This document shows positions 1 through 64,000 of a stretch of DNA of 64,000 nt, in pieces (the first letter of the stretch is position 1; each line of letters begins with the position of its first letter). Origin of the DNA: Wenyingzhuangia sp. 2_MG-2023. Its GTDB lineage: Bacteria; Bacteroidota; Bacteroidia; Flavobacteriales; Flavobacteriaceae. The stretch spans positions 250,001 through 314,000 of the forward strand of contig NZ_JAUOSB010000002.1 of the NCBI RefSeq assembly GCF_030548295.1. The letters run 5' to 3'. The translations under genes and the position numbers were made by a program. Below the pieces are notes generated by a model. That model was not told the DNA's origin and did no database searches. It worked only from the letters and a program-made list of their open reading frames with translations.

Positions 1-276
1 TTTTTTATGTGAAGTAACTAACCAAATAGCAAGAAACCATTTTTGCAATGGCATTTTAGTATTGTCAAATATAGTTTGAGTTCTTACGTTGAAGTATTTA
101 CCTGTATTTTTACACTTGTATTTATTACCTTTACAGTTATAAACCTTAGAGGTGTTATCAAAAGGACTTACAACGTTTCCGTTCCAACGTAATTTTTCTA
201 AATGATTGATGCAAGCTTGCTCATTTGGGAAAGCGTTTATAAGTTCTAATATAGAGTTAAAGTCGTTGCTAATCAT
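1..276 (-). CDS. IS1595-family transposase, N-terminal part (cut by window edge)
   Basis: The minus strand is open from an ATG at 276 to the window edge, giving 92 residues with no stop. The order HLEKLRW, SPFD, KYKCKNTGKYFNVRT, TIFDNT, PLQKWFLAIWL and TSHKK is the N-terminal zinc-ribbon and start of the DDE domain of IS1595/ISXO2-type transposases. In the usual ribbon the second pair of cysteines is CxxC, but here it reads KCKNTGK, so one cysteine is missing. The catalytic DDE residues lie beyond the window. It sits at the left end of the prophage-like block, so it may have inserted into that element or be carried by it. Family call is by motif recognition. Confidence 0.8.
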   Translation of the reverse strand, partial: MISNDFNSILELINAFPNEQACINHLEKLRWNGNVVSPFDNTSKVYNCKGNKYKCKNTGKYFNVRTQTIFDNTKMPLQKWFLAIWLVTSHKK

Positions 277-313
277 TGTATTATCATTTTGATAAAACAA
301 ATATAGAACTTAA

Positions 314-343
314 TTACACTAAAACCTAATTAGATTAGTGTAA
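314..343. terminator. Inverted repeat between the small ORF and the IS1595 gene
   Basis: TTACACTAA (314-322) and TTAGTGTAA (335-343) form a perfect 9-bp inverted repeat with a 12-base loop, just after the stop of the minus-strand gene at 346-477. There is no long U-run, so it may be a weak terminator or part of a terminal repeat of the neighbouring IS. Confidence 0.35.
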
Positions 344-345
344 AA

Positions 346-477
346 TTATATATAGTTACCTTCTTTTTTTATCTCAGAAATTACATCATTCATTAAATCT
401 ATACTAATGTTGTTTTCAAACAAGTAGCTTTGAGAGTTTTTAAATTTATGCTTTATGTCTTTTATGATTTTTTCCAT
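346..477 (-). CDS. Small conserved-looking phage protein, 43 aa
   Basis: This short reading frame begins MEKIIKDIKHKFKNS and ends KKEGNYI. Its ATG overlaps the stop codon of the gene upstream (GATTAATGG), which suggests translational coupling and supports the start. The predicted protein is charged and helical with no recognisable domain. It is the last gene of the minus-strand run before the IS1595 transposase. Function unknown. Confidence 0.5.
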   Translation of the reverse strand: MEKIIKDIKHKFKNSQSYLFENNISIDLMNDVISEIKKEGNYI

Positions 478-926
478 TAATCAATAATTTTAAGTTGCTT
501 TAATAGTCTCTTTAACTCAGATTTGTTTTTAATAACACCGTTAAAAAGTGTTTTATTATGTTCGTGAGTTCCAGAAGATATGTGATATTCATTTTCCTTG
601 TTATAAGATTTTAATATCTGAAAAGGATTTTCATCATTATTGTTGTGATACCAGTCAGAAGATACTAACTTAAATCCTAAACTTTCAATATCTTCATGGT
701 CCAGGTGTTTTACTCTAACTTCTATATCGTCAGATTCACTATCAATAGCATTTTGTATCATTTGAATCTCTGAAAGGTCACCTTCTGAACTACCTGCAGA
801 AAACTCTACTAAAGCCCAGTAACCTTTTGTGCAATCCAAATAACCCCATAAATTAGATTTGTAAGAATACTCAAAACCCACATGGAATTCTTCTAAACTA
901 GGTGTGTAATATTTATTTTCCATCAA
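477..926 (-). CDS. Hypothetical prophage protein, 149 aa
   Basis: No function recognised. The N-terminus contains EEFHVGFEYSY, a pattern I associate with small proteins scattered in Bacteroidota prophages, followed by a mixed alpha/beta stretch and a lysine-rich C-terminal helix (KSELKRLLKQLKIID). It has no signal peptide or membrane segment. It is followed two bases upstream by the 929-1282 gene, so 477, 929 and 1286 are a tight minus-strand operon. Two methionines open the frame; either could be used. Confidence 0.6.
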   Translation of the reverse strand: MMENKYYTPSLEEFHVGFEYSYKSNLWGYLDCTKGYWALVEFSAGSSEGDLSEIQMIQNAIDSESDDIEVRVKHLDHEDIESLGFKLVSSDWYHNNNDENPFQILKSYNKENEYHISSGTHEHNKTLFNGVIKNKSELKRLLKQLKIID

Positions 927-928
927 TT

Positions 929-1282
929 TTAATTTTTAAAAAATTCGGTGTAATAATCCTTTTCGTTATCTGAAACTCCTTTAATACAAACAACAGCATT
1001 ATTCATCCAAAATAAAGAAGATAATTGAATGTGGCATTTATAATCATCTTCTTTTAAGGTGTAAAACAAAGTTCCCCTCTTATCTTCCCATACTTTAAAT
1101 TCTCCGCCTAATTCCCATATATGTTTTGGAGATACTATTGTTTCGCCAATTTGCTCCATCATTTTTTCTTTAAAATCAAACAACATTAATTTCATTTCTC
1201 CAAAAATAGGTTTTGTTCTTACTAAAACTAATGTTTGTCCTGCTGTAATTTTATTTCCTTTCCAATCTGTTAAATTTTCCAT
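929..1282 (-). CDS. Hypothetical prophage protein, 117 aa
   Basis: A soluble protein with no recognised domain. It begins MENLTDWKGNKI, which resembles the start of small beta-rich phage proteins that handle a substrate with a WKGN motif, but I cannot assign a function. It is packed between the 149-residue gene and the GNAT-like gene with gaps of 2-3 bases, so the three are probably co-transcribed as prophage cargo. Confidence 0.6.
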   Translation of the reverse strand: MENLTDWKGNKITAGQTLVLVRTKPIFGEMKLMLFDFKEKMMEQIGETIVSPKHIWELGGEFKVWEDKRGTLFYTLKEDDYKCHIQLSSLFWMNNAVVCIKGVSDNEKDYYTEFFKN

Positions 1283-1285
1283 AAT

Positions 1286-1699
1286 CTATAATTTACAAGT
1301 CATTTCTTTGGTGTTTTCAGATCCTATAACAAAACCACAGTCTAGGTAATGTTGTACTAATTTAGGGTTGTTTAAAGACGAAAACAACATCTTTACCCCT
1401 TTATTTTTTGCAGCTTGTTTTAAAACCTCAATTAAAGTATGCAATGCTTCTGCACGAATATCTTTATCCCTTACTTTGTTGGTAGAAACAATAAATTCTA
1501 AAAGCCCAAAAGCTCTAGCGTTGGTAAAATAAACAAACCCGGCACAAATATTTTCTCCATCTAAAGAAATTATAATACCGTGCCTTAAATCGTCTAACAG
1601 ATCCGTGCTTGGTGGTACAGACCATCGGTGAAATTTCCACCATTCAACTAATTCTGGATAATCCTCTATTGTTGTTAATCTTGCTTTTAAATTAAACAT
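1286..1699 (-). CDS. GNAT-like N-acetyltransferase, 137 aa
   Basis: The length and layout fit a small GNAT fold: an N-terminal strand (KARLTTIEDYPELVEWW), a central beta hairpin (ENICAGFVYFTN), a helix before the acetyl-CoA loop (ALHTLIEVLKQAAKNKG) and a C-terminal strand with LVQHYLDCGFVIGSEN, where the Y-x-x-C-G-F turn is characteristic. The Q/R-x-x-G-x-G/A loop is not clear, so acetyl-CoA binding is inferred from overall pattern. Similar proteins occur in tailed-phage genomes as accessory cargo. The substrate is unknown. Confidence 0.6.
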   Translation of the reverse strand: MFNLKARLTTIEDYPELVEWWKFHRWSVPPSTDLLDDLRHGIIISLDGENICAGFVYFTNARAFGLLEFIVSTNKVRDKDIRAEALHTLIEVLKQAAKNKGVKMLFSSLNNPKLVQHYLDCGFVIGSENTKEMTCKL

Positions 1700-1753
1700 G
1701 GTTATTTACTTGTAAAAATTGTTTTATATAAAAAGGTGATGTTTTTGGGGTGT

Positions 1754-1803
1754 AACACTGGATAACATTACACCTTGCGTAATTAGTGATGTTATCCAGT
1801 GTT
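1754..1803. repeat. Perfect 15-bp inverted repeat at the left edge of the cassette-like array
   Basis: AACACTGGATAACAT (1754-1768) is exactly complementary to ATGTTATCCAGTGTT (1789-1803) across a 20-base loop. It lies in the gap after the 86-residue gene. The half-site AACACTGxATAA is shared with the palindrome near 2243 and with the element at 4813, which links it to the junction repeats further right rather than to a simple terminator. Confidence 0.75.
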
Positions 1804-1883
1804 GAGCTAAAATATGCCTGCCAACGCTCTTTGCCTTTGCCCGCAATAAACAAGCTTTGACAAGCACGTTTATTTTTTTGCCT

Positions 1884-2144
1884 TCAATACCTTCTATTCT
1901 TATTGGGAACTTCTTTTCCACAACTATCACAAGTATGCTTACCATAAGGTTCACCACTAACACCAACCGTACTAATACACTGGCAATAGTCTTCTTTAGT
2001 ATTTTCCGTAGGTAGTTTAAATTCTATCATTTTAACAAATTCAAGAGCTGAGTGTGCTAATCCATTTTTTTCTTGCTGATATTTCTCATCTCTTAATTCA
2101 ATTATTGTTTTTTTAAGACTTTCTATAATTATTTTGGTTTCCAT
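1884..2144 (-). CDS. Small Cys-rich phage protein, 86 aa
   Basis: The first 45 residues form a charged helix (IIESLKKTIIELRDEKYQQ), and the C-terminal third carries cysteines in CQC and CDSCGKEVPNK plus a histidine (GKHTCDSC), suggestive of a single small zinc site. Function unknown. It is the first unit of the run of isolated small genes separated by long repeats. A frame overlapping it at 1724-1966 lacks these features and was not taken. Confidence 0.55.
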   Translation of the reverse strand: METKIIIESLKKTIIELRDEKYQQEKNGLAHSALEFVKMIEFKLPTENTKEDYCQCISTVGVSGEPYGKHTCDSCGKEVPNKNRRY

Positions 2145-2160
2145 AAATTGATGTTTTATT

Positions 2161-2385
2161 ATTTGAATTTCAGTTAACGCAAACAGGTTTTACAACCACT
2201 TTACTACACCGTTTAAATGCCGATGCTACGCATACATTAGCCAACACTGCATATAATTTAGTTGCGATTAGTCGATGCGTTTAGCAACCAAATCATATGC
2301 GAGGAATGTTGACAAGTAACTACTGTAAAAAACAGCCACAGTAGCCACGCTAAAACCAACTAGCCATATTCAGAAATATAACTAA
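2161..2385. repeat. Cassette junction A: noncoding palindromic spacer
   Basis: This 225-bp spacer holds several short inverted repeats: GTTGC(2261-2265)/GCAAC(2284-2288), and CTACTGT...ACAGTAG near 2325-2346. Motifs of the form AACACxGxxTAAA occur at 2205-2217 and 2243-2256. The 28-base GTTGC/GCAAC element matches one of identical length at 4243-4270. No gene is visible in it. Confidence 0.55.
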
Positions 2386-2394
2386 TTAGTTTTT
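2347..2394. repeat. 48-bp direct repeat, copy 1
   Basis: This block is 46 of 48 bases identical to 3679-3726. It starts ACGCTAAAACC and ends TAATTAGTTTTT. The stop codon of the adjacent minus-strand gene (2386-2388) lies inside the repeat, at the same place as the stop of the other gene in copy 2, so both proteins end in Lys-Asn. Confidence 0.85.
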
Positions 2395-2637
2395 TTCTAA
2401 ATACTCTAAACCTTTATCTGTTATTTCAAAATCACCCCTGCATCCACAAGTACACCCATCAATCAAACCTCTTTTTTTTAATTGTCTCATTTTTGCTAAT
2501 TGCAATTTAATAGGTGTTTCCTTTGGCATTACGTCTTGAACAGTAGGCATGGAGTAACCATTCCCATAAGTACACCAACAATCTTTTTCTTTTAGAAATT
2601 CTAGTATAGGTTTGTCTAATACATCCTTACATTTCAT
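2386..2637 (-). CDS. Small Cys-rich winged-helix-like protein, 83 aa
   Basis: The sequence contains LQLAKMRQLKKRGLIDGCTCGCRGDFEITDKGLEYLEKN, here described rather than quoted further, which has the look of a winged helix (recognition helix, then a wing with a D-x-x-I-T-x-K-G strand as in small transcription regulators). A CWCTYG motif near residue 20 and CTCGC near 62 could bind metal. Function unknown. Its last codons lie in the 48-bp repeat shared with the 142-residue gene. Confidence 0.55.
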   Translation of the reverse strand: MKCKDVLDKPILEFLKEKDCWCTYGNGYSMPTVQDVMPKETPIKLQLAKMRQLKKRGLIDGCTCGCRGDFEITDKGLEYLEKN

Positions 2638-2843
2638 AATATTTAATTTTAATAATTTATAACTCAGTAACTCCGTATTTGCCTACGGCAGGCTGTTTTT
2701 TACAGTAGCAACTAGCAACACACGCTAAAAATAATTAGTTCCGTGCTTTCCTAAAGTTTTGTTCTTGTTTTTTAAGTGAGTATCATTCGTGATACTCTGT
2801 GATTGTTTACCTAACTATTCCTAGCTAATAAGTTAGCAAACAT
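2638..2843. repeat. Cassette junction B: noncoding repeat spacer
   Basis: The spacer contains TTTGCCTACGGCA at 2678-2690 and AACACACGCTAAAA at 2717-2730, both repeated in the same order and spacing in the spacer at 3441-3717. Similarity between the two continues for about 90 bp (shared GTGCTTT and AAAGTTTTGT further on). A local hairpin CTGTTTTTTACAG is also present. No gene seen. Confidence 0.65.
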
Positions 2844-3122
2844 TTACTTATTTGGTTTATTTAAGTATAAGCTATGTAGTTCACTATTTGTAAACTCATT
2901 ACCAAAACCATCACGCCAGTTCCCATCTGCAAACATTGTAAACTCGTTTTTACCTATCCAATTAGCATAGTCTTTTAAACGTTTGCTAACACCGTATAAC
3001 CGTAATTGCTCTTCAAGCGCACTTGCATACTTCTCTAATGCTTGTAAGTAACTTTTATCATTATATTTATTAAAATACTCATCTTGCATTTTTATTCTTT
3101 CGTTTCTATTTGGTCTGTCCAT
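2844..3122 (-). CDS. Hypothetical small protein, 92 aa
   Basis: A soluble, charged protein with a helical first half (YLQALEKYASALEEQLRLYG) and a C-terminal part containing FADGNWRDGFGNEFTNSE. No domain recognised. It stands alone between two palindromic spacers, as the other genes of this array do, with no close neighbour to suggest a partner. Confidence 0.5.
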   Translation of the reverse strand: MDRPNRNERIKMQDEYFNKYNDKSYLQALEKYASALEEQLRLYGVSKRLKDYANWIGKNEFTMFADGNWRDGFGNEFTNSELHSLYLNKPNK

Positions 3123-3206
3123 TTTTACTAATTTTAGTTTATAATTCCACGCAACTACGGTTATACAAGACCGTTGTAGCTAATTGTTGCAAAAAGCCCA
3201 CAGTAG
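3123..3206. repeat. Cassette junction C: short imperfect palindrome
   Basis: GCAACTACGGT and ACCGTTGTAGC flank an eight-base loop near 3150-3180 as an imperfect inverted repeat with swapped bases, the kind of bulged palindrome seen in the other spacers. The sequence CTACTGTGGGCTTTTTGC (minus strand) is shared with spacers A and D. Confidence 0.5.
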
Positions 3207-3440
3207 CTATGTGTTTATTCTCTTTTCATATTCTTCTTTATCAACCATAATAAGTAAAGGGAATCTTTTTTGCCTAACCATTTCTAAGTGAGTGCTACCA
3301 TCTATACCCATAGTAACCAACGCTCCTTGCTCTACATTTTTACTATCAACAAAATAAGGGCTAACCGCTACAAATCTAGTGTCGTTTTTAACATCGTCTT
3401 GGTGCATTTCGTGTATTGTATCAAATTTACTTTTACTCAT
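3207..3440 (-). CDS. Hypothetical small protein, 77 aa
   Basis: A compact beta-rich protein (RFVAVSPYFVDSKN, VTMGIDGSTHLEMV, FPLLIMVDKEEYEK) with no recognised family. It has no signal peptide, membrane segment or cysteine cluster. It is one unit of the cassette-like array, separated from its neighbours by palindromic spacers. Function unknown. Confidence 0.5.
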   Translation of the reverse strand: MSKSKFDTIHEMHQDDVKNDTRFVAVSPYFVDSKNVEQGALVTMGIDGSTHLEMVRQKRFPLLIMVDKEEYEKRINT

Positions 3441-3717
3441 AATTTTATTTTTAATTATTAATATTTATTCCTTGGTGTAATGGGGTTTGCCTACGGCATG
3501 GGCTTTTTACAAAAACTAGCCACAACACACGCTAAAGTCAAGCTTACTTTTGTGCTTTTTCAAAGTTTTGTCCTAGTCTACTCGCTTTCGGTTTCGGTTC
3601 GAAATGTCTCCGACCTTTCAAGCCTAACCTTAGCTAAGTAAGTTCAACGTAATTACTGCAAAAATAAGCCCAGTAACAACGCTAAAACCAACTAGCCATA
3701 TTCGAAAATATAACTAA
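3441..3717. repeat. Cassette junction D: longest repeat spacer
   Basis: Two related parts are visible. The left part (TTTGCCTACGGCA at 3486-3498, AACACACGCTAAA at 3524-3536) parallels spacer B. The right part carries TTACTG/CAGTAA and leads into copy 2 of the 48-bp repeat. The middle, about 3585-3640, is richer in G and C than its surroundings (CGCTTTCGGTTTCGGTTCG). No gene is seen in it, so it may be two junctions with a lost gene between them. Confidence 0.6.
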
Positions 3718-3726
3718 TTAGTTTTT
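3679..3726. repeat. 48-bp direct repeat, copy 2
   Basis: Matches 2347-2394 at 46 of 48 positions. The stop codon of the minus-strand gene at 3718 falls inside it, exactly as in copy 1. The repeat therefore runs from noncoding DNA into the last two codons of two otherwise unrelated genes. Confidence 0.85.
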
Positions 3727-4146
3727 GAATAAAATAACTAGAATGCCTATTATAGCTAAAATCCAACCTGTAACACTAACTCCTGTAAATAATCTTATTC
3801 TGTTTCTTAAAACAGCCTTAGCACTCTTTATAGCGTTGATATTGTAAATTATATCTCCGAAAGCATTTTCTAATAAATTAGCAGCTTTTTCTTCCGCAAC
3901 TTGAACTATTTTTCTTTTATCTTTATCTGAAATAGGAAACTTACTATTCCAATCGCTAACATAAGCACTTGCCTTAATCTTAATTTTATTATCAAAATCA
4001 GTAACTTTAGGCTCTATGCTAATAGCATACGTTCCATTTTTTTGATACAATTCATCAGCTCTTTTTTCTATTTCAGCTTCATTCATTTCAGCTTTTTCAA
4101 CTAAATCATCATACTGTGTTTTTCTTAATTGTACTATATTTTCCAT
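3718..4146 (-). CDS. Tail-anchored membrane protein, 142 aa
   Basis: The first about 110 residues are soluble and charged, with a helical N-terminus (YDDLVEKAEMNEAEIEKRADELYQ) and a central beta part. A single hydrophobic segment sits near residues 117-138 (VSVTGWILAIIGILVILF) and is followed by Lys-Asn. There is no signal peptide, so it is predicted to be C-terminally anchored with the bulk in the cytoplasm. The family is not recognised. Its stop lies in the 48-bp repeat. Confidence 0.55.
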   Translation of the reverse strand: MENIVQLRKTQYDDLVEKAEMNEAEIEKRADELYQKNGTYAISIEPKVTDFDNKIKIKASAYVSDWNSKFPISDKDKRKIVQVAEEKAANLLENAFGDIIYNINAIKSAKAVLRNRIRLFTGVSVTGWILAIIGILVILFKN

Positions 4147-4293
4147 TTTATTTGTTTTTACTTTTTTATAATTCGTAACTCCGTGTTTGCCTACGGCAGG
4201 CTTATTTTTTCAGTAACTCCGCAGAACAACCAATAAAAATCAGTTGCAAAGAGTAGCTACGTGTAGCAACCAATTCTTATCGTGTGCAGTTAT
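4147..4293. repeat. Cassette junction E
   Basis: Contains TTTGCCTACGGCA (4186-4198) flanked by two copies of GTAACTCCG, and a 28-base element GTTGC(4243-4247)/GCAAC(4266-4270) related to the one at 2261-2288. No gene is visible. Confidence 0.55.
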
Positions 4294-4509
4294 CTACAAC
4301 ACTAATATTTCCGTGTCAAAGTCATATCCGTTTTCTTCATCTAACCAACAACAATGTGATTGATGTCCTTCTACATTACCATTCCATTTTACAACAAGCC
4401 CATCATCGTAAGCGTGTATTTTCACATAAATATCTTTTGGCACATCATCACCAATAAAGTTAAATCTTGCACCTATCGGAGCATCTTTGAATTTCATTTT
4501 TATACTCAT
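4294..4509 (-). CDS. Hypothetical small protein, 71 aa
   Basis: A small beta-rich protein beginning MSIKMKFKDAPIGARFNF and containing DIYVKIHAYDDGLVVKWNG. The pattern of short strands with a late HQSHCCW resembles small phage proteins of SH3- or OB-like size, but no family is assigned. It lies alone between junction spacers E and F. Confidence 0.5.
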   Translation of the reverse strand: MSIKMKFKDAPIGARFNFIGDDVPKDIYVKIHAYDDGLVVKWNGNVEGHQSHCCWLDEENGYDFDTEILVL

Positions 4510-4615
4510 ATCATTAAATTTTAGTTGTTAAGCCCGTGCAGTAGATAACACAGGCTATAAAATCATTTCGTTCCTCAACGCTTCACAGCCAAAGCGTTGT
4601 AAAAAATTGTAAAAT
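4510..4615. repeat. Cassette junction F with 8-bp palindrome
   Basis: CAACGCTT (4576-4583) and AAGCGTTG (4592-4599) form a perfect inverted repeat with an eight-base loop. No gene is visible in the spacer. Confidence 0.5.
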
Positions 4616-4789
4616 TTATATCTTTTTCAAGTAGCTAAATCGCCATCCAAATATTTGTATAACTTTTCTTTTACCAATTCTTTCGCTAAAAAGTAAAGGT
4701 TCTGTTTTTAAGTTTTTGCCAACTATTCCACGTCCAAATATTCGGAACCAAAAAAAGTTTGTCCTTTTATAATAAGTTATTGCTTTCAT
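4616..4789 (-). CDS. Small basic protein, 57 aa
   Basis: A short frame starting at an ATG at 4789 and beginning MKAITYYKRTNFFWFRIFGR. It is rich in aromatic and basic residues (GRGIVGKNL, FGWRFSYLKKI), a composition I have seen in short orphan proteins of flavobacterial mobile DNA. No domain. The start is preceded by an A-rich leader 30 bases after the palindrome of junction G, the same arrangement as in the neighbouring units. Confidence 0.5.
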   Translation of the reverse strand: MKAITYYKRTNFFWFRIFGRGIVGKNLKTEPLLFSERIGKRKVIQIFGWRFSYLKKI

Positions 4790-4991
4790 AATGTAAATTT
4801 TAAAACTTTTAACAACACCGTATAAAATTAAAAGCGGTTTAGTGCCTTATCGGTGTTGGTTAATATTAATTTAATTCTGTTCTTTAATCAATGTTTGTGC
4901 TGTTCTAATCGTACTATTCCTAGCTAAGTAAGCAGTGCATTAAAACGTTCGCTTCGCCACAACAACACAGAGTATAAATAATAAAAATTAC
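4790..4991. repeat. Cassette junction G
   Basis: CAACACCG (4813-4820) and CGGTGTTG (4851-4858) form a perfect inverted repeat around a 30-base loop. A second motif copy, AACACAGAGTATAAA, lies near 4965-4979. The stretch ACTTAGCTA (minus strand) near 4920 is shared with spacers B and D. Confidence 0.6.
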
Positions 4992-5150
4992 TTACTTCTG
5001 TCTTAATTTAGCAATTGCCCTGTTTAAGGTCGCTCTATTCATTTCATAAACACCTTCTAAACTCTTAACGTAATCTCTTACTATTTTAGGGCATTTCTTC
5101 AACTCGGCTTTCGCTTGGTTGGTATCTATATTTTTAACTTGTATGCTCAT
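4992..5150 (-). CDS. Small basic protein, 52 aa
   Basis: A frame from an ATG at 5150 starting MSIQVKNIDTNQAKAELKK and ending NRAIAKLRQK. It is mostly helical and basic with a single cysteine. No family is recognised. Function unknown. It is the rightmost isolated unit of the cassette-like run. Confidence 0.45.
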   Translation of the reverse strand: MSIQVKNIDTNQAKAELKKCPKIVRDYVKSLEGVYEMNRATLNRAIAKLRQK

Positions 5151-5266
5151 AATCCGTAATTTTTAAAATTCATATTCAAACCGTTATCTATCCTTACTCG
5201 GTAACTTGTTTTTGTGTTTTTAATTTCTGTGTTTAATTATCGGCAACTTCTTATAGCCACAAACCG
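5151..5266. repeat. Junction H with 18-bp direct repeats
   Basis: AAACCGTTATCTATCCTT at 5178-5195 recurs with one mismatch at 5261-5278. The second copy contains the stop codon (5267-5269) of the neighbouring minus-strand gene, a third case of a repeat running into a gene end in this region. Confidence 0.65.
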
Positions 5267-5467
5267 TTATCTCTCCTTCCATTTAACCATATGTCCTTTA
5301 ACGCTATCATGGACTGATATTTTTCCTTCTTTTTTTAGACCTCTTAAAACTTCTTTTACTTTTTTAAAATCTCCAGGAATGTTTACTATTAAAATTCCGC
5401 AGTAGCCACCTGTTTTTTGATGGTATTCTTTTAGCTGAGATCGTATTTTATCTTTTAGGAAATCCAA
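5267..5467 (-). CDS. Small winged-helix-like protein, 66 aa
   Basis: The layout helix, helix (KKVKEVLRGLKKEGKISV), then a strand pair (SVKGHMVKWKER) resembles a minimal winged helix, suggesting nucleic-acid binding, but no family is recognised. The start overlaps the end of the 103-residue gene by 20 bases, as expected in compact phage operons. Confidence 0.5.
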   Translation of the reverse strand: MDFLKDKIRSQLKEYHQKTGGYCGILIVNIPGDFKKVKEVLRGLKKEGKISVHDSVKGHMVKWKER

Positions 5468-5759
5468 TGTATTTTTTTTTAAATTCTAGTGTACCTAAAA
5501 CGCTTAATGCGTGTGAAGCGTTATTATAGCCATCTTTAATAAATCTTTCTTCTATAGTTGTTTCTGGAATAGGTTTTTTCCTTACTGCCCCGTTAGATAT
5601 ATAACAATCATCTTTGTATATAACTCTTTTTTCTCCTACCAAATTATAGAATTCACTATCGTGTTGATGTTCTGATACTTTAAATTCATCGCCTATAGAT
5701 TGATTGTACCAAATATCTCTGAAAGAACTTTTTTTTATTTTAACCTTGATGAATTCCAT
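5448..5759 (-). CDS. Hypothetical phage protein, 103 aa
   Basis: A soluble protein with an N-terminal beta region (FIKVKIKKSSFRDIWYNQSIGDEFKV starts it, shown only in part) and a C-terminal helical end (YNNASHALSVLGTLEFKKK). No domain recognised. It begins two bases after the stop of the 314-residue gene, so it is in the same operon as the replication genes. Confidence 0.55.
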   Translation of the reverse strand: MEFIKVKIKKSSFRDIWYNQSIGDEFKVSEHQHDSEFYNLVGEKRVIYKDDCYISNGAVRKKPIPETTIEERFIKDGYNNASHALSVLGTLEFKKKYIGFPKR

Positions 5760-5761
5760 AA

Positions 5762-6706
5762 TTATTGGCTGTTCTTAATTTGGTTTTTGAAATATTGAAA
5801 CAAAATATACTCTCTACATAGTGACTGGATGTCTTGTTTTTTTTTAAGAACTTGATCTATCTTTTTTTTGATTGAATAGTTTTCCATTTCTATGCAATAT
5901 TTTTCTTCTTTTGATACAATTTCAGCTACTTTATCTGGAGACATTCCTTTTGATAAGAGTAATTTTACTTTTGCATTTCTTTTTAAAAGTTTTAGAGAGT
6001 CTGTGTTGTTTCCTTTTGATTTATATAGTTTTTTAAAAACAGCTTTTTTTACTTTTTCTTTAAAAGCTAAATCATGTTTTGGTAGTTGATTTTTTTTGTA
6101 AAGTTCATAATACAAATACAGCTTGTTGTTTGGCAGCTTGTTGTGTTTTTCAACATACAGATAACACTCAATAATTGCGTTTTGAATAATTTTATTAGTT
6201 TCTTCCTGTGATGGCTTAGAAGCTTCTATTTTTTTTTCAAATAGTTTTTTATTCTTTTTGATGTTGTTGTTTTTCCAATTCTCGAACTTTTTGAATATTT
6301 CAGACACGTAATCCGCATTAAATAGCTGAAAATGCTCTGTTTTATACTCGTACTGCGAATATCTTTCTAAATCAAACGCTTTATTTATCTCGACAAGAGA
6401 TAAGTGCTTAAAACACGTTAAAATCATTTTTATCAAATCTTCCAGTGTTGGAATGTCTATAAGTCCTTTAATCCCTAAAAAATTAGATTGTTTTGTGAGA
6501 ATTGCAGATAAAGCCTCATTAAACAAATCATACTCTATCTCATCAATTCTTTGTTTGGGTACTGATAAAAATTTAACAGGAGCTAAATTGCAAGTTTTAT
6601 TTAAGTGGGTTAGGAATGTTTCTGATGTTTTGTTGGTTAGTTCCAACTTCTGAAATTGATTGACGGTTAACTCTTGGCTCGTTACTGATAGCTTGTTGTT
6701 TTCCAT
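5762..6706 (-). CDS. Phage replication-associated protein, 314 aa
   Basis: The region from about residue 28 (SETFLTHLNKTCNLAPVKFL) to residue 145 (IFKKFENWKNNNIKK) matches a pattern I know from proteins next to DUF1376 genes in Bacteroidota prophages. The rest is lysine-rich and helical. No catalytic motif is seen, so a role as loader or accessory to replication is only inferred from position. The annotated ATG puts 110 bases inside the 3' end of the DUF1376 gene; a later start near residue 25 would reduce but not remove the overlap. Confidence 0.6.
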   Translation of the reverse strand: MENNKLSVTSQELTVNQFQKLELTNKTSETFLTHLNKTCNLAPVKFLSVPKQRIDEIEYDLFNEALSAILTKQSNFLGIKGLIDIPTLEDLIKMILTCFKHLSLVEINKAFDLERYSQYEYKTEHFQLFNADYVSEIFKKFENWKNNNIKKNKKLFEKKIEASKPSQEETNKIIQNAIIECYLYVEKHNKLPNNKLYLYYELYKKNQLPKHDLAFKEKVKKAVFKKLYKSKGNNTDSLKLLKRNAKVKLLLSKGMSPDKVAEIVSKEEKYCIEMENYSIKKKIDQVLKKKQDIQSLCREYILFQYFKNQIKNSQ

Positions 6707-7493
6707 GACTTATTCCTTGTTTTTCTATATTTTCTAAATAAATGGCTTCAAACTTCCCCCAACTTCTTTCAACGCAAGTCTTCAGAATATCATCTTTTTC
6801 TTTGTTTGTTTTTTCAACCTCACTTATGAATTTATTGAAAGCTGTTTTTGTGTTAGATGCTTTTTTGTTTTTTCTAACAATCATCCATTCGTTCGATAAC
6901 TCTTTGTCAAATCCACTCTCGATCAATGAATTTTTAAAATTGAAATTTTTGCTTAAAGAAGAATTAGTATTGTTATTAATACTTTCATTTTCATTTTCAT
7001 TTTCATTTCCTATATGCGTTCGCTTAGCGAACGCTAAAATTTCGTTCCTAAGAAAATTTAATATTTCTTCTTTTCTTTTTTTATCATCTTCTATGTTAAC
7101 AAAGTCAAAAGCGTTGAACTCTTTTTTTATGTGTAAAACTGTTCTTTTACTGAGTTTTTTATTGGCTTTTATCCAATTTCCGTACACCGCTAATATGGAT
7201 TTTAGCGTACCGCTTTGCGAACGCTTAGCGATCTCAGCAGCGCACCTTTTGTTAGCGTAACCGCGCTCGCTTAGCGTGAATTTGTGCTTTATTTCTTCCC
7301 ATATTTCTTTAAATTCTGAGATACCAACACCGCAAAGTCTTGCTAATTTCTTTGTGTCTTTTGGTAAAACTTTTCTTTGATGTTGGTGAAATATAAGTCT
7401 AGTGTAGGCTCCAAACTCTTCTGCAGAAAGATCCGCAGTGCCCTCTAAGAAGTCTTTTGTATAAACTAATAACGCAGGGTCTTGTCCTTCCAT
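6597..7493 (-). CDS. DUF1376 (YdaU-like) replication protein, 298 aa
   Basis: The N-terminus, DPALLVYTKDFLEGTADLS followed by EEFGAYTRLIFHQHQR, LCGVGISEFKEIWEEIK and KFTLSERGYANKR, is the DUF1376 domain found in phage DNA replication initiation proteins with a winged-helix fold. The central part is low complexity (a NENENENES run at about 4-codon repeats near 6985-7010), a likely flexible linker. The C-terminal third (WMIVRKNKKASNTKTAFNKF) resembles the partner-binding end of such proteins. It overlaps the downstream gene by 110 bases. Confidence 0.75.
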   Translation of the reverse strand: MEGQDPALLVYTKDFLEGTADLSAEEFGAYTRLIFHQHQRKVLPKDTKKLARLCGVGISEFKEIWEEIKHKFTLSERGYANKRCAAEIAKRSQSGTLKSILAVYGNWIKANKKLSKRTVLHIKKEFNAFDFVNIEDDKKRKEEILNFLRNEILAFAKRTHIGNENENENESINNNTNSSLSKNFNFKNSLIESGFDKELSNEWMIVRKNKKASNTKTAFNKFISEVEKTNKEKDDILKTCVERSWGKFEAIYLENIEKQGISHGKQQAISNEPRVNRQSISEVGTNQQNIRNIPNPLK

Positions 7494-7524
7494 CTATTGT
7501 GTTTTTGTAGTGATTAAATTTTGT

Positions 7525-7881
7525 TTAAAACGGTAAATCGTCTGGTTCTTCGTTTTGGGCTACAGAAGTGTTTTGAGCCGTTGCTTTTCTATCAATAGCT
7601 GACAGAGGTGTTGTTTCTATTCTCCAACCTGTAATAGAGTTGAAGTATTTAGCAATTCCTTCTGGATTAATCCATTCTCGACCTCGTAAATTGATAGATA
7701 TAGTTACCTCTTGGCCTAGTTTGTAATTATCTAAGATATCGCATTTGTCTTGTACGAACTCGATTAAGAGCATTTGAGGGTATTGATCATCAGTAGTCAA
7801 TACTAATTCTCTTTTTCTGAATCCGCTTACTCCAAACGTCTGTGTGTCGCTTATGAGTTTTATTGTTCCTGTTACTTGCAT
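7525..7881 (-). CDS. DUF3127 protein with SSB-like acidic tail, 118 aa
   Basis: The core (TGTIKLISDTQTFGVSGFRK, LLIEFVQDKCD, GQEVTISINLRGREW) matches DUF3127, a small beta-barrel family of Bacteroidota thought to have an OB-like fold. The last residues are EEPDDLPF. That acidic hydrophobic tip is the partner-recruiting tail of bacterial single-strand DNA-binding proteins, so this is likely the phage SSB. It lies between the DUF1376 gene and the recombination genes. Single-strand binding is inferred. Confidence 0.8.
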   Translation of the reverse strand: MQVTGTIKLISDTQTFGVSGFRKRELVLTTDDQYPQMLLIEFVQDKCDILDNYKLGQEVTISINLRGREWINPEGIAKYFNSITGWRIETTPLSAIDRKATAQNTSVAQNEEPDDLPF

Positions 7882-7987
7882 AAAGTTTTGATTTAAACAG
7901 TGGTTAAAACTGTTTAGCTATATTTAAATACTGTGTTTCGACTTTCCAGATTTAATGAGCTTGTTTATAACCACTGTTTTTTGTTGA

Positions 7988-8179
7988 TTAAAGCCTTTCT
8001 AGTCTTTCGGTAAGACATTTTAGATAGGTTTCCATTGCTGAACTTTGGATTTTTAATAAAGTCTTTTGATCCTTGTCTACTTTATTGAAATTGCCTGTTC
8101 CTATAAATCCATTTAACTTAGATAGCTTATCTTTAAGTTCTGCTTGTTCGGCTTCTAGCCTTTGTTTAAAATCACTCAT
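7988..8179 (-). CDS. crAss001_48-related small protein, 63 aa
   Basis: The pattern DFKQRLEAEQAELKDKLSKL, then FNKVDKDQKTLLKIQ and AMETYLKCLTERLERL, fits the crAss001_48-related family of short helical phage proteins. It is a predicted two-helix coiled coil. Function is unknown. It is a normal component of early regions in Bacteroidota phages. Confidence 0.65.
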   Translation of the reverse strand: MSDFKQRLEAEQAELKDKLSKLNGFIGTGNFNKVDKDQKTLLKIQSSAMETYLKCLTERLERL

Positions 8180-8200
8180 TGTGTATTGTTTTTGTGGTTT

Positions 8201-8668
8201 TTACTCTTTTTTTGTAGGCTCCTCAAAATCTACTTCTTCTATATCTTCATCAAAGAATGGGAATATGTCTATAATTGGGCTTTCTGTAATACTTGGAATT
8301 GAGTAATCAGAAACGGTGTCCTCAAATTGTTCTTGAATCCACTCATAAGCATCTTTAACATCTAAAGCTTGTGCTAAAACAAAAGAGTTCTGTCTTTTTT
8401 CTAGTCCTTTATCTTCGTCTAAAACAACTAAAGAAACTTTTGCTTTAAACCAACGATCTCCGTGTTCGCTTGGGAATATTTCTGAAAAGTTAGCGGGTTT
8501 TATTCTTGTAATTTTAAATCCTTCTGAAAGATATTTCCCCATTTCTTCATTAGCTCTTGCTTCTGCTTCTGTATGCGTTAAGGCATCAAATAAATAAGGC
8601 TGATTGAAGGTTTTAATTTTTTCGTTGTCGTCAATTTTAGAATATTTGACTTTTACTTCGTACCACAT
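8201..8668 (-). CDS. DUF4494 domain protein, 155 aa
   Basis: The order WYEVKVKYSK, QPYLFDALTHTEAEARANEEM, RIKPANFSEIFPSE and DRWFKAKVSLVVLDEDKG is diagnostic of DUF4494, found in Bacteroidota chromosomes and phages. The C-terminus is acidic (FFDEDIEEVDFEEP). The role is unknown; its constant place beside SSB and recombination genes here suggests a link to DNA metabolism. Confidence 0.8.
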   Translation of the reverse strand: MWYEVKVKYSKIDDNEKIKTFNQPYLFDALTHTEAEARANEEMGKYLSEGFKITRIKPANFSEIFPSEHGDRWFKAKVSLVVLDEDKGLEKRQNSFVLAQALDVKDAYEWIQEQFEDTVSDYSIPSITESPIIDIFPFFDEDIEEVDFEEPTKKE

Positions 8669-8685
8669 AAATGTTTGTTTTTGGA

Positions 8686-8820
8686 TTAATTAATATGTTT
8701 GTAGTGATTGATGTCTTTTACAGCACCTTTAAGCAAGTGCTTTGCGTAGGCAATACTTGTGGCATCTATACTAATTTTTATAAATGCGTTGTTGATGTTG
8801 TAAAAAACAAAAGTCTTCAT
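8686..8820 (-). CDS. Small phage protein, 44 aa
   Basis: A short frame from an ATG at 8820 that fills the gap between the DUF4494 gene and the nuclease-FtsK gene. It begins MKTFVFYNINNAFIKIS and ends KDINHYKHIN. A start three bases after the neighbouring stop and a beta-then-helix pattern (SIAYAKHLLKGAVKD) like short YcfA-sized phage proteins support it. Function unknown. Confidence 0.5.
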   Translation of the reverse strand: MKTFVFYNINNAFIKISIDATSIAYAKHLLKGAVKDINHYKHIN

Positions 8821-8823
8821 TTG

Positions 8824-10911
8824 TTACTCTGGTTTAAAGAATGATTGAAATCTGGTTACTGATAGTAGTTCTGGTGACTTAATTAAGCCGTCACCTCTAC
8901 CTTGTAGTAGTTCTGCTCCACCTTCGTCTATAACCACTTTAGAATCTACTTCTTTAGGTACTCTGTAGCATATTTGTACAGGAAAGTTTGCTTTGGCATC
9001 TCCATTAATAACTTTTACGGATGCTCTTTGTGTTGCTGCATGAATTCTAAACCCTAGTGATCTACCTTTTTGTAATAAAACTTGCAAGTTTTCTTCTAGT
9101 GATTTTTTAGTATCAACATGAACTCTTTTGTATTTTGGTTTACCATTTTTATACTCGCCTACTATTTGATTTTCGTAAACTTTTAAAGCGTTTCCTTTTT
9201 TGGAATTAGCAACTGCATCGGCAAACTCGTCAAAAATGATAACCTTAAATTTCTTATATCCGCTTTGAGTTCTTTCTTTCATTTCATCAACCAACAATTC
9301 CATCATTGCTTCAATATCTTCTATGTCTTCTATTACTTCTATTCCTGGAGTGTTCTTGTATTTAGAAAATTCGTTTTTAGGATCAAGAATAACAATGTCT
9401 TTGATTCCTGCTAACAACATATATTCTATTTGTGAAAATATACCTGCTGATTTACCAGAACCAGTGGCTCCACAAGTAATTACATGAGGTGTTGAATGAT
9501 TTTTTAAATCCCAAAAGATTAAGTTTCCTAAATTATCTAGTCCTATAGGTATTTTGTATTCCGATAGGTATTTAGGATCCCAAAACAGGTCTGCATTTCT
9601 TTTTTTAGGTACTTCTATACTTACAAAAGATTCATTCTCGTGTACTACTAAATCTGATTGAATTCTAACATTTGAAACATCTAAAGCGTTGGCGATGTCT
9701 AATTTGTATTTTTTAACACTTGCTATGTTAGTACCCATAGAAGTTCTTAGTAAGAAGGTGTCATAAGCATATCCTTCTATTTTATGAGCTGTTTCTACTA
9801 AGGTGTTGAATGTTTTTAATAGGTATTCAATTTTTGCTTCTTTAGTCATGTTTTTGTCTTTTAAATCAAATCGTATAAAGTTGTTTGCTTGATCTCTGAA
9901 TTTTTTAATTACTGTAGGAGATACATTGGTAATAGAAGAGTCTCTAATTTTTTTAAGTCTTTTCCCTATTACCTCTTTTTTATCGTCTGGAATTTCAATA
10001 AAATCATCAACTTCAGCTATCATGGTTTTAGCCCAAAAAGCATGTAGTTCAGCTTTGTCTACATAGTTATCGTCTTCATTCATTAAATACACGTAGTCTG
10101 GATCTTGAACCGCTTGTATCATTCTTCTTAATGGCTCGTACAATAATGCTTCAAATAACTTGATGTTGTTTTTATCTAATGGTATTTTAAAACACACTAA
10201 TTGAGGTCCTCCACCTCTGTTTTTAGATGCTTTATTTTCAACAAACCAAACTTCATCAGCCTTAATGCCAAATACTTCAAATAGTAAATTGTAGTAAGTA
10301 ACTGCTTGTTTACCAACCGACAAAGCAATTTCGTCTTCGTTGGAATATTTGCTTTTAGATTTATGATCTACAATAACAATCTTTCCGTCACTTGTTTTTA
10401 ATACTAAATCTATAATTCCAGAAAAAGGAATAGGGATATCAACTCCGTTGATAATTAAGAATTCCTTCAAGTAGGTTTCTACGTATAGAATTTCCACAAA
10501 GTCATAAATAGATACTTCTTTAATAAAGTATGATAAAAGAGCATTTACATCTTTGGTTGCTTTTTCTATACATTTATCTATCGTTGGGGTGGTTGCTTGT
10601 AATTTCCAATCGTTAGCGGGTACAGATTCTATGAAATTGTAAGCTGTTGTTTGTAAGTCAACAATATCTGTATCTATGTTTAATTTTTTTTCATCAAAAT
10701 AAAACTTCAATGCTTCGTGATAGGCTTTACCTGCTATGTTTGAAGCGGAACTTTTAAAAGGCATACGATATATGTATGTCATTTCAAAAGCTTTTTCGTT
10801 TCTAGCGAATGCGGTTACTTTTGAATAGCTACAGCTATCTATCAGAAAATTACTAAAGTGATTTTCTGATTGCTCTGGAGTTAGATTTCTAAATTGATTC
10901 TGTCTACTCAT
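8824..10911 (-). CDS. PD-(D/E)XK nuclease fused to FtsK/SpoIIIE-type ATPase, 695 aa
   Basis: Residues about 25-260 form a RecB/AddB-like PD-(D/E)XK nuclease: SYSKVTAFARNEKAFEM, GKAYHEALKFY, and the active core GIIDLV at about 165 followed by IVIVDHKSKSKYS at about 180, giving Asp, Asp and Lys. Residues 400-690 form an FtsK-type motor: Walker A GATGSGKSAG near 480, IVILDPKNEF, Walker B KVIIFDEFAD near 558, and a sensor region LQKGRSLGFRIHAATQRAS. The RecT gene ends two bases upstream, so nuclease, motor and annealase are co-transcribed. There is no membrane domain and no FtsK gamma domain. Confidence 0.85.
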   Translation of the reverse strand: MSRQNQFRNLTPEQSENHFSNFLIDSCSYSKVTAFARNEKAFEMTYIYRMPFKSSASNIAGKAYHEALKFYFDEKKLNIDTDIVDLQTTAYNFIESVPANDWKLQATTPTIDKCIEKATKDVNALLSYFIKEVSIYDFVEILYVETYLKEFLIINGVDIPIPFSGIIDLVLKTSDGKIVIVDHKSKSKYSNEDEIALSVGKQAVTYYNLLFEVFGIKADEVWFVENKASKNRGGGPQLVCFKIPLDKNNIKLFEALLYEPLRRMIQAVQDPDYVYLMNEDDNYVDKAELHAFWAKTMIAEVDDFIEIPDDKKEVIGKRLKKIRDSSITNVSPTVIKKFRDQANNFIRFDLKDKNMTKEAKIEYLLKTFNTLVETAHKIEGYAYDTFLLRTSMGTNIASVKKYKLDIANALDVSNVRIQSDLVVHENESFVSIEVPKKRNADLFWDPKYLSEYKIPIGLDNLGNLIFWDLKNHSTPHVITCGATGSGKSAGIFSQIEYMLLAGIKDIVILDPKNEFSKYKNTPGIEVIEDIEDIEAMMELLVDEMKERTQSGYKKFKVIIFDEFADAVANSKKGNALKVYENQIVGEYKNGKPKYKRVHVDTKKSLEENLQVLLQKGRSLGFRIHAATQRASVKVINGDAKANFPVQICYRVPKEVDSKVVIDEGGAELLQGRGDGLIKSPELLSVTRFQSFFKPE

Positions 10912-10913
10912 AA

Positions 10914-11612
10914 TTACGGCATTTCTGTTACTTCTATAGTTTTCTTATCTCTTAAATCATCCTTTTTCTGCTGCCCTGTATCTACGTTGGATGTTGACTC
11001 TTGGTTTACAGGAACTGCTATACCGCTAGAGGTATTGAAGTCATATTCAGAATGTAGATTACTCATACCAAACGCTTTTTTTAACGCATGTGATTCAGCT
11101 ACTTTTTTAATCATATCCGCATCATGACTTTTCCAAACGAAAGAACCTTTGTTGTAAGTAGCGAAATCAGCCCATTCAATTGTTGGTTCACCGTCTTTTC
11201 TAAAAGCAATAGCATAAGCTCCTATTATAGCTCCTCTTTTAGATCTTGATTCGGTAATGTTGTGAGTTATCTTGTTGTTGGCGACATCTAGGTTAAAAAC
11301 ATCTTTCTCACAAACCTCAGAACTTCTAATACCATTATACTGTGGTGACCTTTGGGCTTTGGTTAAAAACCCGTCACGTCCAGTTATTATAATAATGTTG
11401 TTTTTATTGTCTTTGTAGCACCAAATTTCCTTATTAAATGGATTAAGGTCTACAGATTTACATACGCTTAGGAAATAACCCAGTTCTACTCCATTAGTTC
11501 CTTTAGCGACTGTGTTTTGAATTACTGCAACTTCCTCAATAGAGTATTTAAAAGCTTTTGCAATATCTACCTGTCTTTCGGTAGCTATAATCATGTTTTT
11601 GTTATTACTCAT
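10914..11612 (-). CDS. bet: RecT/Bet-type ssDNA annealing protein
   Basis: The region GYFLSVCKSVDLNPFNKEIW, then IIIITGRDGFLTKAQRSPQY, GAIIGAYAIAFRKDG and KKVAESHALKKAFGMSN, is the conserved core of the RecT/Redbeta annealase family (phage recombination protein Bet). At 232 residues it is within the family range. The C-terminal 35 residues are polar and probably disordered. It pairs with the fused nuclease downstream, as exonuclease and annealase do in phage synaptase systems. Its 3' side overlaps the start of nothing; its 5' end overlaps the 66-residue gene by 8 bases. Confidence 0.9.
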   Translation of the reverse strand: MSNNKNMIIATERQVDIAKAFKYSIEEVAVIQNTVAKGTNGVELGYFLSVCKSVDLNPFNKEIWCYKDNKNNIIIITGRDGFLTKAQRSPQYNGIRSSEVCEKDVFNLDVANNKITHNITESRSKRGAIIGAYAIAFRKDGEPTIEWADFATYNKGSFVWKSHDADMIKKVAESHALKKAFGMSNLHSEYDFNTSSGIAVPVNQESTSNVDTGQQKKDDLRDKKTIEVTEMP

Positions 11613-11805
11613 TTTTACAATAGGTTTTAATGTTTGCTAATTGCTTGGTATGCTTTGCTGTTTCTTTAGTAGTGAACCAAAAAGTCTTATTTTCAGAATC
11701 AATAAAAATCTCATTACAAAGTCTATATTCTGTAGTAGGGTTTAATTCTGTATACCCTTTAGCTACTAGTCCAATAGCTTTCTTGTTTAGTTTATTCGTC
11801 ATCAC
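11605..11805 (-). CDS. Hypothetical small phage protein, 66 aa
   Basis: No domain recognised. The middle (EYRLCNEIFIDSENKTFWFT) is a likely beta hairpin and the ends are basic helices. The frame overlaps the start of the Bet gene and the end of the HTH gene by a few bases, consistent with a translationally coupled early operon. Confidence 0.5.
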   Translation of the reverse strand: MMTNKLNKKAIGLVAKGYTELNPTTEYRLCNEIFIDSENKTFWFTTKETAKHTKQLANIKTYCKNE

Positions 11806-12100
11806 CGTTTATAAAATTTAAAATTTCACTTCCTTTAATTAACCAAGATCTACCGTTTCTAGTACCAATCAACACGTTGTCTAAAACATACTTAGATATA
11901 GTTCTTTGGCTTTTATCTAAAAGGCACGAAGCTTCTTGAGTATTATAAAATGTATTAGGCTTTATAGAGTCTATAGAAATATCTGTATCTCTATTTATTT
12001 TAAGTCTAGTTCTTACAGGTTTTGAGTCTTCTGTAAGCTCAATTATCTTCTGTGCAACCTTTTCTGCAAAATCATCTGGTAGTTTTATTGTTATATCCAT
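11792..12100 (-). CDS. Excisionase/MerR-like HTH protein, 102 aa
   Basis: The C-terminal half (FYNTQEASCLLDKSQRTISK, then LIGTRNGRSWLIKGSEILNF) is an HTH_17-type winged helix as in phage excisionases and small DNA-binding regulators. The N-terminal half is a charged segment starting MDITIKLPDDFAEKV. It lies near the repressor switch, so a role in excision or early control is plausible but not shown. Confidence 0.65.
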   Translation of the reverse strand: MDITIKLPDDFAEKVAQKIIELTEDSKPVRTRLKINRDTDISIDSIKPNTFYNTQEASCLLDKSQRTISKYVLDNVLIGTRNGRSWLIKGSEILNFINGDDE

Positions 12101-12171
12101 TGAATTGAAGTGTTTGTTTTAAAACCGCCCCACCTACCCCTAAGCAGGACGGAAATTGCTATGAAAAAGCT

Positions 12172-12435
12172 CTAATTATTTACGTTTTCACTAAAAGAAA
12201 ACCCCGTTTCTAGTAGTATTTTTCTTTTGTGTTCGGTTTGCTTAAAAATCCATTTCTGAGCGTAAGAAATCATAGTATCAAGTTGATCCTCTGGGATTTT
12301 CCATTTAGATTGAAACCATCTATTAAGTACGTGACCGTAAGACAGTTTACATTCATCTGCAACAAACTGAACGAATTCTCCTTTGTTATCGATTTGCGAG
12401 TAAAGTCTTTTTAGGTTGCTTAGTTTTGAATTCAT
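12172..12435 (-). CDS. Small phage regulator candidate, 87 aa
   Basis: Mostly helical, with KGEFVQFVADECKLSYGHVLNRWF as the clearest part (shown here only in outline), suggestive of a helix-turn-helix with the order 'acid helix, turn, SYGHVLNRWF helix'. No family is recognised. It stands alone between the HTH gene and the divergent switch gene. A DNA-binding role is inferred from shape and place. Confidence 0.5.
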   Translation of the reverse strand: MNSKLSNLKRLYSQIDNKGEFVQFVADECKLSYGHVLNRWFQSKWKIPEDQLDTMISYAQKWIFKQTEHKRKILLETGFSFSENVNN

Positions 12436-12450
12436 ATTATTTTTGTATTA

Positions 12451-12777
12451 TTAAAATTCTCCTTTAGTTCCGTGCTCCTTATAAAAGGCAGCCGCACCAC
12501 TGTCGGATGTTTTAGTTTTAGAAGCTTTTCTTTTTTTGTAGATATAAACATATAATGCCTTAAATCCTTTTGGTTGCCCGCTTATTGACTCAGATTCCCA
12601 AGAATCACGCTCTTGATAGTGAGACAACCTTATTTCTGTATGGTATAGATCTTTATTGAATTCTAGTATCTTATTTCCAAAATCTTTCAATGTAAAGTAC
12701 TCAACACCATTGATAAACAAGTTCTTACCTATAAGCAATTGTTTATTTTTTGTTAAATCTTCTCTTAATTTTAGCAT
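12451..12777 (-). CDS. Hypothetical early phage protein, 108 aa
   Basis: The frame is open upstream to 12,933, but that part would cross the divergent promoter and the repressor start, so I place the start at the internal Met at 12,777 (MLKLREDLTKNKQLL); a start at 12,786 (MFP) is also possible. The protein has LFINGVEYFTLKDFGNKI and ends in a basic, low-complexity tail (KKRKASKTKTSDSG). Function unknown; as first gene leftward of the switch it may be the antagonist of the repressor. Confidence 0.5.
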   Translation of the reverse strand: MLKLREDLTKNKQLLIGKNLFINGVEYFTLKDFGNKILEFNKDLYHTEIRLSHYQERDSWESESISGQPKGFKALYVYIYKKRKASKTKTSDSGAAAFYKEHGTKGEF

Positions 12778-12791
12778 AGGAAACATAGCTG

Positions 12792-12839
12792 ATGTATATT
12801 TGTACATATAGGAAGCAAACATACATACATTTTGTATGT
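12792..12839. promoter_or_regulatory. Divergent switch region with candidate repressor operators
   Basis: ACATACA (12823-12829) and TGTATGT (12833-12839) form a perfect inverted repeat with a 3-base spacer. A second weaker repeat, ATGTA (12792-12796) and TACAT (12803-12807), has the same half-site letters. Both lie between the leftward early gene and the rightward repressor, where operators are expected. Confidence 0.5.
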
Positions 12840-12886
12840 GTTGCAACTTTTTAGTATAGTTTTTTAAACCCCCTAATACAAAAAAT

Positions 12887-13273
12887 ATGGATTTTACTAA
12901 TATTGGAATAAAGAAAATACGGTTAAAGACCAAGTTGACACAAGGAGAGTTTGCTGAGTCAATAAATGTTTCCGTGCCTAGTGTTCAAAAATGGGAATCT
13001 GGGGATAGATTCCCTAATAGAAGCACCGCGAAAAAAATAAAAGAAGTATATAGTGATGTTATTAGTCAAATAGAAAAAGAAAGCATACAGTCTCCTGGTG
13101 TTTTGGATGCTAAAGCAGAGGAGAGTTTGAAAGAGATAAAAGAAGCTTTGTCTAATATTCCAGACAATCTAGTTTTGGGATATATAATGGATAATTACGA
13201 AAGGTTTAAGGGTAATATGTCGTTTAGAATGTTAACAGAGTATCATTCTAATCAAATGAAGTCAGAAGATTAA
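12887..13273 (+). CDS. Cro/C1-type HTH repressor, 128 aa
   Basis: Residues 5-60 are a classic HTH_3 domain: KIRLKTKLTQGEFAESINVS, then VPSVQKWESGDRFPNRSTAKKI. The rest is a helical extension (LKEIKEALSNIPDNLVLGYI) with no peptidase or LexA-like domain, so control is not by RecA-driven cleavage. It is the only gene of the element on the plus strand, divergent from the early operon, and is probably the lysogeny repressor or a Cro analogue. Confidence 0.85.
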   Translation: MDFTNIGIKKIRLKTKLTQGEFAESINVSVPSVQKWESGDRFPNRSTAKKIKEVYSDVISQIEKESIQSPGVLDAKAEESLKEIKEALSNIPDNLVLGYIMDNYERFKGNMSFRMLTEYHSNQMKSED

Positions 13274-13412
13274 CTCTATTTGATTTCAATAGCCTGCTCT
13301 CATATAGCTTTGCACGTATTTTATTTTCTTCATAAATTTCCATTTCTGGAGTTACGACAGCTACAATGGTTACCTCTATTTTTTTTAAAGAATTATTTTT
13401 TTTTGATTTCAT
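13248..13412 (-). CDS. Small ORF antisense to the repressor end, 54 aa
   Basis: A frame from an ATG at 13,412 beginning MKSKKNNSLKKIEVTIVAV and ending SNRVNLLTSFD. Its last 26 bases overlap the 3' end of the repressor gene in a convergent layout. It has a basic start and a charged helix (PEMEIYEENKIRAKLYESR). A weak A-rich leader precedes it. It could be a real small phage gene or chance. Confidence 0.35.
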   Translation of the reverse strand: MKSKKNNSLKKIEVTIVAVVTPEMEIYEENKIRAKLYESRLLKSNRVNLLTSFD

Positions 13413-13523
13413 TTTTTAAGTTGTAAGATTAATAAAAAAAATGCTGCCGTGTACGGTCAACAAAGAAGCCAACTTAAAACAATTTTACGTATTCTACAAA
13501 GTGTAATTTAAAAAAAAACTAAA

Positions 13524-13563
13524 ACAAAACAGGTAGTTGATTAAAATCAACTACCTGTTTTGT
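13524..13563. terminator. Strong bidirectional terminator hairpin
   Basis: ACAAAACAGGTAGTTGA (13,524-13,540) is exactly complementary to 13,547-13,563 around a 6-base loop. A-runs precede it and an eight-base T-run follows, so it can stop transcription from either side. Confidence 0.85.
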
Positions 13564-13621
13564 TTTTTTTAAAGCAAGTATTACTGTGCAGATACTGTGC
13601 AAGTTAGAGTGTTTAAAAAGA

Positions 13622-13655
13622 AAAACCCCTAATAATCAGTCGATTAAAAGGGGTT
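13622..13655 (-). terminator. Terminator of tRNA-Gln
   Basis: AACCCCT and AGGGGTT form a stem on the minus strand just after the tRNA 3' end, followed on that strand by TTTTTCTTTTT. Confidence 0.7.
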
Positions 13656-13660
13656 GAAGT

Positions 13661-13730
13661 TGTCCCACAAGGACTCGAACCTTGAATGACGGTACCAAAA
13701 ACCGGAGTGTTACCATTACACCATGGGACA
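13661..13730 (-). tRNA. tRNA-Gln (anticodon UUG)
   Basis: On the minus strand the sequence folds as a 70-base cloverleaf: acceptor TGTCCCA/TGGGACA, D-stem GTGT/ACAC, anticodon stem with loop TTTTGGT (anticodon TTG), and T-arm CAAGG-TTCGAGT-CCTTG. CCA is not encoded. The anticodon stem has one mismatch at its base (C-T). Its 3' end faces the prophage-like block, a common integration site geometry. Confidence 0.95.
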
Positions 13731-13745
13731 GTGCGTTAGCGGTTG

Positions 13746-13775
13746 CAAATATACAGCACATCTACAATTCTGCAA
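13746..13775 (-). promoter_or_regulatory. Promoter of tRNA-Gln
   Basis: On the minus strand TTG (13,773-13,775) is followed after exactly 19 bases by TATATTTG (13,746-13,753), a full match to the Bacteroidota sigma-A consensus TTG-N19-TAnnTTTG, ending 15 bases before the tRNA. Confidence 0.85.
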
Positions 13776-13956
13776 AATTTTTTTCAAAAAAAAATCGTTT
13801 TTTTTTACACGTTTGTTTCTAACAATTGAATATCAACAAACTACTTTACAAAACACCATAACAATCTCATAAAACATAGAACATTTTTAACCATTTAGAC
13901 ATACAGCATTTATATTTAATTAAATTTGTGACTAAAATTTAGCCTTTAGTCTTCAG

Positions 13957-16900
13957 ATGAAAGAAAACACATATCAAAAATGGAACATAATCCTTGGATG
14001 GATTGTTTTTATCGCTTCTTTAATAACGTACACACTTACTTTAGAACCCACTGTTAGTTTTTGGGATTGTGGGGAATACATTTCAACTTCTGTGAAGCTA
14101 GAAGTAGGTCACCCACCAGGTGCTCCTTTATTTCAAATGCTGGGTGCCTTTTTTGCCATGTTTAGCGGTTCTAGTAGTAATGTTGCTTATATGGTAAACT
14201 TTATGTCTGGATTGGCAAGTGCCTTTACCATTCTATTCATGTTTTGGTCTTTGACGAATCTGATCAAAAGAGTAGCTATCAAAGACAGCGAACTAACCAC
14301 AAACAAAGGAATTGCTATTTTAGGTAGTGCTTTTGTAGGAAGTTTGACATATACTTTTTCTGATAGTTTTTGGTTTAGTGCTGTAGAAGCAGAAGTGTAT
14401 GCCATGTCTTCTTTTTTAATGGCTTTGTTGTTTTGGCTAGGTTTGAAATGGGAAAAATCCTTTTCTGAACCTCGTGGAAACAAATGGTTGATTTTAATTT
14501 CTTTGGTTATTGGTCTTTCTTTTGGAGTGCATATTTTATCTCTTTTGGTAATTCCTTCTATCGTTTTTATCTACCTAAACCATTATTATAAAAAATACAC
14601 AATCAAAAATTTCATCATTGCCAATGTGATTGCAATTGGTACCTTGATTTTTATCTTCAAGTTCCTTTTTCCATTTACCTTAAAATTCTTTAGTGCTTCT
14701 GAGTTGTTTTTCATCAACAACTTAGGGTTGCCTTTCCATACAGGAACAATCATTGCTGGAATTATTATTATTGTTGCTTTTTATTTTGGATTGAACTACA
14801 CCAGAAATCACAAACAATACTTAGCCAACACTGCTCTTTTATCCATCTTATTTGTAATGATTGGTTTTTCTTGTTGGCTGATGCTTCCTATTAGAGCAAA
14901 TACAAACACAACTATTAATGAAAATAATCCCTCATCCGCAAGAGAACTTTTAGCGTATTACAATCGTGAACAGTACGGGGATTCTAATATTTTTTACGAT
15001 ACTTATTACTCTTCTAAATACGACAGACAACCCGCTTTGGATGCTAATGGAGAACCTATAATGGAAGATGTAGAACCAAAATATGAAATGGACAAAGAGA
15101 GTGGTAAGTACATTATTGTAAACGACTACAAAAAAGTACGAGAAAAAACCTCTGACAAACACAAAGGTTTTATTCCTAGAATGGTAATGCCATCTTCTGA
15201 GCCTTATTACAAATCCATTGCCGGAATCCCTTCTAAAAGTCAAGAAAAACCAACATTTGCTCAAAACATTACCTTTATGGTAAAATACCAATTTGGGTAC
15301 ATGTATTTTAGATACTTGTTTTGGAATTTTATCGGAAAACAAAATGATGAACAAGGGAGAATGGATCCTTTTAACGGAAATTGGCTGTCTGGAATCAAAC
15401 CACTTGACCAATTTATGTTAGATCTTCCTCAAGACAATTTACCAACCGAAGTAAAAGAAAACAAAGGAAGAAATTTATATTACGGAATTCCTTTCTTATT
15501 AGGTATGATTGGTTTGTTTTACCAATCTAGCAAAGACAAAAGAAACTTTTACAATCTATTATTGTTCTTTGCTTTTACAGGGTTTGCAATTATATTTTAC
15601 ACCAACCCTAGACCTTTTGAGCCTAGAGAACGAGATTATGCTATTGTAGGATCTTTTTACATTTTTGCCATGTGGGTCGGTTTTGGAGTTTATGCTATTT
15701 TTGAAAAAATAGACAGCCTAAAATCATCCAAAGCAATTGCTGTAGCCATTCCTACTATTTGCCTTTTGGCCTCTCCTATTCTAATGGCTTCTCAAAACTG
15801 GGACGATCATGACAGATCTAACAAATACACTGCTTATTTTAACGCAAAAGCCTATTTAGATTCCTGTGATAAAAATGCCATCTTATTTACTATTGGTGAT
15901 AACGACACCTTTCCTCTTTGGTACATGCAAGAAGTAGAAGGCTATAGAACAGACATTAAAATCATCAATACAAGTTTGTTAGCTACAGATTGGTACATTG
16001 ATCAAATGAAGCGAAAAACTTATGATGCCGCACCTATTCCATCACAATTAACACACGAACAATATCGATTTGGAACTTTGGACGTAGCCTACCATACCGG
16101 ACAAGTAAAAGACCGATGGGACATTCACAACTTTATGAAATGGATCAGTGTTTCTAACAAAAAAACATACATTGAAATTTCTGAAGGAAAATACGAGAAG
16201 TTTTATCCTACCAACAAATTAAGATTGACTGTAGACAAACAAGCTGTATTGAAAAACGGAATTGTAAAACAAAAAGATGCTGATTTGATTGTTGACTATA
16301 TGGATTTAGATGTTGACGATAGAGGTTTGACAAAAAACAGAATTTTAATGTTGGATATTTTAGCCAACAACAACTGGGAAAGACCTATTTATTTTACAGG
16401 AGGATCTAATGCTGACGAAGAATATTTATGGCTAAAAGATCACTTGCAATTAGACGGATTGGCTTTTCAACTGGTTCCTATAAAAACCGAAAATAAATAC
16501 GGAATTTTAGGAATGGGTAGAGTTGACACTGACAAACTTTACGCTCAAATTAAAAACTGGGATTTTGGTCACCACGGAGAAGACTTTTATTTAGACCCAG
16601 AATCTAGAAAAAACTCTATTTCTTATAGAAATAATATTTCTAGATTGGTAGAAGCTCTTATAAACGAAGGAAAGCTAGACAAGGCAGAAGAAATGTTAGA
16701 CCTTAGTTACGAAAAAATGCCTATCGAAAAATACGAGCAATACGGTGTATGTTTAGGTTTTCCTGAGCAATACTACTTACTTAATAAGCCTGAAAAAGCT
16801 CAAAAAGCAGCAGATGTACTCATCAATATTTTTCAAGAAAAATTAATTTATTTCAGCAAATTAAACAGTTCAAACATCAATTATTTGTTTGATGAAATTG

Positions 16901-17031
16901 AAACTGAATTTAAACTATATCAAACCATAGCAGCCGATATTAATAAATACGAAAAAGACGAAACATACAAGAAAAAAGTGGAAGATGAATTTATTGCACA
17001 TATCAAGTTATTTGAAGATATGATGAACTAA
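13957..17031 (+). CDS. DUF2723 / TMEM260-like membrane protein, 1024 aa
   Basis: The N-terminus LEPTVSFWDCGEYISTSVKL, then GHPPGAPLFQMLG, is the DUF2723 signature, a GT-C-type fold related to TMEM260. About ten hydrophobic segments fill residues 10-320 and 510-620, and the C-terminal about 350 residues are soluble with an acidic domain (TIGDNDTFPLWYMQEVEG) and TPR-like helices (ALINEGKLDKAEEMLDLSYE). Full length for the family. Members are proposed lipid-linked glycosyltransferases acting at the inner membrane; the substrate here is not known. It is followed nine bases later by the deacetylase gene, with which it is probably co-transcribed. Confidence 0.85.
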   Translation: MKENTYQKWNIILGWIVFIASLITYTLTLEPTVSFWDCGEYISTSVKLEVGHPPGAPLFQMLGAFFAMFSGSSSNVAYMVNFMSGLASAFTILFMFWSLTNLIKRVAIKDSELTTNKGIAILGSAFVGSLTYTFSDSFWFSAVEAEVYAMSSFLMALLFWLGLKWEKSFSEPRGNKWLILISLVIGLSFGVHILSLLVIPSIVFIYLNHYYKKYTIKNFIIANVIAIGTLIFIFKFLFPFTLKFFSASELFFINNLGLPFHTGTIIAGIIIIVAFYFGLNYTRNHKQYLANTALLSILFVMIGFSCWLMLPIRANTNTTINENNPSSARELLAYYNREQYGDSNIFYDTYYSSKYDRQPALDANGEPIMEDVEPKYEMDKESGKYIIVNDYKKVREKTSDKHKGFIPRMVMPSSEPYYKSIAGIPSKSQEKPTFAQNITFMVKYQFGYMYFRYLFWNFIGKQNDEQGRMDPFNGNWLSGIKPLDQFMLDLPQDNLPTEVKENKGRNLYYGIPFLLGMIGLFYQSSKDKRNFYNLLLFFAFTGFAIIFYTNPRPFEPRERDYAIVGSFYIFAMWVGFGVYAIFEKIDSLKSSKAIAVAIPTICLLASPILMASQNWDDHDRSNKYTAYFNAKAYLDSCDKNAILFTIGDNDTFPLWYMQEVEGYRTDIKIINTSLLATDWYIDQMKRKTYDAAPIPSQLTHEQYRFGTLDVAYHTGQVKDRWDIHNFMKWISVSNKKTYIEISEGKYEKFYPTNKLRLTVDKQAVLKNGIVKQKDADLIVDYMDLDVDDRGLTKNRILMLDILANNNWERPIYFTGGSNADEEYLWLKDHLQLDGLAFQLVPIKTENKYGILGMGRVDTDKLYAQIKNWDFGHHGEDFYLDPESRKNSISYRNNISRLVEALINEGKLDKAEEMLDLSYEKMPIEKYEQYGVCLGFPEQYYLLNKPEKAQKAADVLINIFQEKLIYFSKLNSSNINYLFDEIETEFKLYQTIAADINKYEKDETYKKKVEDEFIAHIKLFEDMMN

Positions 17032-17039
17032 TCTCCACC

Positions 17040-17669
17040 ATGAGAACGTATCCTATTAAAATTCCAAAACTACTCAAATCCATTTTTCACAAATGGATTT
17101 GGGCTTTTAACACCACTAGTAAAGAAGTATACCTTACATTTGACGATGGTCCAATTCCTGAAATAACACCTTGGGTTGTGCAACTGTTAGCACAATACAA
17201 CGCCAAAGCTACTTTTTTTTGTATTGGAGACAACATCCAAAAACATCCTGATGTTTTTAAACTTTTGCTTGACAGCCATCACAAAATTGGCAATCATACA
17301 TTCAACCACCTAAAAGGATGGGGATGCAAACCAAATAAATACATTGATAATATTTTAAAAGCAGAAAAATTCATACCAGAAACTAGCTCTAAATTGTTTA
17401 GACCTCCTTATGGAAAAATCACTTTAGAACAATCCAAATCTCTGAGAACTCTTGGCTATAAAATTGTGATGTGGGAAATACTAAGTGCTGATTTTGACAC
17501 AAAAATAACTACTGAAGAATGTACTGAAAATGTATTAAAAAATATACAAAATGGAAGCATCATCGTTTTTCACGACAGCAAAAAAGCTTTTCCTAGACTA
17601 AAAGAAACACTCCCTAAGGTCTTAGCTAAATTGCACAAAAAAGGATATCAATTTAAAACTATTGGTTAA
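17040..17669 (+). CDS. Polysaccharide deacetylase (NodB-type), 209 aa
   Basis: The NodB domain is complete: motif 1 YLTFDDGPIPE (metal and catalytic Asp), motif 2 HKIGNHTFNH (metal His), motif 3 LFRPPYGKI, and a C-terminal SIIVFHDSKKA. It removes acetyl groups from N-acetylated sugars such as chitin or peptidoglycan. No signal peptide is evident, though an N-terminal basic stretch is present. It directly follows the DUF2723 gene and ends overlapping the convergent thioredoxin-like gene by four bases. Confidence 0.9.
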   Translation: MRTYPIKIPKLLKSIFHKWIWAFNTTSKEVYLTFDDGPIPEITPWVVQLLAQYNAKATFFCIGDNIQKHPDVFKLLLDSHHKIGNHTFNHLKGWGCKPNKYIDNILKAEKFIPETSSKLFRPPYGKITLEQSKSLRTLGYKIVMWEILSADFDTKITTEECTENVLKNIQNGSIIVFHDSKKAFPRLKETLPKVLAKLHKKGYQFKTIG

Positions 17670-17965
17670 ACATACTGCTGTACCAAACTAATCAATGTAT
17701 TGGCATCTTGCTCTCCAGAATGTCTCCATTTCATTTCTCCATTTTTGTAGATCACAAAAGTAGGATTTGCCTTAACCTTCAAAGCGCTGGCTAAAATTTC
17801 ATTTTTCTGAATGTCAATTTTAATGACTTTTGCTTTGTCTCCCAAAGCAGCAACCACGTCTTTTAAAACCATTCCAGTCGGCTCTTCTTCTTCATCACTC
17901 CATTGAGCATAAAAATCGATTAAAACGGGAATGTCAACCTTGATCAAATCACCAAACTTAGTCAT
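17666..17965 (-). CDS. Thioredoxin-fold protein without CXXC, 99 aa
   Basis: The fold is clear: VLIDFYAQWSDEEEEPTGM (strand and active-site loop), VIKIDIQKN, LKVKANPTFVIYKNGEMKWR with the cis-proline, and a final helix. The CGPC site is replaced by SDEEEEPTG, so no dithiol chemistry is possible. I think a redox-silent subfamily of this kind occurs in Flavobacteriaceae. It may act as a binding or scaffold protein. Convergent with the deacetylase gene. Confidence 0.8.
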   Translation of the reverse strand: MTKFGDLIKVDIPVLIDFYAQWSDEEEEPTGMVLKDVVAALGDKAKVIKIDIQKNEILASALKVKANPTFVIYKNGEMKWRHSGEQDANTLISLVQQYV

Positions 17966-18191
17966 ATGTAATTATTTTAAAATTCACTACATCAAACTGT
18001 TATTCTCTTGTAATGACTCCTTTTTCAATGCAATATAACTTTTTTTCGAATTATACAAAAAAACAGAACTATATTTTTACGTATTTCATCTGATTTCTTA
18101 ACAAAGAAGATCAAAAACCAACGAAAACAAACACTGCTCGTTTCAATTTCATCACTTTTTGCCTACATTTACGCTACATTAAATTTCACTC

Positions 18192-20996
18192 ATGGCTTCA
18201 CAAAAAAGACTGTTTTTACTGGATGCATTTGCCTTAATTTTTAGAGGGTATTACGCTTTGATAAAAAACCCAAGAATCAACTCCAAAGGAATGGATACTT
18301 CGGCTATTTTAGGTTTTACCAATTCTTTATTAGACGTTATCAAAAGAGAAAAACCAGAATTGCTAGCCGTTGCTTTTGACAAAGGAGGCTCCGTTTCTAG
18401 AACAGAATCTTTTGAAGCTTACAAAGCCAACAGACAAGAAACACCCGAAGCTATCAAAATAGCGATTCCTTACATTCATGAAATTTTGAATGCTATGAAT
18501 ATCCCCATCATAGAAAAAGAAGGGTTTGAAGCAGATGACTTGATTGGAACCATTGCCAAACAAGCCGAAAAAGAAGGTTGTCAGGTGTATATGGTAACTC
18601 CAGACAAAGATTACGCTCAGTTGGTTTCTGAAAATATTTTTATGTACAAACCCGCACGAATGGGGAACGGGATTGAAATCTGGGATTTAGAAAAAGTAAA
18701 AGAAAAATTTGAGGTAGAAAATCCGCTACAAGTAATTGACTACCTAGGAATGATGGGAGATGCTGCAGACAACATACCTGGACTTCCAGGAGTTGGAGAC
18801 AAAACAGCAAAAAAATTCATCAAACAATACGGTTCTATGGAAAACCTTTTGGCAAATACTCATGAGCTAAAAGGTAAAATGAAAGAAAAAATTGAAGACA
18901 ATAAAGAATTAGGAATATTATCCAAACAACTTGCAACCATTATTTTAGACTGCCCTGTAACCTATCACGAAGAGGATTACACTTTATGCAAACCTAATAT
19001 AGAGCAAACAACCAAAATATTTCAAGAATTAGAATTTAGAAGAATTGCAGATGCGGTCAACAAATTATTTGACATGACTCCTTCTACAGAAGTTACACAA
19101 CAAGCTCCCAAAGAAACTGTGGCTGCCAACACAACAGACAGTCAATTAGATTTGTTTGGAAATCCCGATGCCAACACCACTACATCTTCTTTTGGATACA
19201 AAACCATTGCCAGCAATAAACCTATTTATCAATATTTAAATACTACAATTGCAAGACAACTATTCATCAAAAAATTATCAAAACAAACCAAAGTTGCTTT
19301 TGAAATAATTACAGAAAGAGAAAATTTTGTAGACACTATTATTGGGTTTGGTTTTTCTTACGAAGCTACCACAGGTTACTACATTCCTATTTCAGAAAAT
19401 AAAAATGAAATTTTAAATGATTTGAGACCTTTTTTTGAAAGTGAAGTCATTGAAAAGGTTGCATACGATCTAAAAAGCAATATCAAATATTTGGCTCATT
19501 ACAACATTCAATTGAAAGGCCCTATTTTTGACATTAGTCTTGCTCATTACTTGTTGCATCCAGACATGAGACACCAATTAGATGTACTGTCTGAAACTTA
19601 TTTAAAATACGAAGTTACACATCAAGATAACGTGATTGGAAAAGGAAGAAACAAGTTAAAATTAGTAGATGTTGATTTGAACATCACCACACCTTATTGT
19701 TGTGAACAATCTGATGTTTGTTTGCAATTAGAAAGTTTATTTAGAAAAGAATTGAATCAGAACAATCTTGAAAACTTATACGATCGCATTGAACTCCCTT
19801 TACTAAAAGTACTAGCTACTATGGAATTAGAAGGAATCAATTTAGATGTTGATTATTTAAAAAATCTATCTATAGACCTTACTAGTGACATATTAACTTT
19901 AGAAAGAGACATTCATTCCTTAGCTGGAGAAGAATTCAACATTGCATCCCCTAAACAATTAGGAATTGTATTGTTTGAAAACTTGAAATTAATTGAAAAA
20001 CCAAAAAAAACCAAAACGGGTCAGTATGCTACAGGAGAAGATATTTTAAGCAAATTGGCAACAGACCATGAAATAGTTGCTAAAATATTAGAATATAGAG
20101 GATTGGTAAAGTTGAAAAATACGTATGTAGATTCGCTACCTAACGAAGTACACCCAATTACAAAAAGAGTACACACCACCTACAGTCAAGCAACTGCTGC
20201 TACAGGTAGATTGAGTTCTAACAATCCAAACTTACAAAACATTCCTATCCGAACCGAAAGAGGAAAACAAATTCGTAAAGCATTCATCAAAAGAAACGAA
20301 GATTACGTGCTTTTTGCTGCCGATTATTCTCAAATAGAATTGCGTTTGATTGCTGAATTGAGTAAAGACCCTGAAATGCTAGCTTCTTTTCAAAACGGAG
20401 ATGACATTCACAAATCTACTGCTGCCAAAGTTTTTGGAGTTCCTTTAGAAGAGGTAACCCGTGAACAACGTAGTCAAGCCAAAACGGTGAATTTTGGAAT
20501 TATATATGGTGTTTCTGCCTTTGGGTTGAGCCAACAAACCAATTTGAGCAGAAAAGAATCTAAAGAATTGATAGATACCTATTACGAAACGTATCCTACT
20601 TTAAAAAAATACATGGCCAATCAGGTAACTTTTGCTAAAGAAAATGGCTATGTAAAAACACTATTAGACAGACGTAGATATTTAAAAAACATCAACTCTG
20701 CCAATGCTATTGTTCGTTCTGCTGATGAACGAAATGCTGTAAATGCTCCAATACAAGGAACTGCTGCCGACATTATTAAAATAGCCATGATTGACATTCA
20801 ACAAGCATTAGAAGAAGGAAACTACAAAAGTAAAATGTTGCTACAAGTACATGATGAATTGGTGTTTGACATGCACAAAGAAGAAATTGACACGCTAAAA
20901 CCATTAATTGTTTCTAAAATGGAAAATGCATATAAATTAAGTGTCCCTCTAGTAGTTGATACTGACATGGGAGACAATTGGTTAGATGCTCACTAA
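18192..20996 (+). CDS. polA: DNA polymerase I with degenerate 3'-5' exonuclease
   Basis: The N-terminal 290 residues are a FEN-type 5' nuclease (FEADDLIGT, MMGDAADNIPGLPGVGDKTA). Residues about 345-530 form an exonuclease fold in which the usual FDTET is FEIIT (residues 370-374) and the aspartate of the second motif is Asn430 (DLKSNIKYL); only the third motif (CCEQSD) keeps its Asp. Residues 560-934 are an intact polymerase: DYSQIELRLIAELS, QAKTVNFGIIYGVSAFG, LLQVHDELVFD. It repairs and fills DNA, probably without proofreading. Confidence 0.95.
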   Translation: MASQKRLFLLDAFALIFRGYYALIKNPRINSKGMDTSAILGFTNSLLDVIKREKPELLAVAFDKGGSVSRTESFEAYKANRQETPEAIKIAIPYIHEILNAMNIPIIEKEGFEADDLIGTIAKQAEKEGCQVYMVTPDKDYAQLVSENIFMYKPARMGNGIEIWDLEKVKEKFEVENPLQVIDYLGMMGDAADNIPGLPGVGDKTAKKFIKQYGSMENLLANTHELKGKMKEKIEDNKELGILSKQLATIILDCPVTYHEEDYTLCKPNIEQTTKIFQELEFRRIADAVNKLFDMTPSTEVTQQAPKETVAANTTDSQLDLFGNPDANTTTSSFGYKTIASNKPIYQYLNTTIARQLFIKKLSKQTKVAFEIITERENFVDTIIGFGFSYEATTGYYIPISENKNEILNDLRPFFESEVIEKVAYDLKSNIKYLAHYNIQLKGPIFDISLAHYLLHPDMRHQLDVLSETYLKYEVTHQDNVIGKGRNKLKLVDVDLNITTPYCCEQSDVCLQLESLFRKELNQNNLENLYDRIELPLLKVLATMELEGINLDVDYLKNLSIDLTSDILTLERDIHSLAGEEFNIASPKQLGIVLFENLKLIEKPKKTKTGQYATGEDILSKLATDHEIVAKILEYRGLVKLKNTYVDSLPNEVHPITKRVHTTYSQATAATGRLSSNNPNLQNIPIRTERGKQIRKAFIKRNEDYVLFAADYSQIELRLIAELSKDPEMLASFQNGDDIHKSTAAKVFGVPLEEVTREQRSQAKTVNFGIIYGVSAFGLSQQTNLSRKESKELIDTYYETYPTLKKYMANQVTFAKENGYVKTLLDRRRYLKNINSANAIVRSADERNAVNAPIQGTAADIIKIAMIDIQQALEEGNYKSKMLLQVHDELVFDMHKEEIDTLKPLIVSKMENAYKLSVPLVVDTDMGDNWLDAH

Positions 20997-21034
20997 CATC
21001 TCTTAGGCACTAAGCCATAAAGTGTGTAAGTTTT

Positions 21035-21069
21035 AAAAACAGGGTTTAAAATGTTCTAACCCTGTTTTT
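21035..21069 (+). terminator. polA terminator
   Basis: AAAAACAGGGTT and AACCCTGTTTTT flank an 11-base loop, followed by a T-run, directly after polA. Confidence 0.8.
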
Positions 21070-21087
21070 TTTATAATTCTAAAAAAG

Positions 21088-22524
21088 TTAATTAACAATT
21101 ATTTTAGATCGCTGTATTTTTCCTTCTGAATTTTTAGCCATCAAGATATACACTCCTTTTTTAAGGTTTTCATTAGCTATTTGTTGCCCTAATGCATTAA
21201 ACACATGAATTTCAACGTTTTCTAGGTTAGCAACTACCTTTCTTTTAACAATCTCAAACACCAATTTTTCTACGTTATGTTCTGTTGTAGAAAGTGTTAG
21301 TAAATCATTTTTATACACCCTAACATGACCTGAATTAATACCTCCTCCATCGTTATAAGAACCTCCAACAGCAACAATAGCACCATTATCGCTTAAAGCA
21401 ATAGAAGACCCAAAATCATCTTTACTAGCTTCTCCAACAATTGTTGACGATATTTGATTCCAAGAGTTATTTTCTAGATTATAAATTTGAGCAATTCCTC
21501 TACTTGCACCAAACTCACCCCTACCACTAGAACCAACAGCCAATGCTGTACCATCAGTATTCAAACTTACAGACCTCCCAAAATTTATACTCTCAACCTT
21601 ACCTGTTAAATCATTACCAACCTGTACCCAATCATTAGATTCATACTTATAAACTCTAGCAAAACCTGCTTCTATATTACCACCTACCTCACTATACGGC
21701 GAACCAAAAGCAATCATATTACCATCACCACTTATTGTAACTGAAGATCCAAAATAACCTTGTTCATCAACTCCTATGATTGAATTTCCTTTCATTGACC
21801 AAACTCCTGATATATTTTGAAAAACCATTACCCTTCCATCTTCTGTTCCATCATTATCACCATTATACAGATTGTTACCAACAATTAAAACATCACCAAC
21901 ATCATTAAACTCTAAAGATTCACCATTTAAAAAATTCCTCTCACCATTAAGATGAATTTCATGCGCTAAATTCCAATCAACTCCTGTAAAATAATAGATA
22001 TTAATCGTATTACTCAGACAGGTTGCTACAATAGAACCGTTTGCGTTTAATGCTATATCAGAGCCAATACTACCACCAATTCCATTACCATTAATAGTAC
22101 TTCCAAACTGAACCCAACTGTCATTTGAATTTATATACACTTTTATTTCTCCATTATCGGAATTATTCACCAAAGCATCTGCACCTGGTATTCCAACCGC
22201 AAGCACATTTCCATTCTTAGACAAGTCTATTCCACTCCCAAAATAATCTCCTATAGCCTCTCCGTTTAAATCGCCGCCTATTTGTTGCCATGTATCATTA
22301 ACATTTTTAAAGACCTTAACTTTTCCAGAGGTACCTCCATTAACATCATTATCAGGAGCACTTATAGCCACTATGCTTCCATCTCCAGAGATAGACAATT
22401 GGTCAGAATTCGCTGAATAATCATAGGCTGCATCCCCATCAATATCATTACCAACTTGTGCCCATTGAGCAAAATTTTGTTGACTAATAAATAGTATAAT
22501 TATTACAAGTAATTTTGTTTTCAT
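21088..22524 (-). CDS. Secreted type IX cargo with beta-propeller-like repeats, 478 aa
   Basis: I start at the Met at 22,524, where MKTKLLVIIILFISQQNFA is a clean signal peptide; an upstream in-frame Met would bury it. The mature part has about seven repeats built around ISGDG.VAISAP/ALSDNGAIVAVG with VRVYKN strands, an FG-GAP/WD-like propeller pattern. The last 80 residues (EIHVFNALGQQIANENLKKG, then VYILMAKNSEGKIQRSKIIV) are a type A type-IX secretion sorting domain, so the protein is exported and attached to the surface or released. Confidence 0.8.
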   Translation of the reverse strand: MKTKLLVIIILFISQQNFAQWAQVGNDIDGDAAYDYSANSDQLSISGDGSIVAISAPDNDVNGGTSGKVKVFKNVNDTWQQIGGDLNGEAIGDYFGSGIDLSKNGNVLAVGIPGADALVNNSDNGEIKVYINSNDSWVQFGSTINGNGIGGSIGSDIALNANGSIVATCLSNTINIYYFTGVDWNLAHEIHLNGERNFLNGESLEFNDVGDVLIVGNNLYNGDNDGTEDGRVMVFQNISGVWSMKGNSIIGVDEQGYFGSSVTISGDGNMIAFGSPYSEVGGNIEAGFARVYKYESNDWVQVGNDLTGKVESINFGRSVSLNTDGTALAVGSSGRGEFGASRGIAQIYNLENNSWNQISSTIVGEASKDDFGSSIALSDNGAIVAVGGSYNDGGGINSGHVRVYKNDLLTLSTTEHNVEKLVFEIVKRKVVANLENVEIHVFNALGQQIANENLKKGVYILMAKNSEGKIQRSKIIVN

Positions 22525-22655
22525 AGTTTTATATTTAATTAGGACTATAAAAATATTTTTATAAATATAAAGCCGCAAAGTATATTGTATAGATGGCACT
22601 ATAAAGTGTATAATTGAATATTACGATACACTCATAAAAAAGGTATCTTAGAAAA

Positions 22656-23381
22656 ATGATTAAATGTATTGTAATTGATGATGAGCCTAACGCTATAGAA
22701 AACCTTGTGATTGAATTGGAAATACACAAAACCATTCACATTTTAAAAACATTTCTTAACGCCAAAGAAGCATTAAATTACCTGAACAACAACATTGTTG
22801 ATTTGGTGTTTTTAGATATTGAAATGCCTTTTATGAATGGGTTTCAATTACTACAAGAAGTAGACCTTCAAAACTTTGACATTGTAATAACAACCGCCTA
22901 TAACAATTATGCTATTAAAGCATTTAAACACAATGCTATAGATTATTTGTTAAAACCCATAAATAGCGAAGAACTAGCTGTTACGGTTGAAAAAATAAAT
23001 TCAAAATTTTTAACTTCTCAAAAAAACGCAAGCTCTATACTTCTTGCTCTTAATGAGCTTGCTAGTCCTAAAAAAATAGCTTTTAAAAACAACGGTAAAT
23101 TGATGTTTTTTGAGCCAAATGAAATTAGTCATGTTATTTCTGACGGAAATTATTCTAAAGTGTTTCTTTCCAATAAAGAAACACTTTATTTAACTAAAAA
23201 AATAAAAGAAATCGAAGAGTTATTGCCCAATCACCTTTTTTTAAGGGTTCATAATTCTTACATCATAAATATTCAAAAAATTAAAAGTTTTGTTGTGGCT
23301 GATAATTTTATCATTTTAAAAAACAATATCAATATCCCTGTATCCAAAACCTATAAAAGCATTTTATTAACCAAAATATAG
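22656..23381 (+). CDS. LytTR response regulator, 241 aa
   Basis: A receiver domain (IVIDDEPNAIENL, phospho-acceptor Asp54 in VFLDIEMPF, lysine in DYLLKPI) is followed by a LytTR DNA-binding domain (SDGNYSKVFLS, ELLPNHLFLRVHNSYIINIQ). Six bases later comes its histidine kinase, so the two form a two-component operon. Targets are not visible. Confidence 0.92.
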   Translation: MIKCIVIDDEPNAIENLVIELEIHKTIHILKTFLNAKEALNYLNNNIVDLVFLDIEMPFMNGFQLLQEVDLQNFDIVITTAYNNYAIKAFKHNAIDYLLKPINSEELAVTVEKINSKFLTSQKNASSILLALNELASPKKIAFKNNGKLMFFEPNEISHVISDGNYSKVFLSNKETLYLTKKIKEIEELLPNHLFLRVHNSYIINIQKIKSFVVADNFIILKNNINIPVSKTYKSILLTKI

Positions 23382-23386
23382 GGCAT

Positions 23387-24850
23387 ATGGAAACCTGTTT
23401 TATTACACTATTTACATCTCCACACCAAAACGGTTTTCTTTTATTTATTTTAGGAGTTATCTTTATTTTAAGTCTTTATCACTTCCTTTTATACTTCCAA
23501 CAAAAAAACAAGTCCTATTTATATTATTCTTTATATACTTTTTTATTGCTTATTGCCTATGTTATCTATCCAGAAAACAGTTTCATAAATATTATTCCAC
23601 CAAAAGGAATTTCATTTTTAAAACTCACACATCAATTTTGGGTATGGATATACAATATCATTTACTTTTATTTTGTACTGTATTTTTTAAACTTCCAAAA
23701 ACACTATCCCAAGCAAAATAAAATTTTATTAATGCTACTCATTAGTTTGTTTTTCATTGGAATCGCTTTATTTACCTATACCGTTATTACCCATACAAAC
23801 GAATTACTAAACTTTATTTATACAACATATTACACCAAAATAATTGTACTTATCACTCTTTGGGGTTTTTATTTAACTGCTAAAGTAAAAGAAGACACCA
23901 AATATTATATTTTATGTGGATGTTCATTTTTATTTATAGGATCTCTATTTGCCATTTTAATTATTGATTTTGGAGCATTAACAAATACAGCTACTGTTGG
24001 TTTTTTTATATTTTATATTGGAATACTGTTAGAAAACCTGTGTTTTTCTTTAGCACTAGGTTTAAAACAAAAACTAATGGCTTTGGAAAAAAGCAATACA
24101 CAAAACAAATTGATTTTAAAGCTAGAGGAAAATAAACTGTTGAAAAAAATTGCCTACGATGAACTTAGAGAAAAAATAAAAGTATTAGACAAACAAATTA
24201 AACTCCAAAAAGAAGTTGAAAGTTTAAAACTCACCGCATTAAAAAGTCAAATAAAACCACATTTTATTTTCAATGCTTTAAACTCTATAAAATTATATAT
24301 CAACAAAAACGATACTAATAAAGCCAGTAAATACTTAGATCGTTTTGCCAGATTGATTAGAAAGATACTAGAAGTTTCTTCCTTAGATTATATCTCTTTA
24401 GAAGAAGAATTAGAAATTATACAACTTTATATTGATATTGAAAACACTAGATTAACAACACCTGTACACACAAATATATCAATAGATTCGTCAATCAACT
24501 CAACACAAATAAAAGTTCCTTCTTTAATACTTCAACCTTTTGTAGAAAATGCTATTTGGCACGGATTGGCTACCAAAGAAGGTGATAAACAAATTGATAT
24601 TTATATTACAGCTACAAATAATTCCATAAAAATTAAGATTGATGATAATGGTATTGGCAGAAAAAAAAGCAAAGAATTACAAGAAGGAAAAATTACACAA
24701 AACAAATCATTAGGCATTAAACTTATTCAAGATAGATTATACAACCTATACGGTACACCAAATACTATAGAAATAGTTGATTTAGCTGATAATCAAAACA
24801 AACCTAAAGGAACAACAGTCAATATAAAACTAAATAAACACAAAAAATAA
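23387..24850 (+). CDS. LytS/His_kinase-family sensor kinase, 487 aa
   Basis: Seven hydrophobic segments fill residues 15-220 in a 7TM-DISM-like layout. A coiled coil (ENKLLKKIAYDELREKIK) leads to a His_kinase domain with the phospho-acceptor in QIKPHFIFNALNSIKLY. The ATPase is intact: ENAIWHGLATKEG (N box), DDNGIGRKKS (G1) and SLGIKLIQDRLYNLYG (G2). It pairs with the response regulator before it. The signal is unknown. Confidence 0.9.
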   Translation: METCFITLFTSPHQNGFLLFILGVIFILSLYHFLLYFQQKNKSYLYYSLYTFLLLIAYVIYPENSFINIIPPKGISFLKLTHQFWVWIYNIIYFYFVLYFLNFQKHYPKQNKILLMLLISLFFIGIALFTYTVITHTNELLNFIYTTYYTKIIVLITLWGFYLTAKVKEDTKYYILCGCSFLFIGSLFAILIIDFGALTNTATVGFFIFYIGILLENLCFSLALGLKQKLMALEKSNTQNKLILKLEENKLLKKIAYDELREKIKVLDKQIKLQKEVESLKLTALKSQIKPHFIFNALNSIKLYINKNDTNKASKYLDRFARLIRKILEVSSLDYISLEEELEIIQLYIDIENTRLTTPVHTNISIDSSINSTQIKVPSLILQPFVENAIWHGLATKEGDKQIDIYITATNNSIKIKIDDNGIGRKKSKELQEGKITQNKSLGIKLIQDRLYNLYGTPNTIEIVDLADNQNKPKGTTVNIKLNKHKK

Positions 24851-24851
24851 A

Positions 24852-24881
24852 TTGCTAAATAAATAATAATTAATACTTTTG
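24852..24881 (+). promoter_or_regulatory. Promoter of the rplM operon
   Basis: TTG (24,852-24,854) and TACTTTTG (24,874-24,881) are separated by exactly 19 bases, matching the Bacteroidota consensus, 59 bases before the rplM start. Confidence 0.8.
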
Positions 24882-24939
24882 CAATCCCTTGGAGAATCCA
24901 AGAAGAATTATTGTTTAATTATTACAAAAACTGGTGTAA

Positions 24940-25395
24940 ATGAACACATTAAGTTACAAAACAGTATCAGCTAACAAAGCGACTGCTGACAAGCAGTGGG
25001 TACTAGTTGATGCGGACGGACAAACATTGGGTCGTTTAGCTTCTATCGTTGCAAAATTGATTAGAGGTAAGTACAAACCAAGTTACACTCCTCACGTAGA
25101 TTGTGGAGACAACGTTGTTATTATCAACGCTGAAAAAATTCAATTATCTGGAAAAAAATGGTCTGACAAGGCTTATATCCGTCACACAGGATATCCAGGA
25201 GGTCAAAGAAGTTTATCTGCAACAGAAATGTTTGAGAAAGATCCTACAAGATTGATCGAAAAGGCAGTAAAAGGAATGTTACCTAAAAACAAATTAGGAA
25301 GCGCTCTTTACAGAAACTTATATGTTTATGCTGGTGTTGAGCACGCTCAAGAAGCACAACAACCAACAGCTATTAACTTAAACGACCTATTATAA
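24940..25395 (+). CDS. rplM: 50S ribosomal protein L13
   Basis: Full-length L13, 151 residues. WVLVDADGQTLGRLASIVAK, ADGQ and then GDNVVIINAEKI and YIRHTGYPGG are conserved family motifs. It is an early-assembling 23S rRNA-binding protein of the large subunit. It leads the plus-strand operon with rpsI one base after its stop, the normal gene pair across bacteria. Confidence 0.98.
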   Translation: MNTLSYKTVSANKATADKQWVLVDADGQTLGRLASIVAKLIRGKYKPSYTPHVDCGDNVVIINAEKIQLSGKKWSDKAYIRHTGYPGGQRSLSATEMFEKDPTRLIEKAVKGMLPKNKLGSALYRNLYVYAGVEHAQEAQQPTAINLNDLL

Positions 25396-25396
25396 T

Positions 25397-25783
25397 ATGG
25401 AAACTATTCACAAAATTGGTAGACGTAAAACTGCCGTAGCAAGAGTATATGTTTCTGAAGGTACAGGAAACATGACTATCAATGGTAGAGAATTAGCAAA
25501 ATACTTTACTACAGGAACATTACAATACAAAGCAAAACAAGCATTGTTATTGACTGAAAATTTAGAATCTTTTGACATTACAGTAAATGTATTTGGAGGT
25601 GGTGTAACAGGACAAGCAGAAGCGATCCGTTTGGCTATTTCTAGAGCATTGTGTGCATTAGACCCTGAAAATAGATTGATCTTAAAACCAGAAGGATTGT
25701 TAACTCGTGACCCTAGAATGGTTGAACGTAAGAAATTTGGTCAGAAGAAAGCACGTAAGAAGTTCCAATTCTCGAAACGTTAA
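25397..25783 (+). CDS. rpsI: 30S ribosomal protein S9
   Basis: Full-length S9, 128 residues, with GRRKTAVARVYV at the start, VFGGGVTGQAEAIRLAISRA in the middle and the obligatory SKR C-terminus (KKFQFSKR) that contacts the P-site tRNA. It is co-transcribed with rplM. Confidence 0.98.
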   Translation: METIHKIGRRKTAVARVYVSEGTGNMTINGRELAKYFTTGTLQYKAKQALLLTENLESFDITVNVFGGGVTGQAEAIRLAISRALCALDPENRLILKPEGLLTRDPRMVERKKFGQKKARKKFQFSKR

Positions 25784-25816
25784 TCTTACACATTTATTTA
25801 AAATTAAAATTAATCG

Positions 25817-25883
25817 ATTGTTTAGCAAAAATAGTAGAGACTTCTACACAGAACTACTCCGCTATTGCTAACATCTAAACAAT
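25817..25883 (+). ncRNA. Structured leader before rpsB (candidate S2 autoregulatory RNA)
   Basis: ATTGTTTAG (25,817-25,825) pairs with CTAAACAAT (25,875-25,883). Inside it TAGCAA pairs with TTGCTA (25,865-25,870) and a small apical hairpin lies in between. The stem closes ten bases before the rpsB ATG. Ribosomal protein leaders often bind their own protein; that role is inferred here. Confidence 0.5.
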
Positions 25884-25892
25884 ATCCATATT

Positions 25893-26633
25893 ATGGCAAA
25901 TATTCAAGAATTATTAGAAGCTGGTGTACACTTTGGACACTTAACTAGAAAGTGGAATCCAAGTATGGCTCCTTACATCTACACAGAACGTAATGGAGTA
26001 CACATCATTGATTTGTACAAAACTTCAGCTAAAATTGACGAAGCATCTGTTGCTTTAGAAAAAATTGCTGCATCAGGAAGAAAAATCTTATTTGTTGCAA
26101 CAAAAAAACAAGCAAAAGACATCGTTTCTGAAAAAGCAGCGGCTGTAAACATGCCTTACATCACTGAAAGATGGCCTGGGGGAATGTTGACTAACTTTGT
26201 AACTATCCGTAAGGCAGTTAAAAAAATGTCTCAAATTGATAGAATGAAGACTGACGGTTCTTTTGATGCATTGTCAAAAAGAGAAAAGTTACAAATCGAT
26301 CGTCAACGTGCTAAATTAGAAAAGAACTTAGGTTCTATCTCTGACATGACACGTTTGCCAGGAGCTTTGTTCATTATTGATGTTAAAAAAGAACACATTG
26401 CTGTTGCAGAAGCTAAGAAATTAAACATTCCTGTTTTTGCTATGGTAGATACAAACTCTGATCCTAGTGATATTGATTTTGTAATCCCGTCTAACGATGA
26501 TGCTTCTAAATCTATCGATAAAATCTTAACCTTAACTACTGAAGCTGTAGCTAAAGGGTTGAGCGAAAGAAAATCAGGTAAAGAAGAAGTTGTAGCTCCT
26601 ACAACTGTAGCTCCTGTAGAAGAAGCAAAATAA
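25893..26633 (+). CDS. rpsB: 30S ribosomal protein S2
   Basis: Full-length S2, 246 residues: LLEAGVHFGHLTRKWNPSM, then IIDLYKTSAKIDEA, RWPGGMLTNFVTIRKAV and the LPGALFIIDVKKEHIAVAEA helix. The C-terminal tail (EEVVAPTTVAPVEEAK) is longer and acidic, as usual in Flavobacteriaceae. It follows rpsI and precedes tsf with a terminator between. Confidence 0.98.
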   Translation: MANIQELLEAGVHFGHLTRKWNPSMAPYIYTERNGVHIIDLYKTSAKIDEASVALEKIAASGRKILFVATKKQAKDIVSEKAAAVNMPYITERWPGGMLTNFVTIRKAVKKMSQIDRMKTDGSFDALSKREKLQIDRQRAKLEKNLGSISDMTRLPGALFIIDVKKEHIAVAEAKKLNIPVFAMVDTNSDPSDIDFVIPSNDDASKSIDKILTLTTEAVAKGLSERKSGKEEVVAPTTVAPVEEAK

Positions 26634-26652
26634 TCACACAAATTTAACATGC

Positions 26653-26690
26653 AACGGTACAAAACTTTTATAATTTTGTACCGTTCATTT
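26653..26690 (+). terminator. Hairpin between rpsB and tsf
   Basis: AACGGTACAAAA (26,653-26,664) pairs with TTTTGTACCGTT (26,674-26,685), followed by a T-run. It likely attenuates or ends the rpsB transcript before tsf. Confidence 0.7.
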
Positions 26691-26717
26691 TTTTAAAAAT
26701 AATTAAAACACAATACT

Positions 26718-27683
26718 ATGGCAGATATTAAGGCAGCTGACGTGATGAAACTAAGAAAATCATCAGGAGCTGGAATGATGGACTGTAAAAAAGCTTTGAT
26801 TGAAGCTGAAGGAGATTTTGACAAAGCAGTTGACGTATTACGTAAGAGAGGGCAAAAAATGGCTGCAAAGAGAGCTGACCGTGAGTCTAGCGAAGGTGCT
26901 GCTATTGCTGTTGTAAACGAAGACAAAACTGCAGGAGTTTCTATCGTATTAGGATGTGAAACTGATTTTGTTGGTAAAAACGATGATTTTGTTGCTTTGG
27001 CTAAAAAATTAGCTGTACATGCATTGAACTTTAAAACAAAAGAAGAATTTTTAGCTTCTGAGTTTGAGGGTGTTTCTGTTGCAGAGAAATTAGTTGAGCA
27101 AACTGGTGTTGTAGGTGAAAAATTAGAAATCAATGATTTCTCTAGAGTTGAGGCTCCTTTTGTTGGATCTTACATTCACGTTGGAAACAAAATTGCTTCT
27201 TTAGTTGGTTTGTCTAAAGCATTTGACAAAGCAGATGAATTGTCTAGAGATGTTGCAATGCAAGTTGCTTCTATGGGTGCTACCACACTATCTTACAAAG
27301 ACTTTGAACCTTCATTTGTAGCTGCTGAAACCGAAGCTAGAATTGCTGTTATCGAAAAAGATAATATTGAGTTAGGAAGATTGGGTAAAACATTGAAAAA
27401 TGTTCCTCAATACATTTCTATGTCTCAATTGACTGAGGAAGTTTTAGCAAAAGCAGAAGCTGATGCAAAAGCCGAGTTGGCTGCAGAAGGTAAACCAGAA
27501 AAAATTTGGGATAGAATTTTGCCAGGAAAAATTGAAAGATTTATTTCTGACAATACTACTTTAGATCAAGAACAATGTTTATTGGATCAAAACTTTATCA
27601 AAGACGAAAAGAAAACTGTTGCAGATTACGTTTCTTCTTTTGATGTAGAAGTAACTAGCTTCTCAAGAGTAACACTAGGATAA
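26718..27683 (+). CDS. tsf: Elongation factor Ts
   Basis: Full-length, 321 residues, in the long form usual for Bacteroidota. The N-terminal UBA-like part has VMKLRKSSGAGMMDCKKALI, followed by DKAVDVLRKRGQKMAAKRAD and the core SIVLGCETDFVGKNDDF. It recycles EF-Tu by nucleotide exchange. The neighbour order rpsB-tsf is conserved; a terminator follows. Confidence 0.97.
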   Translation: MADIKAADVMKLRKSSGAGMMDCKKALIEAEGDFDKAVDVLRKRGQKMAAKRADRESSEGAAIAVVNEDKTAGVSIVLGCETDFVGKNDDFVALAKKLAVHALNFKTKEEFLASEFEGVSVAEKLVEQTGVVGEKLEINDFSRVEAPFVGSYIHVGNKIASLVGLSKAFDKADELSRDVAMQVASMGATTLSYKDFEPSFVAAETEARIAVIEKDNIELGRLGKTLKNVPQYISMSQLTEEVLAKAEADAKAELAAEGKPEKIWDRILPGKIERFISDNTTLDQEQCLLDQNFIKDEKKTVADYVSSFDVEVTSFSRVTLG

Positions 27684-27702
27684 TTTTCCTTATAAAATAT
27701 CA

Positions 27703-27730
27703 AAAACCTCTCAATAACTTGAGAGGTTTT
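27703..27730 (+). terminator. tsf terminator
   Basis: AAAACCTCTCAA and TTGAGAGGTTTT flank a four-base loop, followed by T's. Confidence 0.8.
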
Positions 27731-27787
27731 TTTTGGAATAAAAACAAGAAACAAACCTAGCAAAGTATAAATATTCATCTAAAATTT

Positions 27788-27795
27788 TATATTTG
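27788..27795 (+). promoter_or_regulatory. pyrH -7 element
   Basis: TATATTTG matches the Bacteroidota -7 consensus 19 bases before the pyrH start. No clear TTG upstream was found at the usual distance. Confidence 0.45.
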
Positions 27796-27814
27796 CACTA
27801 CCTAATCAATAACT

Positions 27815-28525
27815 ATGCAATACAAAAGAATACTTTTAAAATTAAGTGGAGAAGCTTTAATGGGAGACAATCAATATGGTATTGATCCTAAACGTTTAGA
27901 AGAATATGCCGAAGAGGTAAAAGCTGCCGTAGATACCGGATTAGAAATTGCAATTGTTATAGGAGGAGGAAACATTTTTAGAGGAATTTCTGGTGCTGCA
28001 CAAGGAATGGATCGTGTGCAAGGAGATTATATGGGAATGTTAGCAACTTGTATCAACGGAATGGCATTACAAAGTGCTATTGAAGCTCAAGGAGTTCCAA
28101 CAAGGCTATTAACTGCCATCAAAATGGAAGAAATTGCTGAACCATTTATCAAGCGTAGAGCTGTAAGACACTTGGAAAAAGGAAGAGTGGTTATTTTTGG
28201 TGCTGGAACAGGAAATCCTTATTTTACAACAGATACTGCTTCTGTTTTAAGAGCTATAGAAATACAGGCTGATGTTATTTTAAAAGGAACTCGTGTAGAT
28301 GGAATCTACTCTGCAGATCCTGAAAAAGACCCGACTGCAACAAAATTTGACACCATCACTTACAAAGATGTGTTGAGCAAAGGTTTGAAAATTATGGATT
28401 CTACAGCTTTTACCTTAAGTGAAGAAAATAATTTACCTATTTTAGTTTTTGATATGAATACGAAAGGAAATCTTCAAAAATTAATTACAGGAGAGAACAT
28501 AGGAACAATAGTTACAGATAAATAA
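27815..28525 (+). CDS. pyrH: Uridylate kinase
   Basis: Full-length UMP kinase, 236 residues: [48 protein letters not shown] and [20 protein letters not shown] are conserved family motifs for UMP and ATP binding. It makes UDP in pyrimidine synthesis. It is followed eight bases later by frr, the common bacterial pair. Confidence 0.97.
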
Positions 28526-28533
28526 TATTAATA

Positions 28534-29088
28534 ATGAACGAAGAGGTTATATTTATTATTGACACAACCAAAGAGGGAATGGAAGCTGCCATCACTCATT
28601 TGGTGAAAGAATTTGGAAATATTAGAGCAGGTAAGGCTAGCCCTGCCATGCTAGGAAGTGTAATGGTGGATTATTATGGATCTTTAACGCCATTAAGCCA
28701 AGTAGCAAATGTAAGTACTGCAGATGCTCAAACCATTACGGTTCAGCCTTGGGAAAAGTCTATGATTCCTGTAATTGAAAAAGGAATTATTGTATCAAAC
28801 CTAGGTTTCAACCCAATGAACAACGGAGATTTGATTATGATCAACGTACCTGCTTTGACAGAGGAAAGACGTAAAGAACTTTCTAAACAAGCAAAAGCAG
28901 AAGCTGAACATGCAAAAATTAGTGTTCGTAACATCAGACGTGATTCAAACAACGATGTTAAAAAAGCTGATATTTCTGACGATGAGAAAAAAGCTGCTGA
29001 AGCTGACATTCAACAATTGACAGATACATATATTAAGAAAGTGGATGAATTGTATGCTGTAAAAGATACAGAAATCATGAAAATATAA
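28534..29088 (+). CDS. frr: Ribosome recycling factor
   Basis: Full-length RRF, 184 residues: EFGNIRAGKASPAMLGSVMV, GSLTPLSQVANVS, WEKSMIPVIEKGI and LTEERRKELSKQAKAEAEHA mark the family, which frees post-termination ribosomes with EF-G. Co-transcribed with pyrH and followed by a terminator. Confidence 0.97.
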   Translation: MNEEVIFIIDTTKEGMEAAITHLVKEFGNIRAGKASPAMLGSVMVDYYGSLTPLSQVANVSTADAQTITVQPWEKSMIPVIEKGIIVSNLGFNPMNNGDLIMINVPALTEERRKELSKQAKAEAEHAKISVRNIRRDSNNDVKKADISDDEKKAAEADIQQLTDTYIKKVDELYAVKDTEIMKI

Positions 29089-29116
29089 TTACTACTCTCA
29101 ATTTAAAAATACATAG

Positions 29117-29156
29117 AGCCATCTAATAAAGTACACTGTTACCTAATTAGATGGCT
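29117..29156 (+). terminator. frr terminator
   Basis: AGCCATCTAAT (29,117-29,127) pairs with ATTAGATGGCT (29,146-29,156), followed by a seven-base T-run. Confidence 0.8.
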
Positions 29157-29200
29157 TTTTTTATCTAATTTTACACCTCTCATTCAATCATATTTAACTT

Positions 29201-31558
29201 ATGAAATTTTGGAATACCGTTGCTAGAACCATTCTAACACACCGAGTAGCAACCATCATTATTATTGCTGTCATCACAGGTCTTTTGGCATCACAATTTA
29301 AAAATGTCAAGTTCTCTTACACAGAAGCAAACTTATTACCAGAAGACAATCCTGCCAATATTGAATACAATAAATTCTTATCCATTTTTGGTGAAGAAGG
29401 GAATATTGTTGTTTTAGCTGTTAAAGATTCTACATTATTTTCAAATCCAAAAAAATTTAACAATTGGTTGGCTTTGGCTGATTCCATTTCTAACTATAAA
29501 AAAATTATTGAAGGGGTTATTTCTTTTAGCAACATACAAGAGCTTCAAAAAAATATAGAAGAACAAAAGTTTGAACTAAAATCTTCTTTCCATAAAAAAA
29601 ACTTCAACAAGCATGAAATAGACAGTATTAAAGATCATATTTTTAACAACCTGCCATTTTATGACAACATCCTTTTTAACAAAGAAACGGGAACGGTTCA
29701 AACCATTGTTTATATTGATAAAATTATTGTAAACACCAAAGTGCGCTCTGACTTTGTTAAAAACGTTTTCAATCCACTTATAAAAAAGTTTGACAAAGAA
29801 AATAATTTACAAGTTAGGGTTTCAGGAATGCCCTACGTGCGTAGTATGAATGCGGCGAGTGTAAAATCTGAAATGGGAATGTTTGTTATTCTTGGTTTGG
29901 GTGTTACGGGTTTTATCTTCTTTTTGTTTTTCAGATCTGTTAGAGCTACTGTAATTACGCTATCTGTCGTTATTATTGGTGTTTTATGGTCTTTTGGTTT
30001 TATGGGATTGTTAGGGTTTAAAATTTCTATTCTTACTGCATTGATTCCTCCTTTAATTATTGTTATTGGAGTACCCAATGCTATTTTCCTGATTCACAAA
30101 TACCAACAAGAAGTTCACAAACACGGTAACAAAGCAAAATCTCTGCAAAGGGTTATTACCAAAGTTGGAAACGCAACTTTAATGACCAATATAACTACTG
30201 CTGCTGGTTTTGCTACCTTTATTTTTACCAAGAGTACTATTTTAAAAGAATTTGGTATCATTGCTTCAATCAATATTATGGGAATTTTTGTCATCTCTCT
30301 TTGTTTGATTCCTGTTCTTTATAGTTTTATGCCATTACCCAAACCCAAACACCTAAAACACTTGGAAAAAAAATGGGCTGATGGTATTGTTAACGGAATG
30401 GCAAAAATTATTCGTAACAAAAAACCTTACGTTTACGTAGTTGCTTTTAGTTTGATTGTTATTGCTGGTATTGGTGCAAATCGTATAAAAGTTTCTGGAA
30501 GTCTGATTGAAGACATGTCTAAAAAAACGCAATTTTTTAAAGATATCGTCTTTTTTGAAAATGAATTTGGGGGAATTTTACCGCTTGAAATTTTAGTAGA
30601 TACTAAAAAGAACAAAGGAGTAATGAACTTAAGCACTCTTAAGCGTATTGATAAACTAGAATCCGAAATAAACAAAATACCAGAACTCTCTAAGCCTATC
30701 TCTATCAATAACATTGTAAAATACTCTAAACAAGCTTTTTACAACGGAAACCCTAAGTTTTATTCCTTACCTACATCACAAGAAAAAAACTTCATTCTAG
30801 CTTACGCAAAAAATTCAGGAGGAAACACATCTTCTCTGGCTAACATGGTTGATAAAACAGGACAACACACGCGTATTACCACTTTTATGAAAGATATTGG
30901 TACAGAACGCATGGAACAGATTCAAGAAGAATTGCAGGTTATTATTGATAAAAATTTTCCTAAAAACCAGTACGATGTTACATTGACAGGAAAAGCATTG
31001 GTGTTTGTAAAAGGAACCAATTATTTAATTCACAACCTAATCATTTCTTTAGGATTGGCCATTTTGTTAATTGCACTATTCATTGGAGGTTTGTTCAAAA
31101 ATTACAAAATGATTTTAATCTCGTTAATTCCAAACATCTTTCCACTTATCTTAACTTCTGGATTGATGGGCTATTTAGGAATCCCTCTAAAACCTTCAAC
31201 TATCTTGGTTTTTAGTATTGCTTTTGGAATTTCTGTAGATGATACCATTCACTTTTTAGCCAAATACAGACAAGAATTAATGGCTAGCAAAGGAAATGTA
31301 AAAACTTCTGTTTACAAAGCTTTACGAGAGACAGGAATCAGTATGTTTTACACTTCTATTGTGCTGTTCTTTGGATTTTTGGTTTTTGTAATTTCCAGTT
31401 TTGGAGGAACCAAAGCTTTAGGAGGTTTGGTTTCTATTACCTTATTATTTGCTATGATTTCTAATTTGATTTTACTTCCTTCATTGTTGATTACTTTTGA
31501 GAAAAACATGACGAAAAAAAAGAAAAAAAAATCTCATCATAAAAAAATTCATAACTAA
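29201..31558 (+). CDS. RND/MMPL-family exporter, 785 aa
   Basis: A two-half transporter of the patched/MMPL class. Each half has a periplasmic loop followed by five or six membrane segments. Clear motifs are GIVVLAVKDSTLFS in the first loop, ALIPPLIIVIGVPNAIFLIH in the first sterol-sensing-like bundle and FSIAFGISVDDTIHFLAKYR in the second, with the transmembrane acidic residues. Its cargo is unknown; relatives export lipids or hopanoids. The C-terminus is lysine-rich. Confidence 0.85.
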   Translation: MKFWNTVARTILTHRVATIIIIAVITGLLASQFKNVKFSYTEANLLPEDNPANIEYNKFLSIFGEEGNIVVLAVKDSTLFSNPKKFNNWLALADSISNYKKIIEGVISFSNIQELQKNIEEQKFELKSSFHKKNFNKHEIDSIKDHIFNNLPFYDNILFNKETGTVQTIVYIDKIIVNTKVRSDFVKNVFNPLIKKFDKENNLQVRVSGMPYVRSMNAASVKSEMGMFVILGLGVTGFIFFLFFRSVRATVITLSVVIIGVLWSFGFMGLLGFKISILTALIPPLIIVIGVPNAIFLIHKYQQEVHKHGNKAKSLQRVITKVGNATLMTNITTAAGFATFIFTKSTILKEFGIIASINIMGIFVISLCLIPVLYSFMPLPKPKHLKHLEKKWADGIVNGMAKIIRNKKPYVYVVAFSLIVIAGIGANRIKVSGSLIEDMSKKTQFFKDIVFFENEFGGILPLEILVDTKKNKGVMNLSTLKRIDKLESEINKIPELSKPISINNIVKYSKQAFYNGNPKFYSLPTSQEKNFILAYAKNSGGNTSSLANMVDKTGQHTRITTFMKDIGTERMEQIQEELQVIIDKNFPKNQYDVTLTGKALVFVKGTNYLIHNLIISLGLAILLIALFIGGLFKNYKMILISLIPNIFPLILTSGLMGYLGIPLKPSTILVFSIAFGISVDDTIHFLAKYRQELMASKGNVKTSVYKALRETGISMFYTSIVLFFGFLVFVISSFGGTKALGGLVSITLLFAMISNLILLPSLLITFEKNMTKKKKKKSHHKKIHN

Positions 31559-31602
31559 ACTAGAGATTCAACAAGTAACTGAATCTTTAATTGTTTAGCA
31601 CA

Positions 31603-31640
31603 AAAAACCCCACTTTTAATGTATTAAAAGTGGGGTTTTG
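31603..31640. terminator. Bidirectional terminator
   Basis: AACCCCACTTTTAAT pairs with ATTAAAAGTGGGGTT around a two-base loop, with A- and T-runs on the outer sides, between the convergent RND and J-domain genes. Confidence 0.85.
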
Positions 31641-31657
31641 TATAATTTTAAGCTTGT

Positions 31658-32104
31658 TTACACCAATTCTGATGCTTTCATTGCTTTTCTGTAAATAAAC
31701 GAATTGAATATTTTTCTTCTTGCAAAGTTTGCTCTTTGTGGCGTGTTTAAGAACTTAGTGTACAATGCTTTATTCACACCAAAATATTCATAGACATTAC
31801 CATCAGAAAAGGTAATTTCCATCAACATACTTTTGTGCTTAAAATCCTCTATATAAGATTCTTTAATTGTTTTGGTGTAAGCTTCTAAATTAGCCTCTTT
31901 AGTTTCTGGAGCAATGCTTACTAAAAAATGGTAACCATCAATAATTTTCAGACTAATTTCTCCTGCTTCTTCCTTCTCTTGTTCGTCTTGAAACTTGTCT
32001 GGATGATATTTTTTCACCAACCCTCTGTAGGTTGTTTTTATTTCTTTCAAATCAATAGCCCCTTGGACATTGAATAACTTTTTATATTCGTTGATACGTT
32101 TCAT
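31658..32104 (-). CDS. J-domain protein with C-terminal KTSC-like domain, 148 aa
   Basis: Residues 5-70 form a J-domain (KEIKTTYRGLVKKYHPDKFQ, with HPD) that stimulates DnaK-type ATPases. Residues 90-148 (FSDGNVYEYFGVNKALYTKF, then RRKIFNSFIYRK) match the KTSC domain known from the lysyl-tRNA synthetase C-terminus and RNA-binding proteins. The role is unclear; the fusion suggests a J-protein directed to a nucleic acid. A TAGCTTTG -7 element lies at 32,128-32,135 on the minus strand. Confidence 0.75.
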   Translation of the reverse strand: MKRINEYKKLFNVQGAIDLKEIKTTYRGLVKKYHPDKFQDEQEKEEAGEISLKIIDGYHFLVSIAPETKEANLEAYTKTIKESYIEDFKHKSMLMEITFSDGNVYEYFGVNKALYTKFLNTPQRANFARRKIFNSFIYRKAMKASELV

Positions 32105-32522
32105 TCTAGTACTTTCTATATTTCGTGCAAAGCTAGGTCTAATTATTGAGATAAAGGCATCTAAATATAGATTTTAACAAATGTATTTAAACACCTTAAT
32201 TAAGCACAACCTTTTGACTATCAATCTACTTTCAGAAAAAATCAATTCAAAAAAATTTGCCTTTCCGCTTTTTAAAAAGAATCATGTATTTGTTTAATTC
32301 TAAAAGCAGATAATTTTTTGAAAATTAAAATTCTTATAAACACTCACAATAACAAAACTCACATAAAAAATAATGACACATGGATGTTATTAATTATTTT
32401 AAATAGAAAGCCTTAATAAATTAAGATTCCTTAGACAATTCCTAAAATATCAACATTTTTATTCGTCATAAACTCCTAAATTTGTATTTCTAATTAGATT
32501 TTTTTCTACGTATCTTTTTCTT
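32105..32522. other. Intergenic region with divergent promoters
   Basis: AT-rich gap of 418 bases. It holds a -7 element (CAAAGCTA at 32,128-32,135, minus) for the J-domain gene and a TAAATTTG (32,477-32,484, plus) before the DUF6377 gene. No small gene, RNA or strong palindrome is seen in the rest. Confidence 0.4.
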
Positions 32523-34181
32523 ATGGCTAAAACATCTATCTTTTTTACACTCTTTTTTTTATCTATTTTCTCTAATTCGATACATGCAAATAATGAACTA
32601 GATTCATTATTAATAGTATTAGAAGAAGAAATGCTAAATCAAAAAAAATACGATAACTTAAAAGAACAACGTATTGATAATTTAAAAAAGTTAAAATCTG
32701 ACAACAATATTACCCTCGAAAATCAGTATTTCATCAACAACAAAATTATATTAGAATACGAATATTACAGTTTTGATAACGCTCTCTTTTATATAGAAGA
32801 AAACATATCCATTTCTGAAAAATTAAACAATAACTATTTTAGTAAAGAATCATCATTAAAACTAGCTAAATTATTAGCCATGTCTGGTCGATTTAAAGAA
32901 TCTATAGATGTACTGAATGAAATTTATAGAGCTAACATTCCCAGGGAGTTATTACAAGAGTATTATTTTAATTACCAAAGATGTTATTCTGAACTTAATT
33001 ACTATTCTATAGTTAAAACCACAAAGCAAAAATATGTTAATCTGTTTCAAGCCTATAAAGATTCACTTAATATAGAAATTGCTAAACTCAACCCAAACTC
33101 ATTACACGCTTTAGCGTTGGCGGAAGAACATTATAGAGATAAAAAGGAGTATGTAAAAGCCCTAGAATTAAATACCAAAAGATTGTCACAAGTAAAATTA
33201 GGAACACGTGACTACTCTATGATTGCTTTTGAAAGATCTTATACGTATTATGATTATCTTAATGAGAGAACCGATCAAAAAAAATACTTGATTTTATCTG
33301 CCATTTCAGATATCAAGGCATCTGTAAAAGACAATGCATCATTAACAACTCTAGCTGTAATTCTTTTTGAAGAAGGCTATGTAGATAAAGCTCATAAATA
33401 CATCAGTTTTTCTTTTGATGATGCTAAATTTTACAACTCACAGCTTCGTTTTTTAAACATTTCTAACATTCTTCCTCTAATTTCCAAATCTTACGAAAAA
33501 CAAAGTACCATACAAAAAACAAAACTTAAACAGTCGCTTATTTTTATTAGTGTATTGTTTGTTATTCTTATAGGATTGTTGTTTTATATTTTTGATCAAT
33601 TTAAAAAATTAAAAATTGCCCGTAATAAATTAAAATCTGCCAATAATCAATTGAAAGATTTAAATAATCAATTAAGCTACACCAATAAAGATTTAAAAAG
33701 ACTTTATGAGGAGTTGTCTGCTTCTGATAGAATTAAAGAACAATACATTGGTACGTTTTTAAACCTTTATTCTGAATACATCAACAAACTTGATGTATAT
33801 AGAAAAATGGTGGTCAAACATTTAACAACAAACAAAACAAATGCCTTACTTGAATTCACCAAATCAAAACAAGTTATTGAAAGTGAGTTAAAATTATTTT
33901 ACTCAAATTTTGACGAATCTTTTTTACATATTTATCCAAATTTTGTTCAAGACATGAATGCCTTGTTAAAAGATGACAAAAAAATTGTGGTTAAAAAAGG
34001 AGAATTATTAAATACTGAATTACGAATTTATGCCTTAATAAGATTAGGAATAACAAATAGTTCTAAAATCTCTAAAATACTTAGATACTCCGTAAACACC
34101 ATTTACAACTACCGTGTTAAGAATAGAAACGGAGCAATCAACAGAGATGAATTTGAGAATATGGTTAAAAAAATACCTTAA
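32523..34181 (+). CDS. DUF6377 membrane regulator, 552 aa
   Basis: A signal peptide (residues 1-22) is followed by TPR-like helices up to about 330, one membrane segment near 335-355 (LIFISVLFVILIGLLFYIF), a coiled coil and a C-terminal cytoplasmic HTH-like end (LRIYALIRLGITNSSKISKI, then YSVNTIYNYRVKNRNGA). This is the DUF6377 layout, found next to polysaccharide utilisation loci in Bacteroidota. The expected job is periplasmic sensing of sugar and DNA binding across the membrane. It stands immediately before SusC and likely controls it. Confidence 0.85.
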   Translation: MAKTSIFFTLFFLSIFSNSIHANNELDSLLIVLEEEMLNQKKYDNLKEQRIDNLKKLKSDNNITLENQYFINNKIILEYEYYSFDNALFYIEENISISEKLNNNYFSKESSLKLAKLLAMSGRFKESIDVLNEIYRANIPRELLQEYYFNYQRCYSELNYYSIVKTTKQKYVNLFQAYKDSLNIEIAKLNPNSLHALALAEEHYRDKKEYVKALELNTKRLSQVKLGTRDYSMIAFERSYTYYDYLNERTDQKKYLILSAISDIKASVKDNASLTTLAVILFEEGYVDKAHKYISFSFDDAKFYNSQLRFLNISNILPLISKSYEKQSTIQKTKLKQSLIFISVLFVILIGLLFYIFDQFKKLKIARNKLKSANNQLKDLNNQLSYTNKDLKRLYEELSASDRIKEQYIGTFLNLYSEYINKLDVYRKMVVKHLTTNKTNALLEFTKSKQVIESELKLFYSNFDESFLHIYPNFVQDMNALLKDDKKIVVKKGELLNTELRIYALIRLGITNSSKISKILRYSVNTIYNYRVKNRNGAINRDEFENMVKKIP

Positions 34182-34485
34182 AACAAAATTATTCCCAAAT
34201 CAAAAGCTACTTAATTATATATTTCTCATATTTAAAAACAAAAAACCGAAATAAAACTCACATTTATATCACACCACAACTACTATTTTATTTTCTAAAA
34301 AAATCATAACTTACTAAAAAATAGGTTTTTAAGAAAATAAAAAACTCAATACAACTACCAATTACCTACTTCTAGTTGTACCAAAGACTTTTCTTGGCTT
34401 AGTTTGTATCATAATTATTGAATTTGTCTTATCGTCAAATCATAGGACCGATTTAATAATCACTGAACTTAAAATCAAACTAAAT
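34182..34485. promoter_or_regulatory. susC upstream region with candidate operators
   Basis: TACAACTA (34,350-34,357) and TAGTTGTA (34,373-34,380) form a perfect 8-bp inverted repeat with a 15-base spacer. The half-site ACAACTAC also occurs at 34,276. A TGAATTTG-like -7 lies near 34,419-34,426, after a TTG. The palindrome sits just upstream of that promoter, as an activator site would. Confidence 0.45.
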
Positions 34486-37400
34486 ATGAAAAAACATTTT
34501 TCGAAATTTAAGTCGTTAACAATTTTATTTATGATAATGTCTTTTGCTGCTTTTGCACAAGAAATATCTGTAAGCGGAAATGTTACAGACGACACGGGAT
34601 TTCCTATTCCAGGAGCAAACATCATTGAAAAAGGCACCAACAAAGGTGTAATCACAGATTTTGATGGTAACTTCATCATCAATAATGTAAAAAAAGGAGC
34701 TACTTTAACATTTAGCTATATTGGTTATACAACTCAAAATGTAGTAATTGGAAGTAATTCAAATTTAAAAATCATCTTAAAACAAGACCTTGCCCAACTA
34801 GAGGAAGTTGTTGTTGTTGGTTACGGAACCCAGAAAAAAAGTGTGGTTACTGGAGCTATTTCTGGAGTTAAAGAAAGTGAACTAGAAGATTTGCCTATTA
34901 CAAGGGTAGAACAAACGCTACAAGGTAGAGTATCTGGGGTAACTATTGCTTCTAATTCTGGTCAACCTGGATCTTCTTCTACTGTTAGAATAAGAGGAAT
35001 TACTACCTTAGGAAGTAATGAACCTCTTTGGGTAGTTGATGGTGTTGTTGTAGATGCTGGAGGAATTGGATATTTAAACCAATCAGACATTGCATCTGTT
35101 GAAGTATTAAAAGATGCTGCCTCTCAAGCCATTTACGGTGCAAGAGCAGCAACAGGAGTAATACTTATTACCACTAAAAAAGGAAAATCCGGGAAATTAA
35201 GTATTAATTACAACGGGTATACTGGGGTTTCTTCTGCTGCCAAAAAACTAGATTTATTAAATGCAACACAATACACCACATTACTCAACGAAAAATCTGT
35301 TAATGGTGGAGGTTCAATTCTATTTTCTAACCCTCAATCTTACGGAGAAGGAACAGATTGGCAATCAGAAATTTTTAACAATAACGCTCAAAGAACAAGT
35401 CACGAATTAAGCTTAAGCGGAGGTAATGATGTTTCTAAATACTATGCTTCTTTTGGATATACAGATCAAGAAGGGATTGTATTGAGTGAAATTTCTAAAT
35501 ACACTAGAAAAAACATTAGATTAAACTCAACACACAATATTTCGGACAAATTAAGATTTGGTCAAACAATAGGATTCTCTAACGAGAAAAACAAAGGGAT
35601 TGGAAACACTAATAGTGAATTTGGAGGACCATTAGCTTCTGCCATCAACTTAGATCCTTTAACTCCTACCGTAGAAACAGATCCTACAAAAGCATCACTT
35701 GCACCTTATACCAATAATGGAGCTTTTAGAGATGCTAACGGAAATCCTTATGGTATTTCTAGTTTAGTAGCCCAAGAAATATCTAATCCCCTAGCCTATC
35801 AACAAACTCTTTTAGGAAATTCTAGCTGGTCTGATAATTTTGTAGGAAACGCTTATGTAGAGTATGAGCCAATCAAAGGATTAACTTTTAGATCGACTTT
35901 AGGAGCTAAACTAGCCTACTGGGGTTATCAAAATTACACTCCAGTATCTTATTTAAACGCTTCATCTATTGTTACACAAAATAACATATCTAGAGGAACC
36001 AATAAAGGCTTTGGATGGAATATTGAAAACATCGTATCTTATGCAAAAAGCATCAACAAACACAACTTTAATATTTTATTAGGTCAAGGTGCATATGTTG
36101 ATAATATTACAAGTGGTGAAACAGTAACCTATTACAATATTCCTGTAGATAGTTACAAAGATGCTTCTTTTAACTATAGTGTGGCAACTGATCAAATTAA
36201 TGCCTCTGCCTCAACTGGTGTAGAACACAGGGTAACTTCTTTATTCTCTAGGTTGACGTATAATTTTGATGAAAAATATTTATTAACAGCTATTATTAGA
36301 AGAGATGGTTCTTCAAGATTTGGAACCAATAATAAATATGGATATTTCCCTTCTTTTTCTGCTGGTTGGGTGCCATCAAAAGAAGAATTTTGGAAAGATA
36401 ACGAGGTCATCAATCAATTAAAAATAAGAGGAGGTTACGGTGTTACAGGAAACGATAATATTGGTGATTTCCAATATCTATCAACTGTTGGTGGAGGAAG
36501 AGACTATACTATAGGAACCACTGGTTCTGTTACTATTGGTAGTAGTCCCGATGCTCCTTCTAACCCAGATTTAAAATGGGAAGAAACTAGCCAACTTAAC
36601 ATTGGTTTTGATAGTAGATTGTTTCAAAGATTCAACGTCGCTTTTGATTGGTATAAGAAAGAAACTACTGGTATTTTACAAAGTGTAACCATTCCTGGAT
36701 ATGTAGGTGCTGTTGGTAGTCCTACAGGAAATGTTGCAGACATGAAAAACACAGGGATTGACTTAGAGGTAGGCTACAACAAACAATTTAATGAGGTTAA
36801 CTTTTCTTTAAATGGAAATGTTTCTTACCTAGAAAACGAAGTTACTTTTTTAGGAAATGGTGTTGATTTTCTATCGGGTGGAGAAAGCATACAATCTAGC
36901 ACCTACCCTATTACAAGAACACAAGTAGGACAAGCAGTAAATTCATTTTACGGTTTTAAAACAAATGGAATTTTTCAAAACCAAGCAGAAATTGATGCCT
37001 ATGTAAACTCATCTGGAACAGTTATTCAGCCAAATGCAAGACCTGGAGATTTTAAATGGAAAGATTTAGATGATGATGGAAATATTGATGCCGATGATAG
37101 AACTTTTTTAGGAAGCTCTATTCCTAAATTCACTTTTGGTATTACACTAAATATGGATTACAAAAACTTCGATTTCATGGTATTTGCACAAGGAGCTAGT
37201 GGTAATAAAATTTTCCAAGGTTTAAGAAGATTAGACATAGAAAATGCTAATTATCAAACAACAGCATTGGGTAGATGGGTAGGAGAAGGAACTTCTAATA
37301 GCTTTCCTAGACTAACTTCTAACGACTCTAACAACAACTTCTCTAATCCTTCTGATTTCTATCTTGAAGATGGTGATTATTTAAGATTTAAAACCATACA

Positions 37401-37602
37401 AGTAGGATATACAGTTCCTTCAAAAATAGTAAGTAAGTATCATATTGATAAACTTCGAATTTATTTCACTGCCGAAAACTTGTTCACTTTTACAAAGTAC
37501 AGCGGTTACGATCCTGAAATTGGAGGTGGTGTTTTTGGTATTGATCGTGGATATTATCCTCAAGCAAAAACAAATCAAATTGGAATTAACTTACAATTTT
37601 AA
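34486..37602 (+). CDS. susC: SusC-family TonB-dependent outer membrane transporter, 1038 aa
   Basis: After a signal peptide comes a CarboxypepD_reg-like domain (ISVSGNVTDDTGFPIPGANI), then the TonB box region and plug (VVGYGTQKKSVVTGAISGVK, IYGARAATGVILITTKKGKS), and a beta-barrel to the C-terminal TNQIGINLQF. This is the standard SusC form, importing oligosaccharides with its SusD partner, which starts 16 bases later. Confidence 0.93.
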   Translation: MKKHFSKFKSLTILFMIMSFAAFAQEISVSGNVTDDTGFPIPGANIIEKGTNKGVITDFDGNFIINNVKKGATLTFSYIGYTTQNVVIGSNSNLKIILKQDLAQLEEVVVVGYGTQKKSVVTGAISGVKESELEDLPITRVEQTLQGRVSGVTIASNSGQPGSSSTVRIRGITTLGSNEPLWVVDGVVVDAGGIGYLNQSDIASVEVLKDAASQAIYGARAATGVILITTKKGKSGKLSINYNGYTGVSSAAKKLDLLNATQYTTLLNEKSVNGGGSILFSNPQSYGEGTDWQSEIFNNNAQRTSHELSLSGGNDVSKYYASFGYTDQEGIVLSEISKYTRKNIRLNSTHNISDKLRFGQTIGFSNEKNKGIGNTNSEFGGPLASAINLDPLTPTVETDPTKASLAPYTNNGAFRDANGNPYGISSLVAQEISNPLAYQQTLLGNSSWSDNFVGNAYVEYEPIKGLTFRSTLGAKLAYWGYQNYTPVSYLNASSIVTQNNISRGTNKGFGWNIENIVSYAKSINKHNFNILLGQGAYVDNITSGETVTYYNIPVDSYKDASFNYSVATDQINASASTGVEHRVTSLFSRLTYNFDEKYLLTAIIRRDGSSRFGTNNKYGYFPSFSAGWVPSKEEFWKDNEVINQLKIRGGYGVTGNDNIGDFQYLSTVGGGRDYTIGTTGSVTIGSSPDAPSNPDLKWEETSQLNIGFDSRLFQRFNVAFDWYKKETTGILQSVTIPGYVGAVGSPTGNVADMKNTGIDLEVGYNKQFNEVNFSLNGNVSYLENEVTFLGNGVDFLSGGESIQSSTYPITRTQVGQAVNSFYGFKTNGIFQNQAEIDAYVNSSGTVIQPNARPGDFKWKDLDDDGNIDADDRTFLGSSIPKFTFGITLNMDYKNFDFMVFAQGASGNKIFQGLRRLDIENANYQTTALGRWVGEGTSNSFPRLTSNDSNNNFSNPSDFYLEDGDYLRFKTIQVGYTVPSKIVSKYHIDKLRIYFTAENLFTFTKYSGYDPEIGGGVFGIDRGYYPQAKTNQIGINLQF

Positions 37603-37618
37603 AAAACATTATTGAGAT

Positions 37619-39133
37619 ATGAAAAAACTAATAAATATTAAAAACATATACTTTGGGTTAATGGTAACTCTTTTAATCACATCTTGTAACAAAGATTTTT
37701 TAGAAGTAGAACCTAAAGGTACGTCTCTAGAAGACAATTATTACACCAACGAATTTGAAGCTTATTCTGGTTTAGTGGCTGTTTATGATGTGATAGGAAA
37801 ACAATCTAGAGGATTCGAAAACATGATTATTTTAATGAACTCTGGTTCTGATGATCACTACGCAGGTGGTGGTAGCTCAGCAGATGGTTCACAATTACAA
37901 GCATTTTCTAACTATACCATAAGCGAATCTAATATGGCTGTTAGTTATTGGAGCGATTTTTATCAAGGTATTTTTAGAGCCAATACTCTTTTAACAAAAC
38001 TTCCAGAAGTAGATATGGATGAAGATACCAAAAAGAGGTTTACGGCAGAAACCAAAGCTTTAAGAGCTATCTATTATTTTGAATTGGTTAGAATGTTTAA
38101 AAACATACCTTTAATCACATCCCCTTTAGCTACAGACGAAATTTACACAGTGCTGCAAGCAGATCCAAATGATGTTTACACACAAATTGAAACAGATTTA
38201 ACAGAAGCTATCCCTGACTTACCTAGCACTTTGAATATAGAAACCGAAGGAGGTCGTTTAACACAAGGAGCAGCAAAAGCCTTACTAGGAAAAGTTTATT
38301 TATTTGAAGGAAAGAACAATGAGGCTGTCAACCAGTTAGCAGAAGTTAACGGAACTCCAGGTACAACAAGTTCTTATGGATATAAATTACTAGACAATTT
38401 TTCTGATTTATGGTCTATAAGCAACATTTACAATACCGAATCTATTATAGAAGTAGCACACACAGACCAGAGCAATGCTGACTGGGGAAACTGGGGCTGG
38501 GGTAATGATGAAGGAAATAGCTTAAATGTAATGGTAGGTCCTAGAGGTTTTGTAAGAGCCAATGGTTCTTCTTCTCCAGATTATGCTACTGGTTGGGGAT
38601 TTGGAATTATCACTCAAAGTTTATATGATGCCTTAGATGGAGATCCTAGATTTGACGATACAATAGCAAACATAGGAGCTTTTGCAACTGCTGGAGAAGT
38701 AGAATATGATGAAAGCTTTCAAAACACAGGGTATTTTCTAAAAAAATTCATGCCTCTAAATTCTGATGTATCAACAGGTGGAGGTGCAAGCGCTTTAAAT
38801 TACAAACAACATACTTATATGATTCGTTTGGCTGACACCTATCTAATGGAGGCAGAAGCTTTAGGAGGTACAGGAGCAAGAGCGCAAGCTTTGTTAGATG
38901 CTGTACGAGCAAGAGTAGGATTGCCATCAATACCAGTATCTATTGATGCTATTTTAAATGAACGTCGTTTAGAGTTGGCTGGAGAAGGTCATCGTTGGTA
39001 TGATTTAGTAAGAACAGGTAGAGCTGCAACTGTATTAGCAGAGAAAGGGTTTGTTGCAGGTAAACACGAAATTTTACCAATTCCATTAACCGAATTAGAA
39101 AATACTTTACTAGAGCAAAATCCTGAATACTAA
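37619..39133 (+). CDS. susD: SusD-family starch/glycan-binding lipoprotein, 504 aa
   Basis: A lipobox (LLITSCNKDF) after a signal peptide, then the RagB/SusD fold of TPR-like helices: ETKALRAIYYFELVRMFKNI, GRLTQGAAKALLGKVYLFEG, YMIRLADTYLMEAEALGGTG and the C-terminal RRLELAGEGHRWYDLVRTG. It caps SusC at the outer membrane and captures glycan. Co-transcribed with susC. Confidence 0.93.
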   Translation: MKKLINIKNIYFGLMVTLLITSCNKDFLEVEPKGTSLEDNYYTNEFEAYSGLVAVYDVIGKQSRGFENMIILMNSGSDDHYAGGGSSADGSQLQAFSNYTISESNMAVSYWSDFYQGIFRANTLLTKLPEVDMDEDTKKRFTAETKALRAIYYFELVRMFKNIPLITSPLATDEIYTVLQADPNDVYTQIETDLTEAIPDLPSTLNIETEGGRLTQGAAKALLGKVYLFEGKNNEAVNQLAEVNGTPGTTSSYGYKLLDNFSDLWSISNIYNTESIIEVAHTDQSNADWGNWGWGNDEGNSLNVMVGPRGFVRANGSSSPDYATGWGFGIITQSLYDALDGDPRFDDTIANIGAFATAGEVEYDESFQNTGYFLKKFMPLNSDVSTGGGASALNYKQHTYMIRLADTYLMEAEALGGTGARAQALLDAVRARVGLPSIPVSIDAILNERRLELAGEGHRWYDLVRTGRAATVLAEKGFVAGKHEILPIPLTELENTLLEQNPEY

Positions 39134-39151
39134 TCACTAAAATTAAATTTC

Positions 39152-40039
39152 ATGAACCTACATATAAAATTCAAAAACGTAGCTAATCTTTTCTTTCTAG
39201 CTACTATAACAACAACAATCAGTTCTTGTCAGTCAGATGATATTGGAGAAGGAAACGGACTAACAACTGCCAGTTTAGATGCAGGATTTACCATTACAGA
39301 GGTTAGCGATGCAACCAACACTTATTTACTTACAGCAAACCATAGCTATATAAGCTCCAATTGGGATATTGATAACGGAGAAGGTTTTACTACAGGAGGA
39401 AACACAAAAGAAATTTTTTTCCCAGATGCCGACACATATACCGTTCAACATAAAGTTTCTGGAATTGGTGGTGAATCTGCATTGGTTTCTCAAACTATTG
39501 ATGTTGAAACATCAGACCCTTTAGTTGGAAACATCGTTAAAGGAGGTAAATTAAAAGATACTAACGATCACAATGAGTGGACAATATTAAATATAAGTGA
39601 CAACGGTGCTCAATGGATTTTTAACCAAGGAAGCGCTACAATTCTAAGCACTCAAGAATGGGCTCAGCAAGGAATCTATCAAGCTATTGAAGTTGTTAAA
39701 GATCAAAAATATAGTGTTGATATGTTGGTTTCTGCCGAAGGTAGCTTTACAAATACCTGGTTTGAAGTATATGCAGGTACAACACCTCCTGTTCAAGGTC
39801 AAGAATATTCAGACAATAGAATTATGGGCTTAAGTACTTGGGACGGTTGTGCTACATCAGCTTTCTCAGGATGGCTATCAGAAGCAGGTTGTGTTAAAAA
39901 TTCTAACACAGATACTATTGACAATACTGTAACATTTTCTGAATCTGGAACCATTTATTTAGTTATAAGAAGTGGTGGTCAAGATTTTAATGCTGCAGGA
40001 ATCACCATCAAAAACATTGAAATTCGAGGTGTAAAATAA
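39152..40039 (+). CDS. Surface glycan-binding lipoprotein with PKD domain, 295 aa
   Basis: A lipobox (TISSCQSDD) is followed by a PKD-like domain (residues about 40-120, FPDADTYTVQHKVSG) and a C-terminal beta-jelly-roll (GIYQAIEVVKDQKYSVDMLV, ESGTIYLVIRSGG), typical of SusE/SGBP-type proteins that bind the PUL substrate on the cell surface. Two cysteines (WDGCA, EAGCV) could form a disulfide. It follows susD by 18 bases. Substrate is inferred from the neighbouring enzymes. Confidence 0.75.
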   Translation: MNLHIKFKNVANLFFLATITTTISSCQSDDIGEGNGLTTASLDAGFTITEVSDATNTYLLTANHSYISSNWDIDNGEGFTTGGNTKEIFFPDADTYTVQHKVSGIGGESALVSQTIDVETSDPLVGNIVKGGKLKDTNDHNEWTILNISDNGAQWIFNQGSATILSTQEWAQQGIYQAIEVVKDQKYSVDMLVSAEGSFTNTWFEVYAGTTPPVQGQEYSDNRIMGLSTWDGCATSAFSGWLSEAGCVKNSNTDTIDNTVTFSESGTIYLVIRSGGQDFNAAGITIKNIEIRGVK

Positions 40040-40130
40040 TCATTTAACTAATATTTGTGTTTGCTTTTGGCAAGTGTTATTTATCATTTGCCAAAACACA
40101 CATACCCAACCTCTTTTATAAAAATAAAAC

Positions 40131-41570
40131 ATGAAAATATATTATAATTTATTATTCTCTTTACTATTACTGTTAAACTATTCTTGTTCTAGTACAAATA
40201 TCAATGAACAAGAAGAAGAAGATAATTCCGTTGAAATTAATTATAGCAATGTAAATCTTTATCTTACCAAGGCTGATAAATCCGAATTGTTTAAACTACA
40301 GGCAAACAATCCTCCTTTGTACACAGAAAATATTAATTTTTCAATAACTGTAGATTCCGAAACTACTTATCAAGAAGTTGATGGTTTTGGTTTTTCTTTA
40401 ACAGGAGGTAGCGCTCAGTTGCTTAACAACATGTTGCCATCAGAGAGAACTAAATTACTAAATGAACTATTTGGTAATACCAACAATGATATAGGAGTTA
40501 GCTATTTAAGAATAAGTATTGGTGCCTCAGATTTAGATGCAGAGGTCTTTTCTTATAATGACTTAGAGGAAGGTGAAACAGATATTGATTTATCAATGTT
40601 TTCAATAGAAAAAGACAAAACAAACCTTATTCCTGTTTTAAAAGAAATTTTAACCATCAACCCTAATATTAAAATTTTGAGCTCTCCATGGTCTGCCCCA
40701 ACTTGGATGAAAACAAACAATGCTAGTGTTGGTGGAAGTTTAAAACCTGAATATTATTCAGTTTATGCAAACTACTTTGTAAAATACATCAAAGCTTATC
40801 AAACAGAAGGAATTACAATTGATGCGGTTACTATACAAAATGAACCTCTACATGATGGGAACAATCCTAGCATGTATATGGAAGCTATAGATCAGGCTAA
40901 TTTTATTAAAAATCATTTAGGTCCTGCTTTTGAAACTGAAAACATTGACTCTAAAATTATTGTTTGGGATCACAACGCTGACAATCCTAGTTACCCAATA
41001 GAGATTTACAATGATGCTTTGGCAAACAAATACATTGATGGGGCTGCGTTTCATTTGTATGCTGGTACAATAAACAATCTTAGTACCGTACACAATGCTT
41101 ATCCCGATAAAAATTTATACTTTACAGAGCAATGGGTAGGTTCTAACAGTGAATTTAAAGATAATTTACTGTGGCACACTAGAGAAATAATTGTTGGAGC
41201 TACTAGAAACTGGAGCAAGGTTGCTTTGGAATGGAATTTGGCTGCTAATTCTCAACTAGAACCACATACACCAGGTGGATGTACAGAATGTTTAGGTGCC
41301 TTAACTATTGATGGAAACAATGTAAAGCGTAATGTTGCTTACTATATTATTGCGCATGCTTCTAAGTTTGTAACACCAGGATCTTATAGAATTCAATCAA
41401 ACTATTCTTCAGATCTACCTAATGTAGCTTTTAAAACACCTACAGGTAAAATTGTAGTTGTAGTGGCTAACAATACTACTATCAATAAACTATTCAACAT
41501 AAAAACATCTACAGAAAGTATCATAACTTCTTTAGATGCAGGATCTGTTGGAACTTTTGTTTGGAAATAA
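40131..41570 (+). CDS. GH30 glycoside hydrolase, lipoprotein, 479 aa
   Basis: A lipobox (LLNYSCSSTN) precedes a GH30 (beta/alpha)8 domain: GFGFSLTGGSAQLLNNML, ILSSPWSAPTWMKTNN, TIQNEPLHDG (acid/base Glu) and LYFTEQWVG (nucleophile Glu), then a C-terminal beta-domain (VKYIIAHASKFVTPGSYRIQ in outline). GH30 enzymes cut beta-1,6-glucan, glucosylceramide or related links. Placed beside a second GH30, beta-1,6-glucan is the likeliest target. Confidence 0.88.
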   Translation: MKIYYNLLFSLLLLLNYSCSSTNINEQEEEDNSVEINYSNVNLYLTKADKSELFKLQANNPPLYTENINFSITVDSETTYQEVDGFGFSLTGGSAQLLNNMLPSERTKLLNELFGNTNNDIGVSYLRISIGASDLDAEVFSYNDLEEGETDIDLSMFSIEKDKTNLIPVLKEILTINPNIKILSSPWSAPTWMKTNNASVGGSLKPEYYSVYANYFVKYIKAYQTEGITIDAVTIQNEPLHDGNNPSMYMEAIDQANFIKNHLGPAFETENIDSKIIVWDHNADNPSYPIEIYNDALANKYIDGAAFHLYAGTINNLSTVHNAYPDKNLYFTEQWVGSNSEFKDNLLWHTREIIVGATRNWSKVALEWNLAANSQLEPHTPGGCTECLGALTIDGNNVKRNVAYYIIAHASKFVTPGSYRIQSNYSSDLPNVAFKTPTGKIVVVVANNTTINKLFNIKTSTESIITSLDAGSVGTFVWK

Positions 41571-41591
41571 AATTTAAATAACATCTATATC

Positions 41592-43076
41592 ATGAATCGT
41601 AAACACAACTTTTTAATACTTTTTGCAATTGCAATAATGTCTTGTGGAAAGACTAAGCAAAAAGAAAACTTAACAACCAACACACAACCCAAGGTAGAAA
41701 AAACAAAAACTTTTCTAAATAAAAACCTTAAAGTATACACTACAGCTAAAGACACAGACTTAAAGCTTTCAAACACAAACAATTTGATTTTTAAATCTTC
41801 TGAACAACCTAAAGAAACTGACATTACAGTATTTGTAAACCCTAAAAAAACATTTCAAACTTTTTTGGGTATAGGAGGAGCCATTACAGATGCTTCTGCT
41901 GAAGTATTTGCTACGCTAAGCAAGGAAAAACAACGTCAATTATTAAACTCTTACTATGGAGAAAACGGTATTGGTTATAATATAATCAGAACAAATATTC
42001 ATAGCTGCGACTTTAGCACAGGAAGCTATACCTACATAGAAGAAGGAGATGCTGAATTAAAAACTTTTTCTATAGAGAAAGATAAAGAATACAGAATTCC
42101 AATGATTAAAAAAGCGGCTAATTTAATTAAAGATAATCTTGTTTTTTACGCAAGTCCATGGAGTCCTCCTGCTTTTATGAAAACAAACAACAACATGCTA
42201 CATGGTGGTAAGTTACTACCAGAATACAACCAAGCTTGGGCAAATTATTTTGTAAAATTCATAAAAGCATATGAAGCTGAAGGGCTACATGTTTGGGGAG
42301 TTACCATTCAGAACGAACCTATGGCTGTTCAAATATGGGAGTCTTGTATTTATACTGCCGAAGAAGAACGTGATTTCTTAAAAAATTACTTAGGGCCTAC
42401 TTTTGAAAAAGCTGGTTTGGGAGATAAAAACATTGTGGTTTGGGATCATAACAGAGATTTAGTGTCGCAAAGAGCAAACACAATTTTTGAAGATGAAGAA
42501 GCTGCTAAATACGCTTGGGGAACAGGATTCCATTGGTACGAAACTTGGACAGGTGGAGATCCTAAGTATGATAACCTAAAAAATATTAAAGAATCTTTTC
42601 CTGATAAAAACTTACTTTTTACAGAAGGATGTAACGAAAAATTCGACCCTACAAAATATCAATATTGGCCAAATGCAGAGCGTTACGGAAACTCTATGAT
42701 TAATGATTTTAATAATGGAACTGTAGGTTGGACAGACTGGAACATTTTATTAAATGAAAAAGGAGGTCCAAATCACGTTGGAAACTTATGTTTTTCTCCT
42801 GTTCACGCAGATACTCAAACTGGTGAGTTAATTTATACTCCTGCTTATTATTACATTGGTCACTTTTCAAAATTCATCAAGAAAGGAGCTGTAAGAGTAA
42901 GTACTACAACTAGTAGAAGTACTATTGAGAGTACAACATTTAGAAATATTGACAATACAATGGTAACAGTTGTAATGAACAAAACAGATGATACAATAGC
43001 TTATAACTTAATGATAAACAATAATAGTGTTACTCTAAATATTGAACCACACGCAATTCAATCATTGATTTACTAA
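41592..43076 (+). CDS. GH30 glycoside hydrolase, lipoprotein, 494 aa
   Basis: A lipobox (IAIMSCGKTK) and GH30 motifs: GIGGAITDASAEVFATLSKE, YASPWSPPAFMKTNNNMLHG, TIQNEPMAVQIWESC (acid/base) and LLFTEGCNE (nucleophile). Compared with the previous gene the acid/base region is longer and the aglycone side differs (EPMAVQIWESCIYTAEEERD), so it likely has different substrate length preference. It closes the locus. Confidence 0.9.
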   Translation: MNRKHNFLILFAIAIMSCGKTKQKENLTTNTQPKVEKTKTFLNKNLKVYTTAKDTDLKLSNTNNLIFKSSEQPKETDITVFVNPKKTFQTFLGIGGAITDASAEVFATLSKEKQRQLLNSYYGENGIGYNIIRTNIHSCDFSTGSYTYIEEGDAELKTFSIEKDKEYRIPMIKKAANLIKDNLVFYASPWSPPAFMKTNNNMLHGGKLLPEYNQAWANYFVKFIKAYEAEGLHVWGVTIQNEPMAVQIWESCIYTAEEERDFLKNYLGPTFEKAGLGDKNIVVWDHNRDLVSQRANTIFEDEEAAKYAWGTGFHWYETWTGGDPKYDNLKNIKESFPDKNLLFTEGCNEKFDPTKYQYWPNAERYGNSMINDFNNGTVGWTDWNILLNEKGGPNHVGNLCFSPVHADTQTGELIYTPAYYYIGHFSKFIKKGAVRVSTTTSRSTIESTTFRNIDNTMVTVVMNKTDDTIAYNLMINNNSVTLNIEPHAIQSLIY

Positions 43077-43131
43077 AATCATTCAACCTGAATTATTATT
43101 TATTTTTTTAGCATAAAGTCAAAACATCGGA

Positions 43132-43174
43132 AATAAAAAAGGAGATCCTCTAATTGAGTATCTCCTTTTTTATT
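43132..43174 (+). terminator. PUL terminator
   Basis: AATAAAAAAGGAGATCCTC and its near-complement GAGTATCTCCTTTTTTATT form a long stem with one mismatch, between convergent genes. Confidence 0.8.
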
Positions 43175-43183
43175 GTTTCTTAT

Positions 43184-44836
43184 TTAAGCCTCATTCAGCC
43201 CTTTTTTAAAAGCCTCTGGATTTTCTACCAAATGGTAACGTGGATCGTCTATATCTTCTAGAATGATTTCTGCAAACTTAGGATCTGCCTTTTTTAATAA
43301 AACTTTACAATCTTTACTTAAGTGTCTCAACTTTACTTCTTTTCCTAATTCGCTATATTTTGCTACAATGTTTTTGATAGCTTCCAAACCTGAATGATCC
43401 GTTATTCTAGATTCTATAAAATCAATCTCAACATATTTTGGGTCGTTTTTAGGATCAAATTTTTCATTAAATACATTTACAGAACCAAAAAACAAAGGTC
43501 CCCAAATTTCATAGGTAGGAACTCCATCTTTTACTCTTTTTCTAGCTCTAATTCTCACTGCATTTTCCCATGCAAATACCAAAGCTGAAATAATTACTCC
43601 AGCAAATACAGCAATCGCCAAATCAAAAATAACAGTAATTACAGAAACAGCTATCAGTACAAAAGCATCTGCTCTAGGTATTTTTCTTAAAATTCTAATA
43701 CTAGACCATGCAAAAGTTTCTATCACCATTACAAACATAACTCCAATCAATGCTGCAATAGGTACTTGTTCTATATATTTATCAGCAAATAAAATAAAAG
43801 ACAATAATGTTACTGCCATCATAATTCCTGACAAACGTCCTCTACCTTTAGCATTGATGTTGATAACTGTTTGTCCAATCATTCCACATCCTCCTGTTCC
43901 TCCTAACAAACCACTTGTAATGTTTCCTACTCCCTGAGCTATACATTCTCTATTTCCATCTCCTCTGGTATCTGTCAATTCATCTACCAAATTCATAGTC
44001 ATTAAAGATTCTATCAACCCTACAGAAGCTGCTAAAAAAGCAAAAGGCAGCAAGAATGTAAACGTATCTAAGTTGATGGGTAAATTTTGCCATAATTCTA
44101 TATTTGGTGTGGGAAAATGACCTTTTAATCCTTCTCCACCACCTTCACGTATGTATGAACCTACTGTAGAAACTTCCAATCCTGAAAAAACTACAATCAA
44201 AGTAACCACCAAAATAGCAGTCAAAGCAGCGGGCAATTTTTTGGTTACTTTTGGTAATAAAAAGATGATTGCCATGGTAAAAGCTACCAAACCAATCATA
44301 ATGTACAATTCAGTACCTGTCATAAAACTAGTTAGATAATGTTTGACACCATCTGAAGATACTTCCAAGGTTTTATGACTAAACATTTTTACTTGAGCCC
44401 AGAAAATAACAATAGCCAACCCGTTTACAAATCCTAACATTACAGAATGTGGAATCAAACGCACAAAACGTCCTAGTTTGAACACACCTGCCAAAATTTG
44501 TATCAACCCCATTAAGATTACTGCTCCCAATAGGTAGAAATACCCCATATTTTCTATAGGATTGTCAAACAACATTCCTTTTTCATGTCCTTCTTGGATC
44601 ATGTGCACAAAAATTACAGCTACAGCTCCTGCTGCTCCAGAAATTAAACCAGGTCTCCCTCCAAAAATTGCTGTAATCAAACCAATGATAAAAGCACCAG
44701 ACAAGGCAACTAACGGATCTATTTGAGCAACAAAGGCAAAGGCTACAACCTCAGGAATCATTGCTAGTGAAACCGTCATTCCTGCCAAAATATCGTTCTT
44801 TGGATTTGCAGTCAATCCTCTTAAAAACTTATTCAT
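43184..44836 (-). CDS. SulP-family anion transporter with STAS domain, 550 aa
   Basis: I start at the Met at 44,836 (MNKFLRGLTANPKNDILAG), which fits the family; the upstream extension has no homologous look. The SulP membrane domain has LAMIPEVVAFAFVAQIDPLV, TAIFGGRPGLISGAAGAVAV and QGVGNITSGLLGGTGGCGMI. A C-terminal STAS domain (YVEIDFIESRITDHSGLEAI) regulates transport. It likely moves sulfate, bicarbonate or another anion. Confidence 0.9.
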   Translation of the reverse strand: MNKFLRGLTANPKNDILAGMTVSLAMIPEVVAFAFVAQIDPLVALSGAFIIGLITAIFGGRPGLISGAAGAVAVIFVHMIQEGHEKGMLFDNPIENMGYFYLLGAVILMGLIQILAGVFKLGRFVRLIPHSVMLGFVNGLAIVIFWAQVKMFSHKTLEVSSDGVKHYLTSFMTGTELYIMIGLVAFTMAIIFLLPKVTKKLPAALTAILVVTLIVVFSGLEVSTVGSYIREGGGEGLKGHFPTPNIELWQNLPINLDTFTFLLPFAFLAASVGLIESLMTMNLVDELTDTRGDGNRECIAQGVGNITSGLLGGTGGCGMIGQTVININAKGRGRLSGIMMAVTLLSFILFADKYIEQVPIAALIGVMFVMVIETFAWSSIRILRKIPRADAFVLIAVSVITVIFDLAIAVFAGVIISALVFAWENAVRIRARKRVKDGVPTYEIWGPLFFGSVNVFNEKFDPKNDPKYVEIDFIESRITDHSGLEAIKNIVAKYSELGKEVKLRHLSKDCKVLLKKADPKFAEIILEDIDDPRYHLVENPEAFKKGLNEA

Positions 44837-44908
44837 GATTCTTTGTTTTTTTGAACCGCAAAAGTAAGTTTTAAAAATGAAGGAAACCAACAATCATGCT
44901 TCAAATAA

Positions 44909-45553
44909 CTACTGAAAAAGATTCTTTTTCTCTAACACTAACAGAACACCAATAGGAATTGCCAAAAGCAATATTTTAAACGGATGCAATTGTAAAACAC
45001 TTGGCTTCATTACTATAGCCATTACAAACCCCGTAACAGCTCCCCCTAAATGTGCTGTGTGACCTACATTTCCTACTTGTTTTTTCATTCCGTAAATGGA
45101 ATAAAACAAATAAGCTATTCCAAACACATAAGCATTGATTGCTATGGGTAAAAGCAAAAAAGACAATTTCATATCAGGGTGCAACACAATACTAGCATAC
45201 ACAATTCCCGTAACCGCACCAGAAGCTCCTACTGCAGTATAATACGAATCTAATTTGTGAATTAACAACGATAAATAATTCCCTGCCACCAAACTAACTC
45301 CATAAATTAACAAATACTGAAAACTGTTAAAGTCATACAGAATGGAATTAGAAAACAAATACAATGCATACATATTAAAACCTAAATGCATATAATCTAC
45401 ATGTAAAAACCCAGAAGAAACTAGTCTATACTGCTCCCCTCTTTGAATGCTTAACACATTGAACTTATATTTATTAAAAAAAGACATATCTTTAAATCCT
45501 TGCAATGAGACCAATACATTGGCTATGATTAAAGCAATTACGATGAAATTCAT
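44909..45553 (-). CDS. Rhomboid intramembrane serine protease, 214 aa
   Basis: Six hydrophobic segments with the catalytic Ser in GASGAVTGIVYA and the His in HTAHLGGAVTGFV, the rhomboid dyad. The L1-loop sequence SGFLHVDYMHLGFNMYALYL is normal for the family. It cleaves transmembrane substrates. It lies divergent to the acyltransferase gene. Confidence 0.88.
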   Translation of the reverse strand: MNFIVIALIIANVLVSLQGFKDMSFFNKYKFNVLSIQRGEQYRLVSSGFLHVDYMHLGFNMYALYLFSNSILYDFNSFQYLLIYGVSLVAGNYLSLLIHKLDSYYTAVGASGAVTGIVYASIVLHPDMKLSFLLLPIAINAYVFGIAYLFYSIYGMKKQVGNVGHTAHLGGAVTGFVMAIVMKPSVLQLHPFKILLLAIPIGVLLVLEKKNLFQ

Positions 45554-45574
45554 TTTGTTTGATTTAGTTTTATT

Positions 45575-45586
45575 GGATATATATCC
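45575..45586. promoter_or_regulatory. 12-bp palindrome in the divergent rhomboid/acyltransferase promoter region
   Basis: GGATATATATCC is a perfect palindrome in a 64-base divergent gap, followed by CGATATTTGC, a near -7 element for the plus-strand gene. It could be an operator. Confidence 0.3.
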
Positions 45587-45617
45587 GATATTTGCACTTA
45601 CTTATTTTTAAACAAAA

Positions 45618-46523
45618 ATGAATAAAGACAAACTTATTTTTTGGATTTTATACCCTGTTATATTCTTGTTATCAAAATTACCGCTTTGGTTTTTATATGG
45701 AGTATCAAATCTGCTATATTATTTATTTTATTACGTTATCAAATACCGAAGAAGTACTATTCGTAAAAACTTAAAACTTTGTTTTCCTGAAAAATCCGAT
45801 AAAGAAAGATTGATCATCGAAAAAAAGTCTTTTCACCATTTTCTTGATATATTTATAGAGATGTTAAAAGGTTTTGGAATTCCTCAAAAAGAAATTGACA
45901 AACGTTACAAATACATCAACCCTGAAGTATTTAGAGAAATAGAAGGATTGAACAAAAGTGTGATTTTATTAGGGGCACATTACGGAAATTGGGAATGGCT
46001 TTTCAACATCAACCACCATACAAGTTTGCAATGTTATGGTGCTTACAAAAGATTGAAAAACAAACATTTTGACAAATATGTAAAAGAAAACAGAAGTAGA
46101 TTTGGTTCTAATTTTGTGCAAACCAATGACACCATTCCTCAAATAATTTCAAATTACAGAAAAGGAATTCCGTCTATGTATGGTTTGTTGAGTGATCAAA
46201 CGCCACACATTAGTAAAACGCATTATTGGGCTCCATTTTTTGGACATACCGTTCCCATTCACACAGGAGCAGAAATGTTGGCTAAACGTTTTGATTTTGC
46301 TGTGATTTACATGCATGTAGCCATGCCTAAAAGGGGTTATTATGAAATTACTTTTGAAACGTTGACTACTTCTCCTGAAAAAACAGAAGGATATCCGTTG
46401 ACAGATCAGTATTTAAGAATATTAGAAAAAGACATTGCTAAATGCCCTGAGCTATATTTTTGGACACATAAAAGATTTAAATATCTAGGACAAGCTCCAA
46501 AAACAGAAGAACCTGTGGCTTAA
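45618..46523 (+). CDS. LpxL/HtrB-like acyltransferase, 301 aa
   Basis: One membrane segment at the N-terminus, then the lipid A acyltransferase domain: RSTIRKNLKLCFPEK, the catalytic HYGNWEWLF (H-x4-E) in LGAHYGNWE, SMYGLLSDQTP, and a C-terminal PELYFWTHKRFKYL. It adds an acyl chain to lipid A or a related ornithine/sulfono lipid. It is followed 12 bases later by the LytTR gene. Confidence 0.88.
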   Translation: MNKDKLIFWILYPVIFLLSKLPLWFLYGVSNLLYYLFYYVIKYRRSTIRKNLKLCFPEKSDKERLIIEKKSFHHFLDIFIEMLKGFGIPQKEIDKRYKYINPEVFREIEGLNKSVILLGAHYGNWEWLFNINHHTSLQCYGAYKRLKNKHFDKYVKENRSRFGSNFVQTNDTIPQIISNYRKGIPSMYGLLSDQTPHISKTHYWAPFFGHTVPIHTGAEMLAKRFDFAVIYMHVAMPKRGYYEITFETLTTSPEKTEGYPLTDQYLRILEKDIAKCPELYFWTHKRFKYLGQAPKTEEPVA

Positions 46524-46535
46524 AACAAAAAATAG

Positions 46536-47384
46536 ATGCTAGAACAATTTAAAAACTGGTGTAACAAACCTTATTATTTAATTGACAATTTCAATATTAA
46601 AACATCCATGGTTTTGGGTGTTGGTTTGTTTACTTATTTGTTCTTGTATACTTTTCAACCTTACGGTATTGATCAGGTTGTAAATGCCAATCATTTTTTA
46701 ATTGTAGGTTACGGATTTTTGGTTAGCTTTAGTTTGTTTATCAGCTATTTTATTTTACCCAAATTACTTCCTTTTTATTTTAGCGTTAAAAGTTGGACTG
46801 TACAAAAAGAAGCTCTTTTTTTACTCTTCTCTTTTTTAATTATCAGCACTACTAATTATTTTTATCACACGGCTTTTGTTGCTGTATATTTGCCTGATTT
46901 CTCTTTTATTCGTTTTGTTTCTGTAGTTTTCTCTATTGGTATTTTTCCTGTCTTATTCATCATTTTTATGGTAGAACGACACCTGTATAGAGTCCACAAT
47001 GCACAACCAGCAAACATTATTGAAAAAATCAGAAAAGAGAAAAAGGAAAACGTTGTCATTCCATCAGACAACATTAAAGAAGCTCCATTAGTTTTAGACA
47101 TAGATACTGTTTTGTATGCACAATCTAACAACAACTACACCACCATTAGCTATTTAGAAAACAATGTGGTAAAACATGAGTTGATGAGAATCACCCTAAA
47201 AAAGGTAGCAGACATTTTAGAGAAATATCCTCAATTTATCCGATGTCATCGTTCGTTTTTAATCAATAAAAATGAGATACTAAATGTGGAAGGAAATGCT
47301 CGTTCTTTACAAGTACATTTGAAATATGTAAAAGATGTTATTCCTGTTTCACGCTCTTTTCCCAAAGACCAATTGACCTCATAA
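46536..47384 (+). CDS. Membrane-bound LytTR regulator, 282 aa
   Basis: Four hydrophobic segments fill residues 25-155, then a cytoplasmic LytTR domain (LYAQSNNNYTTISYLENN, KYPQFIRCHRSFLINKNE, DVIPVSRSFPKDQL). There is no receiver domain, so it is a one-component membrane regulator. It precedes the carotenoid genes by 150 bases and its job may be to control them or its own acyltransferase neighbour. Confidence 0.85.
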   Translation: MLEQFKNWCNKPYYLIDNFNIKTSMVLGVGLFTYLFLYTFQPYGIDQVVNANHFLIVGYGFLVSFSLFISYFILPKLLPFYFSVKSWTVQKEALFLLFSFLIISTTNYFYHTAFVAVYLPDFSFIRFVSVVFSIGIFPVLFIIFMVERHLYRVHNAQPANIIEKIRKEKKENVVIPSDNIKEAPLVLDIDTVLYAQSNNNYTTISYLENNVVKHELMRITLKKVADILEKYPQFIRCHRSFLINKNEILNVEGNARSLQVHLKYVKDVIPVSRSFPKDQLTS

Positions 47385-47534
47385 GTTGCAATTCACCACA
47401 TTTCACTACTGTAAAGTGTCCAAACTTCCCATTAATCACAAAATCAACCCAAACACACCTTTTTTAAAAATATCTTTCTTGTAATTCGTATCATTGTGTA
47501 ACAACTTAAACACAAGGTACTTAAAGAACAAGTT

Positions 47535-48998
47535 ATGAATAAGAAAGAAATTGTAATTATAGGTGCTGGATTTTCTTCGCTGTCGGCTAGTTGCTATTTG
47601 GCCAAAGCAGGTTTTAATGTAACTATTTTAGAAAAAAACAATCACGTTGGTGGTAGAGCACAACAATTACACAAAGATGGTTTTGTTTTTGATATGGGAC
47701 CTACTTTTTATTGGATGCCAGATGTTTTTGATAAGTTTTTTGCTGATTTTAATAGACAAACTGCAGAATACTATCAAATCACACAACTAGATCCTGGTTA
47801 CCAAGTCTATTCAGACATTCAAAACTCCATTTGTATTGCAGCCAATTTTAACACCATCGTAAACACTTTTGAAGAAAAAGAAAAAGGAGCTGGTAAAGCT
47901 TTGCTAAAATTTATTGCAGATGCAGAGAAAAATTACAACTTGGCTATTAAAGATTTGGTATATCAACCTGGAGAAAATTTATTTGAAATTATTACTCCCA
48001 AAACAGCCTTAAAAGTGGGAGCTTTTTTTAGCAATATCAAATCTCAAGTTGCCAAACATTTAAAACATCCTGATTTAAAACAAATATTAGAATTCCCCGT
48101 ATTGTTCTTAGGTGCAAAACCAGAAACCACTCCTGGTTTTTATAACTTTATGAATTATGCCGATTTAAAACTAGGTACTTGGCACCCCAACAAAGGAATG
48201 CATCAAGTAGCATTGGGAATGGCAACTTTGGCCAAAGAATTAGGAGTTAACATTATTTGCAATGAAAACATTACCAACATCAATCTAAAAAACAACAGTG
48301 TTGTTTCTGTAACTACAAACAACAACACTTATTCTTGTCATACTTTATTAAGCGGAGCAGACTATCATTTTACAGAAACTTTGTTGCCTAAAAAATTTAG
48401 ACAGTACTCCGAAAACTATTGGAATAAAAAAACTTTTGCCCCCTCTGCCCTATTGTTTTATGTTGCTTTTGATAAAAAAATAGAAAATGTAGCACATCAT
48501 ACCTTATTTTTTGACACTGATTTTGATGCACACTCTAAATCAATTTACGATACTCCTGAATGGCCAGAAAAACCTTTATTCTATGCTAGTTTCCCTAGCA
48601 TTACAGATTCTTATTTTGCTCCTAGCGGAAAAGAAGCGGGTACTTTTTTAATTCCTATTGCTCCAGGAATAAAAGATACCCCAGAAATTAGAGAGTGCTA
48701 TTTTAACATTATTGTAGAAAGATTAGAAAAAATAACAAACCAAAACATTGCTCCTTTCGTAACTTTTAAAGAGAGTTATTGTGTAAACGATTTTAAAGAG
48801 CAATTTAACTCTTACAAAGGAAATGCCTACGGGTTGGCAAACACCTTGTTGCAAACACATATTTTAAGACCTAAACTAAAAAGCAAAAAAATTAGTAACT
48901 TATATTTTACTGGGCAACTAACCGTTCCAGGACCTGGAGTGCCACCCGCTATTATATCTGGGGAAATTGTAAGCGAATTAATCCTTAAAAATCAGTAA
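47535..48998 (+). CDS. crtI: Phytoene desaturase
   Basis: FAD-dependent CrtI, 487 residues: KKEIVIIGAGFSSLSASCYL (Rossmann), DMGPTFYWMPDVFD, a central region, and the C-terminal signature YFTGQLTVPGPGVPPAIISG. It dehydrogenates phytoene to lycopene. It opens the carotenoid operon and is followed by crtB after two bases. Confidence 0.95.
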   Translation: MNKKEIVIIGAGFSSLSASCYLAKAGFNVTILEKNNHVGGRAQQLHKDGFVFDMGPTFYWMPDVFDKFFADFNRQTAEYYQITQLDPGYQVYSDIQNSICIAANFNTIVNTFEEKEKGAGKALLKFIADAEKNYNLAIKDLVYQPGENLFEIITPKTALKVGAFFSNIKSQVAKHLKHPDLKQILEFPVLFLGAKPETTPGFYNFMNYADLKLGTWHPNKGMHQVALGMATLAKELGVNIICNENITNINLKNNSVVSVTTNNNTYSCHTLLSGADYHFTETLLPKKFRQYSENYWNKKTFAPSALLFYVAFDKKIENVAHHTLFFDTDFDAHSKSIYDTPEWPEKPLFYASFPSITDSYFAPSGKEAGTFLIPIAPGIKDTPEIRECYFNIIVERLEKITNQNIAPFVTFKESYCVNDFKEQFNSYKGNAYGLANTLLQTHILRPKLKSKKISNLYFTGQLTVPGPGVPPAIISGEIVSELILKNQ

Positions 48999-49000
48999 TT

Positions 49001-49837
49001 ATGAAAGCACTTTTTGACAGTACCAGTTACGAATGCAGCCAATTGATTACCAAAAGATACAGTACCTCCTTTTCTATGGGAATCCTGCTATTTAAACCTT
49101 CCATTAGACCTGCTATATATGCCATTTATGGATTTGTACGCTATGCCGATGAAATTGTAGACACCTTTCTAGAGTATCCTCAACAAACTCTATTAGATGA
49201 ATTTGAAGAAGAATATTACAAAGCTTTAGATAGAAAAATTAGTTTAAACCCAATTTTGAATGCTTTTCAAGAGGTTGCACTTCGTTATGACTTACAGCCT
49301 TTTGTGAAAGAATTTTTAAAAAGCATGAGACGTGACTTGTCTCAAACAGTCTATGCAACTCAAGAAGAATATGAAGCCTACATTTATGGATCTGCCGATG
49401 TTGTAGGACTGATGTGCTTACGTGTTTTTGTAAACAATAACGAACAAAAATTTCAAGAGTTAAAACCTTATGCTATGAAATTAGGTTCTGCATTTCAAAA
49501 AGTGAATTTTTTAAGAGATTTAAAAGATGATTTAGAAAGTTTAGAAAGATCTTATTTTCCAAACCTAACCTCTTTACCTATGGATGCTCACACCAAACAA
49601 ACCATTATTCTTGATATAGAAAATGACTTTAATGAAGCTTTAATCGGAATTCAAAAACTACCGATAGAAAGTAAAATGGGTGTCTATTTAGCCTACAAAT
49701 ACTACTTAAAATTATTGTACAAACTAAAGAAAACAACTAGTGAACAAATAATGAATGAACGAATACGTGTGTCAAATCCCACAAAAATATTAATTTTAAT
49801 GAGGGCTTACACCAAGTATTCTTTAAGATTGGTTTAA
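49001..49837 (+). CDS. crtB: Phytoene synthase
   Basis: Squalene/phytoene synthase fold, 278 residues, with both aspartate motifs: YADEIVDTFLEYP and FLRDLKDDLESLERSYFP, plus GSADVVGLMCLRVF. It joins two geranylgeranyl-PP into phytoene. Its stop overlaps the next start by one base. Confidence 0.95.
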   Translation: MKALFDSTSYECSQLITKRYSTSFSMGILLFKPSIRPAIYAIYGFVRYADEIVDTFLEYPQQTLLDEFEEEYYKALDRKISLNPILNAFQEVALRYDLQPFVKEFLKSMRRDLSQTVYATQEEYEAYIYGSADVVGLMCLRVFVNNNEQKFQELKPYAMKLGSAFQKVNFLRDLKDDLESLERSYFPNLTSLPMDAHTKQTIILDIENDFNEALIGIQKLPIESKMGVYLAYKYYLKLLYKLKKTTSEQIMNERIRVSNPTKILILMRAYTKYSLRLV

Positions 49838-50301
49838 TGATGAAAAAATTATGGTTTGTTTTATTTTTAACACTTCAATTACAAGCAAGTAATTGTGACT
49901 CTCTGAACAAAATCAGAAACATTTTTCAAGCTGGAGTTAACGAAAAAGAATTGACAGAAATGATTGCCATTTGCAAACAATCTGATTGTGAAGAAGTAAT
50001 TCCCTACCTAGCAGCAGCTACCATGAAAAAAGCAGAGTTTGCTTGGTCTCCTTTTGATAAGTTGGCTAACTTTAACAGAGGAAAAAAAATGTTAGAAAAT
50101 TTCATCAAAAAAAATCCTAAAAATATTGAAGCTAAATACATTCGTTGGTTGACTCAAAAAATGGCTCCTCGTTTTTTAGGATATCATAACAATCTAGAAC
50201 AAGATGAACTTTTTATACTTAAAAACATCAATAAAAGTGATATTGACTCGAGTTACCAAAAAATCATGCTAGCGCATCTAAAAAAAATAAAAAATGAATA
50301 G
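49837..50301 (+). CDS. Exported unknown protein in the carotenoid operon, 154 aa
   Basis: A signal peptide (MMKKLWFVLFLTLQLQAS) precedes a helical, TPR-like domain: IIECKQSDCEEVIPYLAAAT in outline, then MLENFIKKNPKNIEAKYIRW and MAPRFLGYHNN. Cysteines at about 20, 45 and 51 could form a disulfide. No known enzyme of the pathway fits. Overlap with crtB (1 base) and crtZ (8 bases) shows tight co-expression. Possibly a periplasmic partner of membrane carotenoid metabolism; function unknown. Confidence 0.7.
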   Translation: MMKKLWFVLFLTLQLQASNCDSLNKIRNIFQAGVNEKELTEMIAICKQSDCEEVIPYLAAATMKKAEFAWSPFDKLANFNRGKKMLENFIKKNPKNIEAKYIRWLTQKMAPRFLGYHNNLEQDELFILKNINKSDIDSSYQKIMLAHLKKIKNE

Positions 50302-50752
50302 TATTCCTATATATATAGCAGTTACCTTAGGTACATTTCTATTGATGGAGTGTATTACTTGGTGCACCCATAAATTTGTAATGCATGGCTTTTTATGGTA
50401 TTTGCATGAAGATCATCACCAGCCCAAATACCAAGGAGTGTTTGAAAAAAACGACGCTTTTTTTGTGATTTTTGCTATGCCTAGTATTGCCTTATTCTAC
50501 TACGGAATTAGGCCCGAACTAAATTTTTTGTTTTTTATTGGTTTGGGAATATTGTTTTACGGAATGGCCTATTTTTTAGTACACGATATTATCATACACC
50601 AACGTTTTAATTGGTTTAAAAACATTAAAAACCCGTATATAAAATCTTTAAGAAAAGCTCATAAAGTACATCACAAACACTTAGGAAAAGAAGAAGGAGA
50701 ATGTTTTGGAATGTTGTATGTCCCTATTAAATATTTTAAACAATACTTTTAA
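50294..50752 (+). CDS. crtZ: Beta-carotene hydroxylase
   Basis: 152 residues, four membrane segments and the histidine clusters of the fatty-acid hydroxylase class: HKFVMHGFLWYLHEDHHQP, then VHDIIIHQRFNWF and KAHKVHHKHLG. These bind two irons. It hydroxylates beta-carotene to zeaxanthin. It overlaps both neighbouring genes by a few bases. Confidence 0.93.
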   Translation: MNSIPIYIAVTLGTFLLMECITWCTHKFVMHGFLWYLHEDHHQPKYQGVFEKNDAFFVIFAMPSIALFYYGIRPELNFLFFIGLGILFYGMAYFLVHDIIIHQRFNWFKNIKNPYIKSLRKAHKVHHKHLGKEEGECFGMLYVPIKYFKQYF

Positions 50753-51441
50753 TGCAGTACACCTATTTAATCATAGACTTGGGCTGTATTATAATTCCTT
50801 TTTTATTTAGTTTTTACAGCAAACATGCCTTTTACAAAGAGTGGAAATACTTTTTCTCTAGCTGTATATTGGTGGGAATGTTTTTTTTAATTTGGGATGA
50901 AATCTTTACTCAAGCAGGATTTTGGGGTTTTAACCCAACGTATTTAACAGGTATTTATGTAGGACAATTACCTATAGAAGAACTTCTGTTTTTTGTCTGT
51001 ATTCCTTACGCTTGTTCTTTTACTTTTTTTGCTTATCAATATTTAATTCCCAATAAGCAAAACACTTTATTCATCAAAAAATTAAATAGTTTTTTAGCTA
51101 TATTTTTATTGTGTTCAAGTGGATTATATTATTTTAAATGGTATACTTTTTTAACTTTCTTTTTTTTAGGAATATTCTTGTGGTTCCTGCATATTAAAAG
51201 AGTAAATCTATATTACCACTACCTAACCTTTTTAACTATTATTCCATTCTTTTTTGTAAGTAACGGAATACTTACAGGTAGTTTTTTAGAAGCTCCCATT
51301 GTTTGGTATAACAATGCAGAGAATTTAGGAATTAGAATGTTTACCATTCCTATAGAAGATACTTTTTATGGCATGTTGCTAATTTTTGGAAACATTTACC
51401 TACATCAATACTTTAAACAAAGATATCATGCAAAGAGTTAA
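50752..51441 (+). CDS. crtYcd: Lycopene beta-cyclase, CrtYcd type
   Basis: 229 residues with seven hydrophobic segments. FWGFNPTYLTGIYVGQLPIE followed by ELLFFVCIPYACSF and FTIPIEDTFYGMLLI mark the two repeated halves of the CrtYc/CrtYd cyclase, each with a P-x-E motif. It cyclises lycopene to beta-carotene. Its end overlaps the photolyase start by 14 bases. Confidence 0.92.
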   Translation: MQYTYLIIDLGCIIIPFLFSFYSKHAFYKEWKYFFSSCILVGMFFLIWDEIFTQAGFWGFNPTYLTGIYVGQLPIEELLFFVCIPYACSFTFFAYQYLIPNKQNTLFIKKLNSFLAIFLLCSSGLYYFKWYTFLTFFFLGIFLWFLHIKRVNLYYHYLTFLTIIPFFFVSNGILTGSFLEAPIVWYNNAENLGIRMFTIPIEDTFYGMLLIFGNIYLHQYFKQRYHAKS

Positions 51442-52714
51442 TATCTTTTGGTTTAGACGTGATTTACGTTTAACAGACAACACGGCATTAAATATTGCCC
51501 TGAAAGGGGAAATTCCTGTGTTGCCTATTTTTATTTTTGACACCAATATTTTAGAACACTTAGATAAAAATGACGCCCGTGTTAATTTTATTTACGACTG
51601 TTTGCAAAACATTCATCGGCAATTAAAAGAAAAAGGTAGCAGTTTACATATCTTAAAAGGCCCCCCTTTAGAGGTCTGGAAACAATTGTTTAAAGACTAT
51701 AATATTCAAACAATATACACCAACAAGGATTACGAACCGTATGCGTTAGAAAGAGATAGAAACGTTTACAAACTAGCCAAAGAAAACAATGCTGAGTTTC
51801 ATCGCTATAAAGATCAAGTGATTTTTGAAGAATCAGAAATTGTGAAGGCTGATGGTAAACCTTACACAGTATACACTCCATACAAAAACAAATGGTTGGC
51901 TACTTTTAAAGAAATTAACCTACACACAGAAACTAGTTCTTTTCAAAATTTCATCAAACAAGAAAAAGAAATACCATCATTAGCTCAAATTGGGTTTGAA
52001 ACCTCAACTATAAAAGTTAATGATTTTAATCCTAAAAAAATTAAAGAATACGGAGATTATAGAGATTTCCCATCACAAGACCATACCACGCACATAGGTC
52101 CTCATTTACGTTTTGGAACTCTTAGCATTCGTCAGGTAATTTTGGACTTACAAGAACAGAGTGATGTATATTTGAGTGAATTGATCTGGAGAGAATTTTT
52201 TATGCAGATTTTATTTCATTTTCCTAAAGTACAGCATCGTAATTTTAAAGCTAAATACGATGCCATTCCTTGGAGAAATAACGAAGAAGAATTTGAAAAA
52301 TGGTGTAACGGACAAACAGGTTATCCGTTGGTAGATGCAGGTATGCGAGAACTAAATACAACGGGGCATATGCATAACAGAGTCCGCATGATTACTGCTG
52401 GGTTTCTATGCAAACATTTACTGATAGATTGGCAATGGGGCGAGGCTTACTTTGCTGAAAAATTATTAGACTATGATTTGTCTGCCAACAACGGGAACTG
52501 GCAATGGGCAGCAGGAACCGGCTGCGATGCTGCTCCATATTTTAGAGTATTCAATCCTACAACTCAAATTCAACGATTTGACAAAGATTTAAAATACATT
52601 AAAAAATGGATCTCAGAATTAGAAACAGTAAGCTATCCTAAACCTATGGTAGATCATAAATTAGCTAGAGAACGTGCTATTGAAACGTACAAAAAAGCTT
52701 TACAAAACATTTAA
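51428..52714 (+). CDS. phrB: Deoxyribodipyrimidine photolyase, 428 aa
   Basis: I start at the Met at 51,428 (MQRVNIFWFRRDLRLTDN), which is the family N-terminus. The FAD domain has YLSELIWREFFMQILFHFP, CNGQTGYPLVDAGMRELNTT and NGNWQWAAGTGCDAAPYFRV. Light-driven repair of pyrimidine dimers. Being translated with the carotenoid genes makes a joint photoprotection operon. Confidence 0.92.
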   Translation: MQRVNIFWFRRDLRLTDNTALNIALKGEIPVLPIFIFDTNILEHLDKNDARVNFIYDCLQNIHRQLKEKGSSLHILKGPPLEVWKQLFKDYNIQTIYTNKDYEPYALERDRNVYKLAKENNAEFHRYKDQVIFEESEIVKADGKPYTVYTPYKNKWLATFKEINLHTETSSFQNFIKQEKEIPSLAQIGFETSTIKVNDFNPKKIKEYGDYRDFPSQDHTTHIGPHLRFGTLSIRQVILDLQEQSDVYLSELIWREFFMQILFHFPKVQHRNFKAKYDAIPWRNNEEEFEKWCNGQTGYPLVDAGMRELNTTGHMHNRVRMITAGFLCKHLLIDWQWGEAYFAEKLLDYDLSANNGNWQWAAGTGCDAAPYFRVFNPTTQIQRFDKDLKYIKKWISELETVSYPKPMVDHKLARERAIETYKKALQNI

Positions 52715-52717
52715 ATC

Positions 52718-53101
52718 ATGAAAATAATTTTAAAACTGGCAGCTGTTTACAATCTTATATGGGGAGCTTGGGTAGTGCTATTTCCCAATCAATTCTTTGA
52801 TTTGGTAGGCATGGAGCGTTTAAACTTACCTATGATTTGGCAAGGTGTGGGAATGATTGTTGGCGTATATGGTTTGGGTTATTGGTGGGCATCTTACAAC
52901 CCGATGAGACATTGGCCGATAGTTGCTGTAGGTTTTCTGGGGAAAATATTTGGACCCATTGGTTTTGTAGGTAATTACGCTCAAGGAATTGTTCCTTTTG
53001 AATTTTTCTACACCCTTATTTTTAATGATCTCATTTGGTGGCTTCCTTTTGGATATATTATGCTAAAAGTGCATAGAGAGTACCATTGGAAATTGAACTA
53101 A
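52718..53101 (+). CDS. Small membrane protein of the photoprotection operon, 127 aa
   Basis: Four hydrophobic segments with conserved-looking glycine- and tryptophan-rich turns (AWVVLFPNQFFDLVGM, GLGYWWASYNPMRHWP). Such proteins often follow photolyase or cyclopropane-type genes in Flavobacteriaceae but no function is known to me. It starts four bases after the photolyase stop. Confidence 0.65.
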   Translation: MKIILKLAAVYNLIWGAWVVLFPNQFFDLVGMERLNLPMIWQGVGMIVGVYGLGYWWASYNPMRHWPIVAVGFLGKIFGPIGFVGNYAQGIVPFEFFYTLIFNDLIWWLPFGYIMLKVHREYHWKLN

Positions 53102-53146
53102 ACCCATTATTTGTTATATCTTTATTTTTTTTAAAGAATTAACAAC

Positions 53147-53989
53147 ATGAAAAAACTACTTTTTGCCCTATCTTTTATTCTATTAACTGCTTGTTCTGGA
53201 GACGATCTTCCTAAAGATTATACCGAAGATAATGAAAACGAAATGTTGACATACATTGCTGATAACAATCTAAATGCAGAAAAAAGTGATACCGGAATTT
53301 ACTATGTAATTGATGAAGAAGGAACAGGAGATTTTCCTATCTCCTCAGATATTGTCAAAGTAAATTACACAGGTTATTTTACTAATGGAACTATTTTTAC
53401 CCAAAGTGCTGACAATGGAACTCAATTGACTTTACAAAAAATTTTATTGGGGCTGGCTTATGGAATTCCACAATTTAAAACAGGAGGTTCTGGAAAAATC
53501 ATCATTCCCTCAAAATTAGCTTATGGTAATTCCGATTACGGTAGCATTCCTGGAGGATCTGTACTTATTTTTGATATTGAATTACTTGCTATTTATAATG
53601 ATATTGATACCGCTAACGATGCAGAAATTGTAGATTATCTTGCTGAAAATGACTTAACAGATACTGCCGTTAAAACTGATTCCGGATTATATTACATTAT
53701 TGAAGGTGACGGAACGGGTGAATCCCCAACAAGCTCAGACAATGTTACAGTAGCCTATAAAGGGTATTATACCAACGGAACAATTTTCGATCAAAGCAGT
53801 GTTTCTGGTGTTAGTTTTAATTTACAAAGTGTAATTAAAGGATGGACAGAAGGAATTCCTTACTTTAAAACTGGTGGCTCTGGTAAACTATTGGTTCCTT
53901 CAAGTTTAGGATATGGTTCAGATGATTATAGTACAATTCCTGGAGGTTCTGTACTTGTTTTTGATATCAATCTTATCTCTATAGACTAA
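53147..53989 (+). CDS. Tandem FKBP-type prolyl isomerase lipoprotein, 280 aa
   Basis: A lipobox (LLTACSGDDL) precedes two FKBP domains, about residues 50-145 and 175-280. Each has VKVNYTGYFTNGTIF or VTVAYKGYYTNGTIFDQS, then the GGSGK(I/L) and P(S/G)GGSVL(I/V)FDI(E/N)L motif. The domains are about 50% alike, showing internal duplication. It works in the envelope on protein folding. FKBP active-site residues in both copies look largely intact. Confidence 0.88.
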   Translation: MKKLLFALSFILLTACSGDDLPKDYTEDNENEMLTYIADNNLNAEKSDTGIYYVIDEEGTGDFPISSDIVKVNYTGYFTNGTIFTQSADNGTQLTLQKILLGLAYGIPQFKTGGSGKIIIPSKLAYGNSDYGSIPGGSVLIFDIELLAIYNDIDTANDAEIVDYLAENDLTDTAVKTDSGLYYIIEGDGTGESPTSSDNVTVAYKGYYTNGTIFDQSSVSGVSFNLQSVIKGWTEGIPYFKTGGSGKLLVPSSLGYGSDDYSTIPGGSVLVFDINLISID

Positions 53990-54020
53990 CTACAAACCTA
54001 TTTTGGTTTCTAAAAAATAC

Positions 54021-54060
54021 AAACCCATATATTTTGATAGTTATCAAAATATATGGGTTT
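54021..54060 (+). terminator. Terminator after the FKBP gene
   Basis: AAACCCATATATTTTGATA and TATCAAAATATATGGGTTT form a perfect 19-bp stem with a two-base loop. Confidence 0.85.
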
Positions 54061-54111
54061 TACTTTGTAAGTGAATTTAAAAAACAAAGACTATTTTTTA
54101 AAATTTATGCA

Positions 54112-54204
54112 ATGACTCGTAAACAAAAGACTGTAATTTTTCTCATCTCTCTTATCAATTTGTATATTATGATAACACAAATTATTTATGGATACCAGCA
54201 TTGA
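54112..54204 (+). CDS. Possible 30-aa membrane peptide
   Basis: A short frame reading MTRKQKTVIFLISLINLYIM and ending in IIYGYQH: a basic start then one hydrophobic helix. It lies between a terminator and the YfiT-like gene. It could be a real small membrane protein or chance. Confidence 0.25.
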   Translation: MTRKQKTVIFLISLINLYIMITQIIYGYQH

Positions 54205-54250
54205 TCCTATATGTTTTATTTATATTTAGGCAGGTAAACATTACTATAGT

Positions 54251-54790
54251 ATGACTTTAGAGCATTTAAAATTTCCAATTGGTGAATGTACAGATTGCAA
54301 ATCACCTTCTTCAGAACAATTGACACTGTGGTTACAAGACATTGAAATTTTTCCAAGTTTGGTGACAAAAATCACCCAAAACTTAACCGTTGAAGAATTA
54401 AATTGGAAATATCGTCCAAAAGGTTGGACGATCAAACAAGTAGTTCACCATTGTGCCGATAGCCATATGAATAGCTTTATTCGTTTCAAACTAGCGCTCA
54501 CAGAAGAAACTCCTGACATTCGTCCTTATTACGAAGACAAATGGGCAGAACTTGCCGATGCTGTAGATAATGATATTTCACCTTCTTTAGCACTACTCAC
54601 TGCTTTGCATCGCAAATGGATCTGTTTGTTAAAAAGTTTGTCTCAAGATAAGTTGCAACTAGAATTTGTACACCCTGAACACGGCAAAAAATTCTCTTTG
54701 GCAGAAAATATTGGTATCTATGCCTGGCATTGTAACCATCATTTAGCCCACATTAAAAATGCGATTCAGTTCAAAGGAAAATACAATTAA
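54251..54790 (+). CDS. YfiT/DinB-family putative metal-dependent enzyme, 179 aa
   Basis: The DinB four-helix fold with metal-binding histidines at HHCADSHMNSFIR and WHCNHHLAHIKNA; KWAELADAVDNDIS lies between. The first histidine lies in YRPKGWTIKQVVHHCADSH, the YfiT signature. YfiT relatives are thiol or bacillithiol S-transferases or metal-dependent hydrolases. Substrate unknown. Its stop overlaps that of convergent yjbQ by four bases. Confidence 0.85.
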   Translation: MTLEHLKFPIGECTDCKSPSSEQLTLWLQDIEIFPSLVTKITQNLTVEELNWKYRPKGWTIKQVVHHCADSHMNSFIRFKLALTEETPDIRPYYEDKWAELADAVDNDISPSLALLTALHRKWICLLKSLSQDKLQLEFVHPEHGKKFSLAENIGIYAWHCNHHLAHIKNAIQFKGKYN

Positions 54791-55215
54791 ACGAATACTC
54801 CAAATGCAGTAATCACAACATTTCTAGCTCCACCATAATTACGATGTTCTCCCAAATAAATTCCTTGCCAAATTCCTAAATTCAACTTTCCATTAGAAAT
54901 AGGAATGGTTATAGAGCTTCCTAACATAGATGCTTTTATATGTGCAGGCATGTCATCACTTCCTTCATAATCGTGCATATAGTAAGGCATATCTTCCGGA
55001 ATCATTTTATTAATATGTGTTTCAAAATCTAATCTTACCGTAGGATCTGCATTTTCGTTAATAGTTAAACTTGCTGATGTATGTTTGATAAATACTTGTA
55101 GCTGTCCTATCTTTAGTTTTTTTAGTTCTGGAATAGCTGAAAGGATTTCATTTGTAATTAAATGATATCCTCTTTTTTTGGGAGCTAGCTGAATTTCTTT
55201 TTGATAAAACTGCAT
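54787..55215 (-). CDS. YjbQ family (UPF0047) protein
   Basis: I start at the Met at 55,215 (MQFYQKEIQLAPKKRGYHL); an extension upstream lacks similarity. The motifs LQVFIKHTSASLTINENADP and NGKLNLGIWQGIYLGEHRN followed by GGARNVVITAFG match the secondary thiamine-phosphate synthase YjbQ family. True role in this organism is uncertain. Confidence 0.88.
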   Translation of the reverse strand: MQFYQKEIQLAPKKRGYHLITNEILSAIPELKKLKIGQLQVFIKHTSASLTINENADPTVRLDFETHINKMIPEDMPYYMHDYEGSDDMPAHIKASMLGSSITIPISNGKLNLGIWQGIYLGEHRNYGGARNVVITAFGVFV

Positions 55216-55288
55216 AATTTTTTTTCTAACACTAAAATAAAAAAGTCTCAGAGCTAAAACATCAAAAAGACACTTTAAAACATAAAAA

Positions 55289-55312
55289 ACCTCTACAAAA
55301 AAATGTAGAGGT
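55289..55312 (-). terminator. Terminator of the 321-aa lipoprotein gene
   Basis: ACCTCTACA and TGTAGAGGT flank a six-base loop; a T-run follows on the minus strand. Confidence 0.75.
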
Positions 55313-55339
55313 AAAATCAATAAATAGCTTTCCTTTTTC

Positions 55340-56305
55340 TTACTTATGTTCTTCTATGATTACACCAAAACCTGTAATTTTTGTAATGTTTATTTTTTGA
55401 AACAATCCATTTCTATATCCTGTATCGTCTGCATCTATAGTACTTGTTCTTTCTTCCAACCTTAACAAATACTCTCCATCCTCTGTAATGATCTCATTTA
55501 ATTTACTAGCTGTAAACTTGTAAGAATAAGTTCCCGATCCAGATCCATTTGAACCATTTGAGGAGATATAATCTATTTTATTAGCATCTAAATCATAAAT
55601 TCCCAATACCACTCCAACTCCATTAAGAAAGTTTGTTACACTAGGTCTTACTCTAAATTCTGTGTGGCTATTTAAATTAAGTTCTGTCAAAACTGTCCAA
55701 TTATCATAATTTTCTATTTGTGTACCGCTTAAAAAATTTGTTGCATCAGAATCAATTACATAAGTTTCATAGGCTACACTTTCAGATTGTAAATCATCCG
55801 AAGATGTGACTGTTAATTCGGTAGCACTTTCTTTTTCAATAATAACAGCAATATAATCATCTACTTCTAAATCTAAGTCTGAAATATCCGCTTCTAAATT
55901 AACCCTTGTTTCTTCTGTAGTATTACCTACGGGAACCGACACAGATGCCAATTCTTCACCTCCTTTTTTTCCCTCTTCTACTTTAATTTCATCTCCAGAA
56001 TTTTCAGCAGTTAAGTCTAAGGTATATTCATTTTCTAAATACCTTCCTGTTAATTTTAATTCATAAGTATAGTTTTCATTGTATCCTTCTACTTGAATTA
56101 CAGGAGTATTTTTAAAATCATACACTGCTCTATTTAAACTAGCTGTTTTTGATGTATAATTTTCAAAATTGGCACTTTGAATACTTACTGGTTCTAACGT
56201 AGCAGTATCTTCTGTATCTTCTTTTGAACAACTTACAGTTATTAAACACGTAACAAATAACAACAAAAACAATGATGCTCTTGATAAATAATGGGTCTTT
56301 TTCAT
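55340..56305 (-). CDS. Lipoprotein of unknown function, 321 aa
   Basis: A lipobox (ITVSCSKEDT) after a signal peptide, then beta-rich domains: YNENYTYELKLTGRYLENEY (residues 75-115) and a late domain (TDLNLNSHTEFRVRPSVTN outline). It is most like surface proteins that bind or display; no catalytic motif is seen. It ends before its own terminator. It is the downstream neighbour of the LytTR/kinase locus and may be a target. Confidence 0.7.
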   Translation of the reverse strand: MKKTHYLSRASLFLLLFVTCLITVSCSKEDTEDTATLEPVSIQSANFENYTSKTASLNRAVYDFKNTPVIQVEGYNENYTYELKLTGRYLENEYTLDLTAENSGDEIKVEEGKKGGEELASVSVPVGNTTEETRVNLEADISDLDLEVDDYIAVIIEKESATELTVTSSDDLQSESVAYETYVIDSDATNFLSGTQIENYDNWTVLTELNLNSHTEFRVRPSVTNFLNGVGVVLGIYDLDANKIDYISSNGSNGSGSGTYSYKFTASKLNEIITEDGEYLLRLEERTSTIDADDTGYRNGLFQKINITKITGFGVIIEEHK

Positions 56306-56402
56306 TTTTAATAATTTTTATTTGACCCAAAAATGAAACTTTTATCAACATTTACTTTTACATAGTTTCCGAACTACAAATTATTCTTTCCCAATCTATT
56401 TT

Positions 56403-57140
56403 TTAAGGATTTAAATAAGACTCTGTTTGTTCTTTGTATGTTTTTCCTACAGGAATTTCCTTCCCATGAATCATCAAACTTCTTTCCGCTTTAGAATAAA
56501 TTGTCACCATGTCTAAATTGACAACCCAAGACCTATGAATTCGTTTTATTTTTTCACTTTCAAACAACAATTCTTCGTAATAACTTAGTTTTTTAGATGC
56601 TGTATATTTTTTTTCTCCTGTAGTATAAACATGGCTATACATTCTATCTGCTTCTATGTATAAAATATCATCAATATCAATAATTACATAATCACTCTTA
56701 TATGGAATAGAAATTTTGGATAATTTCTTTTTGTTGATGGACAACGTACTTAATCTTTTTTGAAAACTGATCAAACCTAAGGTATTTTCAATTTTTTTGG
56801 ATACTTCCAAAAGTCTATCAATATCTATAGGTTTTAACAAATAATCCAACGCTGAAACTTCAAAAGCTTTTACTGCATATTGATCGTAAGCTGTAATAAA
56901 CACAATTTGAAAATCAATTTCATCAAACTCTTTTAACAATTGAAATCCGTTCTTTTGTGGCATTTCTATGTCTAAAAATACCACATCAGGTTTTTTATTC
57001 TTTATGCTAAGTACTGCTTCATTAACATTGCAACAAGTATCTATGATACAAATATCTGGACAAAAATTTTGAATTAAATAACTTAAGTTTTCCCTAGCAC
57101 TCAACTCATCATCTACGATAATGGCTTTGTTTTTTTTCAT
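56403..57140 (-). CDS. LytTR response regulator, 245 aa
   Basis: Receiver with Asp57 in VVFLDIEMPQKNGFQLL and lysine in DYLLKPIDID, then a LytTR domain (EADRMYSHVYTTGEKKYTA, KIKRIHRSWVVNLDMVTI). It overlaps the stop of the kinase before it by one base, giving TAATG. Two sensor kinases precede it in the same operon. Confidence 0.92.
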   Translation of the reverse strand: MKKNKAIIVDDELSARENLSYLIQNFCPDICIIDTCCNVNEAVLSIKNKKPDVVFLDIEMPQKNGFQLLKEFDEIDFQIVFITAYDQYAVKAFEVSALDYLLKPIDIDRLLEVSKKIENTLGLISFQKRLSTLSINKKKLSKISIPYKSDYVIIDIDDILYIEADRMYSHVYTTGEKKYTASKKLSYYEELLFESEKIKRIHRSWVVNLDMVTIYSKAERSLMIHGKEIPVGKTYKEQTESYLNP

Positions 57141-58363
57141 TATTTAGTTTGTGGTATTTGTATCAAACATCTTGTTTTATTATCTAGCAACGAATATTCA
57201 AAATGAATATTTATTTTATAATACTCCTTTAACAACTCTAAATGCTGCTTTATATTTTCTACAGAAAAAGTGGGCTGTTCTTTTAAAGAATCTTTAGAAT
57301 CATCTAAAAACAATTCCTCTAAATAAACTCCATTGTCTAAAATAGTACAGGTGATAAAATTATTATTTTGATGAAATTGAATGTTAATTTCTTTGATTCC
57401 CTCTGTTTTATGAAACATTCTATGCAAAGCATTTTCTACAAAAGGCTGAACAATCATAGATGGAATTTTAACATGATGAGCAACATCTACTTTCTCTAAC
57501 TTATATGTTAAGGAGTTTTTAAATCTTAATTTTTCCAGCTCTAAATACCTTTGTAACAAAAAGAATTCATCTTCAAAAAACACATACGTTTTCTCGCTCA
57601 TTTTTAAATTATCTCTAATCACTGCAGAAAATTTAGAGAGATACGTATAAGTATCCATGGTATTGCCTTTAATCACCAAGTTCTGTACGGAATTCATAGT
57701 GTTAAACATAAAATGAGGATTCATTCTACCCCTTAAAAGTTTTAACTGTAAATTAGCTAGTTCATTCTTTTTAGTTTCTTCTAGTTTTAAATAAGTTGCT
57801 CTTAATTCTTTCTCATTATCTGTGTTAATTTTTTTAAAATAATTCACCAATAAATAAACACAGGTAAACAGTCCAAATACAGCAAATGGATCTAATTTAT
57901 TTACGACAGATGCTGGATACACAACAATTACATAGTAAGGAATAAAAAAAAGAAACAAGCTAAACAATGTAACAAAAGCTGGAATGGTATTTTTATTAAA
58001 AAGCGTTAATGCTATTCCTGGTACAAACACATAGTAATATTCGCTATAAGCCTCTGGTAGCAAAACTGTTGAAAACATAAAAATGGTAAACAAAACAATC
58101 CCTAACCACAGAGATGTTGCCAAATAATATTTATGATGTTTGTTTAAGATTAAAATAACCGCCATAAACAACAACAAGACCAAATAACTCAACATTATTT
58201 TTGATGTAATAATCCCGGTAATAGTATCTCCTATAGGCATAATTACTACAAAGTGAAGTGTTATCAGCACGTAAATGTTTAATAATTTTATCTTTTTATT
58301 CTCTAAAGAAGAGTAGTTTGATTGCTGTCCTACTCCTAAAAAAGCATGATATATATTTTTCAA
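57140..58363 (-). CDS. LytS-type sensor kinase, degenerate ATPase, 407 aa
   Basis: Several membrane segments, a coiled coil and a His_kinase domain with the phospho-acceptor in GRMNPHFMFNTMNSVQN. In the ATPase the N-box reads ENALHRMF instead of ENAIKHG, and the glycine after DNG-V is lost (DNGVYLEELF). So ATP binding is doubtful. It shares overall layout with the next kinase and is likely its pseudo-kinase paralogue. Confidence 0.85.
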   Translation of the reverse strand: MKNIYHAFLGVGQQSNYSSLENKKIKLLNIYVLITLHFVVIMPIGDTITGIITSKIMLSYLVLLLFMAVILILNKHHKYYLATSLWLGIVLFTIFMFSTVLLPEAYSEYYYVFVPGIALTLFNKNTIPAFVTLFSLFLFFIPYYVIVVYPASVVNKLDPFAVFGLFTCVYLLVNYFKKINTDNEKELRATYLKLEETKKNELANLQLKLLRGRMNPHFMFNTMNSVQNLVIKGNTMDTYTYLSKFSAVIRDNLKMSEKTYVFFEDEFFLLQRYLELEKLRFKNSLTYKLEKVDVAHHVKIPSMIVQPFVENALHRMFHKTEGIKEINIQFHQNNNFITCTILDNGVYLEELFLDDSKDSLKEQPTFSVENIKQHLELLKEYYKINIHFEYSLLDNKTRCLIQIPQTK

Positions 58364-58374
58364 AATAACAAGTT

Positions 58375-59634
58375 TTAATATGAATAGTTGTCTTTTACAT
58401 ACGGAATTTTAACCTCTACTTTGGTTCCTACATCTGTTGGCAAATATTTAAATCCAATATCTGTTTTGTAAAAATCTGTTAAAAAAACAAGTCTTTCTTC
58501 AATAGCTTTTGTAGAAAAAGAAGCTTGTTTATCATCATTCTGTTCGTTTATTATTTCAGATGCTACAACACCTACTCCATTGTCTACAATTACACACACC
58601 AATACCTCTTCTTCTAGTTTAAAAAACACTTCTAGCTTTTTAACTCCATTTATTTTATGTAGCAATCCGTGTTTGATGGAGTTTTCTATAAAAGGTTGAA
58701 TAATCATGGCTGGAATTTTAACCGTTTCCATGTTTTCTACTTCAAATAACTGATACTCAAAATCATCTTTAAACCTCAATTTTTCTAATTCTAAATATTT
58801 TTTTAATAATGACAACTCTTCTTCAAAGAAAACAAAACTTTTTTCGCTCATGTTTAAGTTCTCACGTATCATTAAAGAAAACTTAGTTAAGTAATTATAA
58901 GCTTCATTCTTATCTCCTTTCAACACCAAACTTTGAATAGAATTCATAGCGTTAAACATAAAGTGAGGATTCATTTGTGCTTTTAAAGATTTCAATTGCA
59001 AATGTGCCAATTCACTCTTTTTTGTTTCTTCTAATTTTTGATAGGCAACTGCTAATTTCTTTTCATTTTCGATGTTATTTTTTTTAAAGTAATTCACTAA
59101 AAAAAAGAGACTTAAAAAAACACCTAATATTGCTGGAACCTCCATTCTCTCAACATAATCTACTGGATACACCACAATAAAAAAATACGGAGTTAAAAAC
59201 AACACAAAACATAAAAAAACAATCACCCAAGGAATGGTGTTTTTAGTATACAAGGAAAGTGCAATACCTGGAATAAGCAGATAATAATATTCCATATACA
59301 TACCCGGAAGTATATATATAGAAAAACAAAAAAAGTTTAAGAAAGCGGTAAAAATCCATAAAAACCTAGCAACTTTAAAAAAAGCATACCTGTTTAATAC
59401 AATCACTATAATTAAACTCGTAAACGTTGTTAATTGAGCTATTGTAGAATTGATAACGACCGAATCTACATCTTTTGTTAAATAGTCTGATAATGGAAAC
59501 AAAATTGTAAAATGCATCCAAATTAATGCATATGTATTTAACAGCTGTATTCTTTTATTTTGTTCGCTAGAATAATTAGAATTCACCCCTAACCTAATGA
59601 TTTTACTATACTTAGATTCAATCACAATCATCAA
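58375..59634 (-). CDS. LytS-type sensor kinase, 419 aa
   Basis: Same layout as the 407-residue protein: membrane segments, coiled coil, His in KAQMNPHFMFNAMNSIQS, an intact N-box (ENSIKHGLLHKI) and G1 (VDNGVGVVASE). The G2 glycine box is weak (FSTKAIEERLVFL), so activity is likely but not certain. It is first in the operon of two kinases and a LytTR regulator. Confidence 0.88.
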   Translation of the reverse strand: MMIVIESKYSKIIRLGVNSNYSSEQNKRIQLLNTYALIWMHFTILFPLSDYLTKDVDSVVINSTIAQLTTFTSLIIVIVLNRYAFFKVARFLWIFTAFLNFFCFSIYILPGMYMEYYYLLIPGIALSLYTKNTIPWVIVFLCFVLFLTPYFFIVVYPVDYVERMEVPAILGVFLSLFFLVNYFKKNNIENEKKLAVAYQKLEETKKSELAHLQLKSLKAQMNPHFMFNAMNSIQSLVLKGDKNEAYNYLTKFSLMIRENLNMSEKSFVFFEEELSLLKKYLELEKLRFKDDFEYQLFEVENMETVKIPAMIIQPFIENSIKHGLLHKINGVKKLEVFFKLEEEVLVCVIVDNGVGVVASEIINEQNDDKQASFSTKAIEERLVFLTDFYKTDIGFKYLPTDVGTKVEVKIPYVKDNYSY

Positions 59635-59734
59635 TTTAATTTCAATCTAAAAAGATACGTCTTCTCTTTTTAAATTGCATTATATATTTCCCAAAGACTC
59701 TATAATGTTTCCTAACATACTTTTTAAAACAACA

Positions 59735-59764
59735 AAAACCGTTTCAGTTTCCTGAAACGGTTTT
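59735..59764 (-). terminator. dnaK terminator
   Basis: AAAACCGTTTCAG and CTGAAACGGTTTT around a four-base loop, with a T-run on the minus strand. Confidence 0.85.
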
Positions 59765-59795
59765 CTAATATTCAACTTAATCTAAAACTTTCGTC

Positions 59796-61691
59796 TTATT
59801 TTACTTCTTCAAAATCAACATCTTCTACAGCATCATCTTGTTCAGCATTTGCTGTTGGTTCTGCTTGTTGAGCTCCAGCAGCTTCACCTTGAGCAGCCGC
59901 TTGAAATTCTGCAGCAGCACCTTGTAATGCAGTATTTAATTTTTCGATAGCAGGATCAATTCCTTCTACATTTTTAGCAGCATAAGCAGCTTTCAATTCT
60001 GTCAAAGCAGCATCGATAGGAGCTTTTTTGTCTTCTGGTAATTTTCCTTCTACCTCTTTCAATTGATTCTCTGTTTGAAAAATCATTTGATCTGCAGTGT
60101 TCAATTTCTCAGCAGTTTCTTTTGCTTTTGCATCTGATTCAGCATTTGCTTCAGCATCTGCTTTCATTCTAGCAATTTCTTCTTCTGACAATCCTGAAGA
60201 AGCTTCAATCTTAATTTCTTGAGATTTGTTTGTTGCTTTGTCTAATGCAGAAACTTTGATAATTCCGTTAGCATCAATATCAAAAGTTACTTCAATCTGA
60301 GGTGCTCCTCTTTGTGCTGGTGGAATGTCAGTCAATTGGAAACGACCAATTGTTTTGTTATCTGCAGCCATTGCTCTTTCACCTTGTAATACGTGAATAT
60401 CTACAGATGGTTGGTTATCTACAGCTGTAGAGAATACTTGAGATTTTTTAGTTGGAATGGTTGTATTCGCTTCAATTAATTTTGTGAATACATTCCCCAT
60501 AGTTTCAATACCTAAAGACAAAGGTGTAACGTCTAACAACAATACATCTTTAACATCTCCAGCTAAAACTCCACCTTGAATAGCAGCACCAATTGCTACA
60601 ACCTCATCAGGATTCACTCCTTTGTTAGGCTCTTTTCCAAAAAACGCTTTTACTCTTTCTTGAATTACAGGAATACGAGTAGATCCACCTACTAAAATTA
60701 CCTCATCAATATCAGAAATATCTAAATCAGCATCTTGTAATGCTTTTTTAACAGGCTCCATAGAACGATTTACCAAGTCTGCTGCCAATTGTTCAAATTT
60801 AGCACGAGACAATGTTTTTACCAAGTGCTTAGGACCAGAAGCCGTAGCAGTTACATATGGTAAGTTGATTTCTGTTTGAGCAGAAGAAGACAATTCAACT
60901 TTTGCTTTTTCAGCAGCTTCTTTCAAACGTTGTAAAGCCATTGGGTCTTTACGTAAATCTATTTGTTCAGCAGCGTTAAATTCATCTGCTAACCAGTCAA
61001 TAATTACTTCATCAAAGTTATCTCCTCCTAAGTGAGTATCTCCGTTGGTAGACAATACTTCAAAAACTCCGTCTCCAATTTCTAAGATAGAAATATCAAA
61101 TGTACCTCCTCCTAAATCGTACACAGCAATCTTTTGATCAGATCCTTTTTTATCAATACCGTATGCCAATGCAGCAGCAGTAGGCTCGTTGATGATACGT
61201 TGTACTTTTAAACCTGCAATTTCTCCAGCTTCTTTTGTAGCTTGACGTTGTGCATCGTTAAAATATGCAGGAACTGTAATTACAGCCTCTGTTACTGCTT
61301 GACCTAAATAGTCTTCAGCAGTTTTTTTCATTTTTTGCAATGTCATTGCAGAAATTTCTTGTGGCGTATACAAACGTCCGTCAATATCAATACGTGGTGT
61401 ATCGTTATCTCCTTTTACTACAGCATAAGGTACTCTTGCTACCTCATCTGTACATTCAGAAAACTTGTTTCCCATAAAACGTTTTACAGAAGCAACCGTT
61501 TTAGTTGGGTTGGTTACCGCTTGTCTTTTTGCAGGATCTCCTACTTTACGCTCTCCTCCTTCTACAAAAGCAACAATAGAAGGTGTTGTTCTTTTTCCTT
61601 CAGCATTAGGAATTACAACTGGGTCGTTTCCTTCCATTACAGAAACACATGAGTTTGTAGTTCCTAAGTCAATTCCAATAATCTTACTCAT
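59796..61691 (-). CDS. dnaK: Molecular chaperone DnaK
   Basis: Full-length Hsp70, 631 residues: [56 protein letters not shown] and [18 protein letters not shown] in the ATPase; [20 protein letters not shown] in the substrate domain; a glutamine/alanine-rich lid and an acidic end ([12 protein letters not shown]). No grpE or dnaJ is next to it. Confidence 0.98.
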
Positions 61692-61778
61692 AATGATATA
61701 TTTTATTTAATAAGGTTGTTAATTCATTTTTACAATTTGAATTAGTCAATATGCATGCCATGTGTAGTTATTTCATAA

Positions 61779-61800
61779 ATTGTCACAAATATATGACAAT
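61779..61800 (-). promoter_or_regulatory. Palindrome over the dnaK promoter
   Basis: ATTGTCA (61,779-61,785) and TGACAAT (61,794-61,800) are a perfect inverted repeat with eight bases between them. Those eight, read on the minus strand, are TATATTTG, a full -7 consensus about 95 bases before dnaK. A further TGACA copy lies at 61,802-61,806. It is not the CIRCE sequence. Confidence 0.55.
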
Positions 61801-61831
61801 ATGACAGCAACCCTTATCTTAAAATAATAAA

Positions 61832-62467
61832 TCAGAATGTTTCGTAGTAATAATTCATTTTCTTTTCTTCAACCTTTTCTTGTTGAATTTTGAAGTATGC
61901 ATCTTCTGATTCTAATACTTGTAAAAAATATAGATCATTAGAAAAGCAACTCAAGACAATATTCACATCTTTTTCTATATAAAATGCATGATTGTATTTT
62001 GCTCTAAACCCATACTCTCTATCGGTTAGCGTAAAATCATACTTTAATTCAAGTGTGTTTATTATTTCGTCTAAATTAGGAAGTACTACATTTATATAAA
62101 AAAGTTTTTTTTCATGAAAATGAAATTCAACCTTAGCTTTATGTCTTCCAAACATTCGTTTGTAATAAAATACCTCAACTTTGTTTTTTTTGGATACTTG
62201 TAAAATGGTTTTTGGAATCCCCAACACATGCAATAACTCTTTTCTCGAAATTCCTAACTCTACATTTGATAATGATATGTTTCTATCTGACACATTGCTA
62301 TTGGAAATCTTATTAATCCTATCAACAACTGGAATATATGATCTTATTGTAGGATATTTTTCATTGAGTAAATCTCTGTAATTTTGAACATCAATACATT
62401 TTTTTAAAGAACATTTCACACAACTTTTAAATCTAAAAAACGAACGGTATAGAATAAATCTAATCAT
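61832..62467 (-). CDS. Unknown protein, paralogue of the 208-aa neighbour, 211 aa
   Basis: The core LGISRKELLHVLGIPKTILQ, then VEVFYYKRMFGRHKAKVEFH and KKLFYINVVLPNLDEI, has a BamE/SmpA-like pattern (helix, G.P, strands). It lacks a lipobox and begins with basic, Cys-bearing sequence (RFKSCVKCSLKKC). The C-terminus repeats glutamate and lysine. The family is not recognised. It matches the protein at 62,658-63,284 in order and spacing of motifs. Confidence 0.6.
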   Translation of the reverse strand: MIRFILYRSFFRFKSCVKCSLKKCIDVQNYRDLLNEKYPTIRSYIPVVDRINKISNSNVSDRNISLSNVELGISRKELLHVLGIPKTILQVSKKNKVEVFYYKRMFGRHKAKVEFHFHEKKLFYINVVLPNLDEIINTLELKYDFTLTDREYGFRAKYNHAFYIEKDVNIVLSCFSNDLYFLQVLESEDAYFKIQQEKVEEKKMNYYYETF

Positions 62468-62657
62468 AATTTTGGGGTATTAATTGGGGTTAAAGTATAG
62501 CAACTTACCCAAAGATACCCTTGCCTTCTCCTTTTCTAATTGATCAAAAATCAAACTTAAGTTGTTTTTAATCAACTTTTTGAATATTCTTTATTGATCT
62601 GTTGAAAAAAATAAAGGTTGTAAAATTCCCTATATGGACCATGAATTTATTAAAAGA

Positions 62658-63284
62658 CTATAAATTTTCGAAAAGAATTTTAGATTGCTTGTCTTTTTCC
62701 TTTATAGACTTTTGCTCTTCTATTTTTCGTAAAACATTAAACTTTTCATGAAAATTAGAACACATGGAATAATAGTTCAGACTCAAGCCTAAATTCACAT
62801 CAATTCCAATTGAGTTGTTTAAATTATTCTTAAAGAAGGTTTTACCTGAAGACAAGAAATTTCCATATTTAATTTTTAGGATCTTTAAAACATCTTCAAT
62901 AGAATTTATTTCTTGATTGTAAAAATTTACGTTTACATAGAACAATTTATTTCTAAAAAAATGAAAATCCGCTTTTGCTCTTTTTTTCATTATTTTAAGG
63001 GTATAAGACAAAACATAAATCTCTTCTTTTTTAGAAACAATGTGTATCAAACTAGGATTTCCTAGTTTTTTTAATATCATTTTTTGCGACATTCCAAAAA
63101 CCAACCCCATAAACAAGACTTTTTCTGCTGTAGGTTTAAAAGTAGCCGTTTCAAATTCCTCAACTAATTTTTTATAAGAATTTATGCCTGTGTATTTGTC
63201 TATCAATAGACTTTCGTAGTATTTTTTTTTATTAGACTTTAAAAAAAAACTTTTAAGTAAAAGAGAAAATTGGTAAAATTTCAT
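62658..63284 (-). CDS. Unknown protein, paralogue of the 211-aa neighbour, 208 aa
   Basis: The core MGLVFGMSQKMILKKLGNPS, then IYVLSYTLKIMKKRAKADFH and NKLFYVNVNFYNQEINSI, parallels the 211-residue protein (GxSxKxxLxxLGxP ... KAxxxFHFxxxKLFYxNV). No lipobox and no membrane segment. The two probably arose by tandem duplication. Function unknown. Confidence 0.6.
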   Translation of the reverse strand: MKFYQFSLLLKSFFLKSNKKKYYESLLIDKYTGINSYKKLVEEFETATFKPTAEKVLFMGLVFGMSQKMILKKLGNPSLIHIVSKKEEIYVLSYTLKIMKKRAKADFHFFRNKLFYVNVNFYNQEINSIEDVLKILKIKYGNFLSSGKTFFKNNLNNSIGIDVNLGLSLNYYSMCSNFHEKFNVLRKIEEQKSIKEKDKQSKILFENL

Positions 63285-63702
63285 AGATGTTTAGTTTAGA
63301 CAAATTTTCTTTTTCATGTGTTAAGATAAGAAAAACACTCTAAATAATCCATTTCAAAAGCTTATCTCACAAAAACAACTTTTCACTCCTCATATTCAAC
63401 ACTAAAACAACCCTATATACAAACAAGTGCATATTTAAATTAAAAAACTAGTATTAAACAAGTTGCAGCTTTAAAAGCATACTAAAATCCATTTTATCCA
63501 TCATCTACAGCATCCTATTTCAAGATCATATTTTTTTCATCTACTTTTAAAATACTTGAATACACTGTCTTAATTTCTGTAAAATCTGGGGCTTCTTTTA
63601 AAATTTAAGAGAATAACTTTAAAATTAAAAAACCCCTAGCAAATCTAATCGCTAGAGGTTTCTTGTCTGAAAAAATCAAAAATAAACTAAATCTATTTTT
63701 TG
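63285..63702. other. Intergenic region
   Basis: AT-rich gap of 418 bases with no gene, RNA or repeat that I can support, apart from the terminator at its right end. Confidence 0.5.
63630..63661 (-). terminator. Terminator of the GDPD gene
   Basis: AAACCCCTAGC and GCTAGAGGTTT form a stem with one mismatch, followed by T's on the minus strand. Confidence 0.7.
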
Positions 63703-64000
63703 TTAGTGATGTAATTTTTTAGCCTTTAAAAACTGTAATAATTCTTCTGGTAAATCTGTTTGTATCACGTTTACATATTTCTTTTTCAACATTTCATTAA
63801 ACCCAGAATTTTTAGATACTCTCTCCATTCTATCATATTTTCCTAAAGTATTCAACCAAACTCTAATCCCTTTGTCTGCAAGGTTTTTCATAAAACTTTG
63901 TGTATAATAACTTTCATCTACATGAATAATGTCTATGTTTCCATACTCAAGTATCTTAGTTACATCTTTTTCACTATAAGCCCTAGGCATAATTTTTATA
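63703..64000 (-). CDS. Glycerophosphodiester phosphodiesterase, C-terminal part
   Basis: The frame runs on beyond the window (it is open before the first Met with no stop), so this is the last about 99 residues. The pattern IMPRAYSEKDVTKI, IDIIHVDESYYTQ, GIRVWLNTLGKYD and VNVIQTDLPEELLQFL is the end of a GDPD TIM barrel, where the VW..N and TD.P strands close the barrel. The catalytic residues are outside. It hydrolyses glycerophosphodiesters to glycerol-3-phosphate. Confidence 0.8.
   Translation of the reverse strand, partial: IKIMPRAYSEKDVTKILEYGNIDIIHVDESYYTQSFMKNLADKGIRVWLNTLGKYDRMERVSKNSGFNEMLKKKYVNVIQTDLPEELLQFLKAKKLHH

What the first reader, a model, noticed from the sequence alone, without database searches (positions are those of the whole stretch)
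8824..11612. Nuclease fused to an FtsK-type motor, beside a RecT annealase
A 695-residue protein has a RecB-like PD-(D/E)XK domain at the N-terminus and a hexamer-type FtsK ATPase at the C-terminus, both with visible active-site residues. The gene next door encodes Bet/RecT. Phage two-component recombination normally pairs a small free exonuclease with an annealase. Here the nuclease carries its own double-strand DNA translocase, which could make it a processive resection machine. The DUF3127 SSB-like gene lies in the same operon.
Basis: partly seen in the sequence, partly recalled or inferred. Interest (0 to 1): 0.75.

Follow-up and report, generated by a model that had tools for sequence, protein, structure and literature searches.

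The report
Motor-driven DNA nuclease with swappable annealases
A prophage gene joins a DNA-cutting enzyme to a ring-type DNA motor, and in its relatives the gene next door encodes strand-annealing proteins of many unrelated types whose last amino acids are nevertheless nearly the same, which suggests a docking tag that lets one DNA-end processing machine work with many annealases.

Summary
In detail: 695 aa, RecB/Cas4-like PD-(D/E)XK domain plus FtsK alpha/beta motor, directly after a RecT gene, in a prophage with terminase and portal. It is a real family: 101 distinct fusion ORFs; where the source genome is named, mostly Bacteroidota (30 of 35 hits). Motif residues are kept in 83-85 of 85 aligned relatives. 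The neighbour is not always RecT: in 99 of 99 assessable loci it is a known annealase type (RecT, Sak4-like, ERF, Rad52; 56) or one of four unrecognised families in the same slot (43), with at least 34 family changes on the fusion tree. The unexpected part: these unrelated proteins end alike, Leu/Met at position -2 in 97 of 99, Leu/Met-Pro-COOH in 77 of 99. In four annealase families, members beside the fusion end in [LM]P in 29 of 35 cases, members without it nearby in 0 of 207; the latter often sit beside a stand-alone exonuclease, which none of the 101 fusion loci has. Best reading: the fusion replaces the exonuclease of a phage SynExo pair, a HerA-NurA-like resection motor recruiting interchangeable annealases through a C-terminal docking tail. 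Activity, polarity, hexamer and docking are inferred. I found no paper on it in an open-access library.

The parts
8824..10911 (-). PD-(D/E)XK nuclease - FtsK motor fusion, 695 aa
   Evidence: ORF; Pfam; AF2 model; Foldseek
10273..10833 (-). nuclease domain (residues 27-213): G61xxxH65, D168, D182-H-K184, Q202xxxY206
   Evidence: PDDEXK_1 E 1.4e-10; G61, D168, D182, K184, Q202 in 85 of 85, H65 and Y206 in 84 of 85
9862..10272 (-). conserved connecting region (residues 214-350) with DEVWFVENK block, no Pfam family above gathering score
9607..9861 (-). FtsK alpha domain (residues 351-435)
   Evidence: PF17854
8836..9561 (-). FtsK beta (RecA-like) motor domain (residues 451-692), Walker A 481-488, Walker B D561-E562
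   Evidence: PF01580 at 451-572; phrog_1358 to 692; FtsK structures; G486, K487, E562 in 85 of 85
10914..11612 (-). RecT-family single-strand annealing protein, 232 aa
   Evidence: PF03837 E 8.5e-33; phrog_2780
10917..10967 (-). candidate docking tail of RecT: last 17 residues, KK-x2-L ... E-M-P-COOH
   Evidence: sequence; shared end in relatives; controls
7525..7881 (-). DUF3127 single-strand-binding-like protein, same strand
   Evidence: PF11325; phrog_4932
8201..8668 (-). DUF4494 protein of unknown function between fusion and DUF3127
   Evidence: PF14902
6597..7493 (-). DUF1376 / primosomal-protein-like gene, same strand
   Evidence: PF07120; phrog_6451

Best explanation
The fusion is the exonuclease half of a phage exonuclease-annealase (SynExo) recombination pair in which the exonuclease carries its own ring-type dsDNA motor. 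Proposed mechanism: the FtsK alpha/beta part assembles as a hexamer on a DNA end and pumps duplex by ATP hydrolysis; the RecB/Cas4-like nuclease at its N-terminus removes one strand; the annealase from the gene directly upstream docks on the fusion by a flexible basic linker ending in [DE]-[LM]-P-COOH and is loaded on the exposed single strand for annealing. The annealase body is exchangeable between unrelated families as long as the tail is present. Shown here: domains and conserved active sites, the occupied exonuclease slot, the many annealase replacements, and the tail's tight statistical link to the fusion. Inferred: nuclease activity, hexamer, polarity, strand choice, physical docking.
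For: Domains and conserved residues; fold matches to the FtsK motor and to nuclease-bearing proteins. Upstream gene in 99 of 99 assessable loci: RecT 33, Sak4-like 14, ERF 5, Rad52 4, four families not recognised as annealases 43 (families named by scanning representatives; L085 and L105 re-read behind inserted genes). Four of these annealase families scanned on their own: where no fusion lies nearby a stand-alone exonuclease cluster (YqaJ, phrog_149 or phrog_5715 by representatives) is within four genes in 154 of 279 cases, with the fusion in 0 of 37; in the 101 fusion loci, median 6.9 kb downstream, 0 of 101 have it. Tail: [LM]P end in 29 of 35 fusion-linked versus 0 of 207 unlinked non-redundant members of four families; in the window's own RecT family the close linked relative ends DLP and 0 of 26 unlinked ones end [LM]P. 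At least 34 annealase family changes on a tree of 96 fusions, 95 of them labelled. L013 and L018 have fusions 98.3% identical over the first 1500 nt but unrelated annealases that both end MP; leaving out the last 10 nt, which are identical, their tail DNA is no more alike than shuffled (75 of 300 shuffles score as high). Tail kept when genes lie between annealase and fusion (L085, L105). Overlap control: 1 of 89 other ATGA-overlapping genes in the same loci ends [LM]P.
Against: No biochemical data; docking is inferred from sequence only and no complex could be predicted. 22 of 99 linked annealases do not end [LM]P: LL 8, LM 5, LK 3, LA 2, MA 1, ML 1, and L138 (DLPS) and L045 (out of frame near its end); the looser ends [LM][LMAKY] also occur in 15 of the 207 unlinked proteins (listed). 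A divergent relative, L493 (587 bits), has a RecT with no such end, 142 nt and a small ORF away. Tests on independent tree pairs have only 3-5 supported pairs per family and none is significant alone, although the tail never goes the opposite way. 'Unlinked' means no fusion within the fetched 4 kb, not in the whole phage. Four upstream families (43 of 99) are annealases by position and tail only; for the commonest the model has no significant PDB hit and weak similarity to viral ERF models.
Confidence: 0.68

Rival explanations
1. The fusion and annealase do work as a recombination pair, but the tail binds a third protein (host or phage SSB, replisome, protease) rather than the fusion; it correlates with the fusion because both belong to the same phage recombination module.
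For: The end [DE]-[LM]-P resembles in part the acidic C-terminal tip of SSB proteins (the window's DUF3127 protein ends DDLPF; E. coli SSB binds partners by its last 9 residues, start of the abstract of PMC7913777 in the listing). No physical data separate the two readings.
Against: Linked annealases and their nearest unlinked relatives, 71-83% identical in the 14 closest pairs printed, differ in the end, so a shared host factor is a poor explanation. DUF3127 proteins follow 31 of 279 unlinked annealases and are in 6 of 101 fusion loci, so the tail does not track them.
Confidence: 0.17
2. The fusion is mainly a DNA pump or nuclease for another phage task (DNA segregation, genome entry, attack on host DNA or plasmids) and merely lies in the recombination gene cluster.
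For: PHROGs files the FtsK-half relatives phrog_1358 and phrog_3551 under 'moron, auxiliary metabolic gene and host takeover'; the FtsK half also resembles ATPases of defence systems, mad8 and SspH.
Against: A known or candidate annealase precedes the fusion in 99 of 99 assessable loci, and no fusion locus has the stand-alone exonuclease that the same annealases otherwise often have.
Confidence: 0.1
3. The shared end is a by-product of DNA-level constraint: overlap of the annealase stop codon with the fusion start codon, or a translation-initiation signal.
For: Most pairs overlap by 4 nt.
Against: 1 of 89 other ATGA-overlap pairs ends [LM]P; the end is kept at gaps of 1, 2, 3, 29 and 196 nt, and proline codons CCA, CCG, CCC and CCT all occur; it is kept behind inserted genes in L085 and L105.
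Confidence: 0.03

Closest known systems
Phage SynExo pairs (lambda Red alpha/beta, RecE/RecT; YqaJ or DUF3799 exonuclease with RecT)
   Same: Adjacent exonuclease and annealase genes; in Red the C-terminal domain of the annealase takes part in exonuclease binding (passages of PMC5052646; neighbours in Firmicutes phages, passages of PMC8093625).
   Different: The exonuclease partners named in those passages carry no motor; RecE with Red-beta and Red-alpha with RecT did not work (PMC5052646), whereas here one exonuclease family is found with annealases of many families; no [LM]P-COOH end is mentioned in what I read.
HerA-NurA end-resection complex
   Same: FtsK/HerA-superfamily hexameric translocase working with a nuclease at DNA ends (abstract and passages of PMC9960219; a chain of HerA-NurA structure 9x1m is a Foldseek hit at E 6.1e-6).
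   Different: Two separate proteins; NurA is not a PD-(D/E)XK nuclease (recalled); cellular, not paired with a phage annealase.
FtsK/SpoIIIE translocases
   Same: alpha and beta motor domains; about 23-26% identity to the FtsK motor structures in the Foldseek list.
   Different: A nuclease stands where FtsK has its membrane and linker part, and no gamma domain was found by Pfam.
AdnAB, Dna2, AddAB/RecBCD nuclease-helicases
   Same: RecB-family nuclease joined to an ATP-driven motor; Dna2 and AdnAB are among the Foldseek hits (the output gives no query range, so that they match the N-terminal half is inference).
   Different: Their motors are SF1 helicases (recalled); here an FtsK-type motor.
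Unrelated annealases sharing a C-terminal HTH domain like that of Red-beta
   Same: A C-terminal module shared by unrelated annealase families (passage of PMC8093625).
   Different: That is a folded domain; here a short tail tied to one nuclease family.

Membership tests
RecB-family PD-(D/E)XK nuclease | GxxxH, GxxD-type, D/E-x-K and QxxxY motifs (motif set recalled) | tested here: met
   G61, D168, D182, K184, Q202 in 85 of 85; H65, Y206 in 84 of 85; PDDEXK_1 E 1.4e-10
RecB-family PD-(D/E)XK nuclease | nuclease activity | not testable with these tools
   needs purified protein
FtsK/SpoIIIE motor superfamily | alpha domain plus RecA-like beta domain with Walker A and B | tested here: met
FtsK/SpoIIIE chromosome translocase (orthologue) | N-terminal membrane part and C-terminal gamma domain | tested here: not met
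   no such Pfam match at E 1, and the protein ends with the beta domain; NCBIfam FtsK 79.7 bits against cut-off 1566; no transmembrane predictor was run
FtsK/SpoIIIE motor superfamily | hexamer on dsDNA | not testable with these tools
   only single chains could be modelled
SynExo pair | exonuclease gene adjacent to annealase gene | tested here: met
   known or candidate annealase directly upstream, or behind an inserted gene, in 99 of 99 assessable loci; 56 of the 99 are of known annealase types
SynExo pair | 5'-3' exonuclease activity | not testable with these tools
   needs purified protein
SynExo pair | specific physical exonuclease-annealase interaction | not testable with these tools
   the tail association is indirect support only
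HerA-NurA | NurA-fold nuclease encoded as a separate protein | tested here: not met
   nuclease domain is PDDEXK_1 by Pfam and fused to the motor
RecT annealase (upstream gene in window) | RecT Pfam family above gathering score | tested here: met
   114 bits against 24
Annealase (phrog_3657, commonest upstream family) | annealase fold or family match | tested here: inconclusive
   no Pfam family above gathering score and no NCBIfam family for L013; AF2 model pLDDT 81.9; no PDB match at E 0.001; viral models: an ERF at E 2.4e-5 but TM 0.24

The most novel reading that the evidence does not exclude
A short C-terminal code, basic linker plus [DE]-[LM]-P-COOH, is a universal key: it lets one motor-driven resection nuclease recruit annealases of several unrelated folds (RecT, Rad52, ERF, Sak4/RecA-like), and reading the slot and the tail identifies at least four further annealase families that sequence libraries do not recognise.
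Probability: 0.55. Interest if true: 0.86.

Novelty: new variant of a known kind. Interest (0 to 1): 0.73.

Why it matters
How an exonuclease hands single strands to an annealase is poorly understood even in lambda Red. Here nature has repeated the experiment many times, keeping the nuclease and exchanging the annealase, and the sequence left constant points to the contact. That makes exonuclease-annealase coupling directly testable with a short peptide. The family also joins an FtsK motor, usually a segregation or packaging pump, to a DNA-end nuclease inside one polypeptide, a simpler model for HerA-NurA-type machines. The slot offers a way to find new annealases in phages.

Tried and rejected
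Tail as start/stop overlap artefact: not supported. Tail as DNA inherited with the fusion's 5' end: in L013/L018 the tail DNA, without the identical last 10 nt, is not above shuffled; in L037 with L127 and L068 the end SPTLM is shared across two annealase families with partly different codons, so inheritance and convergence may both occur. The identities of about 0.7-0.78 printed for tails and bodies are inflated by free end gaps and are not used. Tail as DUF3127 partner signal: no association. Host FtsK copy: the own genome's other match is an 825-aa FtsK-like ORF, 34% identity over 390-681. Defence system: the four PADLOC matches cover the motor half only. Abundance: at E 1e-60 only the window's own genome among 395 of its phylum. 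INPHARED phages: 156 records match, none over 80% of the query; the 40 listed cover the motor half, so no isolated phage could serve as reference.

Rows dropped: of loci L001-L144, L028, L141 and L144 have no profile match at E 1e-5, nine (L030 among them) score under 300 bits, and the rest were merged where the last 600 aa are identical, leaving 101 with the window; near-identical ones such as L012-L015 stay in. L055 and L114 begin too near a contig end to show an upstream gene. In one search, 316 annealase ORFs went to 249 at 90% identity, and unlinked ones with under 600 nt downstream were left out (35 linked and 207 unlinked remain); linked loci there partly repeat phages. In one search, ORFs without a stop codon were skipped. 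In one search, L495 (fragment) and L496 (no stop) are not counted, and the 26 were not made non-redundant. In one search, fusions under 640 or over 730 aa were left out and L114 has no label. In one search one query (L263) was by my mistake the annealase itself; L289 gave no family and L391 a metal-dependent hydrolase.

Led nowhere: pdb_via search (library absent); FtsK-HerA review of 2004 not held; profile comparison between annealase families joined only RecT phrog_148 with the window's RecT type, and phrog_3657 with the unnamed family over 47 columns, perhaps near the tail.
Full report
What is there. The window's left end holds part of a prophage. To the left of the window it continues with terminase large subunit, portal, virion proteins and an endolysin (PHROGs, loci L465-L466); on the right it seems to end near a repressor-like gene (12887-13273 +) and tRNA-Gln (13659-13730 -), with genes of chromosomal look from 13957 (boundary inferred). 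In one run of minus-strand genes lie RecT (10914-11612), the fusion (8824-10911), DUF4494 (8201-8668), DUF3127 (7525-7881) and a DUF1376 primosomal-type gene (6597-7493).

The fusion. Pfam finds PDDEXK_1, FtsK_alpha and FtsK_SpoIIIE in that order, each above its gathering score. Among PDB sequences the best relatives are FtsK motors (E 6e-24 and 8e-24). An AlphaFold2 model from 85 sequences has mean pLDDT 91.1. Foldseek's best hits are FtsK motor domains, some bound to DNA (6t8o, E 2.6e-22, TM 0.68 by target); further hits are the Cas4-family nuclease ACE1 (E 1.3e-7), Dna2, AdnAB, HerA and a chain of HerA-NurA. The output gives no query ranges; that ACE1, a nuclease without a motor, matches the N-terminal half is inference. 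Motif residues: G61, D168, D182, K184, Q202, G481, G486, K487, E562, Q628, R629 in 85 of 85 sequences, H65, Y206, G484 and R617 in 84, S488 and D561 in 83. A connecting region (214-350) has invariant residues and no Pfam family above gathering score; it is a candidate partner-binding surface (inference).

Distribution. One scan of viral contigs with the single protein found 28 relatives, 26 of them fusion-like; a second with the alignment gave 80, five of them weak. The one scan of GTDB genomes gave 35 hits, 30 in records with Bacteroidota names, among them cultured Chitinophaga tropicalis, Flavobacterium fluvii, Dysgonomonas sp. 511, Chryseobacterium aquifrigidense, Flavihumibacter petaseus and Paraflavitalea pollutisoli; the other five are MAGs named Sedimentibacter, Ruminococcus and Gracilibacteria, a Puniceicoccaceae bacterium, and Lentzea terrae (motor part only). 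Hosts of the viral contigs are not given. After merging, 101 distinct fusion ORFs above 300 bits remain, the window's included. Among 50,697 phage records 156 match, none over 80% of the query. Among 395 genomes of the window's phylum only its own has a match at E 1e-60.

The neighbour. Two of the 101 start at a contig end. In the other 99 the preceding gene, usually with a 4-nt overlap, is one of ten families. Clustered without their last 40 residues and named by scanning representatives, they are: RecT of three subgroups 33 (phrog_148 15, phrog_561 16, the window's type 2), Sak4-like ATPases (AAA_24 and phrog_1366, with phrog_124 Sak4 at E 1.6e-6) 14, ERF 5, Rad52 4, and four families without an annealase name: phrog_3657 30, an unnamed family 9, phrog_15333 3, L092 1. 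These 43 are counted as candidates by position. Two loci that looked like exceptions carry an inserted HNH-like gene (L085, name recalled from the sequence) or other genes (L105), with a phrog_561 RecT and a phrog_3657 protein behind them. On a tree of 96 fusions, 95 labelled, the neighbour's family must have changed at least 34 times, against a mean of 58.8 for shuffled labels. The annealase is exchanged often, yet the slot is never empty in these loci.

The exonuclease slot. I scanned for four of these annealase families on their own, 80 loci each, the best of more where the tool said so. Where no fusion lies within the fetched 4 kb, one cluster of stand-alone nucleases is within four genes in 154 of 279 cases: RecT phrog_148 74 of 78, phrog_3657 48 of 61, Sak4-like 27 of 65, RecT phrog_561 5 of 75; beside the fusion 0 of 37. 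Because the fusion itself fills half of those 4 kb, I repeated this on the 101 fusion loci, median 6.9 kb downstream, at least 3 kb in 74: 0 of 101 have such an ORF. Six cluster members scanned by Pfam gave YqaJ for four and nothing for two; of seven scanned by PHROGs six hit exonuclease families best (phrog_5715, phrog_149) and one, L316, phrog_4763 of unknown function and then phrog_149 at 1.4e-6. The fusion thus takes the place of the exonuclease in a known two-gene arrangement.

The tail. The unrelated neighbours end alike. Without the two insertion cases, position -2 is Leu or Met in 95 of 97, the last residue Pro in 75 of 97, and -3 Glu or Asp in 48 of 97; Lys is the commonest residue at -10 to -16, often as KKxxLK. 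With L085 (MEMP) and L105 (PQMP) re-read, -2 is Leu/Met in 97 of 99 and [LM]P ends 77 of 99. Within four families [LM]P ends 29 of 35 members beside the fusion and 0 of 207 without it nearby: RecT phrog_148 2 of 2 v 0 of 58; phrog_3657 12 of 16 v 0 of 45; Sak4-like 13 of 15 v 0 of 47; RecT phrog_561 2 of 2 v 0 of 57. Linked and unlinked proteins up to 81-83% identical in the body differ in this way. In the window's RecT family the close linked relative (L472, same contig as L066) ends DLP and 0 of 26 unlinked ones end [LM]P. Counts of sequences exaggerate independence: on supported tree branches there are 5, 3, 3 and 3 independent pairs for phrog_3657, Sak4-like, RecT phrog_148 and RecT phrog_561, with mean same/opposite direction 2.8/0, 1.9/0, 2.6/0 and 3.0/0; no family is significant alone.

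Is the tail a protein-level signal? The start-stop overlap does not explain it: 1 of 89 other ATGA-overlap pairs in the same loci ends [LM]P; all four proline codons occur; gaps of 1 to 196 nt keep it, as do inserted genes. Near-identical fusions L013 and L018 (98.3% over the first 1500 nt) have unrelated annealases with different tails that end MP; apart from the identical last 10 nt the tail DNA is no more alike than shuffled. In contrast L037, L068 and L127 share NQSPTLM across two annealase families.

Results against the reading. 22 of 99 linked annealases do not end [LM]P, and ends such as LL also occur in 15 of 207 proteins without the fusion nearby. L493, a divergent fusion (587 bits), has a RecT lacking the end. 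L138 ends DLPS; L045 is shifted out of frame near its end. The commonest neighbour, phrog_3657, has no clear annealase fold match: no PDB hit at E 0.001, an ERF among viral models at low TM.

Mechanism. Most likely a hexameric motor-nuclease resects DNA ends and hands single strands to an annealase held by its tail. HerA-NurA is the nearest working analogue (PMC9960219, abstract and passages) and lambda Red the nearest system (PMC5052646, passages): there the annealase C-terminus takes part in exonuclease binding and the two foreign pairs tried failed. PMC8093625 (passages) describes a shared C-terminal HTH domain in unrelated annealases. PMC7824862 and PMC5512222 (passages) mention FtsK but not this fusion in what I saw. 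Searches of an open-access library listed no paper whose title or abstract start describes the fusion or the tail; many papers and preprints are not held, so novelty is not proven.

Noticed in passing
L020, L013, L053 and others (phrog_3657 members): A phage family of unknown function, phrog_3657, sits in the annealase slot in 30 of 99 fusion loci and beside stand-alone exonucleases in 48 of 61 other loci, so it is a probable unrecognised annealase family.
   Followed up: partly
L002, L091, L126 upstream genes; L092:6183-7001; L083, L087, L112: Three further neighbour families with no annealase name carry the same kind of end; candidates for new annealases.
   Followed up: partly
window 13659-13730 and 12887-13273: tRNA-Gln lies next to the prophage's repressor-like gene and may mark the integration site; attachment repeats were not sought.
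   Followed up: no
L466:117-6635: Single 2172-aa ORF in the same prophage beyond the window's left edge, not identified.
   Followed up: no
window 11605-11805 and 11792-12100: A 66-aa protein and an HTH_17 protein upstream of RecT have relatives upstream of the annealase in L001 and L019.
   Followed up: no
L493:4785 onward: A divergent fusion with a small ORF between it and a RecT that lacks the tail; may be a different coupling.
   Followed up: partly
window 8201-8668: DUF4494 relatives occur near annealases both with and without the fusion (a cluster of 14, 7 linked; identity of that cluster read from its sequence, not scanned).
   Followed up: no
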